Assembly: GCF_000010305.1 (NCBI RefSeq)
Contig: NC_012489.1
Span: forward strand, 2,797,646-2,861,645
DNA from: Gemmatimonas aurantiaca T-27
GTDB taxonomy: Bacteria > Gemmatimonadota > Gemmatimonadetes > Gemmatimonadales > Gemmatimonadaceae
Length of the DNA: 64,000 nt
Reading direction: 5' to 3'
Part shown: one piece after another, positions 1 to 64,000 of the stretch
How positions within the stretch are numbered: the first letter of the stretch is position 1
Layout of the letters: each line of letters begins with the position of its first letter
Translations under genes and position numbers: made by a program
Notes under the pieces: model-generated
Database searches by the model: none
What the model was told of the DNA's origin: nothing
What the model saw: only the letters and a program-made list of their open reading frames with translations

Positions 1-1105
1 TCTCGCCATGGCGGCCGGTCAGATCGGTCGTGACGGTACTGGCGTGAACCCCCTTCGTGGCCAGAACAATGTGCAGGGATCCTGCGACATGGGGTCCTTT
101 CCGCACGAACTGCCCGGCTATCGGCACATCTCCGACAATGCGGTGCGTGGCCGCTTCGAAGAAGCGTGGCACACCACGCTCGATCACGAACCGGGGATGC
201 GCATCCCCAACATGCTCTCGGCGGCGGTGGCGGGCGCCTTTCGCGGGATGTTCGTGCAGGGCGAAGACATTGCGCAGTCCGACCCCAACACCATCCACGT
301 GACCGATGCGTTGCGTGCCATGGACTGCGTGGTGGTACAGGATCTGTTTCTCAACGAAACAGCCAAGTATGCCCACGTTTTCCTGCCTGGTACGGCCTTC
401 CTCGAAAAGGATGGCACCTTCACCAATGCCGAGCGACGCATCAATCGGGTGCGTCCCGTGTCGCCGTCGCGCACCGGCATGTCGGAATGGGAGGTGGTCT
501 GTCGGCTGTCCACGGCGATGGGATATCCCATGGGCTATGACAACGCGTCGCAGATCATGGACGAGATCGCGGCACTGACACCCACGTTTGCCGGCGTCTC
601 CTTCTCCCACCTCGACCAGGTGGGCAGTGTGCAGTGGCCCTGCACCACGGACACCCCCCTCGGCACACGCGTCATGCACGAACAGGCGTTTGTGCGCGGC
701 AAGGGGCGGTTCCTCGTCACGCAATACGTACCCACCGACGAGCGCTCCACACGCAAGTTCCCGCTGCTGCTCACCACCGGCCGCGTGTTGACGCAGTACA
801 ACGTGGGCACGGCCACGCGGCGCACCCCCAACACCATGTGGCACGACGAGGATGTGTTGGAGATGCATCCGCACGACGCCGAGGTGCGTGGCGTGAGCTC
901 CGGGGATGGGGTGCTGCTCTCCAGCCGCAAAGGCGCCATCACATTACACGCCCGGGTTACCGACCGAGTCCCCGAGGGAATCGTCTACACCACGTTCCAT
1001 CACCCCGAGGCCGCCGCCAACGTGGTCACCACCGAGTTCTCCGATTGGGCGACCAACTGCCCGGAGTACAAGGTGACTGCCGTGGAGGTGCGCCCGGTTG
1101 ACTGA
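1..1105 (+). CDS. fdsA: Formate dehydrogenase alpha subunit, C-terminal part (5' end outside window)
   Basis: This is the C-terminal part (about 367 residues) of a molybdenum-dependent formate dehydrogenase catalytic subunit, which oxidises formate to CO2. The open frame enters from the left edge, so the ATG at 8 is internal and not the start. The visible part covers the end of the molybdopterin oxidoreductase domain (GTAFLEKDGTFTNAERRINR) and the molybdopterin-dinucleotide-binding domain near the C-terminus, which ends in the family-typical DWATNCPEYKVTAV. The iron-sulfur and active-site Cys/Sec region lies outside the window. The frame overlaps fdhD by 8 bases. The delta-subunit gene two genes downstream points to the soluble NAD-dependent Fds type rather than E. 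coli FdhF, but that assignment is inferred. Confidence 0.9.
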   Translation, partial: LAMAAGQIGRDGTGVNPLRGQNNVQGSCDMGSFPHELPGYRHISDNAVRGRFEEAWHTTLDHEPGMRIPNMLSAAVAGAFRGMFVQGEDIAQSDPNTIHVTDALRAMDCVVVQDLFLNETAKYAHVFLPGTAFLEKDGTFTNAERRINRVRPVSPSRTGMSEWEVVCRLSTAMGYPMGYDNASQIMDEIAALTPTFAGVSFSHLDQVGSVQWPCTTDTPLGTRVMHEQAFVRGKGRFLVTQYVPTDERSTRKFPLLLTTGRVLTQYNVGTATRRTPNTMWHDEDVLEMHPHDAEVRGVSSGDGVLLSSRKGAITLHARVTDRVPEGIVYTTFHHPEAAANVVTTEFSDWATNCPEYKVTAVEVRPVD

Positions 1106-1961
1106 CAGCGAAGCCGCCACGGCGGGAGTGATGTCTCGCGCCATTGTGCGCAGCGGCCCATCAGGCAGCATGGTTGCCGGTGCGTGGGCGATTGCCGTGG
1201 AAGCTCCGGTTGCCATCACGATCAACGACACGCCCTGGACCGTCATGCTGGCCACACCGGCGGACCTCGAGGATCTGGCCATCGGGCTGGCGATCACCGA
1301 GCGCGTGGTGTCGCATGCTACAGCCATCGCGGATGTCCGGATCTCGGAAGCACTGGGTGAATACACCGTGCAGTTGTCTGCCGATTCCGCTCTGGTCGAC
1401 ACGAACGCACTCCGCGCTCGCTCGCTGCTCGGCAACACGGCCTGTGGACTGTGCGGCATCGAGACGCTGGCGGCGCTGCATAGTCGGCACACGGAGCGAC
1501 ACATCACGGAGCCCGTCGATGACGAGGCCATACGTCGGGCCGCTGGGACGCTCGCCGCGCATCAGCCGCTCAATGCCACCACACGCTCTGTGCACGCGGC
1601 GGCCTGGTGCACCATGCAAGGTGACATCGTGCTGGCGCGTGAGGACGTGGGCCGACACAACGCCCTCGACAAACTCGTGGGCGCGGTGCGCCGGTCAGGC
1701 ACACCTGTGACACCAGGCTTTGTCCTGATGAGCAGTCGGTGCAGTTATGAGCTCGTGTACAAGGCCATCGCGCTCGATGCACAACTACTGGCCACCGTCA
1801 GCGCGCCCACCACGATGGCCTTGCAATGGGCAGAGCAACTGGGACTGCCGCTGGTGTCCACCATGGGACGTGGAGACGTCCTCGAGATCATCCGATTCCC
1901 CGAAAGCGGGGAACGCGGAAACATGAGTCATGCACAGGAACCGGTGATGCACCATGTCTGA
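1098..1961 (+). CDS. fdhD: Formate dehydrogenase accessory sulfurtransferase FdhD
   Basis: FdhD (287 aa) moves sulfur from a cysteine desulfurase onto the molybdenum cofactor of formate dehydrogenase and is required for its activity. The CxxC sulfur-relay motif is present as ACGLCG, followed by the family hallmark REDVGRHNALDKL and by MSSRCSYELVYK. The start is taken as TTG at 1098, which overlaps the upstream stop in the 8-base string TTGACTGA. The next in-frame ATG (1131) is 11 codons downstream and would also keep the whole domain. Overlap on both sides (fdsA and fdsD) shows a tightly coupled operon. The family assignment is secure; the exact start is less so. Confidence 0.95.
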   Translation: MTDSEAATAGVMSRAIVRSGPSGSMVAGAWAIAVEAPVAITINDTPWTVMLATPADLEDLAIGLAITERVVSHATAIADVRISEALGEYTVQLSADSALVDTNALRARSLLGNTACGLCGIETLAALHSRHTERHITEPVDDEAIRRAAGTLAAHQPLNATTRSVHAAAWCTMQGDIVLAREDVGRHNALDKLVGAVRRSGTPVTPGFVLMSSRCSYELVYKAIALDAQLLATVSAPTTMALQWAEQLGLPLVSTMGRGDVLEIIRFPESGERGNMSHAQEPVMHHV

Positions 1962-2187
1962 CCACGACGTGATCCGCATGGTCAATCAAATCGCGCAGTT
2001 CTTTGCCCCCTATCCGGAAACTGACGCGGTCGAGGGGATTCACGATCATATGGTGAAATTCTGGCCGCCCGCCATGCGACGAGAACTGGCGGCGCTGGTC
2101 CATGGCTCGGCCAACACACCGGAAGCTCTGCACCCGCTGGCGCTGCAGGCCGCCCAACGACTGGACGCACCGCCACCACTCCCGTGA
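1954..2187 (+). CDS. fdsD: Formate dehydrogenase delta subunit (FdsD-like)
   Basis: This small acidic protein (77 aa) matches the FdsD family, the delta subunit of soluble NAD-dependent formate dehydrogenases. Family features visible are the N-terminal MVNQIAQFFAPYP segment, a middle KFWPPAMRRELAALV and a short variable tail. It overlaps fdhD by 8 bases (ATGTCTGA) and mobA by 4 (GTGA), so it lies in the middle of a translationally coupled operon. FdsD is known only as a small accessory subunit, and its exact role in the complex is not established. Its presence is the main reason to call the upstream dehydrogenase an Fds-type enzyme. Confidence 0.85.
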   Translation: MSDHDVIRMVNQIAQFFAPYPETDAVEGIHDHMVKFWPPAMRRELAALVHGSANTPEALHPLALQAAQRLDAPPPLP

Positions 2188-2783
2188 TCACGCGGGACGA
2201 CATCACGGGGATTGTATTGTGTGGTGGCCGAGGCACGCGCATGGGCGGCGCGGAGAAGGCGCTGCAACTGCTTCATGGACGCCCACTCGTGGCCCACGTG
2301 CTCGAACGACTGCAACCGCAGGTCGTTGCTGTGGTGATCAGCGCCAATCGTGAGGCACCAGCCTATGCGACGTACCGGGTGGCGGTGGTGCAGGATCTCG
2401 CGGACGATCAAGGTCCCTTGGGCGGCCTGCAGTCTGCGTTGCGACATGTGCACACGCCCTGGTTTTTCTGCTGCCCGGGCGATGCGCCGTTTCTCGACCC
2501 ACAGCTCGTCGAGTCTCTGGCCCGCCACGTCGATCAGCCCGACATCACCATCGTCTACCCCTACGACGGCGAACACCACCAGCATCTCTTTCTGTTGGGT
2601 CGTACAGCCTTGGCGGCTTCGCTGGACCTCTATCTCGCCAGCGGTCAACGATCGGTCCACGGATTCATCGACACCCACCAGGCATTGTGCGTGCCGCTGC
2701 CCGGCATCACCGAGAGTTTCACGAACATCAATACAGGTATCGAACTCGCAGCAGCGAATCAGGTTCCTGCCAGCCGGGGGTGA
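2184..2783 (+). CDS. mobA: Molybdenum cofactor guanylyltransferase MobA
   Basis: MobA (199 aa) attaches GMP to molybdopterin to make the guanine-dinucleotide cofactor used by DMSO-reductase-family enzymes such as formate dehydrogenase. The nucleotide-binding signature LCGGRGTRMGGAEKAL lies at residues 12-27, followed by the conserved QDLADDQGPLGGL and the metal-site region CCPGDAPFLDP. The GTG start at 2184 overlaps the fdsD stop (GTGA). The gene ends the operon and is followed within a few bases by a hairpin terminator. Supplying the enzyme, its sulfurase and its nucleotide-cofactor enzyme from one transcript makes functional sense. Confidence 0.93.
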   Translation: MITRDDITGIVLCGGRGTRMGGAEKALQLLHGRPLVAHVLERLQPQVVAVVISANREAPAYATYRVAVVQDLADDQGPLGGLQSALRHVHTPWFFCCPGDAPFLDPQLVESLARHVDQPDITIVYPYDGEHHQHLFLLGRTALAASLDLYLASGQRSVHGFIDTHQALCVPLPGITESFTNINTGIELAAANQVPASRG

Positions 2784-2788
2784 AGCAC

Positions 2789-2825
2789 AGAAGCCGCCCC
2801 CGGCCTGATCGGAGACGGCTTCTTT
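2789..2825 (+). terminator. Intrinsic terminator after the fds operon
   Basis: A perfect 8-bp stem (AGAAGCCG at 2789-2796 with CGGCTTCT at 2816-2823) encloses a 19-base loop and is followed by TT. It starts 6 bases after the mobA stop and also lies 22 bases beyond the convergent malic-enzyme gene. It may therefore stop transcription from both sides, although the T tract is short. Confidence 0.7.
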
Positions 2826-2844
2826 CCATCGACGCAGGACTCCG

Positions 2845-4482
2845 TCAGATCAGCGACTGATACACCGGCTCATACATCGCCGCAGAAACCGCAGCCGCGA
2901 GATCATCCGGGCGCGCCGTGCGAGCAAGACCACGGTCAAACGCGATCTTCGCCACTTCGATGGCAATCGCGCGTGACACCTCGCGAATCCGCGTGAGACT
3001 CGGATAGATCCGGCCCATGGCCAGATCTTCCGGTGTCACCAATCCGGCCAGCGTACGGGCCGCTGCCGCGAACATCTCGTCCGTCACGCGCGAGGACTCA
3101 CTCACGATGACCCCGAGCCCGACACCCGGGAAGATGTAGGCGTTGTTGCCCTGTCCCGGCACATGGGTGCGCTCCTTGTACGTCACGGGCGCGAAGGGAC
3201 TGCCGCTGGCGAACACCGCTCGGCCATCTGTTGCGCTGTACGCCTCACGTGCCGTGCACTCCGCCTTCGACGTGGGGTTGGACAACGCCATGATGATCGG
3301 CCGCGGATGGTTTGCCGCCATCGCCGTGAGCACCCCTGGCGTGAAAGTGCCGGGCTGACCAGACACCCCGATGAGTGCATGCGGCTTGAGCTGTTCAACG
3401 GCCTCCTGCAACGAAGCCACCGCATCATACTCGTGCGCGAACCGACGTTTGTGCTCTGCCAGATCTGTACGGGACGCGACGACCAGCCCGCGCGAATCCA
3501 TGAACCAGCACCGCTGACGGGCTTCGAGTTCGGTCAGTCCTTCGGCGATCATCTCCTGCACGACCAGATCACCAATGCCGATACCGGCTTCGCCTGCGCC
3601 AAGGAACATCAGACGCATGTCGCGTAGCGGCACACCCGTGAGTTTGGCCGCCGACAGCAGTCCCCCCAGTGTCACCGATGCGGTGCCCTGGATGTCGTCG
3701 TTGAATGTGCAGGTCCGATCGCGCCACTTCTCGAGCAATGTGAACGCGTTGTGATTGCCGAAGTCTTCGAACTGCAGGCAGGCAAGCGGGAAACGTTCCT
3801 TCACGGCCTCCACGAATTCGTCGAGCAACGCGTCATACTCTTCGCCACGCATGCGCGGATCACGCACTCCCATGTAGGCCGCGCTCTCACGGAGTGCCGT
3901 GTTGTCCGTGCCGACATCGATGGTGATGGGCAGACACTGATGCGGCGACACACCAGCACACGCCGTATACAGCGTGAGCTTGCCGATGGGGATGCCCATG
4001 CCGTTGGCGCCCAGATCACCCAGACCGAGAATACGTTCCCCATCGGTCACCACGATCATGCGCACGTCATCGTGTGGCCAGTTGGCCAGTACATCGCGCA
4101 CCCGCCCACGATCTTCCGACGTGACATACAGACCGCGGCTCCGGCGGAAGATCCGACCGAACTCTTCACACGCCTGCCCCACCGTAGGGGTGTACAACAC
4201 CGGCAGGAACTCCTCGAGATTGTCCATCACGAGGCGGTAAAACAGCGTGACGTTGCGATCGTGCAGCGCGACCAGATACGCGTACTGATCGATCGGTGTG
4301 GGGCGCGCTCTCACGCCAGGCAGGATGCGCTCGAGCTGCTCATCCTGGGTCATCACGCGCGGCGGCAGCAGCCCGCGCAATCCGAACGCATCGCGCTCCG
4401 CGGCCGAGAACGCCGTTCCCTTGTTGAGGACGGGATCGTTCAGCAGCGTGGCGCCGCGTTTCGGTTGTAGTGGTGCAGTCAC
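2845..4482 (-). CDS. maeA: NAD-dependent malic enzyme
   Basis: This malic enzyme (545 aa, usual family length) decarboxylates malate to pyruvate with reduction of NAD. Visible hallmarks are YTPTVGQACEEF near residue 95, the active-site region GLGDLGANGMGIPIGK, FNDDIQGTASVTLGGLL, the Rossmann motif LGAGEAGIGI at about residue 295, and the C-terminal MALSNPTSKAECTAREAY. The NAD (MaeA/SfcA) type is inferred from its length and overall similarity. The start is GTG at 4482 with GGAGAGG just upstream. It lies only 17 bases behind nuoN on the same strand, so it is probably transcribed at the end of the complex I operon. Confidence 0.92.
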   Translation of the reverse strand: MTAPLQPKRGATLLNDPVLNKGTAFSAAERDAFGLRGLLPPRVMTQDEQLERILPGVRARPTPIDQYAYLVALHDRNVTLFYRLVMDNLEEFLPVLYTPTVGQACEEFGRIFRRSRGLYVTSEDRGRVRDVLANWPHDDVRMIVVTDGERILGLGDLGANGMGIPIGKLTLYTACAGVSPHQCLPITIDVGTDNTALRESAAYMGVRDPRMRGEEYDALLDEFVEAVKERFPLACLQFEDFGNHNAFTLLEKWRDRTCTFNDDIQGTASVTLGGLLSAAKLTGVPLRDMRLMFLGAGEAGIGIGDLVVQEMIAEGLTELEARQRCWFMDSRGLVVASRTDLAEHKRRFAHEYDAVASLQEAVEQLKPHALIGVSGQPGTFTPGVLTAMAANHPRPIIMALSNPTSKAECTAREAYSATDGRAVFASGSPFAPVTYKERTHVPGQGNNAYIFPGVGLGVIVSESSRVTDEMFAAAARTLAGLVTPEDLAMGRIYPSLTRIREVSRAIAIEVAKIAFDRGLARTARPDDLAAAVSAAMYEPVYQSLI

Positions 4483-4498
4483 GACCTCTCCAGATGTC

Positions 4499-5884
4499 TC
4501 AGAGCCGCGCCAGGGCCCACCCAGGCGCGATGGTCAACACAGCCGTGGCCAACAGGCAGAGCACACCCGCCACGCGGGCCAGTGCCTGTCCGTTGCCAGT
4601 CGTTCGAGCCCCTTCGCCGGCGCTCATGAACATCCGCTGGATGACACGCAGATAGAAATACAGTCCGAGGAAGCTGCCGATCAGGCCGAGCACAGCGTAG
4701 GCGCTGTATCCGGCGGCAACCACCGATCGAAAGATAAGGAACTTGGCCGTGAATCCGGGAAGGGGCGGCAGCCCCGCGAGCGACAACATTGCCACAGCAA
4801 TGAGAGAAGCCGCCAGCGGATCCCGGTGGAACAGCCCGTCCAGACGGTCCATCCGGTCGCGCTCCTCGTCGGTCGCGGCCGTGGGCATCATCGCAAAGGC
4901 CAGCAAATTGGCCGCCGCGTACACCACCACATAAAACGTGATGGCCTCGAGACGCCCGGCCGACGATCCCAGCATCGCATAGAACAGGTAGCCGGCATGG
5001 GCGATCGATGAATACGCAATCATCCGTCGGAAGTTTTGCTGACGGATGGCCGCGATATTGCCCCACACGATCGACACCAGCGGCAGTACGGCCACGATGC
5101 CCACGAGCGGGCCGGTCAACTCGGCACCGTCGAACAACCGCCACGCCACCAACATCACACCGCCCTTCGACAGCGTGGCCATAAAGGCCGTGACGGGAAT
5201 GCTCGCCCCTTCGTAGGTATCCGGCGCCCAGGCATGGAACGGCACCACGGCCCCCTTGAGAAACAGGGCCGACACCACGAGCACGACCGCGGTGCGGGTG
5301 AGCGGATCACTTGCCGTCACCGATTGTGCAAACGCCGTCATCGACAGCGAGCCGGTCTCCCCGTAGATGAGGGAAAGACCCATCAGGAACATCGCCGACG
5401 CGGCCCCGCTCAACACGAGATACTTGAGCGCCGACTCCGCCGACTGCGGCCGACGGAATGCCAGCACGATCAGTGCATACACGGGGATCGACATCAGTTC
5501 GAGCCCGAGGAACAGCACCAGTGCACTGGCCGCCGACGGCAACAGGCTCATGCCATACAGCGACGACAGCAGCAGAATGGAGAACTCCCCGTCTTCGAAC
5601 TCCGTGCGCGACATGAGCAGCACCGGCACCGCCAACAGCAGCAACATGCCCTTGGTCATGAGCACCGGTGGCGTCACGACAAACTGACCGGGGAACGGTT
5701 CCAGCGTGGTGCCACCGGCTCCCAGCCAGAAAGCCGCCGCAGCGGCGGCGAGCACCGACATCACCGCCACCGGCAGGGCAAGCGTGCGCCCCTGCCGCAA
5801 CAACACCGTGATGATGGCCGCCACGATGCCGCCAAGCAGCAGATGCTCGGGCAACATACCCAGCAGCGCGTCATTAGTTGGCAT
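4499..5884 (-). CDS. nuoN: NADH-quinone oxidoreductase subunit N
   Basis: NuoN (461 aa) is one of the three antiporter-like membrane subunits of complex I that pump protons. The sequence is almost wholly membrane-spanning, with the conserved lysine-bearing segment KGAVVPFHAWAPDTYEGA and the AYSSIAHAGYLFYAML segment typical of the NuoL/M/N family. The ATG at 5884 is preferred because AGGTGG lies at good spacing upstream; an in-frame GTG two codons earlier (5890) is also possible. Either start overlaps the end of nuoM. It is the last nuo gene and is followed 17 bases later by the malic-enzyme gene. Confidence 0.95.
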   Translation of the reverse strand: MPTNDALLGMLPEHLLLGGIVAAIITVLLRQGRTLALPVAVMSVLAAAAAAFWLGAGGTTLEPFPGQFVVTPPVLMTKGMLLLLAVPVLLMSRTEFEDGEFSILLLSSLYGMSLLPSAASALVLFLGLELMSIPVYALIVLAFRRPQSAESALKYLVLSGAASAMFLMGLSLIYGETGSLSMTAFAQSVTASDPLTRTAVVLVVSALFLKGAVVPFHAWAPDTYEGASIPVTAFMATLSKGGVMLVAWRLFDGAELTGPLVGIVAVLPLVSIVWGNIAAIRQQNFRRMIAYSSIAHAGYLFYAMLGSSAGRLEAITFYVVVYAAANLLAFAMMPTAATDEERDRMDRLDGLFHRDPLAASLIAVAMLSLAGLPPLPGFTAKFLIFRSVVAAGYSAYAVLGLIGSFLGLYFYLRVIQRMFMSAGEGARTTGNGQALARVAGVLCLLATAVLTIAPGWALARL

Positions 5885-7412
5885 GCGCACCCACCTGCGT
5901 GGAGGTCATGCGCGACTGGAACGCCTTGGCGGCCAATTCGGTCTTTTGCAACGCACCGTCGGGGAACAGGCCGAGCGCAAAGATGGACACCATCAGAATG
6001 GCGAGGATGCTGCGTTCACGCAGCGACAGATCGTTGAGCGGCGCGTGAGGTGCCTTGGCAGGTCCGAAGAGGAACGTCAGGGCAAATCGCAGCATGTAGA
6101 GCGCACCCAGCACCACGCCGGTCACGGCTACCACCGCCAGAATCAGCGGCAACTGATTGCCATCGAGATGCTGTGGCCAGGCTGCATTGAACGCGCCCAG
6201 CAGCACCATGAATTCGCCGGTGAATCCACTCGTGGTTGGTAGTCCTACCGATGCCAGCGTGAAAACGATGAAGAACATCGCATACACCGGGATCTGCCGC
6301 GCCAGTCCGCCGTACGCCGACAGCTCACGCGTGTGGCACCGCTCATACACCATGCCCACCAGGAGGAAGAGTCCAGCCGCCACCAGGCCATGACTCACCA
6401 TCTGGATGATGGCCCCCTGAATGCCTGCCAGATCGAGACTCAGCAACCCCAGCATGACATAGCCCAGGTGACTGATCGACGAGTAGGCGATGATCTTCTT
6501 GATATCCGTCTGCACCAGCGCGAGACATGCGCCGTACACGATGCTCACCACCGACAGCGTCATCAGCATCGGCGTGAACACACGGGTCGCATCGGGGAAC
6601 AGCGGAAAGCCCAGCTTGATGAAGCCGTAGGTACCCATCTTGAGCAGCACACCAGCCAGAATCACCGACCCCGGCGTGGGCGCTTCCACGTGCGCATCGG
6701 GCAACCAGGTGTGCAGCGGCACCATCGGTACCTTGATCGCAAACGACAGGGCAAACGCCGCCAGCAACGTGATCTGCACATCGAGCGGCAACTGCGCCTG
6801 CATCAGGTCGGTGAAGGCAAACGAAGCCACACCGCCCGCATTCTGCAGTGACTGCACCAGGTAGATCAGGGCCGCCAGCATGAGAATGCTGCCAAACGCC
6901 GTGTACAACACGAACTTGATGGTCGCGTAGCTGCGCCGCGCGCCGCCCCAGATGCCGATGATGAGGAACATCGGAATCAGCATCGCTTCCCAGAACACAT
7001 AGAACAGGAAGAGATCCTGGGCGAGAAAGGCGCCCATCATGGCGAACTGCAGCAACAGCACCATGACATGGAACATCGTGACATCGCGCTCAATGGCCGT
7101 CCACGCGCCGAGCACGACCAAGGGACCAAGAAAGCCCGTCAGCAGCACCAACAGCACGTTGAGTCCGTCCATGCCGATGGCGTATGACACCCCCCACTCA
7201 GCGATCCACGGCACCGTGGTGGCGAACTGCAACCCGCTCACCGTGCTATCGAAATGGGTATACAGCGCCACGGTCATCAAGAACTGCACGGTCATCACAC
7301 CCACCGTGACCATGCGCACGGCCGGTGCGTTGCCACGGGGCAACGCCAGTAGTGCACCGGCCCCAAGTAACGGCAGGAACAGCACCCAGTTCAGGAGCAT
7401 CGCATCAGACAT
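5874..7412 (-). CDS. nuoM: NADH-quinone oxidoreductase subunit M
   Basis: NuoM (512 aa) is an antiporter-like proton-pumping subunit of complex I. It contains about 14 hydrophobic segments, the conserved Glu-bearing FYVFWEAMLIPMFLIIGIWG, the Lys-bearing IKVPMVPLHTWLPDAHVEAP, and KIIAYSSISHLGYVMLGL. The start is set at the ATG at 7412 because it overlaps the nuoL stop as ATGTCTGA, the same 8-base overlap seen at fdhD/fdsD. A longer frame reaching 7433 adds only seven non-conserved residues. Its order between nuoL and nuoN is canonical. Confidence 0.95.
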   Translation of the reverse strand: MSDAMLLNWVLFLPLLGAGALLALPRGNAPAVRMVTVGVMTVQFLMTVALYTHFDSTVSGLQFATTVPWIAEWGVSYAIGMDGLNVLLVLLTGFLGPLVVLGAWTAIERDVTMFHVMVLLLQFAMMGAFLAQDLFLFYVFWEAMLIPMFLIIGIWGGARRSYATIKFVLYTAFGSILMLAALIYLVQSLQNAGGVASFAFTDLMQAQLPLDVQITLLAAFALSFAIKVPMVPLHTWLPDAHVEAPTPGSVILAGVLLKMGTYGFIKLGFPLFPDATRVFTPMLMTLSVVSIVYGACLALVQTDIKKIIAYSSISHLGYVMLGLLSLDLAGIQGAIIQMVSHGLVAAGLFLLVGMVYERCHTRELSAYGGLARQIPVYAMFFIVFTLASVGLPTTSGFTGEFMVLLGAFNAAWPQHLDGNQLPLILAVVAVTGVVLGALYMLRFALTFLFGPAKAPHAPLNDLSLRERSILAILMVSIFALGLFPDGALQKTELAAKAFQSRMTSTQVGAHAN

Positions 7413-9300
7413 GGCGCCAGCTCCAGAGCACAACGCCGACCAGTCCGACCACCACCATCAGGCCGTAGAGATGCAGGCTGCCTGTCTGGACTCGGGCAAA
7501 CAAAGCCGCGGTTCGATGGGCCATGGCGCCCAATCCATTCAGCGTACCGTCCAGCAGCATGCGGTCGCCGCCCTTGAGCAGCACGTTCTCCGAAATCCAC
7601 ACCAGTGGACGTCCGAGTGCCCGATCATAGAGTTCGTCGACGAAGTACTTGCCGCTCAGCAGCGCATGCAGGGGCGCGAAGGTCCGGGCAATGCTCTCCG
7701 GGCGTGACGCGGGGCCACTGTAGAGGAACACCGCCAATCCGACACCACCAAAGGCCAGGGCCACCGAGACATACAACAGCGTGTGCTCATAGTGTTCGAG
7801 CGCTGGCACGACCTGCGGCAATGGCAGTTGGGGCTCGAGGAAATGTGGCACGCCGATGTAGCCGCCCACGACAGAGAGTACGGCCAGCACGCCGAGCACA
7901 CCCGTCATCGACAAGGGCGACTCGTGCACATGGTGCTCCACTTCATGGCTCATGCGCGATGCGCCAAAGAAGGTGAGCCACAACAACCGTGTCATGTAAA
8001 AGGCGGTCATCAACGCGGTCAGCGCCGCGAGCCCCCACATCCATGCGGCTCCACCAGAGGCGCTGGAGAAGGCGTACCATAGGATCTCGTCCTTCGAGAA
8101 GAAGCCGGCGAGTCCCGGAATGCCGGCAATGGCGGCCGTGGCGATGGCGAATGTCCAGAACGTCACGGGAATGCGCTTTCGCAGTCCGCCCATCTTCCGG
8201 ATGTCCTGCTCACCACCCAGCGCATGAATCACGCTGCCGGCGCCCAGGAACAGACACGCCTTGAAGAAGGCATGGGTCATCACGTGAAAGATGGCCACGC
8301 CGTATGCGCCCACACCCAGAGCCAGGAACATGAACCCGAGCTGCGATACCGTGGAGTAGGCCAGCACCTTCTTGATGTCGGTCTGTACGAGCGCGATGGT
8401 CGCGGCGAAAAACGCCGTGAGCACACCGATCACCGCCATGACCTGCGAAGCATCGGGCGCCAGCACATACACCGCTGACATGCGCGCCACCAGGTACACA
8501 CCGGCAGTAACCATGGTCGCGGCGTGGATCAGTGCGGACACGGGCGTCGGACCAGCCATGGCATCCGGCAGCCACACGTACAACGGAATCTGCGCCGACT
8601 TGCCGGTGGCGCCGACAAACAACAACAACGCCACCAAACTCGCCGAGATCATCGCGCCCTGCCCTGCCACGAGCGCGCCGTTGATCGTGTCCATGTCCAG
8701 CGTACCAAACGCGCGATACAGCAGGAACATCCCCAGCAGGAACCCGGCATCACCGATACGGTTGGTGATGAAGGCCTTCCGACCGGCAGCGGCGTTCGCG
8801 AGATCATCGAACCAGAACCCAATGAGCAGGTAGGACGCCAACCCCACGCCCTCCCAGCCCACGAACAACACCAGCATGGAGCGACCCAGCACCAGCAGCA
8901 GCATGAAAAACAGGAAGAGATTCAGGTACGCAAAGAAGCGCCCGAAGCTCTTGTCATCGTGCATGTAGCCAGTGGAATAGATGTGGATCACCGATCCGAC
9001 ACCGGTCACGATCAACGTCATGATCGCGCTGAGGCGATCGAAGTAGAACGCGATGTCGAAGCTGTTGCCCCCAACGGTGGCCCACCGATACAGCGGTTCC
9101 ACCACCGGCGCATAGCCATTCGCCTGGAGGCTCAGAAAGGCACTGATGGTCAGGGCAAACGAGGCCAGCGGCGCGGCGCAGCCGATCAGCGCCGCCGCGC
9201 GATGTCCAAATCGATGCCCGCCGAGGGCGGTGGCAAACGTGCCGTTGAGGACGAACCCGACCAGCGGGAGCAGCGCAATGAGCGCCAGCGTGTGCGACAT
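7405..9300 (-). CDS. nuoL: NADH-quinone oxidoreductase subunit L
   Basis: NuoL (631 aa) is the largest antiporter-like subunit and carries the long lateral helix that braces the membrane arm of complex I. Conserved stretches are FVGWEGVGLASYLLIGFWF, GKSAQIPLYVWLPDAMAGPT with its key lysine, AATMVTAGVYLVARM, and KKVLAYSTVSQLGFMFLALG. The C-terminal 150 residues hold the amphipathic HL region and a final membrane anchor. It follows nuoK by a 6-base gap and overlaps nuoM by 8 bases. Length is typical of the family. Confidence 0.96.
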   Translation of the reverse strand: MSHTLALIALLPLVGFVLNGTFATALGGHRFGHRAAALIGCAAPLASFALTISAFLSLQANGYAPVVEPLYRWATVGGNSFDIAFYFDRLSAIMTLIVTGVGSVIHIYSTGYMHDDKSFGRFFAYLNLFLFFMLLLVLGRSMLVLFVGWEGVGLASYLLIGFWFDDLANAAAGRKAFITNRIGDAGFLLGMFLLYRAFGTLDMDTINGALVAGQGAMISASLVALLLFVGATGKSAQIPLYVWLPDAMAGPTPVSALIHAATMVTAGVYLVARMSAVYVLAPDASQVMAVIGVLTAFFAATIALVQTDIKKVLAYSTVSQLGFMFLALGVGAYGVAIFHVMTHAFFKACLFLGAGSVIHALGGEQDIRKMGGLRKRIPVTFWTFAIATAAIAGIPGLAGFFSKDEILWYAFSSASGGAAWMWGLAALTALMTAFYMTRLLWLTFFGASRMSHEVEHHVHESPLSMTGVLGVLAVLSVVGGYIGVPHFLEPQLPLPQVVPALEHYEHTLLYVSVALAFGGVGLAVFLYSGPASRPESIARTFAPLHALLSGKYFVDELYDRALGRPLVWISENVLLKGGDRMLLDGTLNGLGAMAHRTAALFARVQTGSLHLYGLMVVVGLVGVVLWSWRHV

Positions 9301-9306
9301 GCCGGG

Positions 9307-9609
9307 TCAGCCCTTGAGCTCGGAGAAACGATCGAGATTCAACGATCGCGCATGCTTGACCAGCAGCAACACGATCGGGATCGCGAGCGCGACCTCCGCC
9401 GTGGCCACCACGAACACCAGGAACACCATGACCGCTCCCGCCGCATCGCCACGCTGCTGCGAAAAGGTCACGAGGCTGAGATTCACTCCGTTCAGCATCA
9501 GCTCCATGCACATCAGCATGATGAGCGCATTGCGGCGGATCACGACCCCCAGCAGCCCAAACACAAACAGGGCGCCGGACAGACACAACAACAGCGTGAC
9601 CTTATCCAC
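9307..9609 (-). CDS. nuoK: NADH-quinone oxidoreductase subunit K
   Basis: NuoK (100 aa) has the expected three membrane helices. The two conserved intramembrane glutamates needed for proton transfer are visible in LMCMELMLNGVNLS and in VVATAEVALAIPIVLLL. The start is GTG at 9609, which overlaps the nuoJ stop as GTGGATAA. It precedes nuoL by 6 bases. Length and topology match the family exactly. Confidence 0.95.
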   Translation of the reverse strand: MDKVTLLLCLSGALFVFGLLGVVIRRNALIMLMCMELMLNGVNLSLVTFSQQRGDAAGAVMVFLVFVVATAEVALAIPIVLLLVKHARSLNLDRFSELKG

Positions 9610-10111
9610 GGGCGCTCCCTCCTGCCCGTCGGCTCACACCGATCACGGCCAGTGCGGCCACGATCGCGGCGACCAGAAACACCGACGTGAGTTCAAACGC
9701 CAGCCAGTATTCGCGCAGGAACGCGGTGGAGAACTCCGTCAACCCGAACGATTGCGACGACGCCGGCAACTCGGCCTGCGGCACGCCCGGCCGCGACATG
9801 CCAATCGCCAATGCCGCCAGCAGCAACGCGCCCGCCACCAGTCCAGGCACCAGCAGACTGGAATAGCGCGGATTGTTCGGTGATTCCCGCACCTGCAACA
9901 GCATGATCACGTAGACCATGAACACCATCACGGCGCCCACGTAGATCAACACTTGAAATGCCGCGATGAAGTGCACGCCGAGCAATCCATAGATCGCGCC
10001 CAGCGACATCATCGACGTGATCAGCGCCAACGCCACGCGCATCGGCTCTTTCAGGACCAACATCGACGCGGCGCTGACCAGCGCCAGCAGGCCGAAGACG
10101 GCCAGAATCAA
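9602..10111 (-). CDS. nuoJ: NADH-quinone oxidoreductase subunit J (start uncertain)
   Basis: NuoJ is a five-helix membrane subunit of complex I. Helices are visible from residue 3 on, including the conserved FQVLIYVGAVMVFMVYVIML with its pi-bulge region. The start is a problem. The TTG at 10111 overlaps the nuoI stop as TTGA and gives 169 aa. The in-frame codons just upstream read C-P-I-E-T with no ATG, GTG or TTG. A GTG with a good ribosome-binding context (GGAGG) lies four codons upstream but is out of frame by one base, because of a run of four C (coding strand, + strand G at 10121-10124). The body of the gene is secure. Confidence 0.85.
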   Translation of the reverse strand: MILAVFGLLALVSAASMLVLKEPMRVALALITSMMSLGAIYGLLGVHFIAAFQVLIYVGAVMVFMVYVIMLLQVRESPNNPRYSSLLVPGLVAGALLLAALAIGMSRPGVPQAELPASSQSFGLTEFSTAFLREYWLAFELTSVFLVAAIVAALAVIGVSRRAGGSARG

Positions 10112-10749
10112 TGTTTCGATGGGGCACCTCCCTCCGGCCGCGAGCCACGCGTGAGCGCGACGGGCTTGGGCGGATACGGCTTGGCCACGTCCGACTGCGG
10201 ACGCCACGTCATCATCTCGTCCATGGTGATCCACATGTTGTAGCGATCGTCGGACACGAGGTTCGGCACATCCGGTTCCATGCGAATGGCATCTTCCGGA
10301 CACGCCTCCACGCACATGCCGCAGAACACGCAACGTGAGTAGTCGATCTCGAAGCGCACCGGATACTTGGGGTGAGCCGGATCATTCATGTCGAAGCCCG
10401 GCTCGATCTCGATGACCTTCGCCGGACACACCGTCGCGCACATGTTGCAGGCGATACACTGCACCGACCCATCGGGCCGCTGCGTGAGCACGTGTTTGCC
10501 ACGATTGCGCGGTGCAAAATCGGCGCGCCGCTCCTCGGGATAGTACGTCGTCACAGCGCCGCGCCGGCCAGTGATCCACTTGCCCATGTTGCGCAGAAAC
10601 ACACCGGTGGTGATGGCCAGACCACGCAACACCTCTGGCAGGTAGGCGCGCTCCCACAACGTCATCGTGGGTTCGTTCCAGTACTCCTTGCGGGCGTAGC
10701 GCACCGGCTTCACACGCGGTGCCGGCTGGCCTGAATCAGGCGTACTCAT
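10108..10749 (-). CDS. nuoI: NADH-quinone oxidoreductase subunit I (8Fe-8S ferredoxin-like)
   Basis: NuoI (213 aa) carries the two 4Fe-4S clusters N6a and N6b that lead electrons from the peripheral arm towards NuoB. Both cluster motifs are intact: CIACNMCATVCPAK and CVFCGMCVEACPED. The ATG at 10749 is chosen because it overlaps the nuoH stop in the 4-base form ATGA; the frame remains open upstream but gives unrelated residues. The C-terminal extension after the second cluster is about 55 residues and rich in Pro and Arg. Confidence 0.95.
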   Translation of the reverse strand: MSTPDSGQPAPRVKPVRYARKEYWNEPTMTLWERAYLPEVLRGLAITTGVFLRNMGKWITGRRGAVTTYYPEERRADFAPRNRGKHVLTQRPDGSVQCIACNMCATVCPAKVIEIEPGFDMNDPAHPKYPVRFEIDYSRCVFCGMCVEACPEDAIRMEPDVPNLVSDDRYNMWITMDEMMTWRPQSDVAKPYPPKPVALTRGSRPEGGAPSKH

Positions 10750-11900
10750 GCCCCACCTCCACGCCACCACTGCACCAGCACCGTCGCGATGAGATTCGCC
10801 ACCGACACCGGCAACAGCAACTTCCACGATAGCCCAAGCATCTGATCATACCGAAAGCGCGGCAACGTCCACCGGATCTGGATCTGCAGCACGCACAACA
10901 GGGCCACCTTGCCCAGGAACGTGAGCAACTGCAGGGGCACCCGCACACCCTGACTGAGTGCAATCTCCCGCCCACCCGGCAGCAGGAACCCTGCGTCGGT
11001 CATGAACGGCAGGTTGTACCCACCGAGGAACAGCGTGGAGAACAGCGCGGCCACGATCGCGATCTGGATGAACTCGGAGAACATGAACAGTCCGAGCTTC
11101 ATGGCGCTGTATTCCGTGAAATAGCCAGCCACCAGCTCCGACTCGGCCTCCGGCAGATCGAACGGAATGCGCTTGTTTTCGGCAATCGCGGCCGTCAGGA
11201 ACAGGAACGCCGCCAAGGGCTGCTGAAACACCCCCCATGCCGGCAGCACACCCAGCAATGTCCCCGACTGTTGCCGCACGATGGAGCCAAGATCCACGGT
11301 GCCGTAGATGAGGATGAGCCCCATCACGGTGAGCCCCATGACCAGTTCGTACGAAATCATCTGCGAACCGGCACGCAGCCCGCCGAGCAGCGAGAACTTG
11401 TTCTCCGACGCCCATCCCGCCAGCATTGCGCCGATGATGGTCAGTCCGCTGAAGGCAAAAACGACCAACAGACCGGCATCGAGCTGCGCAATCTGCATGG
11501 GATAGGTCCGTCCACCGAACCATCCGGCCAGCGATGGAAACAACGCGCCGGGGTCGATCGTTCCGCCAAACGGCACGACAGCAAACACCAGCAACACCGG
11601 TGTGAACACCACAAACGGCGCCAGGAAGTATCCCAGCTTGTCGTGGGCATTGGGCTTGAAGTTCTCCTTCAGCAGCATTTTGGCGCCGTCCGCCATGCCG
11701 TGAAAAAGACCCAGCCACACCAATTTGATATTGGTGAACGGAATGCGGATGTACGCACGGTTCGCACCGATACGGTCGGACATCACCGCCGACTGCTTCC
11801 GCTCCACCCAGGTGAGCAAACCACCAAAGCTCAGCAACATCACCATGGAATAGGCGATGAAGATGAGCGCCATCACGAGATCCGGCAGCACGCTGCTCAT
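10746..11900 (-). CDS. nuoH: NADH-quinone oxidoreductase subunit H
   Basis: NuoH (384 aa) forms the quinone-binding chamber where the membrane and peripheral arms of complex I meet. It has about eight hydrophobic helices, the conserved WVERKQSAVMSDRIGANR loop in the place of the usual ERRxxxRxQxRxGPN motif, and acidic loop segments such as FDLPEAESELVAGYFTEYS. It overlaps nuoG and nuoI by 4 bases each (ATGA). Length is near the upper end of the usual range. Confidence 0.95.
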   Translation of the reverse strand: MSSVLPDLVMALIFIAYSMVMLLSFGGLLTWVERKQSAVMSDRIGANRAYIRIPFTNIKLVWLGLFHGMADGAKMLLKENFKPNAHDKLGYFLAPFVVFTPVLLVFAVVPFGGTIDPGALFPSLAGWFGGRTYPMQIAQLDAGLLVVFAFSGLTIIGAMLAGWASENKFSLLGGLRAGSQMISYELVMGLTVMGLILIYGTVDLGSIVRQQSGTLLGVLPAWGVFQQPLAAFLFLTAAIAENKRIPFDLPEAESELVAGYFTEYSAMKLGLFMFSEFIQIAIVAALFSTLFLGGYNLPFMTDAGFLLPGGREIALSQGVRVPLQLLTFLGKVALLCVLQIQIRWTLPRFRYDQMLGLSWKLLLPVSVANLIATVLVQWWRGGGA

Positions 11901-13399
11901 GCCGGCACCTTCTGACGGGAAGCATCAGCCGAAACACCGGCCGAGACCAACAGGCCAAACAATGCCTCGGCGTCGCTCACCAGCGGCGCGGCCGCAAAGC
12001 TCGGCGCAAAGGCACTGACCTTGCCTTCGAAGTTCGTATAGTGGCCGGCGCGTTCAGTCTGCACGCTGATAGGCAAAAAGACCCGGGCCGACCCATTGTC
12101 GTCGTCGGCGTACGAATCCAGCCGGATCACCTGGGCGCCTGATGGCAGCAGCGCCGAGGGAACCCCCTCGCCCCAGACCAGCACGACATCCGTATCACCG
12201 GGGATGGCCGCCAATCCTTGCTCGGGCAATGCGGGAAACAACGCCAGTGCCCCCCGTCGATTGGGATTCTTGTCGGCCTTGATCAGGATGTCATCCTCCA
12301 CCACCTCACCAGCCACCGGCTGATGATCGGCCTTCACCCACGACGTCAGGCGCGCTCCAAGCGACGCAGCGATCGTCTGCTGGAATGCTGCCAGTTCTTC
12401 ATTCGATCCCCAGCTCGAGACGAGCGCCACGGCCTTCTTCGCGCCGGCCAGCGCACGCGCCGCCTCACCAACCGCCTCCGCGCGATCCACCGCGCGTCCG
12501 GCAATCATCGGCTGCTCCGCACGCGGGCGCTCGAAGATGCGCGCCAGATCGCGGGCCTTGTTGCACACCCACGGACCGTTCACGTCGGGATTCTCCCGGG
12601 GCGTGACCCGCTCGATGCGGCTGTTCAGCTTCGGATCGAGCGCCTTGAAGGCCCAGGCCTTCCGACGATGCCACACATCGATAGTGCAGCCGCGTTCACA
12701 CCCCGGACACACCGACGCCGTGGCCTCGGTGTACCACACACGCGAATTGTCGATGTTCTCGCGCGACAGCAACGCCCCGACGGGACAGATGTCGATGACA
12801 TTATCCGAGTACACATCATCGTTGAAGTTCGCGTCCTCGGCGGGCCGAATCAGCGAATGATCACCGCGGTTCACCGCACCGAGCGCCCGTGTCTTCGACA
12901 CTTCGTTCGTGAACCGCACACAGCGCGTGCACATGATGCAGCGCTCGTTGTCCAGCATGATGCGATCGGACAACGGATAGAACTTGGTGGCGACGTTCTT
13001 CTTGTCGCGCGACAGGGACGCCGCGCCGTTGTGTTCGTAGTGGTAGTCCTGCAGCGTGCATTCGCCCGACTTGCTGCAGATGCCACAATCCACCGGATGG
13101 TTCAAGGTGATGAACTGCATGGTGTCCTTGCGCAGCTTCTTCACCGTATCCGAGTTGAGCAGCACCCGCATACCTGCCGTTACCGGCATGTTGCACCCGA
13201 TATCGAACCACGGGTCGCCGTTGTCCTGCTCCACTTCCACCATGCAAATGCGACAGTTGCCGGGCACTGACAACTGCGGATGCCAGCAAAAGTGTGGCAC
13301 ATCGAACCCGTGCTCACGGGCTGCCTGAATGACCGTCTGGCCATCTTTGGCGGTCACCGGATGGCCGTCGATGAAAAAGTCGAGAATCTTCTCGCTCAT
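11897..13399 (-). CDS. nuoG: NADH-quinone oxidoreductase subunit G, short form
   Basis: NuoG carries several iron-sulfur clusters of the peripheral arm. Visible in order are the 2Fe-2S set (HFCWHPQLSVPGNCRICMVE), the His-Cys cluster (NHPVDCGICSKSGECTLQDY), a 4Fe-4S set (CIMCTRCVRF with DICPVGAL) and the further CPGCERGCTID motif at about residue 233. The protein is only 500 aa, whereas many NuoG proteins have 680-900, so the molybdopterin-oxidoreductase-like C-terminal domain is strongly shortened. The clusters needed for electron flow are kept. It overlaps nuoF and nuoH by 4 bases each. Confidence 0.94.
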   Translation of the reverse strand: MSEKILDFFIDGHPVTAKDGQTVIQAAREHGFDVPHFCWHPQLSVPGNCRICMVEVEQDNGDPWFDIGCNMPVTAGMRVLLNSDTVKKLRKDTMQFITLNHPVDCGICSKSGECTLQDYHYEHNGAASLSRDKKNVATKFYPLSDRIMLDNERCIMCTRCVRFTNEVSKTRALGAVNRGDHSLIRPAEDANFNDDVYSDNVIDICPVGALLSRENIDNSRVWYTEATASVCPGCERGCTIDVWHRRKAWAFKALDPKLNSRIERVTPRENPDVNGPWVCNKARDLARIFERPRAEQPMIAGRAVDRAEAVGEAARALAGAKKAVALVSSWGSNEELAAFQQTIAASLGARLTSWVKADHQPVAGEVVEDDILIKADKNPNRRGALALFPALPEQGLAAIPGDTDVVLVWGEGVPSALLPSGAQVIRLDSYADDDNGSARVFLPISVQTERAGHYTNFEGKVSAFAPSFAAAPLVSDAEALFGLLVSAGVSADASRQKVPA

Positions 13400-14754
13400 G
13401 TCGTAGCCCCCACGGCCGCAAACGGATCTTCCACCGTCAAGCTGCCGTCGTACATCGAGCGCCCGTGCGTGATGAAATGCTCGAACTCATCCCGGTAGTG
13501 ATCGAGAATGGCAGAGCAGGCATATCCGGCCGAGTCACCGAGACTGCAGATGGTGGTCCCGTCGTTCGCCGTGGAAATGTGGTAGAGACGATCGATGTCT
13601 TCCGGCCGTCCTTCGCCGCGCACGATGCGATCGAGAATCCGCTCCATCCAGCCCATGCCTTCGCGGCACGGTGTGCACTGCCCGCACGATTCGTGGTGAT
13701 AGAACCGCTGAATCACTCGCGCGACCCGCACCATGCACGTGCCTTCGGCGATCACGATCATGCCCCCCGAACCGATCTGCGAACCGGCGGCCAGCGCCGA
13801 ATTGTGATCGAGCGTGCGACCCTTGAGCTCATTGGCGTCGAGGATCTTGGTGGACACGCCCCCGGGAATTACGCACTTGAGCGCACGTCCGCCGAGAATG
13901 CCGCCGCAGTCTTCGTAGATGAACTTCTCCCACGAGTAGCCGTACTCGATCTCATAGACGCCCGGACGGACCAGGTGGCCGGAGATGGAAATCATCTGCG
14001 TACCGGGACTCTTGGGCAGCCCCACCTTGCGGAAGGTCTCGCCGCCTTCGCCAATGATGGCGGGAATGTTGGCCAGCGTTTCCACGTTGTTCACCACCGT
14101 CGGGCGCTGATAGAGCCCCTTCACGGTGAGACGCGGCGGACGATTGCGCGGCCAGCCCTTTTTCCCCTCGAGCGACGCCAGCATGGCCGACGCTTCCCCA
14201 CACACGTAGGAACCCGCGCCACGATAAAGCACGATATCGAGTGAGTATCCGGTGCCGAGGATGTTCTCACCCAGCAGACCGGCGGCATACGCCTCTTCGA
14301 TCGCATCGCGCAGTCGGCGGAACGGCAGATCAAATTCGCCGCGGATGTAGATGAACGCATGCCGACCCATGATGGCGTAGGACGCCAGGATGAGTCCTTC
14401 GATGCAGAGGTGCGGCACATGTTCCAACAGCCAGCGATCCTTGAACGTGCCCGGCTCACCTTCGTCAGCGTTCATGCAGACGTAGTGAGGCTCGCCATCG
14501 GTCAGCTTGATGACACCCCACTTGCGGCCAGCCGGGAACGCCGCGCCACCATGCCCCAGCAACCCTGACGCGGCCACTTCCTTCGTGACATCGGTGGGCT
14601 GCATGCTGGTGAGGGCCTTTTGCAACGACTGATAGCCACCACGCGCCTTGTACGCTGCCAGCGAATGCGAGCTATCGGTGACCGGGAAGTTCATGAAGTA
14701 CTTCCGGCCACTCAACGTCGGGAAAGTCGGTTCGGTCGTGTCGGGCGCCGTCAT
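13396..14754 (-). CDS. nuoF: NADH-quinone oxidoreductase subunit F
   Basis: NuoF (452 aa) binds NADH and FMN and holds cluster N3, the entry point of electrons into complex I. The nucleotide site appears as GLLGHGGAAFPAGRKW and NADEGEPGTFKDR, and the cluster motif as SCGQCTPCREGMGWM with the fourth Cys in TICSLGDSAG. The ATG at 14754 is chosen because it overlaps the nuoE stop as ATGA; the frame stays open further upstream but the residues there are unrelated. There is nothing unusual in length. Confidence 0.95.
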   Translation of the reverse strand: MTAPDTTEPTFPTLSGRKYFMNFPVTDSSHSLAAYKARGGYQSLQKALTSMQPTDVTKEVAASGLLGHGGAAFPAGRKWGVIKLTDGEPHYVCMNADEGEPGTFKDRWLLEHVPHLCIEGLILASYAIMGRHAFIYIRGEFDLPFRRLRDAIEEAYAAGLLGENILGTGYSLDIVLYRGAGSYVCGEASAMLASLEGKKGWPRNRPPRLTVKGLYQRPTVVNNVETLANIPAIIGEGGETFRKVGLPKSPGTQMISISGHLVRPGVYEIEYGYSWEKFIYEDCGGILGGRALKCVIPGGVSTKILDANELKGRTLDHNSALAAGSQIGSGGMIVIAEGTCMVRVARVIQRFYHHESCGQCTPCREGMGWMERILDRIVRGEGRPEDIDRLYHISTANDGTTICSLGDSAGYACSAILDHYRDEFEHFITHGRSMYDGSLTVEDPFAAVGATT

Positions 14755-15272
14755 TTCGAGAGATCCTCGAGCAGCGCATCCACAGAAGCCGGCGTCAGAT
14801 TCTCGTGGTAGGTGTCGTTCACCATCATCATGGGAGCCGTGCCGCAGGACGCGAGGCACTCCACCGTGCTCAGGGTGAACTTGCCATCGGCCGTTGTCTC
14901 ACCGGGCTGGATGCCCAGCTTGGCGCACAGATAGCCCACCAGCCCCTCTGCACCACGCAACGAGCAGGACAGGTTGTGACACACCTGCAGGTGATGATTG
15001 CCGAGTGGCACGCGCGTGAACTGCGTGTAGAACGCGATGACCTCGTCCACCTGCATACGCGGCACACCCAGGTAGGCCACCAGCTCATCGATGTCGCTGT
15101 CGGCGATGTACCCGCGCTCCTCCTGGATGCGGCGCAGGCACGGGATGGTGAGCGACCCGGTAAAGTCCGACGGATAGCGCTGCTTCCAGCGCTCGAACTC
15201 GGGGATGAGATGCTGGATATTCTGCATCGGCGGCTTCGGCATCGGTGTCTCGTGCGAAGTCGGCGCGGTCAC
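14751..15272 (-). CDS. nuoE: NADH-quinone oxidoreductase subunit E
   Basis: NuoE (173 aa) is the thioredoxin-fold 24-kDa subunit with 2Fe-2S cluster N1a. The ligand pattern C-x4-C (VCHNLSC) and C-x3-C (CLASC) is complete. The N-terminal helical bundle region EFERWKQRYPSDFTGS and the YGIADSDI-like segment GYIADSDIDELVAYL are typical. It overlaps nuoD and nuoF by ATGA. The first 16 residues are Pro-rich and unconserved, so translation could also begin at one of the internal Met codons there. Confidence 0.94.
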   Translation of the reverse strand: MTAPTSHETPMPKPPMQNIQHLIPEFERWKQRYPSDFTGSLTIPCLRRIQEERGYIADSDIDELVAYLGVPRMQVDEVIAFYTQFTRVPLGNHHLQVCHNLSCSLRGAEGLVGYLCAKLGIQPGETTADGKFTLSTVECLASCGTAPMMMVNDTYHENLTPASVDALLEDLSK

Positions 15273-16507
15273 CGGTCACACTCGCCGCCGATCATGTTGA
15301 TCGATCCGAACGAGGTGACGATGTCGGCAAGCTGATATCCGTCGAGCATGCGATGCGCACCACCCATGTGCACAAAACTCGGCGAGCGCACGTGCACCTT
15401 GTAGGGCACACCTTCACCGGTGCTGACGATGTAGAACCCCAGCTCTCCATTCGCGCCTTCATGGGCGACGTAGGCATCACCAGCCGGTACGGCCGGGCCT
15501 TCCATCACCAGCTTGAAGTGATTGATCAGTGACTCGATTTCCGAGTACACCAACTGCTTCTCGGGAAACACGCACCGGCGGTCGTCGACATTGATCGGCC
15601 CATCGGGAATCATGTCCATGAGCTGGCGAATCATGTACACCGATTCGTCCATCTCCCGCATGCGCACGTAGTAGCGATCGTAGTTGTCGCCGAAAATGCC
15701 CACCGGCACGTCGAAATCGAGTTCAGCGTACGCGAGATACGGCGTATCCTTGCGCAGGTCACGCTTGGCACCGGTGGAGCGCAGCACCGGGCCCGTGAAG
15801 CCCCAATGCAGCGCATCCGCGGTGTTGATCGTGCCCACGTTCCGCAGACGATCGATGAAGATCCGGTTCCGATCCACGAGGCCGTGCACCCGCTCCGCGT
15901 ACTGTTCGTAGTCACGCAGGATCTCCCCCAGGCGCTTGAACCAGCCATCGGGCACATCCGCCGCCAGGCCACCAATGCGACCGTACGAATACGTCACGCG
16001 GGCACCGGTGAGCGCGGCCAGGTGCTCGTACATGGAATCACGCACCGTCACCAGGTACAGGAACGCCGTCATGGCGCCCAATTCCATGAGAGAGGCCGCC
16101 ACACATGTGAGGTGGTCGGCGAGCCGCGAGTACTCCGAGAGCAGCGTGCGCAGGTACTTGGTGCGTGGCGTGATCTCGATGCCCATGAGCTGCTCCACCC
16201 CATCGCAGTACGCGAAGTTGTTGATCAGCGCCGAGCAATAGTTCAGGCGGTCGACATATGGAATGAGATTGTGCCAGGTGTGATCCTCGCACTCCTTCTC
16301 GAATCCGCGATGCAGGTACCCGCAGTGCACATCGGTACGCAGCACCTTCTCACCATCGAGTTCGGCGATGATCTGCACCGTACCATGGGTGGCCGGGTGC
16401 GAGGGGCCGATGTTCACCACCACCGTGTCATCACGCGACGGCCCAAAGGCCGCCCTGACCGGATTGGCGATCGGCGGGAGGATGACGGGGTTAGCGGACA
16501 AGGGCAC
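15269..16507 (-). CDS. nuoD: NADH-quinone oxidoreductase subunit D
   Basis: NuoD (412 aa) is the 49-kDa subunit that builds the quinone site with NuoB. Family hallmarks are IGPSHPATHGT near residue 35, TDVHCGYLHRGFEK, the DRLNYCSALINNFAY segment and the C-terminal DIVTSFGSINMIGGECDR ending. The likely start is GTG at 16507, overlapping the end of nuoC; a TTG two codons later (16501) is an alternative. The open frame further upstream is nuoC read in another frame. NuoC and NuoD are separate proteins here, not fused as in E. coli. Confidence 0.94.
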   Translation of the reverse strand: MPLSANPVILPPIANPVRAAFGPSRDDTVVVNIGPSHPATHGTVQIIAELDGEKVLRTDVHCGYLHRGFEKECEDHTWHNLIPYVDRLNYCSALINNFAYCDGVEQLMGIEITPRTKYLRTLLSEYSRLADHLTCVAASLMELGAMTAFLYLVTVRDSMYEHLAALTGARVTYSYGRIGGLAADVPDGWFKRLGEILRDYEQYAERVHGLVDRNRIFIDRLRNVGTINTADALHWGFTGPVLRSTGAKRDLRKDTPYLAYAELDFDVPVGIFGDNYDRYYVRMREMDESVYMIRQLMDMIPDGPINVDDRRCVFPEKQLVYSEIESLINHFKLVMEGPAVPAGDAYVAHEGANGELGFYIVSTGEGVPYKVHVRSPSFVHMGGAHRMLDGYQLADIVTSFGSINMIGGECDR

Positions 16508-17090
16508 TCTGCGGCGGACGGTACGGCACGAGCGGCTGTTCCTGCTGCTTGGGGTAGTCCTTGCGCAGCGGATGGCCCACAAACCCCTCGTACAACAGAA
16601 TGGGGCGCAGATCGGCGTTTCCACGGAACACGATGCCATACATGTCATGGCATTCACGCTCCATGTATCCGGCGGACCCGTACAACGACGTCAGCGTCTC
16701 CACTTCGGGAAGAGACTCCTCCACCCGTACTTTGAGACGTACGCGCACATGGTGTGCCGTGGCATAGAAGTGGTAGACCACTTCGAAGCGGGGCGTCTGC
16801 CCCAGCCAATCCACGGCCGTGACATCGAGAAAGAGATCGAACCCGAAGGTATCGCGGAGGCGGTGCGCGACGGTGAGCAGGGCTTCGGGGAGCAGTTCCA
16901 GTACGAGGATGCCGTGTTGCACCCCCAGCGACCGGATCGGACGGGCGGCCGACAGCGGGAGAGGCGCCTGCGCGTCCTGCGCCTGCGCGTCCTCACCGGT
17001 GGTGGCGGTAACCATCTGCTCGTGGAGCGCCTGCCCGATGAGCGTCTGCTCGAGCTGCGCAAAAATCGGCGCGGAGACCGGCACGGTCAC
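16491..17090 (-). CDS. nuoC: NADH-quinone oxidoreductase subunit C
   Basis: NuoC (199 aa) is the 30-kDa peripheral subunit of complex I. The conserved C-terminal block is present: FYATAHHVRVRLKVRV, the YMERECHDMYGIVFRGN signature and LRKDYP. The start is placed at GTG 17090, which overlaps the nuoB stop; a second GTG at 17084 is equally close. The N-terminal 45 residues include a low-complexity Ala/Gln/Asp stretch (GEDAQAQDAQAP) encoded by an imperfect direct repeat in the DNA around 16970-16990. Confidence 0.93.
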   Translation of the reverse strand: MTVPVSAPIFAQLEQTLIGQALHEQMVTATTGEDAQAQDAQAPLPLSAARPIRSLGVQHGILVLELLPEALLTVAHRLRDTFGFDLFLDVTAVDWLGQTPRFEVVYHFYATAHHVRVRLKVRVEESLPEVETLTSLYGSAGYMERECHDMYGIVFRGNADLRPILLYEGFVGHPLRKDYPKQQEQPLVPYRPPQSALVR

Positions 17091-17092
17091 GA

Positions 17093-17638
17093 TCAGAATC
17101 GGTCGTTGATGATGGGATGTCGCCCGTTGGCGATCTTTTCCTGCAGCCGCATGATCCCGTCGATCACCATCTCGGGGCGCGGCGGGCAGCCGGGGACATA
17201 GATGTCCACCGGGATGATGCGATCGATGCCCGGCAGGGAGGCATAGTTCTGATAGAAGCCGCCCGTGCTGGCACAGACGCCGAATGCCATGACCCATTTC
17301 GGCTCGCACATCTGCTCGTACACCTTGAGCAGAATGGGCGCCTGCTTCTGGGTGACCGTGCCGACCACCATCAGCAGGTCAGCCTGACGGGGCGAAAAGC
17401 GCGGCAGCGCGGCGCCGAAGCGGTCGGTATCGTAGGCCGACGCGCTGACGGCCATGAATTCCATGGCACAGCAGGCGGTGACGAATGGATACGGGAAGAG
17501 CGAAAACTTCCGCGCCCAGCCCACCAGTTCGTCTTTTCGCGTCGTCAGATACTCGAACGTCGCATGTTTACCCGGGGTGGCGGATCCGGCGGGCGCCGGT
17601 CTCGTCACATCCACGATCGGAAGTTGCTTGCCGTACAT
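17093..17638 (-). CDS. nuoB: NADH-quinone oxidoreductase subunit B
   Basis: NuoB (181 aa) holds the terminal cluster N2 that passes electrons to quinone. All four cysteine ligands are seen: the tandem pair in ACCAMEFM, QMCEPKW, and VPGCPPRPE. The ATG at 17638 follows the nuoA stop by 2 bases and gives the normal family length. An open frame continues upstream through nuoA but encodes unrelated residues. Confidence 0.96.
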   Translation of the reverse strand: MYGKQLPIVDVTRPAPAGSATPGKHATFEYLTTRKDELVGWARKFSLFPYPFVTACCAMEFMAVSASAYDTDRFGAALPRFSPRQADLLMVVGTVTQKQAPILLKVYEQMCEPKWVMAFGVCASTGGFYQNYASLPGIDRIIPVDIYVPGCPPRPEMVIDGIMRLQEKIANGRHPIINDRF

Positions 17639-17640
17639 GG

Positions 17641-18006
17641 TTACTCCGTCACGGCGTCCAGCACCCGCGCGCGATACACATACAGCAGGCACAACACCAG
17701 CAGCGCGGTGAACAGGAAAAAGGTGAAGACCATGAATCCCGTCAGCGGACGCGCACCGAGCGCCCAGATGAAGAGGAACATGGTCTCGAGATCGAACAAC
17801 AAGAAGAGGATGGCCACCGCGTAATACTTGATCGGCACCGCCTTCACATTGAGGACGTCGACGATCGTCGCCCCGCACTCGAACGGTTCGAGTTTGGTGG
17901 ACGTCATGGCCGGTTTGGGCCCCAGGATCGCGTTCAGCGCGAGCGCGAGGCCGACAAACCCCACGATGGCGCCGAAGTAGAGTAGGAACGTGACGTATGG
18001 TGTCAT
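17641..18006 (-). CDS. nuoA: NADH-quinone oxidoreductase subunit A
   Basis: NuoA (121 aa) is a three-helix membrane subunit and the first gene of the nuo operon. The conserved FECGATIVDVLNVKAVPIKY loop and the acidic second helix FLLFDLETMFLFIWA identify it. The start is the ATG at 18006; a GTG directly before it (18009) could also be used. The region upstream (18007-18486) should hold the promoter of the whole 14-gene operon, but no clear sigma-70 promoter was recognised on this strand. Confidence 0.95.
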   Translation of the reverse strand: MTPYVTFLLYFGAIVGFVGLALALNAILGPKPAMTSTKLEPFECGATIVDVLNVKAVPIKYYAVAILFLLFDLETMFLFIWALGARPLTGFMVFTFFLFTALLVLCLLYVYRARVLDAVTE

Positions 18007-18198
18007 CACAGGCGGGCGGGATCCGTGGAGTGCGTCGGCAGGATGGAGACCGAACGCACCTCGCAGAGTGGAAGGCCAGCCTCAGCTTTGCAACTGGCCT
18101 CTCGACGTGCGCAACGTGCGACCGGGTACCGGCGTCGTCAAGCAGGGTTTTCCCCTCAAGCGGCACCGATGGCGTGCATCGCCCCCGCCGGCGCGGTC

Positions 18199-18214
18199 CG
18201 CGTACGCGCGCGCG
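18199..18214. other. Alternating purine-pyrimidine tract, Z-DNA candidate
   Basis: Sixteen bases, CGCGTACGCGCGCGCG, alternate strictly between pyrimidine and purine. Such tracts can adopt Z-DNA under negative supercoiling. The position between two divergent operons, where supercoils build up, makes this plausible, but only the sequence pattern is seen. Confidence 0.4.
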
Positions 18215-18340
18215 GCCCCCCCTGTATCACCGTGCACACCTATATGGAAGGCATGCGCGACTCGTCCCGAGAAACCTCGAAACTTGGGCTGAACAGTAGG
18301 CATGCCGCCGATCCCTCCACTAAGATTTTCGGGGCATGAC

Positions 18341-18357
18341 ATGGGACCCGGTCCCAT
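18341..18357. promoter_or_regulatory. 17-bp palindrome, candidate operator of the susC operon
   Basis: Arms ATGGGACC and GGTCCCAT are perfect inverse complements around one central base. The same half-site GGTCCCA recurs at 18398-18404. The palindrome lies just downstream of TAAGATTTTCGGGG and 130 bases before the susC start, where a repressor could block transcription. The regulator is unknown. Confidence 0.45.
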
Positions 18358-18473
18358 CGCAATGCGCCAGATCACGTGGGCGAACACCTGAGCTATTGGT
18401 CCCACCCCCTCGCCCCGTGACGACTCGACGCCTGTGGTGGTTGTCACTGTGTCGTCGAATTATCACCCTCCCG

Positions 18474-18480
18474 AAGGAGA
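18474..18480 (+). promoter_or_regulatory. Ribosome-binding site of susC
   Basis: AAGGAGA lies 6 bases before the ATG at 18487. It decides that start over the TTG three bases earlier, which would leave only 3 bases of spacing. It is one of the strongest Shine-Dalgarno matches in the window; many other genes here have weak or no match. Confidence 0.7.
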
Positions 18481-18486
18481 CTATTG

Positions 18487-21400
18487 ATGTTCCACCGAGC
18501 GATCACCCGTCGCTTGGTGGCCGTCGCCGCCCTCATGGTCTTCGCTGCTCCGCTGCGCGCTGTTCAGGCTCAGTCGGGCACGATCACTGGTAAGGTCACC
18601 GACGCTGCCACCAAACTTCCCATTGCTGACGTCCGTGTCGTCATCACCGGCACCACCTTCGAAGCCCAGACGGGCCGTGACGGCGAATTCCGCCTGATCA
18701 ACGTCCGTCCGGGCGCGGTCACGGTGTCCGCGTTCCGCATCGGCTATCGCCTGAAGCAGGACACGGCCCGCGTCGCTGCCGGTGAGACGGCGGTGCTCAA
18801 CCTCGAGATGACGGCCTCGGTCATCAATCTCTCCGAAGTGGTTGTGACCGGCACCGCCGGCAATCAGGAGCGCAAGGCGCAGTCGGCGCTGGTGGCCTCC
18901 GTGACCGCAGCGGACATCATCAAGGATGCCCCCGTCACGAACGTGGCCAACTTGCTGCAGTCCCGCGTGCCGGGTGTCTCGCTCAACGCCTCCTCCGGCA
19001 CCAAGGGCACGTCCACGCAGATCCGCATCCGTGGCGCGTCCTCCATCAATCTGTCCAATCAGCCGCTGATCTTCGTCGACGGCGTACGGATCAATGAAGG
19101 GCCGATCAACATCGGTAACGGTGGCGCGGGTACGGGCGGTCAGGCGTATGACCGGTTCAACGATCTCAATCCCGAAGAAATCGAGAGCATCGAGGTCGTG
19201 AAGGGTCCTGCCGCCGCGACGCTCTACGGCGCCGACGCATCGGCCGGCGTGATTCAGATCATCACCAAGAAGGGCCGGGCCGGCTCCAACTCGTTCCAGC
19301 AGTCGCTGCGTATCGAGCAGGGATCGTCCAGCGTGGATCACATCAAGATCCCCGACAACTACAACACGTGTACGGCGGCGTTGATCGCCCCCACCAGCAC
19401 CAATCCGCTGTGCCGTGGCCAGGCGCTCAATACCCTGGTCAGCGACAATCCCCTCGAGCGGGCCAATGTCTTCCGCAAGGGTGACGAGCGGGTCTTCAAC
19501 TATGCCCTGCGCGGCGGCGGCCAGAACTACGGCTTCAACGTGTCGTACGGTTCCGACAACTCGACGGGCACGCTGCCGAATGAGGGCAACAACCGGTACA
19601 ACGTCCGTACCAACGTGAACTACGTCGCCAACCAGAAACTCAATCTCGACCTGGGATTGGGCCTGGTTCAGAATAGCACCCGCCTGCCGAACAACGACAA
19701 CAACGTGTTTGGGTGGCTTGGTGGCGGCATGCTCGGTGACCCGCGTTCGCGCAGTGACGCCCCGAACCGGGACGCGACCTTTGACGGCTGGTACTCGAAC
19801 CGTCACTTCAACGCGATCAACTCGATCGACGCGAATCTGCTCAGCAAGCGCGTGACCTCCTCCGTCACCGCCAACTACGCGCCGACCTCCTGGTTCACCA
19901 ACCGGTTCACCGGTGGCCTCGACTACGCGACGGACATCGAAACGCGTTTCTATCCGCGCAACGACAGCACCTGGTACGGTGGCCTGCGCGACGGTGGTGA
20001 AAACCAGCAGTTCAGCCGTGGCGCCGAACGCTACACGTTCGACTACCTGGGCAACATGAAGAAGCAGTTGGGAACCGATTGGGAAACCAACCTCTCCTTC
20101 GGCCTCCAGACGATCTCTTCGCGCAATCAGCTCGTGCAGTCGACGGGCATTGGGTTCGTGACGAACTCCAATCGCTCCAACAATTCGGCAGCCACGACCA
20201 CCGGTAGCAGCGGATTCACCGAGCAGCGCCAGTATGGCTACCTGGGCCAGTTGCAGGTCGGCCATCTCAACAAGCGCTTCCTGCAGGTTGGTGTCCGCGT
20301 CGACCGCAACTCGTCCTTCGGCACCAATTCGCCGACCTTCGTGCTGCCCAAGATCGGCGGCTCCTGGGCGATCGGGGAAGAGGACTTCTTCCAGCCGCTC
20401 ACGAACGTCATCAACACGTTGCGCTTGCGCGCCGCGTGGGGCACCACGGGCCGCTCGCCCAATCCGGGACAGGCGCTCGAGACCCTTACGTCTGCGTCGT
20501 ACAATCTCGCCGGCACCACGTTCGCCGGCGCGAACCTGAACCGCCCGGGCAACCCGGAGCTCAAGCCGGAGCGCGGCACCGAGTTCGAAGCGGGACTCGA
20601 CGCCGGCTTCCTGAGCAACCGTGTGTCGATGGAATTGACCTACTTCCGGAAGCAGACGGATGATCTGATCATCGCCCGTCCGATTCCGCCCTCCCTCGGC
20701 TACGGTCTCAACCCGCTGGCCAACCTGGGCTCCGTGCTGAATTCCGGTGTGGAAGTCGGCGTCAACGTCCAGGCGGTGAACAGCAGCAACTTCCGCTGGG
20801 ATGTGCGTGGTGCCGCGAACACCCTGCGGAACGAATTGCTCAGCCTTGGCGGACAGGCGCCGTTTGTGCTCGGCTCCATCGGCCGCACCCTGGTGGGACA
20901 GCAGCTCGGTGTGATGACGGCCAAAGTGGTCAAGAGTGTGGACCTGCAGAACGGTCGCGCGGTCGTGACCGACACGCTCACACCCGTCGGCAATCTGTTC
21001 CCGACTCTTGAGTGGAATCTGACCAACACGTTCACCATCGCGAAGAACCTGCGCATCTCGGCCATGATCGATGCGAAGAAAGACTTCGTGGTGTACAACA
21101 ACACGCGGAACTTCCGTGAAGCACAACTGATTCGCTCGAATGTGCGCCTGGATACCACCCTGCTGTCGCGGGAAGAGCGCATTCGTCGCTATGGCCCGTT
21201 CGTTTCGGAAGTGACCGGTGCGGCGGTGCCCATCAACGACGCGCGTGGCGCTTTCATCGAAGAAGGCGATTTCGTTCGCTTCCGCGAGCTGTCGGCCACG
21301 TACACGTTGCCGCAGTCGATCATGACCAAGATCTCCGGCCGCATCCAGAACGCCTCCGTGACGTTCGCGATGCAGAACGTGAAGCTCTGGACCAACTACT

Positions 21401-21510
21401 CCGGCTTCGATCCTGAACTCAACGCGCAAAGCAATGCGTTCGGACGAGAAGATTTCCTGACGGCACCGATTCCGCGTCGGACGGTGCTGCGCTTCAATCT
21501 CAATTTCTGA
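18487..21510 (+). CDS. SusC/RagA-family TonB-dependent outer-membrane receptor
   Basis: This is a 1007-aa outer-membrane transporter. In order it shows a signal peptide (RRLVAVAALMVFAAPLRAVQA, cut near residue 27), a carboxypeptidase-regulatory-like beta domain (GTITGKVTDAATKLPIADV to about residue 105), a TonB-box-like SEVVVTGTA, the plug domain with IRIRGASSINLSNQPLIFVDG and a long beta-barrel. It ends in FNLNF, whose terminal Phe is the usual outer-membrane sorting signal. Proteins of this family import oligomers such as glycans or peptides together with a SusD lipoprotein, which is the next gene (12-base gap). The substrate cannot be told: no hydrolase gene lies nearby. Confidence 0.93.
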   Translation: MFHRAITRRLVAVAALMVFAAPLRAVQAQSGTITGKVTDAATKLPIADVRVVITGTTFEAQTGRDGEFRLINVRPGAVTVSAFRIGYRLKQDTARVAAGETAVLNLEMTASVINLSEVVVTGTAGNQERKAQSALVASVTAADIIKDAPVTNVANLLQSRVPGVSLNASSGTKGTSTQIRIRGASSINLSNQPLIFVDGVRINEGPINIGNGGAGTGGQAYDRFNDLNPEEIESIEVVKGPAAATLYGADASAGVIQIITKKGRAGSNSFQQSLRIEQGSSSVDHIKIPDNYNTCTAALIAPTSTNPLCRGQALNTLVSDNPLERANVFRKGDERVFNYALRGGGQNYGFNVSYGSDNSTGTLPNEGNNRYNVRTNVNYVANQKLNLDLGLGLVQNSTRLPNNDNNVFGWLGGGMLGDPRSRSDAPNRDATFDGWYSNRHFNAINSIDANLLSKRVTSSVTANYAPTSWFTNRFTGGLDYATDIETRFYPRNDSTWYGGLRDGGENQQFSRGAERYTFDYLGNMKKQLGTDWETNLSFGLQTISSRNQLVQSTGIGFVTNSNRSNNSAATTTGSSGFTEQRQYGYLGQLQVGHLNKRFLQVGVRVDRNSSFGTNSPTFVLPKIGGSWAIGEEDFFQPLTNVINTLRLRAAWGTTGRSPNPGQALETLTSASYNLAGTTFAGANLNRPGNPELKPERGTEFEAGLDAGFLSNRVSMELTYFRKQTDDLIIARPIPPSLGYGLNPLANLGSVLNSGVEVGVNVQAVNSSNFRWDVRGAANTLRNELLSLGGQAPFVLGSIGRTLVGQQLGVMTAKVVKSVDLQNGRAVVTDTLTPVGNLFPTLEWNLTNTFTIAKNLRISAMIDAKKDFVVYNNTRNFREAQLIRSNVRLDTTLLSREERIRRYGPFVSEVTGAAVPINDARGAFIEEGDFVRFRELSATYTLPQSIMTKISGRIQNASVTFAMQNVKLWTNYSGFDPELNAQSNAFGREDFLTAPIPRRTVLRFNLNF

Positions 21511-21522
21511 CCGCGAGAGATC

Positions 21523-22791
21523 ATGAAGAAGATCACACGCGCGGTTGCGCGCACAACGGCCGGCACGCTGCTCGCTGTGGGAGCCGCAGCCTGCGGAGAT
21601 AAATTCGTCACCGTCACCAATCCCGATCTCATCGATGCGGGCACCGTAGATCCGACGGCCAGTGGTGCCATGTTGGCGGCATCGGCGCAGCAGAACTACG
21701 TGGACATGATTGGCACGCTGGCGATGTACGGCGGCTGGTTCTCGGAAGAGGCCAACGTGGCGGACACGTTCCCGACCCGCAACGAGTTCGGCTTCCGCAA
21801 CATCACCGACCTCAACACGTCGCTCAACGGCGAAGTGTGGGCCCCGTTGTCACGGGCGGTTGCGTCGGCGAAGCTGGTGCTCGATCTCGACCTGCCGGAC
21901 AAGGACCGGAACATCTCGGTGGCTCGGGCTGCCACGTTCCGCGGCTTCTCGATTCTGCAGATGGCATCGGATTTCTGCACCGGATCGTTCTCCAGCGGCC
22001 CGGAGCTCACCACCGCGCAGATGCTCGACTCGGCCATTTTCTGGTTCGACCGAGCCAATACGGTTGGTCGTGCCAACGCGTCCACAGAGGCCGTGGAACT
22101 GGCCAATGCGTCTCTCGTGGGGCGCGCTCGGGCCAAGCTGCAGAAGGGGGACAACGCCGGCGCGGCTGCCGATGCCGCATTGGTACCGGCAGGATTTGTC
22201 TCGAACATGCGTTACACGGACGATGCCGGTAATCGTGGCCGACTCAGCAACGATCTCTGGTCATTCTCCTTCACCCGTGGTTCGATCAGCGTGGCCCCGT
22301 GGTTCCGTCAGGGTGACCCGCGCGTGACGTACAACATCGCGGGTGGTACCCCGCCGGCCACGGCCGTGGCTCAGGATGCGGTGCCGGGTGGTTTCCACCA
22401 GCAGACCAAGTTCCCGACCTTTGCGGCGTCGATCCGTCTCGCATCCAAGCTGGAAGCGGATTACATCGCGGCGGAAGCCTCGGCCAATCCGACCACGCAG
22501 CTCGCCCTGATCGCGGCTCGTCGCTCCGCCAACGGACGTCCGGCGTATTCGGGGCCGACGGACGCGGTCAGCGTGAAGACGGAACTGTTCAACCAGCGCG
22601 CCCTCGAGTTCTTCCTCGAAGGCAAGCGTGTGGCCGATATGCGCCGCTCGCCCGCTTCGGTTGCCGGCACCGTTACGGCCGCTGGCCAGCCGTACTTCAA
22701 GCCTGGCTACCAGAATGTCGGTACGAATACCTGCTATCCGCTTCCGTTCGCGGAACGGGACAACAACCCGAACATGAAGAAGGGTTCCTGA
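21523..22791 (+). CDS. SusD/RagB-family outer-membrane lipoprotein
   Basis: This 422-aa protein is the surface binding partner of the SusC-type receptor upstream. The N-terminus has a charged start, a hydrophobic stretch and a lipobox-like AVGAAAC ending at Cys24, so it is probably lipid-anchored, although the lipobox is not ideal. The body is helical and rich in TPR-like segments (for example ANASLVGRARAKLQKGDNAGAA). The C-terminal region with LFNQRALEFFLEGKRVADMRR matches the conserved end block of SusD proteins (RAxEFxxEGxRxxDLRR). It is followed by a strong terminator, so the pair forms a two-gene operon. Confidence 0.88.
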   Translation: MKKITRAVARTTAGTLLAVGAAACGDKFVTVTNPDLIDAGTVDPTASGAMLAASAQQNYVDMIGTLAMYGGWFSEEANVADTFPTRNEFGFRNITDLNTSLNGEVWAPLSRAVASAKLVLDLDLPDKDRNISVARAATFRGFSILQMASDFCTGSFSSGPELTTAQMLDSAIFWFDRANTVGRANASTEAVELANASLVGRARAKLQKGDNAGAAADAALVPAGFVSNMRYTDDAGNRGRLSNDLWSFSFTRGSISVAPWFRQGDPRVTYNIAGGTPPATAVAQDAVPGGFHQQTKFPTFAASIRLASKLEADYIAAEASANPTTQLALIAARRSANGRPAYSGPTDAVSVKTELFNQRALEFFLEGKRVADMRRSPASVAGTVTAAGQPYFKPGYQNVGTNTCYPLPFAERDNNPNMKKGS

Positions 22792-22823
22792 TCAGCAGGT
22801 GATGGGCTGTGGTTGATGGCAGT

Positions 22824-22861
22824 GCAACGGGCACCGGGAAATCCGGTGCCCGTTTGCATTT
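22824..22861 (+). terminator. Intrinsic terminator after the susC/susD pair
   Basis: A perfect 12-bp stem (AACGGGCACCGG at 22826-22837 with CCGGTGCCCGTT at 22843-22854) has a 5-base loop and is followed by TGCATTT. It separates the susD gene from the carotenoid operon. The rest of 22792-22998 shows no gene. Confidence 0.8.
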
Positions 22862-22998
22862 GGGCGCGATCCGGGGAACCACCGCAGGCCTCCCCATGCG
22901 CACAAGAGGTTGCGATCCCTGCGACCGGAGGCGATTCCTACAAGAGTGCCGTCTTCCATCATTTTTACCCGTCATCGTTTCTTCGGCCGTTCGAACCG

Positions 22999-23961
22999 AT
23001 GAGTTCGCTCCACTCGGCCGGCCCTGACGCCATCGAATGCGCGCGTATCACCGCGTTGCACGCGCGTACGTTTTCGCTGGCCAGCCGTTTGCTGCCCCGG
23101 GAGAAACGGCGGGCTGCCAACGCCCTGTATGCGTTCTGCCGGTTGGCAGATGATCTCGTGGACCAGCAGAGCGCTCGGTCCACCACCGATCTGCACCAGG
23201 ACCTCTTGCGGTATCGGGGGCGTCTCGACGAGGCGCTGCGGGGCACTGCGGACAGCGCCGTTCTGCGGGAACTGATGTGGGTGGTGCGCACCTATGAGGT
23301 GCCGTCACGTCCCCTCTATGAACTGATCGAAGGTGTCGGCCGCGACCTCACGACGCAGCGCTACGAGCGCTGGACCGACGTGTCCCGCTATTGTGAGGGT
23401 GTGGCCAGCTCGGTCGGGGAGATGTGCACACATGTATTCGGTGTTCCGGCCACGGGACACGATGGTGACGATCGGTTTTCCGTGGCGATCGGCCATGCCC
23501 GCACACTGGGCCGGGCGATGCAGTTGACCAACATTCTGCGTGATGTGGGTGAAGACGCGCGCCGAGGACGTTGTTACTTGCCCTCGGAGGAACTCGCGCA
23601 GTACGGCCTGTCCGTCGACGGGGTGCTGAACGACCCAGCGGTCGCCCTCCACCCAGGCTGGAAACCGCTGATGCAGTTCCAGATCACGCGTGCCCGCCAA
23701 CTGTATGCCGAATCGAGGCCCGGTATCGCCATGCTGGCCGCCGACGCACAGCGCTGCGCGGTCGCCTGCGCGCGGGGCTACGCCGGGATTCTCGACGCCA
23801 TCGAAGCCCAGCACTACGACACGGTGACACGCCGCGCTCGCATGAAGACACCAGCCCGCCTGCGGCTGCTCTGGCAGGCCTGGCGCCATCGCCCTGAGCA
23901 CCCGGGCACGGCCTGCCCGTCGGGCAATAGCGCACCATGGCGCGAAGCCAACGCCCTGTAA
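22999..23961 (+). CDS. crtB: 15-cis-phytoene synthase
   Basis: CrtB (320 aa) condenses two geranylgeranyl diphosphates to phytoene, the first committed step of carotenoid synthesis. Both aspartate-rich motifs are seen: DDLVD in YAFCRLADDLVDQ near residue 50, and DVGED inside the family signature LTNILRDVGEDARRGRCYLP. The ATG at 22999 fits the known N-terminus of the family, but no Shine-Dalgarno sequence lies before it and the frame is open for 62 codons upstream. The gene is the first of three consecutive carotenoid genes with gaps of 7 bases or less. Confidence 0.93.
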   Translation: MSSLHSAGPDAIECARITALHARTFSLASRLLPREKRRAANALYAFCRLADDLVDQQSARSTTDLHQDLLRYRGRLDEALRGTADSAVLRELMWVVRTYEVPSRPLYELIEGVGRDLTTQRYERWTDVSRYCEGVASSVGEMCTHVFGVPATGHDGDDRFSVAIGHARTLGRAMQLTNILRDVGEDARRGRCYLPSEELAQYGLSVDGVLNDPAVALHPGWKPLMQFQITRARQLYAESRPGIAMLAADAQRCAVACARGYAGILDAIEAQHYDTVTRRARMKTPARLRLLWQAWRHRPEHPGTACPSGNSAPWREANAL

Positions 23962-23968
23962 CCCCGTC

Positions 23969-24871
23969 GTGAATACATCGCCCTCCCTGCTTCGCGTGGC
24001 CGTCGTCGCGCTGATCGCGCACGCCGCCATGAGTGCCTTTTCGGCGTTCGCATTTTCCACGTTTCTGGTGCCGCCGTATCCCGATTGGCTGCAGACGCCC
24101 ACCAACCAGCGGGTCATGGCCCTGGGCTACACGTTCGGTGGACAGACCACGGTGGTGCTGGGGGCCGTTGCGGGGCTGGCATTCTTGGCCCACGCCATTG
24201 GTCGGCGCCCGGCCCTACTCACCTTTGCCGTGGCGTTCGTGCTGTCGCTCAGCTCCGAGCTCGCCGGCACGGCAACCGGGTTTCCCTTCGGCGCATACGG
24301 TTACACCGATCAACTCGGCTACAAGATCGGTGGACTAGTGCCGTTCAACATTCCCACGTCGTGGTTCTACATGCTGGTGGCCTCATTGGCCATTTGCGGT
24401 CGCACGATTACGGCGCGCGATGACAACGCCACCAAGTGGTGGTGGTCGCTGATGGCCGGCCTGGTGCTCACGGCATGGGATGTGTCGATGGACCCGGCCA
24501 TGGTGAAGACACGGCACTGGCTCTGGCTGGTGGGGGATCTGTCCGGCGCCTCGTCATTCCAGCAGTTCATTGGCACACCGTTCTTTTTCGGCATGCCTCT
24601 CACCAATTGGCTGGGGTGGATCCTGACCGGCGTGCTGGTGACGCGGGCCATGCTGACCATCGTGCCGCCCACGGTCTGGGCGCGGCAGGTGTCACCATCG
24701 TCGCTGCCATTGGCGCTGTACGCGGTCAACGGCCTGTTGCCACTGGCCATCTGCTTTGCGCAGGACATGGTACTGGCCGGTGTGCTGGGCACACTCGCCA
24801 TGGGCCTCCCCCTGGCGCTGGCGCTGCGCAGTCCGGACCGGGCGCACGATATGCTTACGGCGGCGCGCTGA
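23969..24871 (+). CDS. cruF: CruF-like carotenoid 1,2-hydratase (DUF422 membrane protein)
   Basis: This 300-aa protein has seven or eight hydrophobic segments and matches the CruF/DUF422 family, which adds water across the end C1,2 double bond of acyclic carotenoids. Typical stretches are ELAGTATGFPFGAYGYTDQLGYKIGGLVPFNIPTSW (conserved core, about residues 92-128), AWDVSMDPAM and the GTPFFFGMPLTNWLGW block. The start is GTG at 23969, 7 bases after crtB, and the stop overlaps the crtI start (TGATG). Gemmatimonas aurantiaca is known to make an oscillol dirhamnoside, which needs such a hydratase, so the assignment fits the proposed host. Confidence 0.82.
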   Translation: MNTSPSLLRVAVVALIAHAAMSAFSAFAFSTFLVPPYPDWLQTPTNQRVMALGYTFGGQTTVVLGAVAGLAFLAHAIGRRPALLTFAVAFVLSLSSELAGTATGFPFGAYGYTDQLGYKIGGLVPFNIPTSWFYMLVASLAICGRTITARDDNATKWWWSLMAGLVLTAWDVSMDPAMVKTRHWLWLVGDLSGASSFQQFIGTPFFFGMPLTNWLGWILTGVLVTRAMLTIVPPTVWARQVSPSSLPLALYAVNGLLPLAICFAQDMVLAGVLGTLAMGLPLALALRSPDRAHDMLTAAR

Positions 24872-26334
24872 TGCGCATTGTCGTCATCGGCAGCGGCTTC
24901 GGCGGCCTCGCCGCTGCCATTCGACTGCAAGCACAGGGGCACAGCGTCACGATCGTCGAAAAACTCGACCAGCCAGGTGGACGAGCCTGTGTCTTCCATC
25001 AGGATGGGTTCACCTTCGACGCCGGCCCCACAATCATCACGGCTCCCTGGGTGCTCGATGAACTCTTCGCGCTCACGGGTCGCCACACCGCCGATTTTGT
25101 TTCGCTCGTCCGCCTCGATCCGTTCTACAACATCCGCTTCGAAGATGGATCGGTGTTTCGCTACAATGGCGACAAGGACGCGTTGCGCGAGCAGGTGCGA
25201 ATGTTCGCACCAGGTGATGAAGCCGGATACCTGACCTTCCGCGAGAAGGCCGCGGCGATTTTCGACGCCGGCATGCCGCTCATCGACCAGCCGTTCGACA
25301 CCATCGGCTCCATGGTGAAAGCGGTGCCGGCGCTACTGCGCACGCGGGCGGATCGTTCGGTTGCGGCAATGGCCAACGCCTACCTGGCCGACGAACGGCT
25401 GCGACAGGTGTTTTCCTTCCACCCGCTGTTGGTGGGTGGCAATCCGTTTCGTGCGTCATCCATGTACGCGCTCATTCACAAGCTTGAACAGCAGTGGGGC
25501 GTGCTGTTTTGCATGGGCGGCACCGGCGCATTGGTACAGGGCCTCGTGCGCGCCTTCGAGGAGCTCGGCGGTACGATGCGCTACGAACACGAAGTGGCGG
25601 ATGTGCCGGTGGTGAACGGCCGAGCCACGGGTGTGCGTTGCGTGAACGGCGTGCACCTCGACGCTGATGCGGTGGTGTGCAACGGCGACGTGGTCCAAGC
25701 CTATCGTACGCTGATCAAGCCGGAGCACCATCCACGCACCCCAGCACGGCGCCTCGAGCGGATGCGGCATTCGATGTCGTTGTTCGTGATCTACTTCGGC
25801 ACCAACCGACAGTACGACAACATTGCGCACCATGAGATTCTCATGGGACCGCGCTATCGCGAGTTGCTCGAAGACATCTTCGAGCGGAAGATCCTCGCCG
25901 ATGATTTTTCGCTGTACCTGCACCGTCCCACCGCCACGGACCCGTCGCTTGCCCCGCCAGGGTGCGATGCGTGGTATGTGCTCTCCCCGGTGCCACACCT
26001 TGGCAGCGGCACGGACTGGGAGCGTGTGAGTGAGCGCTACCGCGACCGCATCATGGGATATCTCGAAGAACGCTACCTGCCGGGGTTGTCTCAGCACCTC
26101 GTCACGGAGCGCCGTGTCGATCCGCGGTATTTCGAAGGTACGCTCAACAGCTATCTGGGCAGTGCCTTTGGACCCGAGCCGGTGCTCACGCAGTCTGCCT
26201 GGTTCCGGCCGCACAACCGGGATCGGGATATTGGGAATCTCTACTTTTGCGGTGCGGGGACCCACCCGGGGGCGGGGCTGCCGGGGGTGATATCGAGTGG
26301 GAAGATCGTTGCGGGGATGATTGGGAGGAGCTGA
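24871..26334 (+). CDS. crtI: Phytoene desaturase CrtI
   Basis: CrtI (487 aa) introduces double bonds into phytoene to give lycopene or a related acyclic product. The FAD-binding Rossmann motif VVIGSGFGGLAAAIRL starts at residue 4, followed by VEKLDQPGGRACVF and FDAGPTIITAPW, and the C-terminal block FCGAGTHPGAGLPGVISSGK is the CrtI signature. The ATG at 24871 shares one base with the cruF stop. The frame continues far upstream through cruF, but those residues are a shadow. It could equally be a 3,4-desaturase relative (CrtD); with a CrtB and no other desaturase in view, CrtI is the better guess. Confidence 0.9.
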   Translation: MRIVVIGSGFGGLAAAIRLQAQGHSVTIVEKLDQPGGRACVFHQDGFTFDAGPTIITAPWVLDELFALTGRHTADFVSLVRLDPFYNIRFEDGSVFRYNGDKDALREQVRMFAPGDEAGYLTFREKAAAIFDAGMPLIDQPFDTIGSMVKAVPALLRTRADRSVAAMANAYLADERLRQVFSFHPLLVGGNPFRASSMYALIHKLEQQWGVLFCMGGTGALVQGLVRAFEELGGTMRYEHEVADVPVVNGRATGVRCVNGVHLDADAVVCNGDVVQAYRTLIKPEHHPRTPARRLERMRHSMSLFVIYFGTNRQYDNIAHHEILMGPRYRELLEDIFERKILADDFSLYLHRPTATDPSLAPPGCDAWYVLSPVPHLGSGTDWERVSERYRDRIMGYLEERYLPGLSQHLVTERRVDPRYFEGTLNSYLGSAFGPEPVLTQSAWFRPHNRDRDIGNLYFCGAGTHPGAGLPGVISSGKIVAGMIGRS

Positions 26335-26394
26335 TGGCTGGGCCCCATGGCCGATAACCACGGGACTGGTCACAGGTACTGGGGAGCTTGGTTT

Positions 26395-26489
26395 TAGGCT
26401 GTAGGTGGTAGGTGCTAAGTGGAACTTGCTTCCCGGCGACTTCGGCACGGATGCCAGCTCCGACCTAACACCTAGCACCTAACACTTAG
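26395..26489. repeat. Inverted array of degenerate 7-bp repeats (TAGGTGN)
   Basis: The left arm (26395-26422) reads as four 7-base units: TAGGCTG, TAGGTGG, TAGGTGC, TAAGTGG. The right arm (about 26462-26489), read on the other strand, gives TAAGTGT, TAGGTGC, TAGGTGT, TAGGTCG. The arms are separated by about 40 bases, so the array could fold into a long imperfect hairpin. It lies 60 bases after crtI and 108 bases before tig and encodes nothing. It might act as a terminator or be a dispersed intergenic repeat. Confidence 0.6.
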
Positions 26490-26547
26490 AGCCGAGCCCC
26501 CTACAACCTGTGACGCGGTCCCGCCGTTCCAAGTCGCCGCCAGGCGG

Positions 26548-26581
26548 CCCCCGCCCCCCTACGCCCCCCTCCCCACCCCCC
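26548..26581 (-). other. Five-run G tract on the minus strand, G-quadruplex candidate
   Basis: The plus strand has runs of 5, 6, 6, 4 and 6 C, spaced by 1, 4, 1 and 1 bases. The minus strand therefore offers five G runs of at least four, more than enough for an intramolecular G-quadruplex, with an i-motif possible on the plus strand. The tract ends 15 bases before the tig start codon, in the place of a promoter -35 region. Confidence 0.5.
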
Positions 26582-26583
26582 AC

Positions 26584-26589
26584 TAGATT
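26584..26589 (+). promoter_or_regulatory. Possible -10 element of tig, implying a leaderless mRNA
   Basis: TAGATT matches four of six bases of TATAAT and ends 7 bases before the tig ATG at 26597. Transcription would start at or next to the ATG. No Shine-Dalgarno sequence is present between them (GTTCGGG). The same string family, TAxGATTxTTCGGG, occurs at 18321. No -35 element is visible because the C tract occupies that place. Confidence 0.35.
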
Positions 26590-26596
26590 GTTCGGG

Positions 26597-27841
26597 ATGA
26601 ACATTTCCATTACCCCGACCGAAACCGCAGGCGTCTCACGCCGCCTGCAGATCACGGTGCCGGCCGACACGGTGGCATCGTACGAAGACCAGGCGGCGCG
26701 CAAGTACGCGACCCAGGTGCGTCTCCCGGGCTTCCGTCCGGGCAAGGCGCCGCCATCGATGGTGCGCAAGCGCTTCCCCGAGGCCGTGCGCCAGGAAGCG
26801 ATCGAACTGGTCATCAATGACGCATTCCGTGAGGCGATTGATCGCGAGGGCTTCAAGCTCGCCGCGCAGCCTCATATCCACGACCTCAAGTCCGAGCCCG
26901 GTCAGCCGCTCGAGTTCGAGCTGCACTGCGAAGTGCGCCCCGAGCTGGCGCTCGAAAAGGTCGATGGCTTCACGATCACGCGTCGGGACACCACGGTCAC
27001 CGAAGAACTGATCGACGAGCAGATCGAGCGGCTGCGCGAGCAGAAGGCCGACTGGTCGCCGGTCGAGGAAAAGCCGGCGCCGGGTGACATGGTCACGGTG
27101 ATCCTGTCCACCGAAGAGACCGACGGTATCCTGCCCGAAGGCAAGGAATACCGTATCGTGCTCGGCGGCGGTCAGGCCATCCCGGGCATCGAAGAGCTGA
27201 TCATGGAGACGGCGCCTGGTGCGTCCTCCGAGAAGTCGGTACGCTGGCCGGAAGATTTCCCGGACGAATCGCAGCGTGGCGCCACGAAGCTCGTGCGGGT
27301 GCAGCTCAAGGACGTCAAGCGCAAGGCGCTGCCGGCGCTCGATGATGCCTTTGCCCGCGAGATCGGCGATTTCGACACCGTGCAGGTACTGCGTGACGCC
27401 GTCCGTACCGACATGGGTGAGCACAGCAAGCGTGAAGCCGATGCCGACGTGCGTGGCCAACTGATCGAGCAGATCGTGACGGCCAATCCGTTCGATGTAC
27501 CGAAGGCGTGGGTCATGCAGTTGGTTGATGGCTACATGCAGATGTACGGCGTGCCGGAAAACCAGAAGCAGACATTCACGCAGGAATTCATGCCGATGGC
27601 CGAGCGCCAGGTCCGTCGGGACCTGATCGTCGACACGTTGGCGGAACGTGAGTCGCTGACGGCCAGCGCGGCCGATGTCGATGCACGTGTCGAAGAGCTG
27701 GCGAAGGCCAGGAACGCCGATCCCGGGCAGGTGTACGCGCAGCTCCAGAAGGCGGGACGCCTGACGGAAGTCGAGCGCGAACTGACGGAAGATCGTGTGT
27801 TCGGCTGGCTGCTCGAAAAGAACCCCGTAACGGCCGCCTGA
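26597..27841 (+). CDS. tig: Trigger factor (ribosome-associated chaperone)
   Basis: Trigger factor (414 aa) binds the ribosomal exit tunnel and folds nascent chains. The ribosome-binding signature [16 protein letters not shown] lies near residues 49-64, matching the family GFRxGKxP motif. It is followed by the peptidyl-prolyl isomerase region ([20 protein letters not shown] to EDFPDE) and a helical C-terminal substrate-binding domain. The ATG at 26597 is chosen because the protein then begins MNISIT, as in homologues; upstream in-frame codons translate the C-rich tract. It is followed 40 bases later by clpP, the usual tig-clpP-clpX order. Confidence 0.95.
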
Positions 27842-27881
27842 GCTGCCGTCCGCACAGCATCCCATACTGGAGAGTCGCAGC

Positions 27882-28496
27882 ATGGCGTCGATCTACATGC
27901 CGTACATCATCGAGCGTTCGAGCCGTGGTGAGCGGACGTATGACATCTTCTCGCGGCTCCTCATGGACCGCATCATTTTCCTGGGGTCGCCGATCAACGA
28001 CGACGTCGCGAACATCATCATTGCCCAGATGCTGTTCCTCGATGCCGACAACCCCGAGAAGCCGATTCACCTGTACATCAACTCCCCGGGCGGCTCCGTG
28101 TCGGCCGGATTGGCGATGTATGACACGATGCAGTTCATCAAGGCGCCGGTGTACACCACCTGCATGGGTATGGCCGCGTCGATGGGGGCGTTCCTGCTCT
28201 GCGCCGGTGCCCCGGGCCACCGGGCAGCGCTGCCGCACAGCCGCATCATGATCCACCAGCCGTCTCAGAACGGCGGCGGCGGATCGGCGTCCGATATCGA
28301 AATCCAGGCCCGCGAAATCCTGTACCTGCGCGCCAAGATGAACGAACTGATGGCCAAGCACACCGGCCGTCAGGTGGAGCAGGTCGAGCGGGATACCGAC
28401 CGTGATCGGTTCATGAGCGCCGATGACGCCAAGGAATACGGCCTGATCGACAATGTGATCCAGGTCCAGGCCGAGCTGGTGGCCGCGACCCGCTGA
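27882..28496 (+). CDS. clpP: ATP-dependent Clp protease proteolytic subunit
   Basis: ClpP (204 aa) forms the tetradecameric serine peptidase chamber that degrades proteins fed by ClpX or ClpA. The catalytic serine is in [11 protein letters not shown], the histidine in HSRIMIHQP and the aspartate in the [10 protein letters not shown] region, so all three are present. The substrate-binding [18 protein letters not shown] is intact. GGAGA lies about 11 bases before the ATG. The gene is followed by a perfect 13-bp hairpin, which may lower readthrough into clpX. Confidence 0.97.
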
Positions 28497-28530
28497 TTGG
28501 GGCGCATCCGCCGCACATTTGTGGGGTAGT

Positions 28531-28560
28531 ACGAAGCCGGGGCCTGCGCCCCGGCTTCGT
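28531..28560. terminator. Perfect 13-bp hairpin between clpP and clpX
   Basis: ACGAAGCCGGGGC (28531-28543) pairs fully with GCCCCGGCTTCGT (28548-28560) around a CTGC loop. No T run follows, so it is not a classical intrinsic terminator on the plus strand; it could attenuate transcription or protect a 3' end. The rest of 28497-28791 holds a candidate clpX promoter and no gene. Confidence 0.55.
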
Positions 28561-28663
28561 GCGTTCGGGCCTCCCGGAGCCTTTCCGGGCACTGCGGCGG
28601 TGGTCAGGGCCGGCTACGGTTTCCGGCCCCACCTGCCGACACTCATCTCGGCGTGATCTTCGC

Positions 28664-28692
28664 TTGACCCTGTACGCCGAACAGGGTTAACT
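28664..28692 (+). promoter_or_regulatory. Candidate clpX promoter with an inverted repeat in its spacer
   Basis: TTGACC (28664-28669, five of six bases of the -35 consensus) is followed after exactly 17 bases by TTAACT (28687-28692, a weak -10). The inverted repeat CCCTGT and ACAGGG (28668-28673 and 28681-28686) lies almost entirely inside the spacer. It is 100 bases upstream of the clpX ATG, after the clpP hairpin, so clpX probably has its own regulated promoter. Confidence 0.5.
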
Positions 28693-28791
28693 CTCTACGC
28701 ATGTGCAACATGGGCCGCCACGGATGGTGGCGCCGGCCATGTGCGCTCAATCGGGGAGCCGGCCTCCCCCGCTGCCCTGCACCGGATCGCA

Positions 28792-30054
28792 ATGTCCCAC
28801 GACAAGCATCTACGCTGCTCTTTCTGCGGCAAGTCCAAGGACGCCGTCCGGAAGTTCATTTCCGGCCCGTCGGTCTACATCTGCAACGAGTGCATCGCGC
28901 TCTGCAATGAGATCCTGGCGGAAGACGAGGAGCGCGAGGTCGCGGAATCGATCACGCAGGTCCCCACGCCGCGCGAGATCAAGAACACGCTCGATCAGTA
29001 CGTCATCGGGCAGGACCTGGCCAAGAAGGCGCTGTCAGTGGCGGTGTACAACCACTACAAGCGCATCAATGCGTCCAGTTCGGCCCGTGAAGACGACGTG
29101 GAACTCGACAAGTCGAACATCCTGCTGATCGGCCCCACGGGCGTCGGCAAGACGCTGCTTGCACAGACGTTGGCGCGTATTCTGGACGTCCCGTTCACGA
29201 TCGCCGATGCCACCACGCTCACCGAAGCCGGCTACGTCGGCGAAGACGTGGAGAACATCCTCGTGCGCCTGTTGCAGGCCGGTGACTTCAATGTCGCCGA
29301 GTGCGAGCGTGGCATCGTGTACATCGACGAAATCGACAAGATCGCGCGCAAGTCGGAAAACCCGAGCATCACGCGTGACGTGTCGGGCGAAGGTGTGCAG
29401 CAGGCGCTGCTCAAGATCCTGGAAGGCACGGTGGCCAGTGTGCCACCACAGGGTGGCCGTAAGCACCCGCAGCAGGAGTACATCCAGATCAACACGAAGG
29501 ACATCCTCTTCATTTGTGGTGGAGCCTTCGACGGTCTGGAGAAAATCATCGAGGCCCGCACGGGCCGTCGCATGATCGGCTTTGGCGACGAAAAGCCGGA
29601 CACGAAGGTGGTGTCCATCGGCAAGACCACCCCCAAGACTCCGTTTGCCGAAGTCGAGCCCGATGACCTGCTCCGCTTTGGCATTATCCCCGAGCTCGTG
29701 GGTCGCCTCCCCGTCTGTGTGCCCCTCGAGGCCCTCGACGAAGAAGCGCTCATGTCCATCCTCAAGGAACCGAAGAACGCGCTGACCAAGCAGTACCAGC
29801 GCCTCTTCGATCTCGAGGAAGTGAAGATCACCTTCGAAGAGTCGGCGTTGCGCGCCGTGGCCGCCAAGGCCCTCAGGCGCGGCACCGGTGCGCGAGGTCT
29901 GCGCGCCATTCTCGAAGAGACCCTGCTCGACACCATGTTCGAACTGCCGACGCGAGAGGATGTCGTGGAGGTGCGAGTCACCGAAGCGGCCGTACAAAAC
30001 GGCGGACCTCCGCTCCTCGAGATCGCGCCCAAGCGGCAGAAGAAGGAAGCCTGA
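28792..30054 (+). CDS. clpX: ATP-dependent Clp protease ATP-binding subunit ClpX
   Basis: ClpX (420 aa) unfolds tagged proteins and threads them into ClpP. The N-terminal zinc-binding domain has its four cysteines ([11 protein letters not shown] and CNECIALC). The AAA+ core shows Walker A GPTGVGKT, the pore-loop motif GYVGEDVE, Walker [11 protein letters not shown] and the ClpP-docking loop IGFGDE, so it can pair with the adjacent ClpP. The ATG at 28792 gives the usual [13 protein letters not shown] start, although the frame is open a little upstream. lon follows after 35 bases. Confidence 0.96.
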
Positions 30055-30089
30055 CCACACCACGCTCTTCAAGGACCGGCAGCCACAGG

Positions 30090-32531
30090 TTGCCGGTCCT
30101 TCCGCTTCGCGACGTTGTGTTGTTCCCCCACGTCGCCATGCCGCTGCTCATCGGCCGCGCCGGATCGCTCGCGGCAGTGGCCGAGGCCCTCGAAGACACG
30201 CGCGAATTGCTGCTGGTGACGCAGCGTGATCCCGAGGTCGCTCTGCCGACGGGGAACGATCTGTATCGCATTGGCGTGCGCGCACGACTGCAGCAGGCCA
30301 GCCGGGTGTCCGGTGGCACCATGAAGATCCTCGTGGATGCCACCGAACGCGTCATCGTGCGCCGCTTTGGTGTGCACAAGCCGAAGAGCGCCAAGGCGAC
30401 TCCGCTCCTGGAAGCGCGGGTGGATGCGTTTCCGCTCACCAGACCAACCAAGAAGACCGCCGAACAGACGTCGGCTCAGGTACGACACGCGCTGGCGCTG
30501 TTCGAGGAGTACGCCGGACTGCATCGTCGGCTGGCGCCCGAAGTGGTGGGGATGCTGCAGAGCCTCGAACACGAGGAGCGCATTGCCTATGGCATCGCCG
30601 CCCATCTGCAGATCACCATCGACCAGCGCCAGCAGCTCCTGGCCGCCGAGTCCCTGAGTGGCCTGGCCGAACAGCTCACACAGGTGTTGGGCAGCGAACT
30701 CGAACTGCTGAAGCTCGAGCGCAAGATCGATGATCAGGTGCGCAGCTCACTGTTCCAGAACCAGCGCGAGTTTTTCCTGCAGGAACAACTGCGGGTCATT
30801 CATCGTGAGCTCGGCCAGGACGATGGTGACGAGTTCGAGGATTTGGCCAAACAGATCGCCGCGCTCGGTTTGCCGGAGGCCGTGGAAACACGTGCGAACC
30901 GCGAACTGCGCCGCATCCGTCGTAGTTCGCCCACGTCTCCCGACGCCGCAGTGTCCCGCGGATGGCTGGACTGGGTGCTCGCGCTGCCCTGGAACGTGCG
31001 CACCGAAGACACGACCGATGTCGACGCGGCGCGCACGTTACTCGAGGAAGATCATTTTGGCCTCGAAGAGGTGAAGGAGCGCATCCTCGATCACATCGCA
31101 GTGCTCGGCCGGGTGGGCACACAGCAGGGATCGATTCTCTGTCTGGTGGGGCCACCGGGCGTCGGCAAGACATCACTCGGCCGTTCGATCGCCAAAGCCC
31201 TGGGCCGTCGCTTCGTGCGTATGGCCTTGGGTGGTGTGCGCGATGAAGCCGAGATTCGCGGCCATCGTCGAACGTATATCGGATCGATGCCGGGGCGCAT
31301 TCTGCAGGCCATGCGTCGCGCCGAATCGATGAATCCCGTGATCCTGCTCGACGAGATCGACAAGTTGGGCAGCGATTGGCGCGGTGACCCCGCCGCCGCG
31401 CTGCTCGAGGTGCTCGATCCGGAGCAGAACAAGGCTTTCAACGATCACTATCTCGAAGTCGACTACGACCTGTCGCAGGTCCTGTTCGTCACCACGGCCA
31501 ATTCGCTGAGCGGTATTCCTGAGGCCCTGCGCGATCGCATGGAGATCATCCGCCTGCCCGGGTACCTCGAAGGCGAAAAGCTGGCCATTGCGCGTCGGTA
31601 CCTCGTACCCAAGCAGCTCGGCGCGAACGGCGTGCCGGTGGCGCAGGTGACGCTGGCCGACGATGTGCTGCCCGCCATGATTCGCGGCTGGACCCGGGAG
31701 AGTGGCGTGCGCGATCTCGAGCGGCGGATTGCCCGCCTGAGTCGCAAGCTCGCCCGTCGCAGTTGGGCGGACCACACGCAGGTGACGGTGGTCCGGGATG
31801 AACTGCCGGCCCTGCTCGGTCCCATTCAGCATCTCGATGACGAACACGCGCTCGAGGATCAGGTGGGCGTGGCATCGGGACTGGCCTATACGAGCACCGG
31901 CGGCGAGCTGCTGGAGATCGAAGTCAGTGTGGTGCCTGGTCGTGGCCGCGTGCAGCTCACCGGCACGCTCGGCGACGTGATCAAGGAGTCGGCCGCAGCA
32001 GCGCTGAGCTATGTGCGGGCGCGCGCATCGGCATTGGGCCTCTCCCCCGACTTCTATCGGGAGCGGGACATTCATGTGCACCTGCCCGCCGGCGCCACCC
32101 CCAAGGATGGTCCGTCGGCCGGTATCGCGTTGGCCACCGCGCTCACCAGTGCCCTGACCGGCATTCCCGTGCGCGGCGATATCGCCATGACCGGTGAGGT
32201 CACGTTGCGTGGACGCGTGTTGCCCATTGGTGGTGTGCGTGAGAAGGGCGTCGCCGCCCACCGCCATCGTCTGAAGCACGTGATCATTCCGCAGGGCAAC
32301 GCGAAGGACCTGAGTGAACTGCCGGAAGACGTGCGCAACGGCGTCGAGTGGCACATCGTGAAGACGATGGACGAAGTGCTCGAGCTGGCACTGCGTCAGA
32401 AGCCGGTGGGTCTTTCGGAAGCGGCGGCCGCTGTTGCACCCACGGCCCGTTCGAGGTCGTCGCGATCGCGGCCCCGCGCACCGCAGCAGGATGGCGTGTT
32501 GGTGCATACCGACCAGGGAGCACCCACATGA
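30090..32531 (+). CDS. lon: Lon protease (ATP-dependent, AAA+ serine protease)
   Basis: Lon (813 aa) degrades misfolded and regulatory proteins. It has the N-terminal substrate domain ([20 protein letters not shown]), a coiled linker, Walker A GPPGVGKT, Walker B ILLDEIDK and the C-terminal protease domain with the catalytic dyad: Ser in [15 protein letters not shown] and Lys in [12 protein letters not shown]. The start is an inferred TTG at 30090, because homologues begin at this point and no ATG or GTG exists in frame between it and the clpX stop. AAGGA lies 14 bases upstream. The last 30 residues are an unconserved Arg/Ser-rich tail. It overlaps engB by ATGA. Confidence 0.95.
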
Positions 32532-33181
32532 CCGAATCGGGGACGCCGACCGGCACACCCGATCCGATGGTCATCCGTCATCTCGAATATCTCGGCCCCA
32601 TGGCCACCATCGATGGCTGGCGGCCCGAGATCACTCTGCCGGAGATCGCGTTTGTCGGGCGTTCGAACGTGGGCAAGAGCTCGCTGCTCAACAAGCTGAT
32701 GCGTCGCAAGTCGTTCGCGCGTGTGAGCACCACGCCGGGCCGTACGCGCGAGATTCATTTCTTCGATGTGAACCACCAGTTCGTGCTGGCCGACCTTCCG
32801 GGGTATGGGTACGCGCGCATCAGCAAAGAACGAAAGGCCGAATGGCGCCCGCTGATCGAAGGGTACCTCGGCACCAGTCCACGACTGCAGGGTGTGGTGC
32901 AACTGCTCGACGTACGCCACGACCCCACCAATGACGACTACGTCATGATGGACTTTCTGGCCGATGTCGGGGTACCCACCATCGTGGCCATCACCAAGAT
33001 CGACAAGCTCAAGCCAGCGCAAGCTCGGGCGCGTGTAGAGGAGCTGTCCAAGCGCCTGGGGCTCGACGCGGATCAGGTCGTGCCGTTTTCGGCGCATACC
33101 GGCGCTGGCCGCGATGAACTGGCCTCGGCGTTGATGCAGCTATTGGCGATGCCTGACTGGAGAACAACGGAGGAGGAGTGA
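32528..33181 (+). CDS. engB: Ribosome biogenesis GTP-binding protein EngB (YihA/YsxC)
   Basis: EngB (217 aa) is a small GTPase for large-subunit ribosome assembly. The G motifs are visible: G1 [10 protein letters not shown]2 region TTPGRT, G3 DLPGYGYA, G4 TKID and the G5 region FSAHTG. The ATG at 32528 overlaps the lon stop (ATGA) and gives a normal length plus a short Thr/Pro-rich N-terminus. The following lipoprotein gene overlaps its stop, so it lies in one operon with lon. Confidence 0.94.
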
Positions 33182-33864
33182 TGCGGCGCGCACCGGGCAT
33201 TCGCAGACTCATGTGGCTTCCGGCCTGTTTCGCCTTGCTGGCGTGTGCGGGCGCATCATCGGTACCCGCACAGACGCCAGCGTCAGCGAGCAGGCTGCCT
33301 GGCATCTCGGGCGATACGCTCGATCCGAATTGGGTCCCGGTGGGCTTCGGCACGCTGCGACAGGACGACATCGCGCTCAAGACATCGCCGTCGTCGGGGC
33401 TGCAGGTACGCGCCATTCCCGTGGACGAGCGATTCATCCGGCTACTGTCTCCCGATTCGTATCGGGCATTGCGTGAGCTGGTGAATGGCAACGAGCCCAA
33501 GCTGCAGGCCATTCGTGAACGCAACCGCCTGCCGCACTACTCGGTCTGGTACGTCAGCTTCTTTGCGATCGAGCAGGGCGAGACACGATTCTCGCCGCAG
33601 GAGTTCATCATCGCCAACACGGGCCGGGACTTTCGCCCGCTCGATATGGTGCCGCTGACGCCAGGCTTCGGCGAATACCGACTCCGGCAGCGCGAGGTCC
33701 AGTCGGCGTTGCTGGTCTTCGATGGGCAGCTCGACCTCAATCAGCCCGTGAGCGCCAAGATGGAAAGTGTCCCCACTGCGACGGATTGGGCCTCGGTGCT
33801 GCAACGCGTGGAACGGGAACGGGCCGCGGTGCGGTCGCGGGCAGGGGCCAAAAAGCGGTTCTGA
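33181..33864 (+). CDS. Putative lipoprotein of unknown function
   Basis: I do not recognise this 227-aa protein. It has an Arg-rich start, a hydrophobic stretch and a good lipobox (ALLAC, Cys22), followed by a Ser/Pro/Ala linker, so it should be exported and lipid-anchored. The mature part is mixed alpha/beta without cysteines; the segments PHYSVWYVSFFAIEQGETRF and FRPLDMVPLTPGFGEYRLRQ look like an ordered core. The ATG at 33181 shares a base with the engB stop and has GGAGGA upstream, so translation is coupled to engB. It converges with the Nudix gene with only one base between the stops. Confidence 0.7.
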   Translation: MRRAPGIRRLMWLPACFALLACAGASSVPAQTPASASRLPGISGDTLDPNWVPVGFGTLRQDDIALKTSPSSGLQVRAIPVDERFIRLLSPDSYRALRELVNGNEPKLQAIRERNRLPHYSVWYVSFFAIEQGETRFSPQEFIIANTGRDFRPLDMVPLTPGFGEYRLRQREVQSALLVFDGQLDLNQPVSAKMESVPTATDWASVLQRVERERAAVRSRAGAKKRF

Positions 33865-33865
33865 G

Positions 33866-34462
33866 TTACGGGGGACCTGAAACGGGGGCTCGCAGTACAT
33901 CCTCCACCGCCCCCGCATCACCACTCCGCAGTAGCCACATGGCATGGCGTACCGCCTCGTGCTCGCGCGGCCAGGCCAGCTCCTGCAGCGCCTCATCGGC
34001 CGTGCGCCAACCGGCCAGATCGTGCTCCTCGCTCAGCGCCACGGTGTCATCCGATACATCGGCGTGCACGATGGCGGCGAACACCAGCGCCAGTTGCACC
34101 GTGTCCGTGACCGGGATGTAGAACGGATTCACCGCGAGATTGTACAGGCGATCCACGGCGAAGCCGGTCTCCTCGAAGACCTCGCGACAGGCCGCTGCAG
34201 CGGGCCGCTCCCCGGCCTCGATACGCCCATGCACAATCTCCCAGGCTCCGGTGCATCGCGTTCCGGCCGCGCGGCGCAGGGTGAGTACCCGCCAGCGGGC
34301 CGGAAACACGCCCTCCGGGGCGGGGGCCAGCACGACCACGTCCACAATCCGGGCCGCAATGCGCGTCACATCACGGGAGACGTCCCCGGTGACAGGAGGG
34401 TGTGCCGAGTCGGCACGGGTTGCTCCGTCATGTGCGGCCTCGCCGTTCGGTACACCAGCCAT
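33866..34462 (-). CDS. Nudix hydrolase
   Basis: This 198-aa protein carries a perfect Nudix box, G-x5-E-x7-REVFEETGF (GRIEAGERPAAAACREVFEE then TGF) at about residues 78-100, the site that binds the divalent metal and hydrolyses a nucleoside diphosphate linked to some group X. The substrate cannot be told. The first 30 residues are unconserved and may not be translated; a later start is possible. It is transcribed away from trpE, with 94 bases between the two starts. Confidence 0.88.
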   Translation of the reverse strand: MAGVPNGEAAHDGATRADSAHPPVTGDVSRDVTRIAARIVDVVVLAPAPEGVFPARWRVLTLRRAAGTRCTGAWEIVHGRIEAGERPAAAACREVFEETGFAVDRLYNLAVNPFYIPVTDTVQLALVFAAIVHADVSDDTVALSEEHDLAGWRTADEALQELAWPREHEAVRHAMWLLRSGDAGAVEDVLRAPVSGPP

Positions 34463-34556
34463 CTCGACACCTCGCGTGAAATCACCATCCCCAGGTCACG
34501 GGAATGCTAGGGAGTCGCTTGCCCTTCAGCGAGCGGCGCGGCGACCTTTCAACCCG

Positions 34557-36056
34557 ATGACTACGCTCGACGAATTCCGCTCCCGTGCTGCAGGCTGCCA
34601 GTCCACCGGCGGCCTCGTGCCGGTTTGGAGCGACTGCCTGCTCGACCTCTGCACGCCTGTCTCCGCCTTTGCGAAGCTGCGGCGTGGCCCTTTTGCGTTC
34701 CTGCTCGAATCCGCGGTCACGCGGGGCGAGGCGTGGTCGCGCTATACGTATCTGGGGACCGAGCCGCGCGGCGCATGGCGACTGCGCGATGGTGTGGTGG
34801 AAGACTGGACGGCCGAATCGGGTTGGTACGGTGCACGCACGCCGGAGGATCCCATCGCCGATCTGCGCGGCATTGTGCGTGACATGAACCCCGTGGACGC
34901 CCCCGAGTTGGGTGCGCTCTGGAGTGGTGCGTTTGGGTTCTTCTCGTACGACGTGGTGCGTCACATCGAGCGACTGCCCCATGCCCCGCCCCGCGCGTTG
35001 AGTTACCCCGACGCCTGCTTTGTCTTCACCGACGCGCTGGTGGTGATCGACAATTGGCGTGGGCAGGCCCGTGTGATTGTGTCGGTACCGGTCGCGGCGG
35101 GCAGCGATGCGGCCACGCTGGAGGCGCAATACCACAAGGCGGTGGCCACCCTCGACGAGACGATCGCACGCCTGCAAGGACCTGAGACGTTGCCACCGCT
35201 CACGTTGAACGAACGTGCAGCACCGGCCACGGCGGTCTCGAAGTATCCACGCGAAGATTTCCTGCGCGATGTCGATCGCATCAAGGAGTACATCCTTGCC
35301 GGCGATGTTTTTCAGGCTCTGCTCGCGCGGCGCATGGAAGTGCCGCTCGATTTCGATACGACGACGCTGTACCGTGCCCTGCGCGCGCTGAATCCGTCGC
35401 CGTACATGTATCACCTCTTTCTCGACGGCCTGGAACTGGTGGGCAGTTCGCCGGAACTCCTGGTACGTGTGGCCGATGGTCGTCTCACCGTGCGCCCCAT
35501 CGCCGGCACCCGTCCGCGCGGCAAGACGCAGGAAGAGGATGACGCGCTGGCCGCCGAATTGCTCGCCGACGAAAAGGAGCGTGCGGAACACGTCATGCTG
35601 GTGGACCTCGGTCGCAATGACGTGGGTCGTCTCGCGAAGTACGGTACGGTAGAGGTCACCGACCTGATGGTGGTGGAGCGCTACTCGCATGTGTTCCACA
35701 TCGTCAGTCAGGTGGAAGGCGAGTTGGCCGATGGGTCGAGTGCCCTCGATGCGTTCCGCGCGGTGTTCCCGGCGGGCACCATGACCGGCGCTCCCAAGGT
35801 GCGCGCCATGGAGATCATCGACGAACTCGAGCCTGAACGCCGCGGTGCGTACGCCGGTGCGCTGGGCGTGATCGGCGCGGGCGATACCCGCATGGATCTT
35901 GCCATCACCATCCGTACCTGTGTGATTGCGGATGGCGTCGCCTCGGTGCAGGCCGGTGCGGGCATCGTGTACGACTCGGTCCCCGAACGCGAGTGGGAAG
36001 AGACCGAAAACAAGGCGCGCGCCATGCTGACCGCCATCGGACGGGCGCGTGGTTGA
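34557..36056 (+). CDS. trpE: Anthranilate synthase component I
   Basis: TrpE (499 aa) makes anthranilate from chorismate with ammonia supplied by TrpG. The N-terminal FAFLLESAV contains the LLES motif that binds tryptophan for feedback inhibition. The catalytic part shows PIAGTRPRG, where Ala (not the Lys of PabB) supports anthranilate rather than aminodeoxychorismate synthesis, and GTMTGAPKVRAMEIIDELEP. The ATG at 34557 fits the family N-terminus. No trpG or other trp gene follows within the window, so the amidotransferase must be encoded elsewhere. Confidence 0.93.
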   Translation: MTTLDEFRSRAAGCQSTGGLVPVWSDCLLDLCTPVSAFAKLRRGPFAFLLESAVTRGEAWSRYTYLGTEPRGAWRLRDGVVEDWTAESGWYGARTPEDPIADLRGIVRDMNPVDAPELGALWSGAFGFFSYDVVRHIERLPHAPPRALSYPDACFVFTDALVVIDNWRGQARVIVSVPVAAGSDAATLEAQYHKAVATLDETIARLQGPETLPPLTLNERAAPATAVSKYPREDFLRDVDRIKEYILAGDVFQALLARRMEVPLDFDTTTLYRALRALNPSPYMYHLFLDGLELVGSSPELLVRVADGRLTVRPIAGTRPRGKTQEEDDALAAELLADEKERAEHVMLVDLGRNDVGRLAKYGTVEVTDLMVVERYSHVFHIVSQVEGELADGSSALDAFRAVFPAGTMTGAPKVRAMEIIDELEPERRGAYAGALGVIGAGDTRMDLAITIRTCVIADGVASVQAGAGIVYDSVPEREWEETENKARAMLTAIGRARG

Positions 36057-36086
36057 ACACCGGCCGGAACGCCATGAGGCGCGCGC

Positions 36087-37664
36087 GTGACACTCGTGCT
36101 CACCTCGGCTTCGGGCGATCGGCGCTTCTCCCTGCTGGGACGCGCCACGCTCGTGCTGGGGCGTGATCCGATCAGCGATCTGCCGGTACTCGATCCGGCG
36201 GTCTCACGGCGTCATGCGGAACTGTCGCTGGACGACCGGGATCGTGGCGTGCAGATCGTGGATCTGGGTTCACGAAATGGCACCTGGATCAATGGATCGC
36301 GGGTCACGCGCGGCATGGCGCGCCCCGGAGACACTGTCGCCTTCGGCACCGTGACATTCACGGTGCTGGAGGTGGATTCGGTGGCCATGCGTCCGACGCC
36401 GTCATTCGCAGGGCAGGAAGCCTCTGCCACGATGCTGCGTGAGCGCCTGGTGCCATCGCGCGATCAGGCACTCGCCGATATCGCCGTCAACAACGATCGG
36501 GCCACCGCACGTCTCACGCAGTTGGTGCGCATTGCGCAGCGACTGGGGACCTTCGGCGATCTCGATGGTTTGCTCGACGCCATCGCGGCGGATCTCTTCG
36601 CGACGTTCGATGCTGACCGGGTGGCGGTGTTGCTGGCCGAGCCAGATGGTACTCTCGACACCCGGATTTCACGCGACCGGAAGGGCGCCATCCCCCGCCC
36701 CGTGCCGCGAGCCATCGCACATGGCGTCGCGGAGCGGCAAGTCGCGCTGCTCACCAACGATGCGGCGCGGGATACTCGCACCGCGGGCGAATCGGTGTTG
36801 CAGCAGGCCGTAAAATCGGCCATGGCAGCGCCGTTGCTTGGCGAAGGGCGTGGCACGCTGGGTGTGTTGTACGTCGATCACCTGCGCGAACATCAGGCGT
36901 TCCAGGATGACGACCTCGCATTGCTCGTGGCGTTTGCCGGCATCGCATCCGCCGCGGTTGAACGGGAGCTGGCCGCCGAACAGTTGCTACAAGCGGCGCG
37001 AGTCCGGGAAAACTTCGAACGATACTTCACGCCGCAACTCGCAGAGCGCATTGCCGGGAGTCCGACACAGGTTTCGCTGGGCGGCGTGCGTCAGCGCGTG
37101 GTGGTGCTGTTCAGCGATATCCGCCACTTCACGGCCATCGCCGAGTCATTGCCGCCGACCGCCATGGCGCAACAGCTCAACGAGTACTTCGGCGCGATGG
37201 TGGACTGCGTGTTTCGGCATGAAGGCGCACTCGACAAGTTCATTGGCGATGCCATCATGGCCTACTGGGGTGCCCCGGAGGCGCGTGACGATGATGCCGA
37301 ACGCGCCGTCGCCGCGGCCCGTGACATGCAGGAAGCGCTGGCGCTGCTGAATGAACGCTGGCGCCGCGAAGGACGCCCGGAATTGCGGGTGGGGATTGGC
37401 ATCCACACCGGTGATGCCTTCGTGGGCAATATCGGATCACCGCGTCGCCTCGAATTCACGCTCATCGGCGATACGGTGAACCTGGCCAGCCGTCTGTGCT
37501 CGCTCGCCAAGAGCGGCGAAGTCCTGGTCAGCGAAGCGATGGTACACTCCCTCGAAGGACGAGTCGCCTGCCTGCCCCGTACGGAGTTGCGTGTGTTCCG
37601 GCATACCAGTGAAGACAGTCCGGTGTGGGAGGTGGCATCGCCCACCCACGGCGTGACGTCGTGA
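36087..37664 (+). CDS. FHA-GAF-class III adenylate/guanylate cyclase
   Basis: This 525-aa signalling protein has an N-terminal FHA domain (GRDPISDLPVLDPAVSRRHAEL, then GSRNGTWING, residues 10-85) that should bind phosphothreonine peptides. A GAF domain (about 130-290) and a class III cyclase domain (about 320-510) follow. The cyclase is probably active: metal-binding aspartates in VVLFSDIRHFT and KFIGDAIMAYWG, the purine-binding Lys in the latter, and the transition-state Asn and Arg in VNLASRL are present. The start is GTG at 36087, 30 bases after trpE. Its stop overlaps the sugar-kinase start (GTGA). It has no membrane segment, so it is cytoplasmic. Confidence 0.9.
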   Translation: MTLVLTSASGDRRFSLLGRATLVLGRDPISDLPVLDPAVSRRHAELSLDDRDRGVQIVDLGSRNGTWINGSRVTRGMARPGDTVAFGTVTFTVLEVDSVAMRPTPSFAGQEASATMLRERLVPSRDQALADIAVNNDRATARLTQLVRIAQRLGTFGDLDGLLDAIAADLFATFDADRVAVLLAEPDGTLDTRISRDRKGAIPRPVPRAIAHGVAERQVALLTNDAARDTRTAGESVLQQAVKSAMAAPLLGEGRGTLGVLYVDHLREHQAFQDDDLALLVAFAGIASAAVERELAAEQLLQAARVRENFERYFTPQLAERIAGSPTQVSLGGVRQRVVVLFSDIRHFTAIAESLPPTAMAQQLNEYFGAMVDCVFRHEGALDKFIGDAIMAYWGAPEARDDDAERAVAAARDMQEALALLNERWRREGRPELRVGIGIHTGDAFVGNIGSPRRLEFTLIGDTVNLASRLCSLAKSGEVLVSEAMVHSLEGRVACLPRTELRVFRHTSEDSPVWEVASPTHGVTS

Positions 37665-38446
37665 CCCACACCGCCACAGACATCCCACCCAGCGTATCGC
37701 TACGCGGCGCCGACGTGACCGCCGTGTCATCGGTGCGAGAGGATCTCGTCTCGGTGGTCGAAGCACACGGCTCGTTGTATGACTGGGCGTCCGCGCAGCC
37801 GCAGGCTCGTGCGTTGCGTGGTCGAGCACCGGTGTATGTGGCCACGCTGCCAACATCCGCCATGCGCGTGGTGGTGCGTCATGCCTGGCATGGGGGCTTG
37901 CTGGCCCCCATCACAGGCGATCGTTTCCGACGCCCGTCGCGGGCCCCCGTCGAGATGTCGCAGTCGATGGCGCTGCGAGCCGCCGGCGTTCCCACCACGG
38001 AGGTACTGGGTTTCGTGCGCTACGACGCCGGACCTGGACTGGTGCGTGTGGACGTCGTCACCTTGTACGTGCCCGATACAGCGGATCTCGGCATGGTGCT
38101 GGCCGGTCTCGCCCCCGACATGGAGTGTGACCAGGCCCTGCACGCCACGCGGGCGCTGCTCGTCACGCTCGCGCGCCATGGTGTGGTACACCCGGATCTC
38201 AACGTCAAGAACGTGCTGCTCAAGCCGGGAGCACACGCTACCCTCGAAGCGCTCATGATCGATGTGGATGTGGTGCAATGGCATCCTCACCGCGCCCCAC
38301 ATGAAACCATGCACCGGAATGTCTCGCGCCTGACACGATCCATGGCCAAGTGGCGTACCCATTTCGGCTGTGACTTTGCGGATCGTCGCATCGCGGCGTT
38401 TGTGGACGCGACCAACACGGACCTGCTCGCGCTGGAACAGCATTGA
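37661..38446 (+). CDS. Kdo/WaaP-family lipopolysaccharide kinase-like protein
   Basis: This 261-aa protein matches the lipopolysaccharide kinase family (KdkA/WaaP, a protein-kinase fold). The catalytic loop is HPDLNVKNVLL (HxDLxxxN) and the metal-binding DVD follows in LMIDVDVVQW. The N-terminal segment RVVVRHAWHGGLLAPI resembles the family glycine-rich region (VRxxRRGG). Such enzymes phosphorylate Kdo or heptose in the LPS core. The start is GTG at 37661, overlapping the cyclase stop, and its own stop overlaps the glycosyltransferase start (TGATG). The exact sugar target is unknown. Confidence 0.83.
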   Translation: MTHTATDIPPSVSLRGADVTAVSSVREDLVSVVEAHGSLYDWASAQPQARALRGRAPVYVATLPTSAMRVVVRHAWHGGLLAPITGDRFRRPSRAPVEMSQSMALRAAGVPTTEVLGFVRYDAGPGLVRVDVVTLYVPDTADLGMVLAGLAPDMECDQALHATRALLVTLARHGVVHPDLNVKNVLLKPGAHATLEALMIDVDVVQWHPHRAPHETMHRNVSRLTRSMAKWRTHFGCDFADRRIAAFVDATNTDLLALEQH

Positions 38447-39543
38447 TGGCTACACCGACTACGACGGCCACACCCACTACGCCGCCGCTGCCCCCCATCC
38501 GACTCGACCGCATCGGCATCGTCATGATGAGTGCGGTCGGCGATGCCGTGCACGTCATGCCCATCATCCACGCGCTCAAGGCCCAGGTGCCCAAAGCACA
38601 CATCACCTGGGTGCTGCAACCAGGACCGGCGACGCTGGTGCGCGGCCATCCGCTGGTCGATGACATCGTGCTCTTTGATCGGGCACGGGGATGGCAGGCA
38701 TTTCTCGACGTGCGTCGTGCCCTCGCTTCGCGGCAGTTCGATGTGGTGCTGGGACTGCAGGTGTACTTCAAGGCCGGGCTCATCACGGGTTTCACCAGAT
38801 CCCCCGTGAAGCTGGGCTTCGATCGCGCACGCGCGCGTGATGCCAACTGGCTGTTCACCACACATCGCATTGCCCCACACGCCGGGCAACATGTGCAGGA
38901 CCAGTACTTCGAGTTTCTCGATGCGCTGGGTGTGCCCCATGGTTCTCCGACCTGGACACTGGGCCCTTGGAACGACGAAGAACGACAGTGGCAGCGGGAA
39001 TTCCTGGATCAGTTCGATCGTCCCATTGCGCCGATTGTCGTGGCCACCAGCAAACCCGCCAAGGACTGGATGCCCGATCGCTGGGCCCGCATCTGCCAGG
39101 TCCTGTGGAACGACTTCGGATTGCAGCCCGTGCTGGTGGGCGGCAACTCCCCGCGGGAGCGAGCCGCCGAGGAGATCATCCTGCGTGATGCCCCGATGGC
39201 GCATTCGGCACTGGGCAGCGGTTTGCGCAAACTGTCCGCCATCCTCGATGGCGCGGCGGTGGCGCTCTCACCGGATACCGGTCCGCTGCATCTCGCCATC
39301 GCACTGCGTACACCCGTGATTTCGTTGTTGGGCTACACGAACCCGAAGCGAGTCGGCCCATACGATTTTGCGCACGATCTCATGATCGATGCGTACGGAG
39401 ATCCGGGAGAGGACTACCCACTCGATATGACCTACCGCGAGGGACGCCTCGAGCGCATTACCGTGGACGACGTGGTGTCGAAGCTGCAGCACTGGCGCAC
39501 ACACTACGAAGCAGCGCGCCTGGCGGAACTGCAGGCCCGTTGA
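38446..39543 (+). CDS. Glycosyltransferase family 9 (heptosyltransferase-like)
   Basis: This 365-aa protein fits the ADP-heptose:LPS heptosyltransferase family. Typical are the N-terminal IGIVMMSAVGDAVHVMPIIHAL, a TSKPAKDWMPDRWA segment at the start of the second domain, and the nucleotide-binding ALSPDTGPLHLAIALRTPVI block. The ATG at 38446 shares a base with the kinase stop; the first 18 residues are Thr/Pro-rich and unconserved. With the kinase it suggests synthesis or decoration of the LPS inner core. It meets maf head-on with no base between the two stop codons. Confidence 0.88.
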   Translation: MATPTTTATPTTPPLPPIRLDRIGIVMMSAVGDAVHVMPIIHALKAQVPKAHITWVLQPGPATLVRGHPLVDDIVLFDRARGWQAFLDVRRALASRQFDVVLGLQVYFKAGLITGFTRSPVKLGFDRARARDANWLFTTHRIAPHAGQHVQDQYFEFLDALGVPHGSPTWTLGPWNDEERQWQREFLDQFDRPIAPIVVATSKPAKDWMPDRWARICQVLWNDFGLQPVLVGGNSPRERAAEEIILRDAPMAHSALGSGLRKLSAILDGAAVALSPDTGPLHLAIALRTPVISLLGYTNPKRVGPYDFAHDLMIDAYGDPGEDYPLDMTYREGRLERITVDDVVSKLQHWRTHYEAARLAELQAR

Positions 39544-40167
39544 TCACGTGGTGATCGAACCGAACGCGTACTGAAAACCGAGATCGCGGATCAGGGTGAT
39601 CATCCGGCCGAGTGGCAATCCCATCACGGCGAAGTAGTCACCTTCGATGCGCTCCACGATGGTGGCACCGTATCCCTGGATGCCGTAGGCGCCGGCCTTG
39701 TCCATGGGCTCCTTGGTGTCGACGTAGCCTTCGATCTGCGGCCGATTGAGCGGCCGGAACTGCACCTGCACCGCCTCCACGCCGGAACGGATCTCGCCGG
39801 CATGAGCCACGGCGACGGCTGTGTACACCGTGTGTTCACGGCCGGCGAGCCGCGTCAGCATGTGAATGGCCTCTTCGCGGTCCCGCGGCTTGCCCAGGAT
39901 GTCGCCGTCCACGACGACAATGGTGTCGGAGCCAATCACCAGTGAACCGGGCTCTGCGGCGGCCAGGGCCTGCGCTTTGCCGCGAGCCAGGCGTTCGCAG
40001 TGCGGCACCGGGGCCTCACCGGGGAGCACGGTCTCGTCGATGTCCGCCGGCCGTACTTCGTGGGTAATGCCCACGAGCGTGAGCAACTCGCGGCGGCGGG
40101 GGGACTGCGAGGCCAGGATGACGCGGACGGCTGAACCTGCGGCGGTAGGACCGGACGGGGAAGGCAT
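39544..40167 (-). CDS. maf: Maf-family nucleoside triphosphate pyrophosphatase
   Basis: Maf (207 aa) hydrolyses nucleoside triphosphates, in the YhdE group dTTP and UTP, and is linked to house-cleaning of odd nucleotides. Hallmarks are ILASQSPRRRELL near the N-terminus, the catalytic aspartate in VIGSDTIVVVDG, LGKPRDREEA and the DKAGAYGIQGYGA block. It is transcribed divergently from metZ with 53 bases between the starts. The first 14 residues are low-complexity. Confidence 0.92.
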   Translation of the reverse strand: MPSPSGPTAAGSAVRVILASQSPRRRELLTLVGITHEVRPADIDETVLPGEAPVPHCERLARGKAQALAAAEPGSLVIGSDTIVVVDGDILGKPRDREEAIHMLTRLAGREHTVYTAVAVAHAGEIRSGVEAVQVQFRPLNRPQIEGYVDTKEPMDKAGAYGIQGYGATIVERIEGDYFAVMGLPLGRMITLIRDLGFQYAFGSITT

Positions 40168-40220
40168 GCAGGTAAGTTTATGGCGATCCCACGGAATGCC
40201 AACGTCCTGCTCCGCTCAAC

Positions 40221-41402
40221 ATGTCCGACGACCCACAGTCCCCGCACTTCGAGACGCTCGCGATCCGCACGCAGTCGCCGATCACGCCGGAGCGCGAACA
40301 CTCGGTGCCGCTCTTCCTCACGTCGAGCTTCCGGTTCGACGACGCCGAGCACGCACGGGCGTTGTTCACCGAGGAAGTGAGCGGCAACGTGTACAGTCGG
40401 TATGCCAATCCGAACACCGATGAATTCGTCCGGAAACTGTGCCTGCTCGAAGGGGGCGAGGATGGCATCGCGACCGCGTCAGGCATGTCGGCCGTGTTCA
40501 CCGCGCTGGCGGCGAAGGTATCGGCCGGTGATCATATCGTGGCATCGCGTGCCCTGTTTGGTTCGACCCACCAGATCCTGACGCGTGTGCTGCCGAAGTG
40601 GGGTGTCACCTCGGACTATGCCGACGTCGGAGATCCCGGTTCATGGGAACGGCTCATTCGTCCGAACACACGACTGTTGTTCGTGGAGACGCCGAGCAAT
40701 CCGGGGCTCGAACTCATCGACCTGGCTTGGCTGGGCGCGCTGGCACGTGCCCGCGGCATCCCGCTGGTGGTCGACAACTGCTTCGCCACCCCGTATCTGC
40801 AACGGCCGCTCGCACTCGGCGCGAGTGTGGTGGTGCATTCGGCCACCAAGTACATCGACGGTCAGGGTCGGGCCCTGGGCGGCGCCATCATCGGCGCGCG
40901 GGACTACCTGAGCGATTGCCGGTTTTTTGCCCGTCACACCGGTCCAGCCATGAGCGCCTTCAACGCCTGGCTGCTGTCAAAATCGCTGGAAACGCTCGCC
41001 GTGCGGATGGATCGACACAGCAGCAACGCCCTGACCGTGGCCCGTCATTTTGAAGGCCATCCGGCAGTGGAGTCGGTGCGCTATCCCTTCCTGCCGTCGC
41101 ACCCGCAATACGACCTGGCGCGTCAGCAGATGTCGCAGGGTGGTGGCATTGTGGTGCTGGTGCTCAAAGGCGGGCTCGATGCCGGACGCCGATTCCTCGA
41201 TGGTGTACAGCTCGTATCACACTCTGCGAACCTTGGCGACACACGGACCATTGTCACGCACCCGGCCTCCACGACACACAGCAAATTGACTGCCGACGAA
41301 CGTGCTGCGGTGGCTATCACAGACGGGCTCATTCGGGTCAGTGTCGGGCTCGAGCATACCGACGACATCATCGCAGATCTGGAACGCGCCTTGGGTGCGT
41401 AG
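40221..41402 (+). CDS. metZ: O-succinylhomoserine sulfhydrylase (MetZ-like, PLP enzyme)
   Basis: This Cys/Met-metabolism PLP enzyme (393 aa) probably turns O-succinyl- or O-acetylhomoserine and sulfide into homocysteine. The PLP lysine lies in HSATKYIDGQGRALGG; the QGR after it is usual in MetZ, whereas cystathionine synthases have GHSD. Other family marks are YSRYANPNTDEF, ATASGMSAVFTALAA and VETPSNPGLELIDL. The second PLP enzyme of this family at 53316 carries the GHSD form, so the two probably split direct sulfhydrylation and transsulfuration. No Shine-Dalgarno match precedes the ATG. Confidence 0.88.
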   Translation: MSDDPQSPHFETLAIRTQSPITPEREHSVPLFLTSSFRFDDAEHARALFTEEVSGNVYSRYANPNTDEFVRKLCLLEGGEDGIATASGMSAVFTALAAKVSAGDHIVASRALFGSTHQILTRVLPKWGVTSDYADVGDPGSWERLIRPNTRLLFVETPSNPGLELIDLAWLGALARARGIPLVVDNCFATPYLQRPLALGASVVVHSATKYIDGQGRALGGAIIGARDYLSDCRFFARHTGPAMSAFNAWLLSKSLETLAVRMDRHSSNALTVARHFEGHPAVESVRYPFLPSHPQYDLARQQMSQGGGIVVLVLKGGLDAGRRFLDGVQLVSHSANLGDTRTIVTHPASTTHSKLTADERAAVAITDGLIRVSVGLEHTDDIIADLERALGA

Positions 41403-41441
41403 ACGGATGGGCCAAGGGCTATCGGCGCTCGGCCCCTCCGT
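41403..41441. terminator. Hairpin between convergent metZ and dtd
   Basis: ACGGATGGGCC (41403-41413) pairs with GGCCCCTCCGT (41431-41441) except for one A/C mismatch, with a 17-base loop. It lies immediately after the metZ stop and 30 bases beyond the dtd stop. It has no T tract, so strength as a terminator is uncertain. Confidence 0.5.
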
Positions 41442-41471
41442 GACACAGCATGTCACATCCGTGGTGCGTAG

Positions 41472-41945
41472 TCACTCAGGACCGGCATCCCGTTCGATCA
41501 GGATTGTGACGGGCCCATCATTGACGAGTTCCACGTCCATCATGGCGCCGAATTCGCCGGTCTCCACCTGCAGCCCCCGCTGTCGCAAACCCATCACGAA
41601 TCGGTTATATAACACTTCAGCAGGTTCGGGTTTGGCTGCATCGATGAAGCTGGGGCGACGTCCCTTGCGGACATCGGCATAGAGGGTGAACTGCGATACG
41701 ACCAGCAGTGCACCGCCGTGTTCCTGGATGTCGCGATTCATGCGCTGCTCTTCGTCGGGGAACAGACGGAGGCAGATGACCTTGTCCGTCATCCATTCGA
41801 GTTCTGTGTCGGTATCGCCATGGGTGAAGCCGACCAGCAGCAAATATCCGGCGTGAATCCGTCCGGAGACCCGGGTAGGGCTTTCGGGCGATTCCGCGCG
41901 AATTCGCACTTCAGCAGACTTCACTCGTTGGAGTAGTATTCGCAT
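41472..41945 (-). CDS. dtd: D-aminoacyl-tRNA deacylase
   Basis: Dtd (157 aa) removes D-amino acids from mischarged tRNA. The two defining motifs are present: SQFTLYAD (SQxTLxA) and NDGPVTILIE (the Gly-cisPro motif that excludes L-amino acids). The ATG at 41945 yields MRILLQRVKSAEV, the usual N-terminus; the longer open frame upstream is a shadow of the divergent gene at 41993. The two starts are only 47 bases apart, so their promoters must overlap. A small insertion (AESPESPTRVSG) sits where E. coli Dtd has a shorter loop. Confidence 0.95.
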   Translation of the reverse strand: MRILLQRVKSAEVRIRAESPESPTRVSGRIHAGYLLLVGFTHGDTDTELEWMTDKVICLRLFPDEEQRMNRDIQEHGGALLVVSQFTLYADVRKGRRPSFIDAAKPEPAEVLYNRFVMGLRQRGLQVETGEFGAMMDVELVNDGPVTILIERDAGPE

Positions 41946-41992
41946 AGCATAGAGTTTGGCTTCGGTCCCGTGAACACGAAAGACCGGAGACA

Positions 41993-43579
41993 TTGCAATC
42001 AACGACCGCCGTGCAACCACGTCTTGCTCTCCATTTTGATCTGACGCCGCGTCTCGCGGCAACAGATGCTGATGCTGCGTTCCTCGCCGCGTGTGTGGCG
42101 TGGCTCGGGTTGGATCAGGGACAGCCACTGTCCTGGGATTCCCCCTCAAATCACACCCTCGATGGCGGCCGCATCCTGCGATGGGCGCCATTCCGGAATG
42201 ACGGCGCATCGCTGGCCGACATCGTGGTGCATGCGCCGGACCCGCTTGATCGCTCTTTGCAGTGGTCCACACACGTGACCTATGTCACGTCACAGAATGC
42301 CGCCGGGGTCGTGCATCGCCAGGTGAACATTCGCGTGGGCACGGAAGGTGGAGCGCCGAATGGCGCACCGCCGCCAGTGCGGCCTCCGCGCCTGCTGTCG
42401 GAACTCGACGCCACGTTCACGCTGGTGTCCAACGACGGTCCATTGCAGCGCACGCCGACGCAGCTCGAAGCGGGAACGCTCGACGCGTTCGTGCGCTTCG
42501 TGCTGTGTGACCCGGCGCGTACCATGCCGGTCCTGCTGCTCACGGAACTGCCCGACGGTGGCTACGTGTTGCCGCCCGAGCAGTTTGCCGCCGAGATGAT
42601 CGGTCTTGGCTTGTGCTTCCAGTTGCGCCACGCTGACACCTTCGCGCTCTCCGACGCCGTTGGCGGTCATGCGCGCAGTGTGTTCCTCGGCTCGGCCCGC
42701 GCGTACCTGCCCGGCTTCACGCTCGAAGCCGACCCGTTCCAGCATCCGCTGGTGCTGGCACGCGCCCTGGCCTTGCCGGGCGAGCGTCGTCGGCTCGTGC
42801 AGCGTCTGGCCGAAGTCTCGGTGCAGCGTCCGTTCTCCGATCCGGTCGTCGCCGACACGCTGCGTGATCTGCGCAGTGCGTCCTACAGCAAGCGTCCAGA
42901 TGCCACGGAAGCCCTCGCCGCGGCCGAGTCGGGCGTGGAGATGGACAAGACGCAGCTCATCGCGATCGTGCGCCAGTTGGAAGAAGCGGTGCGCGCTGCA
43001 GAAGGTGAGCTGGCCCGTACGCGGGAACGGCTGAACGAATCACGGCAGTCGCTCGAAACGGAGCGCTCCTCGGCGCGCTCGCTGCGCACCACGTTGGCTG
43101 CACTCAAGGAGCGTCAGCCGATCTCCAAGCCGGCAAGCGATGCACCGCAGTCGGTATTGGAAGCGGTGGAACGTGCACAGGCGTTGTATTCCGATGCGCT
43201 GCGTATCCTGCCGTCGGCATTCACCTCGTCACGGGAATCGGAGTTCCCCGATCCGGACACGGCGTGGTCGTACCTCAAGGCGCTCGGCGAAGTCGGCCGT
43301 CGTCGTCAGGACCGCGCGCTGAGCCGTCCGCTTGGTGAAGTCTTTGCCGATCTCGGCGTCGACTATTCTCCGGGCCCGAGTGACCCGGCGCGCAAGACAC
43401 CGTATGTCTTCCGTGACAGCGATCGTGAAGTCGAATGCGCAGATCAGTTGCGCAAGGGCAGCAACCCGGTGACGTGCCTGCGCATCTACTTTGCGTCCAC
43501 CGAAGATGGTGGCTTTGTCATCGGTCACGTGGGCCGTCAGATCGACGTGATCGCACGCGCGGCGGCAGCCGAAGACTGA
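41993..43579 (+). CDS. Unknown 528-residue protein with central coiled coil
   Basis: I do not recognise this protein as a named family. Three parts are visible. Residues 1-290 form a mixed domain with a hydrophobic beta strand (VLLLTELPDG) and a long loop (GGAPNGAPPPVRPP). Residues 310-380 are a strong coiled-coil prediction (QLEEAVRAAEGELARTRERL). The last 120 residues end in a compact domain with NPVTCLRIYFASTEDGG and FVIGHVGRQIDVI, a strand-turn-strand ending that I recall from unannotated bacterial proteins, without certainty. There is no signal peptide or membrane segment. The TTG start at 41993 has GGAGA too close (2 bases), and GTG at 42011 is an alternative. A strong terminator follows. 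Confidence 0.6.
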   Translation: MQSTTAVQPRLALHFDLTPRLAATDADAAFLAACVAWLGLDQGQPLSWDSPSNHTLDGGRILRWAPFRNDGASLADIVVHAPDPLDRSLQWSTHVTYVTSQNAAGVVHRQVNIRVGTEGGAPNGAPPPVRPPRLLSELDATFTLVSNDGPLQRTPTQLEAGTLDAFVRFVLCDPARTMPVLLLTELPDGGYVLPPEQFAAEMIGLGLCFQLRHADTFALSDAVGGHARSVFLGSARAYLPGFTLEADPFQHPLVLARALALPGERRRLVQRLAEVSVQRPFSDPVVADTLRDLRSASYSKRPDATEALAAAESGVEMDKTQLIAIVRQLEEAVRAAEGELARTRERLNESRQSLETERSSARSLRTTLAALKERQPISKPASDAPQSVLEAVERAQALYSDALRILPSAFTSSRESEFPDPDTAWSYLKALGEVGRRRQDRALSRPLGEVFADLGVDYSPGPSDPARKTPYVFRDSDREVECADQLRKGSNPVTCLRIYFASTEDGGFVIGHVGRQIDVIARAAAAED

Positions 43580-43598
43580 GTGCGCGAAGGGTGACGTA

Positions 43599-43643
43599 AA
43601 ACGGGGCGGCGAGCACAGTATCTGGCTCGCCGCCCCGTTTCGT
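43599..43643. terminator. Bidirectional intrinsic terminator, 16-bp stem
   Basis: AAACGGGGCGGCGAGC (43599-43614) pairs perfectly with GCTCGCCGCCCCGTTT (43625-43640) around a 10-base loop. It is flanked by A residues on the left and T residues on the right, so it can work for both the unknown gene at 41993 and the convergent prfC. Confidence 0.88.
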
Positions 43644-43666
43644 TTGCTGCGGATCTGTTCAGCGTG

Positions 43667-45310
<1,644 letters not shown>

Positions 45311-45380
45311 AGCCTCGAAAGATAACGAAATCCGGACGCTAGCTGTGGGATGGGCTCCGTCAGGGCGCGGGGAGCCCGGG

Positions 45381-46268
45381 TCAGTCCGCCAGTTCGTCGA
45401 GAGTCCGTGGGAAGTCGTCTTTCAGCAGGCGAGACAGGGCCCGATCGGCCAGCACGCGCCCGCCGGTCTGGCAGCGAGCGCAGTAGTTGGTCTCGTTGTC
45501 CGCATACCGGATACGCTGAACCGGTGCCGCACACACGGGGCAGGCCTTCCCGAATCGCCCATGCACCGCCATCTCGTCATGAAAGGCGGTCACCGTCTCG
45601 GGAAACCCGTTGCCCGTCTCCTGCCGCAGCCGGTCGGTCCAGGTCCGCAGCGTGTGTTGCATGGCGGCATGCAAGCGCGCGATGTCTTCGTCTCCCAGCC
45701 GACTCGTGAGCACCATCGGGGAGAGCTGCGCCGCATGCAGCATCTCGTCCGAATACGCGTTGCCGATGCCGCTCAACAGCCGAGGGTCGGTGAGGGATCG
45801 TTTGATCGTATGGTTCTCGGCTCGCAACACGGTGGCCAATTCGCCAACGGTGCAGGTCAACGGCTCGAGCCCACCACGATCGAAAGACTGCAGCGATGGG
45901 ACGCCCTGCACCGCATGCAACGAGGCCCGGCGTTTTGTGCCCGCCTCCGTGAGATACAGCGTGCCGTGCGCAAACTCGAGGCTGGCCAGAGCCAGTTTGC
46001 CCGCGATGCGTTTGTCCGGCGGCCGCCAGCGCAAACGGCCGGCGATCATCAAGTGCACCACCAGCGCGAACTCCTCGGTGAACTGCAACACGATGCGCTT
46101 GCCCAGGCGCCGCACACCGAGAATCTCCCGATGCTCGAAGGCGGAGAGTGGCGGCGTCACGGATCGCAGGACAAACGGATTGTGCACCCGTACCGCACTG
46201 GGAGCCTGTCCCACGACGGTCGCTTCGAGGCGTTCCACGTAGATCATCACATCGGGGAGCTCGGGCAT
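45381..46268 (-). CDS. Fpg/Nei-family DNA glycosylase (MutM paralogue)
   Basis: This 295-aa DNA glycosylase/AP lyase has the catalytic N-terminus MPELPDV (Pro2 and Glu3 after Met removal), the phosphate-binding Lys in RRLGKRIVL, an NAYSDEMLHAAQLSP helix-two-turn-helix region and a C-terminal zinc finger (CPVCAAPVQ and NYCARC). Beyond the finger it has about 25 more residues (GGRVLADRALSRLLKDDFPR), unlike the second, canonical MutM at 57132. The two are clearly different subfamilies and may differ in the lesions removed. The ATG at 46268 is fixed by the required Pro2; the frame runs on upstream only as a shadow of the ankyrin gene. Confidence 0.9.
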   Translation of the reverse strand: MPELPDVMIYVERLEATVVGQAPSAVRVHNPFVLRSVTPPLSAFEHREILGVRRLGKRIVLQFTEEFALVVHLMIAGRLRWRPPDKRIAGKLALASLEFAHGTLYLTEAGTKRRASLHAVQGVPSLQSFDRGGLEPLTCTVGELATVLRAENHTIKRSLTDPRLLSGIGNAYSDEMLHAAQLSPMVLTSRLGDEDIARLHAAMQHTLRTWTDRLRQETGNGFPETVTAFHDEMAVHGRFGKACPVCAAPVQRIRYADNETNYCARCQTGGRVLADRALSRLLKDDFPRTLDELAD

Positions 46269-46493
46269 CCTGAATGCTGCGCGCCAGCCCCGCCGTCGAC
46301 CAGCCCGGTACGCGGAGCCCGCCAAGGTTGTCGAGGAGATGGCCGGCAGCGCGTGAAGGCGATAACCTTGTGGGGCGCGAGGGGCGCATTCAGTCCGCGA
46401 AAAGGGCCGTGCCCACCCACACAGAAGGCCGTCATTCGAACCTTCTTTCAGCCCGATCAGTGCGGACTCCGGGCGCGATGAAAGGAGATTCGC

Positions 46494-47798
46494 ATGTATC
46501 CCAATCCGCAGGACGTCCTGCCGCTCCCCCAGCGTCCCGACACGCAGCAGTACCGCACCCGGGCCAAGGACCTGGTACGGGCATATCACGCCGGCGGCGA
46601 GGCCGTCGAGATCTGGGCTCGCCAGTGGGTGGACGCGCTCTGGCGTGCACAGTCGGCACCGGGCCAGGCCACCGCCGACAACCAGGCCGACACCAGAGAT
46701 CGGGATCGGGCCGCGCAGCAGGTGACACACTTTGCCCGCCAACGCCTGGCCACGGATGATGCGGCGCTGCATCAGGCGCAGTTCGTCATTGCGCGTGCGC
46801 ACGGGTTTCCCAGTTGGCCGCGATTCGTCCGGCATCTCACCGACGCCGCCAACGACCAATCCACCAGCGCGATCTTCGAACAGGCCGCCGACGCTATTGT
46901 GCGTGGTGATCTGTCGACGCTGTTGTTGCTGCTCCGGGCCCATCCGGCGTTGGTCCGTGCTCGATCCACGCGAGAACATGAAGCCACACTGCTGCACTAC
47001 GTGTCGGCCAACGGCGTGGAGAACTACCGGCAACGTACCCCCGCCAACATTGTCGTGATCGCCACCGCACTGCTCGACGCCGGTGCTGATGTGAACGCCA
47101 CCTGCGAGGTCTATGGCGGTGGGGCGGACACGCTGGGGCTCGTCGTCACGAGCGCCCATCCAAGGGCCGCTGGGGTGCAACTCGCGCTCACAGACCTGTT
47201 GGTGGCGCGCGGTGCGCCCGTGGTGGCGGGCATGGTGCGCAGCGCACTGGCCAATGGCTGTCCGGAGGCCGCCGCGCACGTGGGAGCACTCTGTGTAGCC
47301 CGCGGCATTGCCCTGCGACTCGACGAACTGGCCGGGATGGGGCTCGTGGAGCCCCTGGAGGCCCACCTGAGCCGGCAAACGCCCGACGACAGGGCTGCCG
47401 GTGAGGCCATGCAGATGGCCGCCTGGTACGGCCGTGGTGCGGCCATTGCGACCATGCTGGATCATGGGCTCCCCGTGGACACCCCCGATCCCAACGGCGG
47501 GGAAACGGCGCTGCACACCGCCTGCTACGCGGGACATGAAGCGTTGGTGGCGATGCTGCTCGAGCGCGGCGCGTCCGTGCATCGCATGGACACACGATAC
47601 GGCACGACGCCCCTCGTGTGGGCCCTGCATGCATGGCTGGAAGACGGTCGCACGCCGGTCGAGGCATACCGTGCCATCGTGCATCGATTGCTCGATGCGG
47701 GCGCGGTGGCCGATGCGGCGCTGGCCCAGGATGAACGCCTTGCCGGAGAAACGACGCTCAGATCCCGATTGATGCAGAGCGGCACATCAGAGCGCTGA
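46494..47798 (+). CDS. Ankyrin-repeat protein of unknown function
   Basis: This 434-aa protein has an N-terminal helical region (AKDLVRAYHAGGEAVEIWARQ, later FVIARAHGFPSWPRFVRHL) often seen before bacterial ankyrin arrays. Several ankyrin repeats follow; the clearest are ETALHTACYAGHEALVAMLL then ERGASVHRMD, and TPLVWALHAWLEDG. There is no signal peptide. AAAGGAGA lies 5 bases before the ATG, a strong ribosome-binding site. The partner and pathway are unknown. The 225 bases upstream (46269-46493), shared with the divergent glycosylase, hold no visible gene. Confidence 0.82.
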   Translation: MYPNPQDVLPLPQRPDTQQYRTRAKDLVRAYHAGGEAVEIWARQWVDALWRAQSAPGQATADNQADTRDRDRAAQQVTHFARQRLATDDAALHQAQFVIARAHGFPSWPRFVRHLTDAANDQSTSAIFEQAADAIVRGDLSTLLLLLRAHPALVRARSTREHEATLLHYVSANGVENYRQRTPANIVVIATALLDAGADVNATCEVYGGGADTLGLVVTSAHPRAAGVQLALTDLLVARGAPVVAGMVRSALANGCPEAAAHVGALCVARGIALRLDELAGMGLVEPLEAHLSRQTPDDRAAGEAMQMAAWYGRGAAIATMLDHGLPVDTPDPNGGETALHTACYAGHEALVAMLLERGASVHRMDTRYGTTPLVWALHAWLEDGRTPVEAYRAIVHRLLDAGAVADAALAQDERLAGETTLRSRLMQSGTSER

Positions 47799-47819
47799 GC
47801 GCTGGCACTCCCGATGACA

Positions 47820-47856
47820 AACGCCCCGGTGTCGCGCAGTGCGACACCGGGGCGTT
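47820..47856. terminator. Hairpin between convergent ankyrin gene and glmS
   Basis: AACGCCCCGGTGTCGC (47820-47835) pairs perfectly with GCGACACCGGGGCGTT (47841-47856) around a 5-base loop. It sits 21 bases after one stop and 15 bases before the other, serving both genes. The T run on either side is short. Confidence 0.8.
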
Positions 47857-47871
47857 GTGCATGATCGGTTG

Positions 47872-49698
<1,827 letters not shown>

Positions 49699-49709
49699 GG
49701 TCGGTCAGG

Positions 49710-51080
49710 TCAAAGGGAAACGAGCGCGTCGAGCGGCTCGCGGGCCTGCGAAATCAGATGACGCGCCGCGGCGTCGGTGGGGGCTTCGGCAATCACGCGC
49801 ACGATGGGCTCGGTGCCCGACGGGCGCAGGTGCACCCAACGGTCCGGCCAGTCGAGACGCAGGCCGTCCTGCGTGTCTGCCGAGGCATCCGGAAATGCAG
49901 CCCGGAGCGCCGCATACACCGTATCGAGCGGCGCATCCGGGCGATCGAGCTTGTCTTTCACAATCACATACCGCGGGCGATCGGCAACCAACGCCGACAA
50001 CGGCCGGCCTTCTTCGAGCATCACCTGCAACATGAGCGCGGCGCCTACCGGCGCATCACGTCCCAGATGCAACTCGGGCAGGATGACCCCCCCATTGCCT
50101 TCACCACCGATCGTGGCGCCGGCATCACGCATGGCGATGGCCACGTTCACCTCACCGACACTGGCGAAGTGGAACGGCACGCCCAGTTCATGCGCCACAT
50201 CGGACACCACCTTGCTGGTGGACAGATTGGTCACCACGGGGCCCGGCCGGTGCCGCAGCACCGTACGAGCCGCAAACGCCAGCGTGTAGTCCTCGCCCGG
50301 CGCCTTGCCATCGTCGAGCACCAGTGCCAGGCGGTCGACATCGGGATCGGTGGCGAATCCGATGTCGGCGTTGGAGCCACGCACGAGCGCTTCGAGTTCG
50401 CCAAGGTTTTCCGCCACGGGTTCCGGCGGACGATGGAAACGCCCATCCGCTTCCATGTTGATGGCGTACACTTCACAACCGAGTTCGGTGAGCAACGCAG
50501 GCATGATCACGCTGCCGGCCCCATGACAGCAATCCAGCGCCACCCGGAAACGTCGCGCGCGAATGCCAGGCACATCGAGCCAGGGCAATGCCAACACCTG
50601 CGCGATATGACGATTGATCGCATCATCGTCCTGCTCGATGCTTCCCAGTTGGTCCCACGTGGCGCGCGGGATGCCCCGCTCCAACAAAGACCGCATCTCC
50701 GCGCCTTCGGCAGCAGAGAGGAACAGACCGGACGGTCCGATGAACTTGAGCGCGTTCCATTCGATCGGGTTGTGGCTCGCCGTGATGCCAAGGCCACCCG
50801 CGGCATGATGATGTTCGACCGCGAGCTGAATCGTGGGCGTCGGAACCATGCCGATATCGATGACCGTGCATCCGACCGATTCGAGCGCGCCGTGTACGAT
50901 ACGCGTGAACATCGGCCCGGAGACACGACTGTCGCGCCCCACCACCACACGGCGATTTCCCGTGCGTGAAGCCCACGCACCAAACGCCGCAGCAAATGTC
51001 GCGATGACTTCCGGTGTGAGCGCGTCACCAACCCGACCGCGCACACCCGACACGCTCACCATCAACCCATCAAACGCCAT
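49710..51080 (-). CDS. glmM: Phosphoglucosamine mutase (GlmM-like phosphohexomutase)
   Basis: This phosphohexomutase (456 aa) should convert glucosamine-6-phosphate to the 1-phosphate, the step after GlmS. The active serine is in GITASHNPIEWNALKF, the metal site in ATDPDVDRLAL, the sugar loop is GGEGNGGVILP and the phosphate loop RPSGTEPIVRV. The GEGNGG loop is more like the archaeal-type phosphoglucosamine mutases than E. coli GlmM (GEQSGH); the operon with glmS supports the GlmM role over phosphomannomutase. The ATG at 51080 has GAGGAG at good spacing; an ATG 12 bases upstream is less likely. Confidence 0.9.
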   Translation of the reverse strand: MAFDGLMVSVSGVRGRVGDALTPEVIATFAAAFGAWASRTGNRRVVVGRDSRVSGPMFTRIVHGALESVGCTVIDIGMVPTPTIQLAVEHHHAAGGLGITASHNPIEWNALKFIGPSGLFLSAAEGAEMRSLLERGIPRATWDQLGSIEQDDDAINRHIAQVLALPWLDVPGIRARRFRVALDCCHGAGSVIMPALLTELGCEVYAINMEADGRFHRPPEPVAENLGELEALVRGSNADIGFATDPDVDRLALVLDDGKAPGEDYTLAFAARTVLRHRPGPVVTNLSTSKVVSDVAHELGVPFHFASVGEVNVAIAMRDAGATIGGEGNGGVILPELHLGRDAPVGAALMLQVMLEEGRPLSALVADRPRYVIVKDKLDRPDAPLDTVYAALRAAFPDASADTQDGLRLDWPDRWVHLRPSGTEPIVRVIAEAPTDAAARHLISQAREPLDALVSL

Positions 51081-51270
51081 GAGGCTCCTCAATTCTGAAT
51101 GCTACGCCTGCGCTGTGCGATCGTGCACGCGTGCAAGCTAGGCACGTCACACGACTGGAACCACGGGTCGTCATCTGCAACTCAGCCAGCTCATCCATAC
51201 CAAGATGCGCCTGTCGAGCGAAACGCCTCTGAAGCCCCCGCGCACAGCTTATCTGGAATAAGACGCGCAG

Positions 51271-51288
51271 CTGTGACACGCGTTACAG
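51271..51288. promoter_or_regulatory. CRP/FNR-like 18-bp imperfect palindrome
   Basis: CTGTGACACGCGTTACAG is symmetric in 14 of 18 positions and contains TGTGA-N6-TTACA, close to the CRP consensus TGTGA-N6-TCACA. It lies 49 bases upstream of the gene at 51337 and about 190 bases before glmM. A short inverted repeat, CTTAT-N5-ATAAG, sits at 51248-51262. The remaining sequence between 51081 and 51336 shows no gene. Confidence 0.4.
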
Positions 51289-51336
51289 TCTCGGTATCCG
51301 CTCCCACTTTTGACCGCGAGTCCGATATCGTCCGTC

Positions 51337-52101
51337 ATGTCTGATCCACTCGCCCTCTTCCCCTTCGCGCTCGCCGCCGGTGGTGGTCACCTCGATCAGG
51401 TCGAGGTCAGCGCTTCGGTCGCTGCCGGCATCACGCTGCTACAGCGCTGCGCCCCATTGGTGCGGGCACTGGCCGGCAAGTCGGCAGCGGCCCTGCTGCC
51501 GGCTGGCAGCGGCCTACTCACGGCCCTGGCAGCGTCGGATGGTCGGGCGCTGGTCTGGATCGATCCGAAGACGCCGGTGGACACACTGGTCACCGATGTG
51601 CCACAACACCACATCGGTGCGCTGTTCACGACCACCGACCTGGCGGATTGCCTGCCTCAGCATCTTCTCGGAACGATCGCGCTGGTCCTGCTCGACCAGG
51701 CTCCAGCGCATGCCGTGGTGCGCGTGGCCGACCGGGAACTCTCCGTCGACCTCGGATCACACTTCGGCCTTTCGCTCGAAGGCGATCGGGAAGCGGAGGG
51801 GCGCGACGAACCCTGCCTACTCATTGCCGGCCCGGCGCAGACGGTGCACACGCATCGCCAACTGCTGCAACACGCGCGCGATTTTGGCCGGAACGCCGCG
51901 CTCACGCCGGTGGATCGCACCTGCACCATCATGCCGCATATCGATATCGACCTGCTCGTGGCCGGTGTGGCCGCGCCGCTGCTGTACGGTGGACAGGTCT
52001 TTGTCCTGCCCGCTGAAGACCGTACACGCATCGAGGCACTGGCCCCGACGCGCCTGGTCACGTCAGGCGACGATCTGCAGACGCGTCTGACGCCGCACTG
52101 A
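51337..52101 (+). CDS. Degenerate acyl-CoA-synthetase-like (ANL superfamily) protein
   Basis: This 254-aa protein reads like the N-terminal half of an AMP-forming acyl-CoA synthetase. It has RALVWIDPKTPVDTLVTDVP, then a segment where the phosphate loop should be, VHTHRQLLQHARDF (like the TH-x-N helix of ANL enzymes), then PHIDIDLLVAGVAAPLLYGG and the PTRLVTS strand. The Ser/Thr/Gly-rich ATP loop before TH is replaced by LIAGPAQTV, and the whole C-terminal half is missing. It is therefore unlikely to adenylate substrates. No ribosome-binding site precedes the ATG. Its end overlaps the convergent regulator gene by 39 bases. Confidence 0.6.
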   Translation: MSDPLALFPFALAAGGGHLDQVEVSASVAAGITLLQRCAPLVRALAGKSAAALLPAGSGLLTALAASDGRALVWIDPKTPVDTLVTDVPQHHIGALFTTTDLADCLPQHLLGTIALVLLDQAPAHAVVRVADRELSVDLGSHFGLSLEGDREAEGRDEPCLLIAGPAQTVHTHRQLLQHARDFGRNAALTPVDRTCTIMPHIDIDLLVAGVAAPLLYGGQVFVLPAEDRTRIEALAPTRLVTSGDDLQTRLTPH

Positions 52102-53145
52102 CCAATCCGGCAGCGGGAAGGTCTGGCGTGCGATGGCCTGTTCGAAGGCCGCGACACATTGCGGATCGAACTGCGTGCCGGAGCACTGACGTAGTTCGGC
52201 GATCGCCTCGTCCACCGGCATGCCATCACGATACGGGCGGCCACTGGTCATGGCATCGAACGAATCGGCCACGGCGGTGATGCGCGCTTCGAGCGGAATA
52301 TCTCCGGCCCGCAGTGCATCCGGGCTGCCACACCCGTCGAAACGTTCATGATGAGACCGTACGACGGCCAGCGCATGCGGCATCTCCTGCAGCAGCGGCG
52401 ACAGCAGGCGCCAGCCGATGACCGGATGCTCCATCACATGGAGATATTCCTCATCGGTCAGCGGCCCCTCCTTGTTCAGGATGCCTTCGCGCACCCCGAT
52501 CTTGCCGATGTCATGCAAACGACTGCCCAGCTCCAGTTGTTCCAGTCGCGGCGACGGCACGCCCAGTTCACGGGCAATCGCCACCGCATATCGCGAAACT
52601 CGGGTCGAGTGTCCCCACGTGTAGGCGTCTTTCACTTCCAGTGCATCGGCCAGTGATTGCAACGACGCCAGGAAGAGCTCTTCGTATTTGCGCGCCTGCA
52701 GCGACACCCGCTCTTCCAGATGATCCCGATACGCCTGGTTCTCCAGCAACAACCGACGTTTCTCGAGCGCCTGTGCCACACGGGCGCGCACTTCTTCGAT
52801 CGAGAACGGCTTCGTGAGATAGTCGAGCGCCCCACTGTCGAGACAGCGCACGGCGAGGTTCACATCGGAGATCGCGGTGATCATGACGACGGCGGTGTGC
52901 GGCCACCGTTCCCGGACCTGCCGTAGCAGTTCCGCACCGTCCATGCCCGGCATGTGGAAATCGGAGAGCATCAACGGCACGGGTTCGGCGGCGAGCCGTT
53001 CCAGTGCTTCGCTTCCCGACGATGCCTCGAGACATTCGAACCCTTCCGCCGTCATCAAACGACGGAGAATGCCACGCATCGAGGGTTCGTCATCCACAAT
53101 GAGACATCGGCGCAGCTCACCCGTGAGCGCGTAATGCATGTTCAT
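52063..53145 (-). CDS. Response regulator with HD-GYP-type output domain
   Basis: This 360-aa protein has a CheY-like receiver domain (residues 12-125) with the acidic pair in IVDDE, the phosphorylatable Asp in LMLSDFHMPGMDG and the Lys in DYLTKPFS. A short coiled linker and an HD-GYP-type phosphodiesterase domain follow. The HD pair is intact (SRLHDIGKIGV) and the loop reads HHERFDGCGSP, where the family normally has GYP: the Tyr is Ser. Such proteins degrade cyclic di-GMP when phosphorylated. No histidine kinase gene is adjacent. Starts at 53145 and 53139 are both possible. Confidence 0.88.
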   Translation of the reverse strand: MNMHYALTGELRRCLIVDDEPSMRGILRRLMTAEGFECLEASSGSEALERLAAEPVPLMLSDFHMPGMDGAELLRQVRERWPHTAVVMITAISDVNLAVRCLDSGALDYLTKPFSIEEVRARVAQALEKRRLLLENQAYRDHLEERVSLQARKYEELFLASLQSLADALEVKDAYTWGHSTRVSRYAVAIARELGVPSPRLEQLELGSRLHDIGKIGVREGILNKEGPLTDEEYLHVMEHPVIGWRLLSPLLQEMPHALAVVRSHHERFDGCGSPDALRAGDIPLEARITAVADSFDAMTSGRPYRDGMPVDEAIAELRQCSGTQFDPQCVAAFEQAIARQTFPLPDWSVRRQTRLQIVA

Positions 53146-53187
53146 CACGCGGCCGGCTTGGGATCACGCGGCCAATCCGGCCAGATC

Positions 53188-53275
53188 ACCACCGGTGGTT
53201 CGCCCGCCCCTTGGCGAGCTGCCCCGCGCCGACCGGGATGGCCCTTCGCTGCTCGCCCCGCAGCGGCCGGGCGGA
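53188..53275 (+). promoter_or_regulatory. Structured leader candidate upstream of metB
   Basis: A 12-bp palindrome (ACCACCGGTGGT, 53188-53199) is followed by an 8-bp pairing of 53199-53206 with 53268-53275 (one G-U) that encloses two small stems, 53213-53216 with 53227-53230 and 53247-53252 with 53260-53265. This gives a three-way junction 40 bases before the metB ATG. It matches none of the SAM riboswitch classes that I can recall, and the region is very GC-rich, so it could be chance. Confidence 0.3.
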
Positions 53276-53315
53276 TAGCTTCCCCGGACAACTCTCCCCG
53301 AACGACACGAAGCCC

Positions 53316-54485
53316 ATGACGCGCATTTACGACGAAGATCTTGCGGGTGGCCTCGCCACGCGCGCCATCCACGCTGGCCAACGCCCCGACGAAGTCTCGG
53401 GCGCCATCATGACGCCGCTCTACCTCACGTCCACCTACGTGCAGGAGAGCATCGGCGTCAACAAGGGGTACGAGTACGCTCGCGGAAAGAACCCCACGCG
53501 CCAGGCGCTCGAGCGCAATGTGGCGACGCTTGAAGGCGGCCGGCACGGCTTCGCCTTCAGCAGCGGCATGGGATGCCTCGATTCGATCATGAAACTGTTC
53601 CGTGCCGGCGATCACATTGTGTGTGCCGAAAATGTCTACGGCGGCACATTCCGGCTGTTCGATCGAATCCTGCGCCATCTGGGACTGTCCTTCTCGTACG
53701 TGGACACCAGTGATCCACAGCGGGTGGCCGAGGCCATGACTCCGGCCACACGGGCGCTCCTCGTGGAGACGCCGACCAATCCGCTGATGCGGCTCACCGA
53801 TCTTCGTGCCATGAGCGACATCGCCAAGCGGCACCAGGCCCTGCTGATCGTGGACAACACCTTCGCGACGCCGGTCTTCCAGCGTCCGTTGGAGCTCGGT
53901 GCCGATATCGTCTGGCACTCGACCACGAAGTACATCAACGGTCACTCTGATATGATCGGCGGCCTCGCAGTGGTTCTTGAGGACGACCTCGCGGATCGCC
54001 TGCAGTTCATCCTGAACGCCGCGGGTGCCGTGCCCGGCCCCTTCGACGCCTGGCTGGCCCTGCGTGGCACCAAGACGCTGCCCCTGCGCATGAAGCAGCA
54101 CGACATCAATGGCCGCGCGGTCGCCAACTTCCTCCTCGGTCGCCTGGGTGAGGAGCGCGTGATCTATCCGGGATTGGCCCATCATCCACACCACGAACTG
54201 GCCAAACAGCAGATGTCGGCGTTTGGCGGCATGATGACGCTCGAACTGGGCTCCATCGACAACGCCCGCCGGTTCCTCGAGCGGGTCCGAGTTTTCTCGT
54301 TGGCGGAATCCCTGGGCGGTGTAGAGAGCCTCACCAATCACCCGTACTCGATGACCCACGGCTCAGTCCCGGCCGATGTGAAGCAAGCGATGGGGCTGAC
54401 GGACGGGATGGTACGCCTGAGCTGCGGCATTGAGGACACCGAGGACCTGATTGCGGATCTCGAGCAGGCGCTCGAAGGGCTGTGA
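53316..54485 (+). CDS. metB: Cystathionine gamma-synthase/lyase family PLP enzyme
   Basis: This PLP enzyme (389 aa) belongs to the Cys/Met-metabolism family. The PLP lysine is in HSTTKYINGHSDMIGG, and the GHSD form is typical of cystathionine gamma-synthase and gamma-lyase. Further marks are YEYARGKNPTRQALE, VETPTNPLMRL and the C-terminal SLGGVESLTNHPYSMTH, which contains the substrate carboxylate-binding region. Synthase (MetB) and lyase cannot be separated by reading alone; a MetZ-type paralogue at 40221 leaves either role open. A hairpin follows the gene. Confidence 0.88.
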   Translation: MTRIYDEDLAGGLATRAIHAGQRPDEVSGAIMTPLYLTSTYVQESIGVNKGYEYARGKNPTRQALERNVATLEGGRHGFAFSSGMGCLDSIMKLFRAGDHIVCAENVYGGTFRLFDRILRHLGLSFSYVDTSDPQRVAEAMTPATRALLVETPTNPLMRLTDLRAMSDIAKRHQALLIVDNTFATPVFQRPLELGADIVWHSTTKYINGHSDMIGGLAVVLEDDLADRLQFILNAAGAVPGPFDAWLALRGTKTLPLRMKQHDINGRAVANFLLGRLGEERVIYPGLAHHPHHELAKQQMSAFGGMMTLELGSIDNARRFLERVRVFSLAESLGGVESLTNHPYSMTHGSVPADVKQAMGLTDGMVRLSCGIEDTEDLIADLEQALEGL

Positions 54486-54515
54486 GTCGCGAAGCACGGA
54501 TTGGGAAGTGAACTG

Positions 54516-54547
54516 CCGGGGCTCGAGTCACCAGACTCGGGCCCCGG
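54516..54547 (+). terminator. Hairpin after metB
   Basis: A 14-bp stem (54516-54529 with 54534-54547, one G-U pair) has a 4-base loop, ACCA. It begins 31 bases after the metB stop. There is no T tract, so it may be a weak or factor-assisted terminator. Confidence 0.55.
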
Positions 54548-54636
54548 GTCCGTAGCCAGGGAGGTCACCGCAAACCGGCGCCCGACCCCCAAACCGCTGG
54601 CTGGAACCAATCCCCGCGCCCGCCGTAGGGATTCCC

Positions 54637-55722
54637 ATGCCCACCACCCCGCTTACGCAGATTTCGTCGGTCAGCTGGGAGCACCCGGCCGATCGCGCGG
54701 CGCTGCAGACCCTGCGCGCCCTTCCCGGTTTCGATGAAGTCGTCCGCAAGATCGCCAGCGTCTTTGGCGAGCGCGGCGTCCGAAACCTCTTCCTCGGCGA
54801 CGCGGTCCTTGTTGGCCCGACGCAACGCCCCCGACTTCACGCGCTGTACCAGGAAGTTCTGGCCACGCTCGACTGGCCTAACGCCGGCCTGCCGGCGCCG
54901 CAGCTCTATGTGGCACAAACCCCGATCGCCAACGCCGGCGCCGTTGGATTCGACCAGCCGTTCATCGTGATCAGCTCGGGCACGTTGGAACTGCTCGAAC
55001 CCGATGAGCAGCGCTTCGTGCTCGCCCAGCAGCTCGGCCACATCATGACCGGGCGCACGACGTATCGCACCATTGCGCTGATCGTGCTGTTCTTCGGCAT
55101 GAGCGCCCTGCCCCTGCTTGCCTCCATCGCACTGTTGCCGTTCCAACTGGCTCTGCTCGAGTGGTACCGCAAGTCGGAGCTTTCGGCCGATCGCGCCGGC
55201 ATGCTCGGCACGCAGGACACGCGGGCCAGTCTCATGACGTTTCTCAAGCTCGCCGGCGGACGGGCAGACGGTGACAGCATCGATCTCGATGCCTACCTCG
55301 CACAGGCTGCCGACTACGAGCTGGGTGGCACGGCATGGGACAGCGTGCTCAAGGCGCTCAATACGGCGTTGCGGGAACACCCGTTCCACACGGTGCGCGC
55401 GGGTGAACTGCGCCGCTGGGAACAGACAGGCGCGTACGGCACCATCGTAGGGGGCGACTACATCCGTCGCGGGTCAGAGGCTGAACGTCCACTGCACGAC
55501 GACATCAAGGACGCGCGCGATTACTACGCCGACAAGGCGAAGGCCGCCGCAGAGACGGTCGGCGATGTGATCAACCGCGCCGCCGACGCGTTCCGTGATG
55601 CCTTCCGTGCGGCGGCAACCGCTACATCGGCCGCGGCGGGCGATGGACCAGGACCGGATGCGCCACCGCCGCCGCCTCCACCACCGCCCCCACCAGCCCC
55701 GGCGCCACCGCCAACGAACTAG
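54637..55722 (+). CDS. M48-like membrane protein with a degenerate zinc site (pseudoprotease)
   Basis: This 361-aa protein has the layout of HtpX-type M48 metallopeptidases: a soluble N-terminal part, a helix where HExxH should be, a hydrophobic hairpin (ALIVLFFGMSALPLL, then IALLPFQLALL) and an ExxxD helix (KSELSADRAGML). The zinc motif is changed: FVLAQQLGHIMTG replaces the usual VLAHELGHI, so one zinc His and the catalytic Glu are Gln. The third ligand Glu is kept. It is therefore probably inactive as a protease and may bind peptides or partners. The C-terminus has an amphipathic Ala-rich helix and a tail with twelve consecutive prolines. The cellular role is unknown. Confidence 0.78.
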   Translation: MPTTPLTQISSVSWEHPADRAALQTLRALPGFDEVVRKIASVFGERGVRNLFLGDAVLVGPTQRPRLHALYQEVLATLDWPNAGLPAPQLYVAQTPIANAGAVGFDQPFIVISSGTLELLEPDEQRFVLAQQLGHIMTGRTTYRTIALIVLFFGMSALPLLASIALLPFQLALLEWYRKSELSADRAGMLGTQDTRASLMTFLKLAGGRADGDSIDLDAYLAQAADYELGGTAWDSVLKALNTALREHPFHTVRAGELRRWEQTGAYGTIVGGDYIRRGSEAERPLHDDIKDARDYYADKAKAAAETVGDVINRAADAFRDAFRAAATATSAAAGDGPGPDAPPPPPPPPPPPAPAPPPTN

Positions 55723-55858
55723 GACGGGTCCGGGTCGCGGGTTTAGTGTTCCGGGGTGATCAGCCGAGTCATGCGTTGTGGGCCATGCGTTTCGTGTGGC
55801 CGTCACGCGGGATCCGGCAGGTCACCCCGTTACTCGTTCCCCGAACCCCACGACCGCA

Positions 55859-57139
55859 GTGAAAATCCTCCTCCTCGGCTCCGGCGGCCGTGAACACGCG
55901 CTCGCCGATACGCTCCTGCGTGAAAACACGTCGATCGAATTGATCGCGGCGCCCGGCAATCCCGGCATCGCCGAGTTGGGTCGCATGATCGATATCGACG
56001 TGAACGACCCGCGTATCGTGGCCGCCGCCGCCGAGCGTGAGCAGGTTGATCTCGTGGTGGTGGGCCCGGAGGCCCCGCTGGCGGCCGGTGTGGTGGACTA
56101 TCTGCAGGAACGTCGTATTCCTGCCTTTGGCCCAACGGCGGGAGCGGCCACGGTCGAAACATCGAAGGCCGACACGAAGGCGCTGATGATGGCAGCGGGC
56201 ATTCCCACGGCGCACGCAGAAACCCATCGTGACGCCGCGTCGGCCAAGGACGCGGTGCGGGCGCGTTTTGGTGCGCCGGTGGTGATCAAGGCCAGTGGTC
56301 TGGCCGCTGGCAAGGGCGTGATCGTGTGCCAGAGTGAGAAGGAAGCATTCGACGCCATCGACCGGATTCTCGATGATCGGGCATTCGGTGATGCGGGCAG
56401 CGAGTGCCTCGTGGAATCGTTCATGACGGGTGAAGAGCTGTCGCTCTTTGCGGTCACTGATGGTTATGACGTCCTGCCCATGATCGGCGCGCAGGACCAC
56501 AAGCGCCTGCTCGATGGTGATGAGGGGCCGAACACCGGGGGTATGGGTGCGTACACGCCGGTGTCGTTCTCCACGCCCGCGTTGGTGGACGACGTGACCG
56601 AACGCGTGCTGTTGCCCACATTGCATGCTCTGCGCAAGCGCGGCACACCGTTCACCGGGCTGCTGTATGCCGGGTTGATGCTCACCCCCGATGGCCCCAA
56701 GGTGGTGGAGTTCAACTGTCGCTTTGGCGATCCCGAAACGCAGGCCATTTTGCCGATGCTCACGAGCAGCCTGCTCGATCCGATGCTCGCCGTGGCACGT
56801 GGCGCGCGGATCGGCAGCATGTCGGCATTCACGTGGCGTCCGGGGGCGAGTGTCACCACGGTGGTGGCATCGCGCGGCTATCCGGATGCGCCGCGCAAGG
56901 GAGCGGAGATTTCCCTTCCGGATTTCGGTAGTGACGTGCGGGTGTTCCACGCTGGCACGAGTCGGGATGCCTCTGGCGTCCTGCGCACCAGTGGAGGTCG
57001 TGTCTTTGGTGTGACGGCGCTGGCTGACACCTTTGCGGCCGCACAGCGGGCCAGTCGTGATGCCGCGGCCCGTATCGAGTTCGATGGCGCAATTTTCCGG
57101 TCCGACATCGGCTGGCGGGAAGCCGCGCGGATTGCCTGA
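55859..57139 (+). CDS. purD: Phosphoribosylamine-glycine ligase
   Basis: PurD (426 aa) makes GAR in purine synthesis. It shows the N-terminal [12 protein letters not shown], the ATP-grasp segments [14 protein letters not shown] and [13 protein letters not shown], and the metal-binding [17 protein letters not shown]. The start is GTG at 55859, giving [13 protein letters not shown], the normal family N-terminus; the frame is open to an ATG at 55778, but those residues are unconserved. No other pur gene is adjacent. It overlaps mutM by 8 bases (TTGCCTGA). Confidence 0.95.
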
Positions 57140-57971
57140 ACTGCCGGAAACGGAGACCATCGCGCGCGATCTGCACGCGATGGTGGTGGGCAGCGTGGTG
57201 CGGGATGTTTCGGTGCCCCGCCCCGATGTGCTGCGTGAGATTGCCGCAGCGGATTTGTGCAGCGCCTTGTCTGGTGGGCGCATCACCCGGGTGTGGCGCC
57301 GCGCCAAGCTGATCGTGCTCGACCTCACGCTGGCCGATAGGCAGAACAGCCACCTCGTGGTGCAGCCGCGCTTCACTGGTGGGCTGCTGGTGGACGACGG
57401 CACGTTGCCGACCAGCGAGTTTGCCTACAGTTGTGTGGCGATGTCTCTCGGCGATGGTCGCACCCTCCACTATCGCGACGTGCGCCGGCTGGGCACGGTG
57501 GCGCTGATGCCAGAGGCGCGATTTCTCGAATATTCGTCGGGGCTGGGCCCCGAGCCCCTTGACCAAACATTCGACGCAACTGCATTTTCGGGTTGTGTTC
57601 GGTTATCGCATCAGTCCATCAAAGTCGTTTTGATGGATCAGCGGCGATTGGCCGGCGTTGGCAACATCTACGCGAACGAGGCCCTGTGGCGCGCCGGCAT
57701 CGATCCTTCCCGAGAAGCTTCCTCGTTGACGTTTGCCGAGGCAGAACGGCTGCACACCGCGTTGCGCGACGTGCTGACGGCGAGCATCGCGGCCCGTGGC
57801 ACCAGTTTCCGCGACTATCGGGATGCGCGAGGTGAGCGTGGCACCTTCGTTGAGCAACTGGCCGCCTACGGACGCGGCGGGGAACCCTGCCCTCGCTGCG
57901 GTCGACGGCTCGTGGTCACCCACGCCGTGGACGGCCGCAGCACGGTCTTCTGCCCGGGCTGCCAGTTCTAG
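57132..57971 (+). CDS. mutM: Formamidopyrimidine-DNA glycosylase (canonical MutM)
   Basis: MutM (279 aa) excises oxidised purines such as 8-oxoguanine. Translation must begin at the TTG at 57132, since only this gives the catalytic MPELPETE N-terminus; the codon overlaps the purD stop. The DNA-binding Lys lies in RRAKLIVLDL, the VGNIYANEALWRAGIDP helix-turn-helix region is clear, and the zinc finger is CPRCGRRL with STVFCPGCQ. It is a second Fpg family member beside the one at 45381. Confidence 0.94.
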   Translation: MPELPETETIARDLHAMVVGSVVRDVSVPRPDVLREIAAADLCSALSGGRITRVWRRAKLIVLDLTLADRQNSHLVVQPRFTGGLLVDDGTLPTSEFAYSCVAMSLGDGRTLHYRDVRRLGTVALMPEARFLEYSSGLGPEPLDQTFDATAFSGCVRLSHQSIKVVLMDQRRLAGVGNIYANEALWRAGIDPSREASSLTFAEAERLHTALRDVLTASIAARGTSFRDYRDARGERGTFVEQLAAYGRGGEPCPRCGRRLVVTHAVDGRSTVFCPGCQF

Positions 57972-58014
57972 TCCGTTCGCGGGCGGAAAGCCGGTTGCTG
58001 GAGAGCAGCTCGAT

Positions 58015-59193
58015 CTGGCCGTCGATACACCGGCAGTCGATATCGAACGGCTGCGGGATCAGGTTCGCGCGACGGCGCGTAACGAGCCGGGCGTGTACCT
58101 CATGCGCGGCGGACGCGGCGACGTGCTGTACGTGGGCAAGAGTACGCAGGTGCGAACGCGACTGCTCTCCTACTTTCGCCTGCCGTGGCCCGAACATCGT
58201 CATGCCCGGATGTTGCGGGAGACGGCACACATCGAATGGGAGCCACATCCGAGCGAGTTTGCGGCGTTGTTGCGCGAAGTGCGTCTCATTCGCGCGCACT
58301 TGCCGCGTTACAACGTGCGATCAGCGCGCCCACTCGACAAATGGTGGGTGATCACGATCGCCAAGGGACTCACGCCGCGCCTGCGGGTGCAGCGGGCCAG
58401 TGCGGCCGCACGCTCTCGCGACGTCGCACAGATCATCGGTCCTTTTGCATCCCGCCGGCCACTGGTGGACGCACTGCGCGTCTTGAACGACGCGCTGGGT
58501 CTGCGGGATTGTTCCGATCGCATCCGCATGCATGTGCGCGATGTGGCCGAGCTGTTCGAGGAGCATCATCCGGCGATGCAGCGCACGCCGGCATGTCATC
58601 GCTATGAAACGCGGCGTTGCCTCGGCCCCTGTGTAGGCGCGACCAGTGAGTATGAGTATCGTACCCAACTCACACGCGCCAAGGCGGTGCTCGAGGGGCG
58701 CGACGATTCTCCGCAGCAGCACCTTGTGCGCGAAATGGCGGTAGCCAGTGCGGCACTGTCGTACGAACGTGCCGGCTGGTTGCGCGACCGGCTCACCGCG
58801 CTGCAGGACCTCGAATCACAACTGGCGCGTGTGCGCGAGGCGCTGTCGCGACCGAGTTGTGTCTACGCGGTGCCTGGCCGCCAGGGCGATGACCGACTGT
58901 ATCTCATCCGGCATGGTCGTGTGGTCGCCGAGGCTCGATGTGCAGACCCCGATTCGGTGAATGACCTGCAGGCGCTCGAATCACGCGCCACGCAGGCTCC
59001 CTCCGGCGCCATGGTGGATCAGCTCGACGAACTCCTGCTGGTGGAGTCGTGGTTGCGTGGGCGACAGGGGGAGCGTGCGCTGGTGGCCGACTCCGTGGTG
59101 GGCGCACTGCAGGCGCTGGCCTGCTCTTACTCCTCGGTCGGCTCTTCGGTCGGCTCCTCGACCAGCAACGGAATCAGCTCCACGTCGGCCTGA
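58015..59193 (+). CDS. GIY-YIG nuclease, UvrC-like but lacking the RNase H domain
   Basis: This protein matches the N-terminal half of UvrC. It has the GIY-YIG nuclease fold (GVYLMRGGRGDVLYVGKS, then RTRLLSYF), the conserved Arg/Glu helix (HPSEFAALLREVRLIRAHLP), the UvrC-type cysteine cluster CHRYETRRCLGPC and a UVR-like helical pair (ALSYERAGWLRDRLTALQDL). It ends after about 390 residues, without the endonuclease-V-like RNase H or HhH domains, as in Cho-type nucleases. No ATG, GTG or TTG start exists in frame after mutM; a CTG at 58015 with GGAGAG 11 bases upstream is proposed, otherwise a TTG inside mutM (57850). The tail SSVGSSVGSS overlaps the next gene. Confidence 0.8.
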   Translation: MAVDTPAVDIERLRDQVRATARNEPGVYLMRGGRGDVLYVGKSTQVRTRLLSYFRLPWPEHRHARMLRETAHIEWEPHPSEFAALLREVRLIRAHLPRYNVRSARPLDKWWVITIAKGLTPRLRVQRASAAARSRDVAQIIGPFASRRPLVDALRVLNDALGLRDCSDRIRMHVRDVAELFEEHHPAMQRTPACHRYETRRCLGPCVGATSEYEYRTQLTRAKAVLEGRDDSPQQHLVREMAVASAALSYERAGWLRDRLTALQDLESQLARVREALSRPSCVYAVPGRQGDDRLYLIRHGRVVAEARCADPDSVNDLQALESRATQAPSGAMVDQLDELLLVESWLRGRQGERALVADSVVGALQALACSYSSVGSSVGSSTSNGISSTSA

Positions 59194-59642
59194 CCGTTCC
59201 GGATGTACAGCTTGGCCACGCTGGGCTGCAAATCGAAGCGACGTGGGCCGGCGGCGCCGGGGTTGATCACAATGCGCCGGGCGGCCTTGGTGATCAACTG
59301 CCGGTGTGTATGGCCATACACGATCACCTGCGCCGTGGGGTAGGCGCTGACGAGACGGGGCGGCGTGGTGGAGCCCACTTCATGGCCATGGGTCACCACG
59401 ATGCGCACGCCATCGATCACCTCTTCGATGCGCTCCACCAGATCGTGCCGCCCCGGTGCATCGGTGTTGCCCCACACGGCACGCACGGGAGCAATGGTCG
59501 CCAGTTCCGTGAGCACGTCAGCGGGGCCGACGTCACCGGCATGAAAAATCTGCGACACACCCTGCAGCGCCTGAAAGACCTCCGGGCGCACCAGGCCATG
59601 TGTATCCGAAATCAATCCAATGATCGTGGTGCTCTGTGTCAT
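59127..59642 (-). CDS. YfcE/MJ0936-type metallophosphoesterase
   Basis: This 171-aa protein is a small calcineurin-like phosphoesterase. Metal-binding motifs are in order: SDTHG near residue 12, HAGDVG, GNTD, VTHGH and YGHTH. Family members hydrolyse phosphodiesters or act as regulators; the substrate is not predictable. The ATG at 59642 overlaps the upstream TPR-like gene stop (ATGA). The acidic C-terminal tail comes from the 12-bp repeat, and the last 67 bases overlap the convergent UvrC-like gene. Confidence 0.9.
   Translation of the reverse strand: MTQSTTIIGLISDTHGLVRPEVFQALQGVSQIFHAGDVGPADVLTELATIAPVRAVWGNTDAPGRHDLVERIEEVIDGVRIVVTHGHEVGSTTPPRLVSAYPTAQVIVYGHTHRQLITKAARRIVINPGAAGPRRFDLQPSVAKLYIRNGQADVELIPLLVEEPTEEPTEE
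59134..59157. repeat. Two 12-bp tandem units inside a convergent gene overlap
   Basis: TCGGTCGGCTCT is followed directly by TCGGTCGGCTCC. On the plus strand it encodes SVGS repeats at the end of the UvrC-like protein; on the minus strand it encodes the acidic tail EEPTEEPTEE of the phosphoesterase. Copy number could change both tails at once without a frameshift. Confidence 0.7.
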
Positions 59643-60319
59643 CCCATGTCCGAGGTCGCCGCACGGAGGGCACGACGTCGCTGCAATTCAGCGAGCGCAC
59701 CTTCCGCATCCGGCGTCCCCGGAAATCTGTCGGCCAGCCGCCGAAGTTCCACCACCGCGCGCCCGGAATCTTCGAGCGGACCCAGATAGAGGTCGACCAG
59801 CCGGTGGGTGGCGTAGAGCTCGTCACTGCGCGACCCATCGGACACATGGCGCAGCCGCTGCAATGCAATACGGGCCCGGTCATGGTGCCCACTCGAGGTC
59901 ATGAGCTCGGCTTCTGTTCGCAGGGTGGCCGCCGAGTCGCCGTGCTCGAGCCGGATGGACTCGAAAATATCGATCGCATCGTCGAGCCGGCCCTGGGCCG
60001 CCATCGCTTCCGCCTGCGACACCGGCACCACGGGCGGCTGCTGCTCACCACCGCCTGAGGGATGCAGGAACTGATGGAGCACGGCTCCGCCCAGTCGCGT
60101 GACGGTGGACAACACGGCGAACAGCAGACCTGCCGCCACGGGGGCGATGAACAGTCCCAGCAGAAGCCGTGAACGCCCTTGGGCGCCATACAGCATCACC
60201 ACCACGATCGCTGGAGCTACCAGCGCGGCGGATACCACCACTCCCACCGACACGGCGCTCCAGAAGCGTCGGCGGCGTTCACGTTGAATGGATTTCTCGA
60301 ACAAGTCGAGATCAAGCAT
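59639..60319 (-). CDS. Membrane protein with TPR-like cytoplasmic domain
   Basis: I do not recognise a named family for this 226-aa protein. It has a basic N-terminus (IQRERRRRFW), two membrane segments (about residues 20-45 and 55-80) and a soluble part made of TPR-like helical pairs (AEAMAAQGRLDDAIDIFESI, later TSSGHHDRARIALQRL and DSGRAVVELRRLADRFPGT). The ATG at 60319 excludes 26 unconserved upstream residues. It follows ubiX by 78 bases and overlaps the phosphoesterase gene, so it belongs to the same operon as the quinone genes. A scaffold role is possible but unproved. Confidence 0.75.
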   Translation of the reverse strand: MLDLDLFEKSIQRERRRRFWSAVSVGVVVSAALVAPAIVVVMLYGAQGRSRLLLGLFIAPVAAGLLFAVLSTVTRLGGAVLHQFLHPSGGGEQQPPVVPVSQAEAMAAQGRLDDAIDIFESIRLEHGDSAATLRTEAELMTSSGHHDRARIALQRLRHVSDGSRSDELYATHRLVDLYLGPLEDSGRAVVELRRLADRFPGTPDAEGALAELQRRRALRAATSDMG

Positions 60320-60397
60320 TGCCACTCCCCCAAAAGATGCCACATCGCACCACATCGGAGGACGACGCCTCAGAGCCACCGCCGTCACATGCCCCAC

Positions 60398-61036
60398 TCA
60401 CTCCCCGGGAATCGAGCCCCAGCGACGTCCCACGTCGTGTTCGATATCGAGATGATCGAGGATACGCGCGACCATGAAGTCCACCAGGTCGGAAATCCCG
60501 GCGGGTTTGTGGTAGAACCCCGGAGCCGCCGGAATCACCGTCGCCCCCGCACGGGTGACCGCTGTGAGGTTCTCCAGATGGATCAGCGACAGCGGCGTCT
60601 CCCGGGGCACCAGGATGAGCTTCCGCCGCTCCTTGAGGGCAACATCGGCCGCCCGCTCCACCAGCGAACGTGACGTGCCGTGGGCGATGGCGCTCACCGT
60701 GCCCATGGAGCACGGGCACACCACCATGCCGCTGGTGCGCGCCGACCCACTGGCCGGCGGGGCGCCACGATCCGTGTCATCGAACACCGTGACCACGCTG
60801 GCAAAGCTGCCCGGCGTGCCGCCCGATTCCACCTGCACCCGCAAGGTCTCGAGGTCGCCGATCTCACTTTCCGTCTGCAGCAGGCGCCACCCATGCCCCG
60901 ACACGATCAGCCAGGTGGGTACCCGCAACGCGACCAATGCCTGCAACAGCCGCACGGCATAGGGCGCCCCAGAGGCGCCGGTAATGGCGAGGACAACGGG
61001 ATGGCGCGGCATCCAGCGATCCAGGTCGCTGCTCAT
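60398..61036 (-). CDS. ubiX: Flavin prenyltransferase (UbiX/MqnM-like)
   Basis: UbiX (212 aa) makes the prenylated FMN cofactor that UbiD decarboxylases need. The FMN-binding ITGASGAPYAVRLL start, CPCSMGTVSAIAHG, the ERRKLILVPRETPLS block and PAAPGFYHKP are all typical. The ATG at 61036 overlaps the ubiA stop (ATGA). A 20-residue insertion after residue 70 (ESGGTPGSFASVVTVFDDTD) is longer than in E. coli. With ubiA and ubiD it probably serves menaquinone synthesis in the futalosine route, where the homologue is called MqnM. Confidence 0.92.
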   Translation of the reverse strand: MSSDLDRWMPRHPVVLAITGASGAPYAVRLLQALVALRVPTWLIVSGHGWRLLQTESEIGDLETLRVQVESGGTPGSFASVVTVFDDTDRGAPPASGSARTSGMVVCPCSMGTVSAIAHGTSRSLVERAADVALKERRKLILVPRETPLSLIHLENLTAVTRAGATVIPAAPGFYHKPAGISDLVDFMVARILDHLDIEHDVGRRWGSIPGE

Positions 61037-61989
61037 CGCCGAATCCCCAGCAGCATCCGCGCCGCAAACACGGCGGTGAGGAAACCCAGTGAGATCATGC
61101 CGTTCATGGTGAAAAATGCCGCGTCCACCCGGCTCAGGTCGTTGGCCTTCACCAGTCGATGCTCCCATAGCAGCATCAGTGCGATACCCACCACGGCAAT
61201 CCACAGCACCGCTGTGACGAACGCCGGGGTGATGCCGAGCGGGTGCGCGGCCATCACGCCGGCAAAACACGCCACTGCCAGCACATGCAATGTGCGCGCG
61301 ATGCGAATGGCCTTCACCACACCAAACGTGCTCGGCACACTGTGCAATCCGTGCTGCGCATCGAAGTCGGCGTCCTGCAAGGCATAGATCATGTCGAAGC
61401 CTCCGCTCCAGCACACCACGGCCAGCGCGAGCACACACAGCAGCCACCAGGGATCACTCCACTGCCCGGTGACAGCGAGGTAACCGCCCACCGGCGCGAT
61501 CGACAGCCCGAGTCCCAACCACAGGTGCGACCAGCGGGTGAATCGTTTGGTGTAGCTGTAGCCGAGCACCCACAGCAACGCGACGGGAGAGAGCGCGAAG
61601 CAGAGCGGATTGAGGCGATAGGCTGCGTACACGAACAGCGCGCTGGTGACCACGATACTGACCCGCGCCTGCAGCAGCGTGAGAGTACCGGCCGGCAGCT
61701 CGCGCATGGCGGTGCGCGGATTCAGCGCGTCGACATCGCGATCGACCAGGCGATTGAACGCCATGGCCGCAAAGCGGGCGCTGGTAAAAGCCACGATCAC
61801 CCACCACACCATGGCCCCCGTCACCGGCGCCACCGCGCTGGCAAACAGCACGCCCACCAACGAGAAGGGCATGGCGAACACCGTGTGCGGCAGCTTCACG
61901 AAGTTGCCCAATCGCACCGGCAGCGACTGCCCGCGCATCAACTGGCCGTCGCGTGCCCCCGGAGGCGGAACGATGCCGGATGCCGACAT
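61033..61989 (-). CDS. ubiA: UbiA-family polyprenyltransferase (MqnP-like)
   Basis: This membrane prenyltransferase (318 aa) attaches a polyprenyl chain to an aromatic acid. The two Asp-rich motifs are present: NRLVDRDVDALNPRTAMRELP (first, NxxxDxxxD) and DMIYALQDADFDAQHGLHSV (second). About eight hydrophobic helices are seen. Next to UbiD and UbiX homologues and menG, with menaquinone the only quinone known in Gemmatimonas, its likely substrate is 1,4-dihydroxy-6-naphthoate (MqnP) rather than 4-hydroxybenzoate. The ATG at 61989 shares one base with the ubiD stop. Confidence 0.9.
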   Translation of the reverse strand: MSASGIVPPPGARDGQLMRGQSLPVRLGNFVKLPHTVFAMPFSLVGVLFASAVAPVTGAMVWWVIVAFTSARFAAMAFNRLVDRDVDALNPRTAMRELPAGTLTLLQARVSIVVTSALFVYAAYRLNPLCFALSPVALLWVLGYSYTKRFTRWSHLWLGLGLSIAPVGGYLAVTGQWSDPWWLLCVLALAVVCWSGGFDMIYALQDADFDAQHGLHSVPSTFGVVKAIRIARTLHVLAVACFAGVMAAHPLGITPAFVTAVLWIAVVGIALMLLWEHRLVKANDLSRVDAAFFTMNGMISLGFLTAVFAARMLLGIRR

Positions 61990-63479
61990 CAGCCTGCTCC
62001 CAACGGGCCGATACCCAGGCTCGCCCACTTGGCGTCCACGGCGCGCTTGGTCGCGTCATCCATCTCGATCACCTTGGGCCAGGCCCGGGTGAATCCCTCT
62101 TCGGGCCATTTGCGCGTGGCATCGATGCCCATCTTGCTGCCGTACGTGAACGCGCGGCTCGCGTGATCGAGCACGTCCACCGGCCCCATCGTGAACCGAA
62201 CATCACGCTGTGGGTCCATGTTGTTGAGTGCCACCCACCAGGCTTCCACGGGATTGCGCACGTTCACCTCCTTGTCCACCACCACCAACACCTTTGCAAG
62301 CGACATGAGCCCCTGCCCCCACAACGCGTGCATCACCTTGTCGGCATGGCCGGGATACTTCTTGTCGATGCTCACGAACACGAGGTTGTGAAACCCGCCC
62401 TCGGCCGGCATGTGATAGTCCACCACTTCCGGTGTGGTGAGCTTGAGCAGCGGCAGGAAGATGCGCTCGGTGGCATGCCCGAGATAGAAGTCTTCCATCG
62501 GCGGACGCCCCACGATCGTGGTGGAGTACACCGCATTCTTGCGCATCGTCACCGCGGTGACATGCACGCGCGGATAGAGGTCCGCTTCCGAATAGAATCC
62601 CGTGTGATCGCCAAACGGCCCTTCCACCACCAGGGCTTCGGCAGGGTCGATGTACCCTTCGATCACGATTTCCGAATCGGCCGGCACTTCGAGGTCGTTG
62701 GTGACGGCCTTGGTGAGGCGCACCGGATCCCGACGGAGAAAGCCGGCAAACAGGAATTCGTCGATGTTCGGCGGCAACGGTGCACTGGCGGCGTACATGC
62801 TGGCCGGATCCGATCCGATGATGATGCACACTGGCATCTTTTCACCACGTTCGGCCATCTGTCGCATGTGTTCGGCGCCTGTCTTGTGCCGCTGCCAGTG
62901 CATGGCCACATGACGCTTCCCGAGCTGCTGCACGCGGTACATGCCCACATTGCGGATGCCACGCGCCGGATCCTTGCTCACCACGGCCGTCATGGTGAGG
63001 AACGGGCCACCGTCTTCCGGCCAGCAGTGCAGCACAGGGAGCTTGTCGAGATCGATCTCGTCGCCCTGCCACACGACGTCCTGACATGACGGGGTACCAC
63101 CCCTCACGCGCGGGGGGAACTTGGACACCTCGAGCAAGCGTGGCAGCAGCGACAATTTGCCGAGCAGGCCATCGGGCACTTTCATGTCCATCAGTTGGGT
63201 GATGCGCGCCCCGATCTCGTCGAGGGAATCGACACCCAGTGCGATCGACATGCGCCGCATGGACCCGAACAGATTGATCGCGACCGGATAGGCCGAAAGC
63301 GTACCATCGCGCAGAATCGGCTTCTCGAAGAGCAGCGCCTTGCCGCCCCCGTGCATCTTCGAAACCCGATCGGTGATTTCGGTAATCTCGAGATGCACAT
63401 TCGTCGGCGTGCTGATGCGATGCAACTCGCCGGCACGATCAATGGCGTCGAGGAACTGCGCGAGGGTATCGAGTGACAT
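61989..63479 (-). CDS. ubiD: UbiD-family decarboxylase (MqnL-like)
   Basis: UbiD family member (496 aa) that removes a carboxyl group from a prenylated aromatic acid using prenyl-FMN. Visible are MHGGGKALLFEKP at the N-terminus and the active-site block IVIEGYIDPAEALVVEGPFG with GDHTGFYS, which contains the catalytic Glu/Arg/Glu region. The central VHVTAVTMRKNAVYSTTIVGRPP is also typical. It follows the methyltransferase gene by 20 bases and precedes ubiA with a 1-base overlap. The cluster points to menaquinone synthesis by the futalosine route. Confidence 0.93.
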   Translation of the reverse strand: MSLDTLAQFLDAIDRAGELHRISTPTNVHLEITEITDRVSKMHGGGKALLFEKPILRDGTLSAYPVAINLFGSMRRMSIALGVDSLDEIGARITQLMDMKVPDGLLGKLSLLPRLLEVSKFPPRVRGGTPSCQDVVWQGDEIDLDKLPVLHCWPEDGGPFLTMTAVVSKDPARGIRNVGMYRVQQLGKRHVAMHWQRHKTGAEHMRQMAERGEKMPVCIIIGSDPASMYAASAPLPPNIDEFLFAGFLRRDPVRLTKAVTNDLEVPADSEIVIEGYIDPAEALVVEGPFGDHTGFYSEADLYPRVHVTAVTMRKNAVYSTTIVGRPPMEDFYLGHATERIFLPLLKLTTPEVVDYHMPAEGGFHNLVFVSIDKKYPGHADKVMHALWGQGLMSLAKVLVVVDKEVNVRNPVEAWWVALNNMDPQRDVRFTMGPVDVLDHASRAFTYGSKMGIDATRKWPEEGFTRAWPKVIEMDDATKRAVDAKWASLGIGPLGAG

Positions 63480-63499
63480 GAACCGGTGAGCGGACGGAG

Positions 63500-64000
63500 T
63501 CAGACGGTGCCGGTGTGGATCGCCGCGATGCCGAGGCTAAGGCGCTCCCACTGTACGGCGTTGTAGCCAGCGGCCCGCATGCGATCGGCCAGTGCGGTTT
63601 CCGTCGGGAAGTGGGCGACCGACAGCGGCAGATACGTGTACGCCGATCCATGCCCACTCACGAGACGGCCGATGAGCGGCAGGATGCGGTGGAAATAGAA
63701 CTGGTACGCCATCCGCACGACCGCGATACGCGGCGTGGAGAATTCGAGGATCACAAAGCGCGCGCCCGGCGTGAGCACCCGGCGCACCTCTTTCAGACAG
63801 GCATCGAGATCGGCCACGTTGCGGATGCCAAATGCCACCACGGCCCCGTCGAACGTGTCATCGGCAAATGGGAGCTGCAGCGCATCGGCGCCCACGGGTG
63901 CCAGTCGATCGGCCGGTGCTTTGCCGATACCGTGCCGCAGCATTGGCACGGCGAAATCCGCACCGATGACCCGTCCGTCGAAGCCATCCTGACGCGTGAG
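63500..64000 (-). CDS. menG: Menaquinone/ubiquinone methyltransferase, C-terminal part (5' end outside window)
   Basis: This is the C-terminal 166 residues of a SAM-dependent quinone methyltransferase (MenG/UbiE). The visible part begins near the end of SAM motif I (GRVIGADFAVPML) and includes ADALQLPFADDTFDGAVVAFGIRNVAD, typical of the family, and VLTPGARFVILEFSTP and YLPLSVAHFPT. The frame continues past the right edge, so the Met at 63949 is internal. As the first gene of the operon in view, it would carry out the last methylation of menaquinone after MqnP and MqnL. Confidence 0.92.
   Translation of the reverse strand, partial: LTRQDGFDGRVIGADFAVPMLRHGIGKAPADRLAPVGADALQLPFADDTFDGAVVAFGIRNVADLDACLKEVRRVLTPGARFVILEFSTPRIAVVRMAYQFYFHRILPLIGRLVSGHGSAYTYLPLSVAHFPTETALADRMRAAGYNAVQWERLSLGIAAIHTGTV

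Follow-up and report, generated by a model that had tools for sequence, protein, structure and literature searches.

An uncharacterised Gemmatimonas core protein is, by its sequence, a diverged member of the candidate antiviral family HEC-07

Introduction

HEC-07 (PADLOC Hma-embedded candidate 07, profile PDLC04161) is a candidate antiviral defence protein that has so far been a catalogue entry only. The HEC candidates were discovered through their location among defence genes, a location that the HEC-07 profile itself does not require. Several HECs, HEC-06 included, are reportedly antiviral according to a preprint cited in PMC12988326. No report on HEC-07 itself was found among the papers searched. 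At their C-terminal ends, HEC-07 relatives can be compared with NsnC, a component of the Menshen system of ~310 aa, and with the HigB/RelE toxins (PF09907). Here, a protein encoded in a 64,000-nucleotide stretch of the Gemmatimonas aurantiaca T-27 genome (the window), a genome consisting of a single contig of 4,636,964 bases, is compared with these proteins.

Results

An open reading frame of 528 codons had been predicted at 41993-43579 on the forward strand, and it was confirmed as described. The gene is real, since orthologues of 76-90% identity were found in 20 public contigs of Gemmatimonas type, 28 of 30 Gemmatimonas genomes carry a HEC-07-family gene, and selection on it is purifying, with a mean pN/pS of 0.16 relative to the window; the corresponding means of the neighbours are 0.12 for prfC, 0.19 for the Cys/Met PLP enzyme and 0.29 for maf. 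Its position was constant in the loci examined, and it is a core gene of Gemmatimonas that is inherited stably. Translation could start at TTG 41993 (528 codons) or at GTG 42011 (522 codons); the choice is uncertain, and 42011 is the sole candidate position at which all orthologues that could be aligned have a start codon. Searching the whole genome revealed no second copy of the C-terminal part of the protein. One contig labelled Candidatus Kuenenia stuttgartiensis (CALQGY020000057.1) carries a Gemmatimonas-type locus with 81% identity and identical gene order, and is probably mis-binned. The features of the locus are as follows.

41993..43579, + strand: HEC-07-family protein of the genus core branch ('Q'), with 528 codons if started at TTG and 522 if started at GTG 42011
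42011..42346, + strand: N-terminal alpha/beta domain, residues ~7-118, AF2 pLDDT mostly 63-85, weak START/SRPBCC helix-grip likeness
42383..42838, + strand: central HEC-07 domain (residues ~131-282), with 82% of its positions identical among 20 genus members
42947..43111, + strand: coiled coil, residues ~319-373
43175..43552, + strand: C-terminal module, residues ~395-520, matched in relatives by NsnC profiles
43445..43447, + strand: Gln485, where 97% of non-core relatives have His
43538..43540, + strand: Gln516, where 97% of non-core relatives have His
41475..41946, - strand: dtd, D-aminoacyl-tRNA deacylase (PF02580), start codon at 41946, divergent neighbour within the genus only
43599..43640, no strand: hairpin between the convergent genes, likely a bidirectional terminator
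43667..45310, - strand: prfC, release factor 3 (RF3), convergent neighbour within the genus only

The original prediction held that no family could be named for this protein. Using the PADLOC HEC-07 profile, residues 131-511 were matched to profile positions 143-542 of 553 with E=2.4e-35, residues 1-130 lying outside the match, and the protein almost certainly belongs to the HEC-07 family. It is uncharacterised, as predicted, but not family-less: its sequence makes it a diverged member, now fixed, of a family of candidate antiviral proteins. Pfam and NCBIfam profiles gave no family, only coiled-coil noise; searches of PHROGs and INPHARED phages gave no useful match, and PDB sequence searches no meaningful one. 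Profile and protein scans of IMG/VR returned no relatives, and a motif-pattern search of the same resource returned two (L179 and L220). Within the phylum, 50 of the 298 genomes had a match to the HEC-07 profile, and tblastn detected plasmid-borne relatives in Pseudomonas, Klebsiella, Vibrio and other bacteria.

The predicted architecture of several parts with a coiled coil was borne out, and the N-terminal part, the central part, the coiled coil and the C-terminal module recur across the family. The Gemmatimonas protein is similar in length to HEC-07, and in both the central domain is followed by the coiled coil and then by the C-terminal module. It differs from HEC-07 in that its gene is a core gene with a constant location and ordinary neighbours, and in having Gln for both C-terminal His of the relatives. 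In four proteins of other Gemmatimonadota (L118, L119, L121 and L125), the coiled coil and the C-terminal module are joined to a different N-terminal half, and the module is therefore modular. The suggestion that the tail resembles other uncharacterised proteins proved right, as the module was found both in HEC-07 relatives and in NsnC: in the relatives it matches the end of the NsnC profiles (PADLOC PDLC03912 and PDLC03879) with a best E of 4.5e-14, and RIH and IG-x-x-G-x-H motifs are common to the two, whereas the N-terminal half of NsnC is unlike the HEC-07 relatives. The relatives match in their C-terminal part only, and no NsnC profile hit the Gemmatimonas core protein, even at E values up to 10. 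The Menshen partners nsnA and nsnB are not adjacent to the core gene, whose adjoining genes are dtd, prfC and the PLP enzyme.

The residues at positions 485 and 516 distinguish the core branch from nearly all other relatives; the His pair of the latter emerged from the present comparison and does not figure in PADLOC's description of HEC-07. Among 30 non-core relatives, each position is His in 97%. L125 has an Arg at the first position and L053 a Gln at the second. Gln485 and Gln516 were found in every genus core copy examined. The core copies form a single branch with 100/100 support, and its stem is long, at 1.2-1.6 changes per column; their grouping with the sister-genus copy has a support of only 80/78. 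Since nearby outgroups carry both His, the change to Gln is derived. In the C-terminal ends of the paralogues L047 and L053, one of the two His is lost or shifted, which implies that His loss occurred more than once. Outside these two positions most of the tail is retained in the core branch, including G489, LRIY and VIGH.G. Within the genus (20 members), the central domain is nearly frozen, with 82% of its residues invariant compared with 45% in the N-terminal domain and 50% in the C-terminal module. Across the family, R176, G204 and G233 are invariant or nearly so, and P179 is present in 97%.

Structure prediction, one of the proposed checks, gave no usable model of the central or C-terminal part. 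AF2 with 20 close orthologues reached a mean pLDDT of 48.6 and resolved the N-terminal domain and coiled coil alone; the tail of a His-bearing relative, predicted from two sequences, scored 50.9, was not resolved and had no fold match. For the N-terminal domain, the VIA comparison returned START/SRPBCC folds almost throughout, with Z up to 7.8 (over 115 residues), which falls in the range described by the tool as common for chance likeness; the Foldseek E was no better than 2.4e-3. A START/SRPBCC fold for this domain may thus be taken as a lead only.

The predicted divergence from dtd and convergence with release factor 3 were both confirmed and are conserved within the genus. In the genus loci spanning these genes, dtd is divergent across a gap of 46-64 bp and prfC is convergent, and the order PLP enzyme, dtd, HEC-07-family gene, prfC is kept in nearly all genus loci. 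No sigma-70-like promoter was found in this short divergent gap, which had been predicted to be a promoter region shared with dtd. The hairpin at 43599-43640, with -39 kcal/mol for the stretch, separates the gene from prfC and is likely a bidirectional terminator. Neighbourhood conservation with dtd, a further proposed check, did not extend beyond the genus: inspection of ~1.5 kb on either side of dtd at 27 loci, all from other genera of the family, revealed neither the HEC-07-family gene nor prfC, and maf and a glycosyltransferase were the usual neighbours of dtd there. In most genomes of those genera prfC lies elsewhere in the genome, and dtd and prfC are absent from 46 loci (0.8 Mb) around HEC-07 relatives. 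The arrangement is therefore a feature of one genus, and a general link to translation was rejected on these three observations.

The context of the relatives, where informative, is often defence-like. A second HEC-07 copy in another Gemmatimonas genome (L117) lies near an AAA ATPase (PDC-S27 match), an SNF2-type helicase and a DUF4391 gene, and the stretch holding these genes (L117:9703-18014, genome G144) is a probable defence island. Another second copy, in a third genus member (L177, within L221), has an integrase-type transposase in its region. Both second copies, found in two genus genomes, retain the two His. The nearest relative outside Gemmatimonas, from a sister genus (L225, 33% identity over 502 residues), lies ~545 kb from dtd of the same genome (L226), and its region includes an integrase gene and the PADLOC candidate defence genes PDC-S02 and PDC-M57B. 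These three proteins have the same full-length architecture as the Gemmatimonas core protein, but bear both His, are scattered in their occurrence and have mobile-element or defence-type genes nearby. A further relative (L031) stands 12 bp before an HNH nuclease gene. The core locus is not situated among defence genes, the PLP enzyme, dtd and prfC adjoining it. Many copies in another genus, from another family of the class, likewise occupy a fixed place, beside BtuF-like and S9 peptidase-like genes (names based solely on sequence resemblance). Gemmatimonas is therefore not alone in having the gene at a fixed location, and since many relatives have ordinary genes as neighbours at a constant chromosomal site, not all of them are island genes. 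In these fixed-place relatives (L061, L063-L066 and L126-L128), the tail ends in MPAHR, compared with GHVGRH.

Discussion

The reading we favour, to which we give about an even chance with its mechanism included, is that a diverged HEC-07-family protein became fixed in the Gemmatimonas core, its tail chemistry being lost or changed and its central domain kept. The coiled coil would form dimers, binding of a ligand or partner would fall to the N-terminal and central domains, and the C-terminal module would be the output part. In the relatives this output carries the His pair, which is likely catalytic or metal- or ligand-binding; the Arg of L125 and the Gln of L053 speak against a catalytic role. 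In the core branch, the replacement of both His by Gln next to a nearly frozen central domain would mean a tail that is non-catalytic or re-tuned. Because of these two features, the core protein would most likely work by binding through its central domain and would now serve as a sensor or regulator, no longer as the original effector.

The neighbours had originally been read as pointing to translation quality, and a protein acting as a translation-quality factor together with dtd and prfC would agree with the divergent dtd across the 46-64 bp gap and the convergent prfC in the genus loci. This arrangement was not found outside the genus, the relatives' contexts often point to defence instead, no Pfam or NCBIfam match to RNA-binding or translation families was obtained, and a strong hairpin stands between the gene and prfC, so that such a role is very improbable and is not supported on present evidence. 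Another activity directed at RNA would follow if the C-terminal module had a RelE/HigB-like RNase fold, with the relatives cutting RNA and the Gemmatimonas branch being a dead RNase. The motif order is similar (RIxF, then IGxxGxH near the end), and profile comparison with HigB (PF09907) gave a score of 18-19 (P ~0.008) against 14.7 for the best of 40 column shuffles; however, the hhalign probability was only 5%, the comparison with ParE was no better than shuffles, no PDB or Pfam match was found and AF2 did not resolve the tail. The C-terminal motif likeness to these toxins is loose and not significant as homology, and an RNase module appears improbable.

The strongest competitor of the favoured reading, although unlikely on balance, is that the protein is still an active defence protein, with the two Gln standing in for the two His in a site that is altered yet functional, the gene simply having become fixed in the genus. 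The candidate defence status of the HEC-07 family, the strong purifying selection and the retention of most of the tail (G489, LRIY and VIGH.G) speak for it, but all core copies examined have both His replaced together, and by one and the same residue, and defence genes are seldom so uniformly present and conserved as this gene is. It is also conceivable, though quite improbable, that the core copy is a domesticated, catalytically dead decoy or partner that pairs with incoming His-bearing HEC-07 proteins via the coiled coil or holds a phage trigger; it would then control or buffer active HEC-07 systems that are gained and lost within the genus.

The core branch, which is conserved but lacks two near-invariant residues, hints at which residues of HEC-07 may bear its chemistry and at which domain is worth retaining without it, and the His-bearing and His-less proteins provide a natural test pair. 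A further suggestion from this branch is that a candidate defence protein can turn into a fixed cellular gene.

Some observations concern other proteins. An ankyrin-repeat-like protein encoded at 46494-47798 of the window weakly matches the PADLOC PDC-M72A (6e-7) and Ankyrin models, probably through its repeats alone. In the sister-genus region, a reading frame at L225:2-1888 encodes a single protein with both a protein kinase domain and a periplasmic domain of MacB-like type.

Follow-up and report, generated by a model that had tools for sequence, protein, structure and literature searches.

HtpX and the Ste24/ZMPSTE24 enzymes are membrane-embedded M48 metalloproteases with intact catalytic residues. 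YqgP, iRhoms and Derlins have the rhomboid serine-protease fold and not that of a metalloprotease, and the iRhoms are paralogues of active enzymes. Pseudoproteases are usually put down to duplication with the active twin remaining. The concept common to the YqgP-FtsH adaptor, iRhoms and Derlins is a membrane protease or pseudoprotease that presents substrates without catalysis, as exemplified by the catalytically dead YqgP, a rhomboid of B. subtilis, which is reported to present substrate to FtsH (PMC7231995).

Within the M48 family, E. coli BepA (YfgC) is a periplasmic protein with a TPR domain and an active HExxH motif. Exchange of the Glu of this motif for Gln gives a protease-dead protein that is described as crosslinking to a client and weakly supporting its maturation, and the edge strand of BepA is required for its chaperone-like activity (PMC8423444). 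The His of the M48 plug, which is defined as an HPX4R motif, regulates access, and the E137Q form of BepA has a strong dominant-negative effect and fails to bring back resistance to vancomycin (PMC7950410); a dead M48 protein is thus not automatically a good chaperone. In the Oma1-like RF1 proteins of sugar beet the motif reads HQVGH, and the restorer of fertility is linked with preSATP6 binding (PMC6894571). The question of what an M48 protein does besides cutting also concerns BepA and further membrane proteases of dual function.

In the window, which is the whole 64,000-nucleotide stretch considered in the current analysis and occupies 2797646-2861645 of the single-contig Gemmatimonas aurantiaca T-27 genome of 4,636,964 bases, a protein of 361 residues with an altered M48 catalytic motif has been identified. 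Pfam Peptidase_M48 (PF01435) has been assigned to it with an E-value of 3.7e-15 (56.7 bits, cut-off 20.3), a score well over the cut-off in spite of the lost catalytic residues, and judged on the sequence this homology is not due to chance. QQLGH, within VLAQQLGHI at residues 128-136, occupies the place of the HEXXH signature, which is absent. Orthologues with the two glutamines are referred to as QQ and those with HExxH as HE; the 113 distinct sequences compared, drawn from 129 loci (some twice) in part of a set of 298 genomes of the phylum, comprise 21 QQ proteins (one of them QQxxN) and 92 HE rows, two of which represent a single gene (G305) in identical, overlapping fragments. The features of the gene are as follows.

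54637..55722, + strand: candidate M48-type membrane pseudoprotease of 361 residues (open reading frame with ATG start; Pfam PF01435; AlphaFold2 model)
54931..54942, + strand: N99-A100-G101-A102, at the place of the M48 substrate-binding edge strand, a putative correspondence equated by eye with N105-A106-F107 of BepA
55027..55032, + strand: Q131-Q132, where HExxH has its catalytic Glu and, before it, the His that is the first zinc ligand (QQ in each of the 21 QQ proteins; H and E throughout the 92 HE rows)
55039..55041, + strand: H135, the second His of the motif, kept in 20 of the 21 QQ proteins (L045 has N instead)
55054..55056, + strand: R140, replacing a near-invariant His (R throughout the 21 QQ proteins, H in all but one of the 92 HE rows; codons CGC, CGT and CGG)
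55057..55164, + strand: hydrophobic helical hairpin, residues 141-176, between the active helix and the E181 helix (hydropathy; AlphaFold2 helices 141-157, 160-165 and 167-192)
55177..55191, + strand: E181xxxD185, the helix of the third ligand, kept (invariant in QQ and HE rows)
55378..55398, + strand: H248-P249-x4-R254, the M48 active-site plug motif, kept (HPx4R in 21 of 21 QQ proteins and 91 of 92 HE rows)
55492..55638, + strand: long C-terminal helix, residues 286-334 (AlphaFold2 model)
55648..55713, + strand: proline-rich tail, residues 338-359, with a run of 11 prolines at 343-353 and mixed CCN codons (sequence)

The reading frame, the glutamines at the place of HExxH, the hydrophobic hairpin, the ExxxD helix and the long polyproline tail had all been described in an earlier note on this DNA and are confirmed, the tail with its run of 11 prolines. 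That note had missed the exchange of His for R140, the intact plug (HPFHTVR, 248-254) and the retention of H135 and E181. Since H135 and the third zinc ligand E181 (21/21 QQ, 92/92 HE) are retained, the zinc ligands are lost in part and not altogether, and with H248 also in place the protein may still bind a metal. One QQ protein, L045 (G299, 291-1349), has QQLGN, so that neither His of HExxH remains; this single loss of H135 speaks against an obligatory metal. Another locus, L141, is also without H135 and may belong to the same genome. At the edge strand A100 and A102 are present in all the 21 QQ proteins and N99 in 17 of them, as compared with 89 of 92 HE rows. A scan of 54300-56000 revealed no promoter-like site, and no RNA family was matched in a search of 50000-60000.

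The protein resembles BepA in the M48 core, the HPx4R plug and the edge strand, and the Glu to Gln mutant of BepA binds its client uncut (PMC8423444, PMC7950410); it differs in having a hydrophobic hairpin and no Pfam TPR match. With the RF1-Oma1 proteins it shares an M48 domain with an altered HExxH, and in that system proteolysis is lost in yeast and a client-binding role is kept (PMC6894571). Those proteins are plant mitochondrial, arose from duplication with the HExxH copy retained and have one motif residue changed, whereas the QQ protein is bacterial, is the single-copy orthologue itself converted and has three residues changed.

The AlphaFold2 model of the QQ protein (mean pLDDT 88.8, pTM 0.83) and that of one HE orthologue (mean pLDDT 88.2) have their core elements in nearly the same order, the main difference being the division of the C-terminal helices. 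The active helix, residues 122-137 of the model, bears Q131-Q132-L-G-H135. Hydropathy in 19-residue windows reaches 2.4 within residues 142-176, and the hairpin 141-176 is a probable membrane anchor. The top fold rows for the QQ model are BepA, ZMPSTE24, Ste24p and 3c37, plus BlaR1, at modest Z-scores of 8.0-9.3 that are in keeping with an M48 fold; the best is 6ait_B (BepA; Z 9.3, rmsd 4.8 Å, 166 aligned), the ZMPSTE24 rows have Z about 9, and non-zincin folds scored low. Foldseek with the HE model gave no PDB match at an E-value of 0.001 or below, so the fold assignment is mainly sequence-based. Likeness to HtpX is confined to the membrane-embedded M48 domain and to weak matches: the best HtpX model among the NCBIfam equivalogs reaches 30.6 bits, far under its cut-off of 341, and an identity as HtpX is for this reason rejected. 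No close NCBIfam name is available.

A search of the 298 genomes with residues 1-305 (E-value 0.001 or below) matched 267 of them, the weakest of these matches being likely, by score, to represent other M48 proteins. Within the genus, 26 of the 30 Gemmatimonas genomes encode the orthologue, in one of them broken across contigs; completeness is 57-88% for the four that lack it (G268, G289, G300 and G302), and a match is present in 16/16 genomes that are at least 90% complete with at most 5% contamination. The residues are QQ...R in 21 of the 26 and HE...H in five. In a second scan of named genomes, made with peptide patterns that leave out the motif and possibly sharing some genomes with the phylum set, the best 80 of 592 relatives comprise 76 with HExxH, 3 with QQxxH and 1 with QQxxN. 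The HE relatives include Streptomyces, Actinoplanes and an Acidimicrobiaceae MAG, and the QQ motif is also found in 'Gemmatimonas sp. isolate UKL202c' and 'Gemmatimonas sp. UBA2094'. HExxH is thus kept in orthologues outside the QQ clade, down to Streptomyces.

In a protein tree of 111 rows, from which the motif columns, the tail and the two G305 fragments were excluded, a branch supported at SH-aLRT 96 sets all QQ rows apart. The codon tree of 35 rows gives the QQ clade a support of 93/92, which is good though not starred, and the grouping of the five HE Gemmatimonas proteins only 58/20. On these trees the catalytic residues were evidently exchanged a single time, in the common ancestor of one clade of Gemmatimonas. 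As the substitution is one event, any correlation with the loss rests on n = 1.

The locus is conserved in its surroundings, and this synteny supports the orthology of the sequences compared. Among 55 loci with longer flanks a metB-like gene lies upstream in 54 and purD downstream in 54, the one miss on each side being at a contig end; at four loci of a more distant family with short flanks (L108, L112, L122, L129) purD is found in 4/4 and metB in 1/4. By NCBIfam the upstream neighbour belongs to the cystathionine gamma-synthase family, below the cut-offs of its models, and purD and fpg/mutM are above cut-off. The order metB-like, M48, purD, mutM, UvrC-like (window 53211-59193) is conserved across much of the phylum. 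The last of these genes (57796-59193) adjoins mutM and encodes a UvrC-N-like protein, a UvrC-like nuclease lacking the other parts of UvrC; models of UvrC and of the DEDD-exonuclease-UvrC fusion matched it below cut-off only.

Conservation in the HE rows indicates how narrow the change has been. Sixty-seven positions are conserved in at least 95% of the 92 HE rows, and only 131, 132 and 140 are replaced in all the 21 QQ proteins; position 99 (the N99 above) and position 179 (K in 16/21) are loosened, and the remaining 62 are kept in 90% or more. Further fixed differences of the QQ proteins from the HE proteins of Gemmatimonas and its sister are seen only at 107 and, mostly, 290. The inferred exchanges H131Q, E132Q and H140R are each reachable by one base change per codon. 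Pairwise Nei-Gojobori counts, restricted to pairs with dS of 0.1-1.5 and rough at dS near 1, give a median dN/dS of 0.092 for the QQ clade (206/210 pairs), inside the range of 0.072-0.232 of the HE groups, whose medians are 0.077 (2/6 pairs), 0.072 (6/6), 0.232 (21/21) and 0.191 (343/435). Over the clade's dS length of 7.3, neutrality predicts 53.8 replacements at Q131, Q132 and R140 and the clade's mean dN predicts 3.8, against 0 seen. Synonymous variation occurs at codon 132 (CAG/CAA) and at codon 140 (CGC/CGT/CGG), and the three residues are hence held in their own right.

The protein thus combines lost catalytic residues with purifying selection on the rest, as expected of a pseudoprotease. 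The earlier note had read it in this way, and the reading is well supported by the sequences, with strong purifying selection and one clade (21/26 genomes) in which residues of the catalytic helix alone appear exchanged; its question whether QQ is fixed in relatives is answered by all 21 proteins of that clade. It had also held that relatives with an intact HExxH at the locus would point to a recent point loss. Such syntenic relatives do exist, but the loss is old, clade-wide and held. The QQ change is, as far as the alignments and selection counts go, real, old, clade-wide and selectively maintained, and recent point loss and assembly error are ruled out by 21 genomes of one clade.

The search for active M48 copies bears on the origin of the protein. 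The window genome encodes, in addition to this protein, three M48 proteins in which both HExxH and HPx4R are present (L001, L002 and L003) and has two weaker matches with HExxH and without HPx4R (L005 and L006). Across the 30 Gemmatimonas genomes nothing besides the orthologue scores above 38.1 bits against the window protein, which argues for conversion of the gene in place; an apparent second copy in G305 is the pair of identical overlapping fragments already mentioned. M48 paralogues with an intact HExxH are present as three distant proteins, but the orthologous group itself has yielded no active copy beside the QQ gene. A close active paralogue in the same genome, as in the iRhoms and RF1-Oma1, was not found in any of the 30 genomes, and the analogy with iRhoms drawn earlier is a loose one: the concept of a non-cutting protein holds, but here the single-copy orthologue itself was converted, with no active copy found beside it.

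We consider it probable that the gene encodes a maintained single-copy M48 pseudoprotease which binds clients without cutting them. The loss of catalysis in the QQ protein is very likely, judging from the residues exchanged, and a holding or adaptor role is moderately likely. A vertically inherited, single-copy M48 membrane metalloprotease would have lost catalysis once through H131Q, E132Q and H140R, and the protein would then have been kept for a job other than cutting. The hairpin would anchor the M48 fold in the membrane with the edge strand and plug remaining, and the fold may grip exposed segments of membrane or membrane-associated clients. The gripped clients would be held in a chaperone-like manner or presented to another protease such as FtsH (Pfam M41), which is encoded in the window genome, and presumably not cleaved; the hand-over, and the side of the membrane on which it would occur, we infer. 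As the edge strand, plug and anchor are kept and the catalytic residues lost, the holding or presentation of clients is the best-supported reading. The variation of N99 in 4/21 QQ proteins counts against a binding role, as do the neighbours, which are metabolic and DNA-repair genes.

A doubtful extension of this proposal is a metal-free M48 in which R140 supplies the positive charge of zinc beside E181 and Q131/Q132 replace ligand and base, so that the closed-plug holding state, only transient in an active M48 such as BepA, would be fixed. If true, this would be a natural M48 permanently in 'chaperone mode', arising from point changes in a single-copy gene and not from duplication. A conserved single-copy protease appears here to have been converted in place and kept, with close sister species active-site-intact at the same locus; such a conversion, together with the HE orthologues, would offer a natural before/after pair for the non-cutting roles of M48. 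By its sequence record the protein is a bacterial pseudoprotease notable for the in-place conversion of a single-copy enzyme. Neither a bacterial M48 pseudoprotease nor this protein is described in those portions of the open-licence literature covered by the search, where 'Gemmatimonas' and 'M48' occur together in 0 papers, and the text of a review of inactive metallopeptidase homologues (PMC11266112) is without the term 'M48'.

Among other explanations, it is unlikely that the protein has gained a new chemical function beyond binding, with QQ...R as a novel site of ligand binding or of non-proteolytic catalysis. In favour of it, Q131, Q132 and R140 are no less fixed than the residues they replaced (21/21 each, with 0 replacements against 53.8 under neutrality) and lie on one stretch of the modelled helix 122-137 and its end, but no other position of the pocket is known to have changed along with them, further fixed differences from the HE proteins of Gemmatimonas and its sister being confined to 107 and, mostly, 290, and no known enzyme of such a signature occurs in the fold list. 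Slightly less likely again is an iRhom-like or dominant-negative regulator, a dead protein that binds and limits an active M48 of the HtpX, BepA or LoiP type. Dead BepA does act in a dominant-negative manner (PMC7950410) and the window genome has the three M48 proteins with HExxH and HPx4R, but the other M48 proteins are distant (at most 38.1 bits in the genus) and, since the ancestral gene, present as one copy, was itself the one converted, the protein did not originate as the partner of an active twin.

That the QQ protein still cuts by way of an unusual metal site that H135, E181, H248 and Q131 would form is improbable: three of the four BepA-type ligands are kept, but the general base is a Gln, an exchange that kills BepA (E137Q), H135 is missing in one QQ protein (L045; also L141, maybe of the same genome), and the selection on R140 is left unexplained. 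It is highly improbable that the gene is a decaying relic of an unneeded protease, as might be suggested by the missing catalytic residues and the loosening of K179 and N99 in some members; the selection tests contradict it, with dN/dS at about 0.09, 62/67 conserved positions kept, no internal stop among the matches listed and a match in all 16 good genomes of the genus. A sequencing or assembly artefact has a negligible chance, as the identical residues recur in 21 assemblies, of which some consist of a single contig.

A proline-rich tail follows the M48 region in all 21 QQ proteins, with 6-20 prolines in 26-42 residues and a longest run of 3-11, and is absent in the HE Gemmatimonas proteins (four full-length and the C-terminal fragment of G305). 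PPP is found in three of the four HE proteins of the sister genus and in one more HE row of the 92 (L080). The HE orthologues of the sister genus (L021-L024) have fast-changing Gly/Pro-rich tails of 22-48 residues. That the tail led to the inactivation or followed from it is not supported beyond a single contrast on one tree, which does not establish a link, the tails of sister HE proteins also being Gly/Pro-rich; the sequences tie the tail to the catalytic loss weakly at best, and any partner of the tail would be conjectural.

A second broken M48 paralogue has been identified in the genus, in L051 (G306:C422, an HE genome) and L052 (G067:C6, a QQ genome), which are the two best of the weak matches. 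They have GREMGR at the place of HExxH, with both His changed to Arg and the Glu kept (RExxR), the plug His is T or A, the equivalent of E181 is kept, and zinc-ribbon-like CxxC pairs flank the domain on both sides. In a direct search close copies occur in 2/30 genomes of the genus and are 80% identical; the other matches, at most 31% identical in the genus and 39% in the phylum, mostly fit the main family in their places and frame lengths. Taken with the QQ orthologue, the RExxR paralogue indicates two losses of the M48 zinc site, by different exchanges, within one genus.
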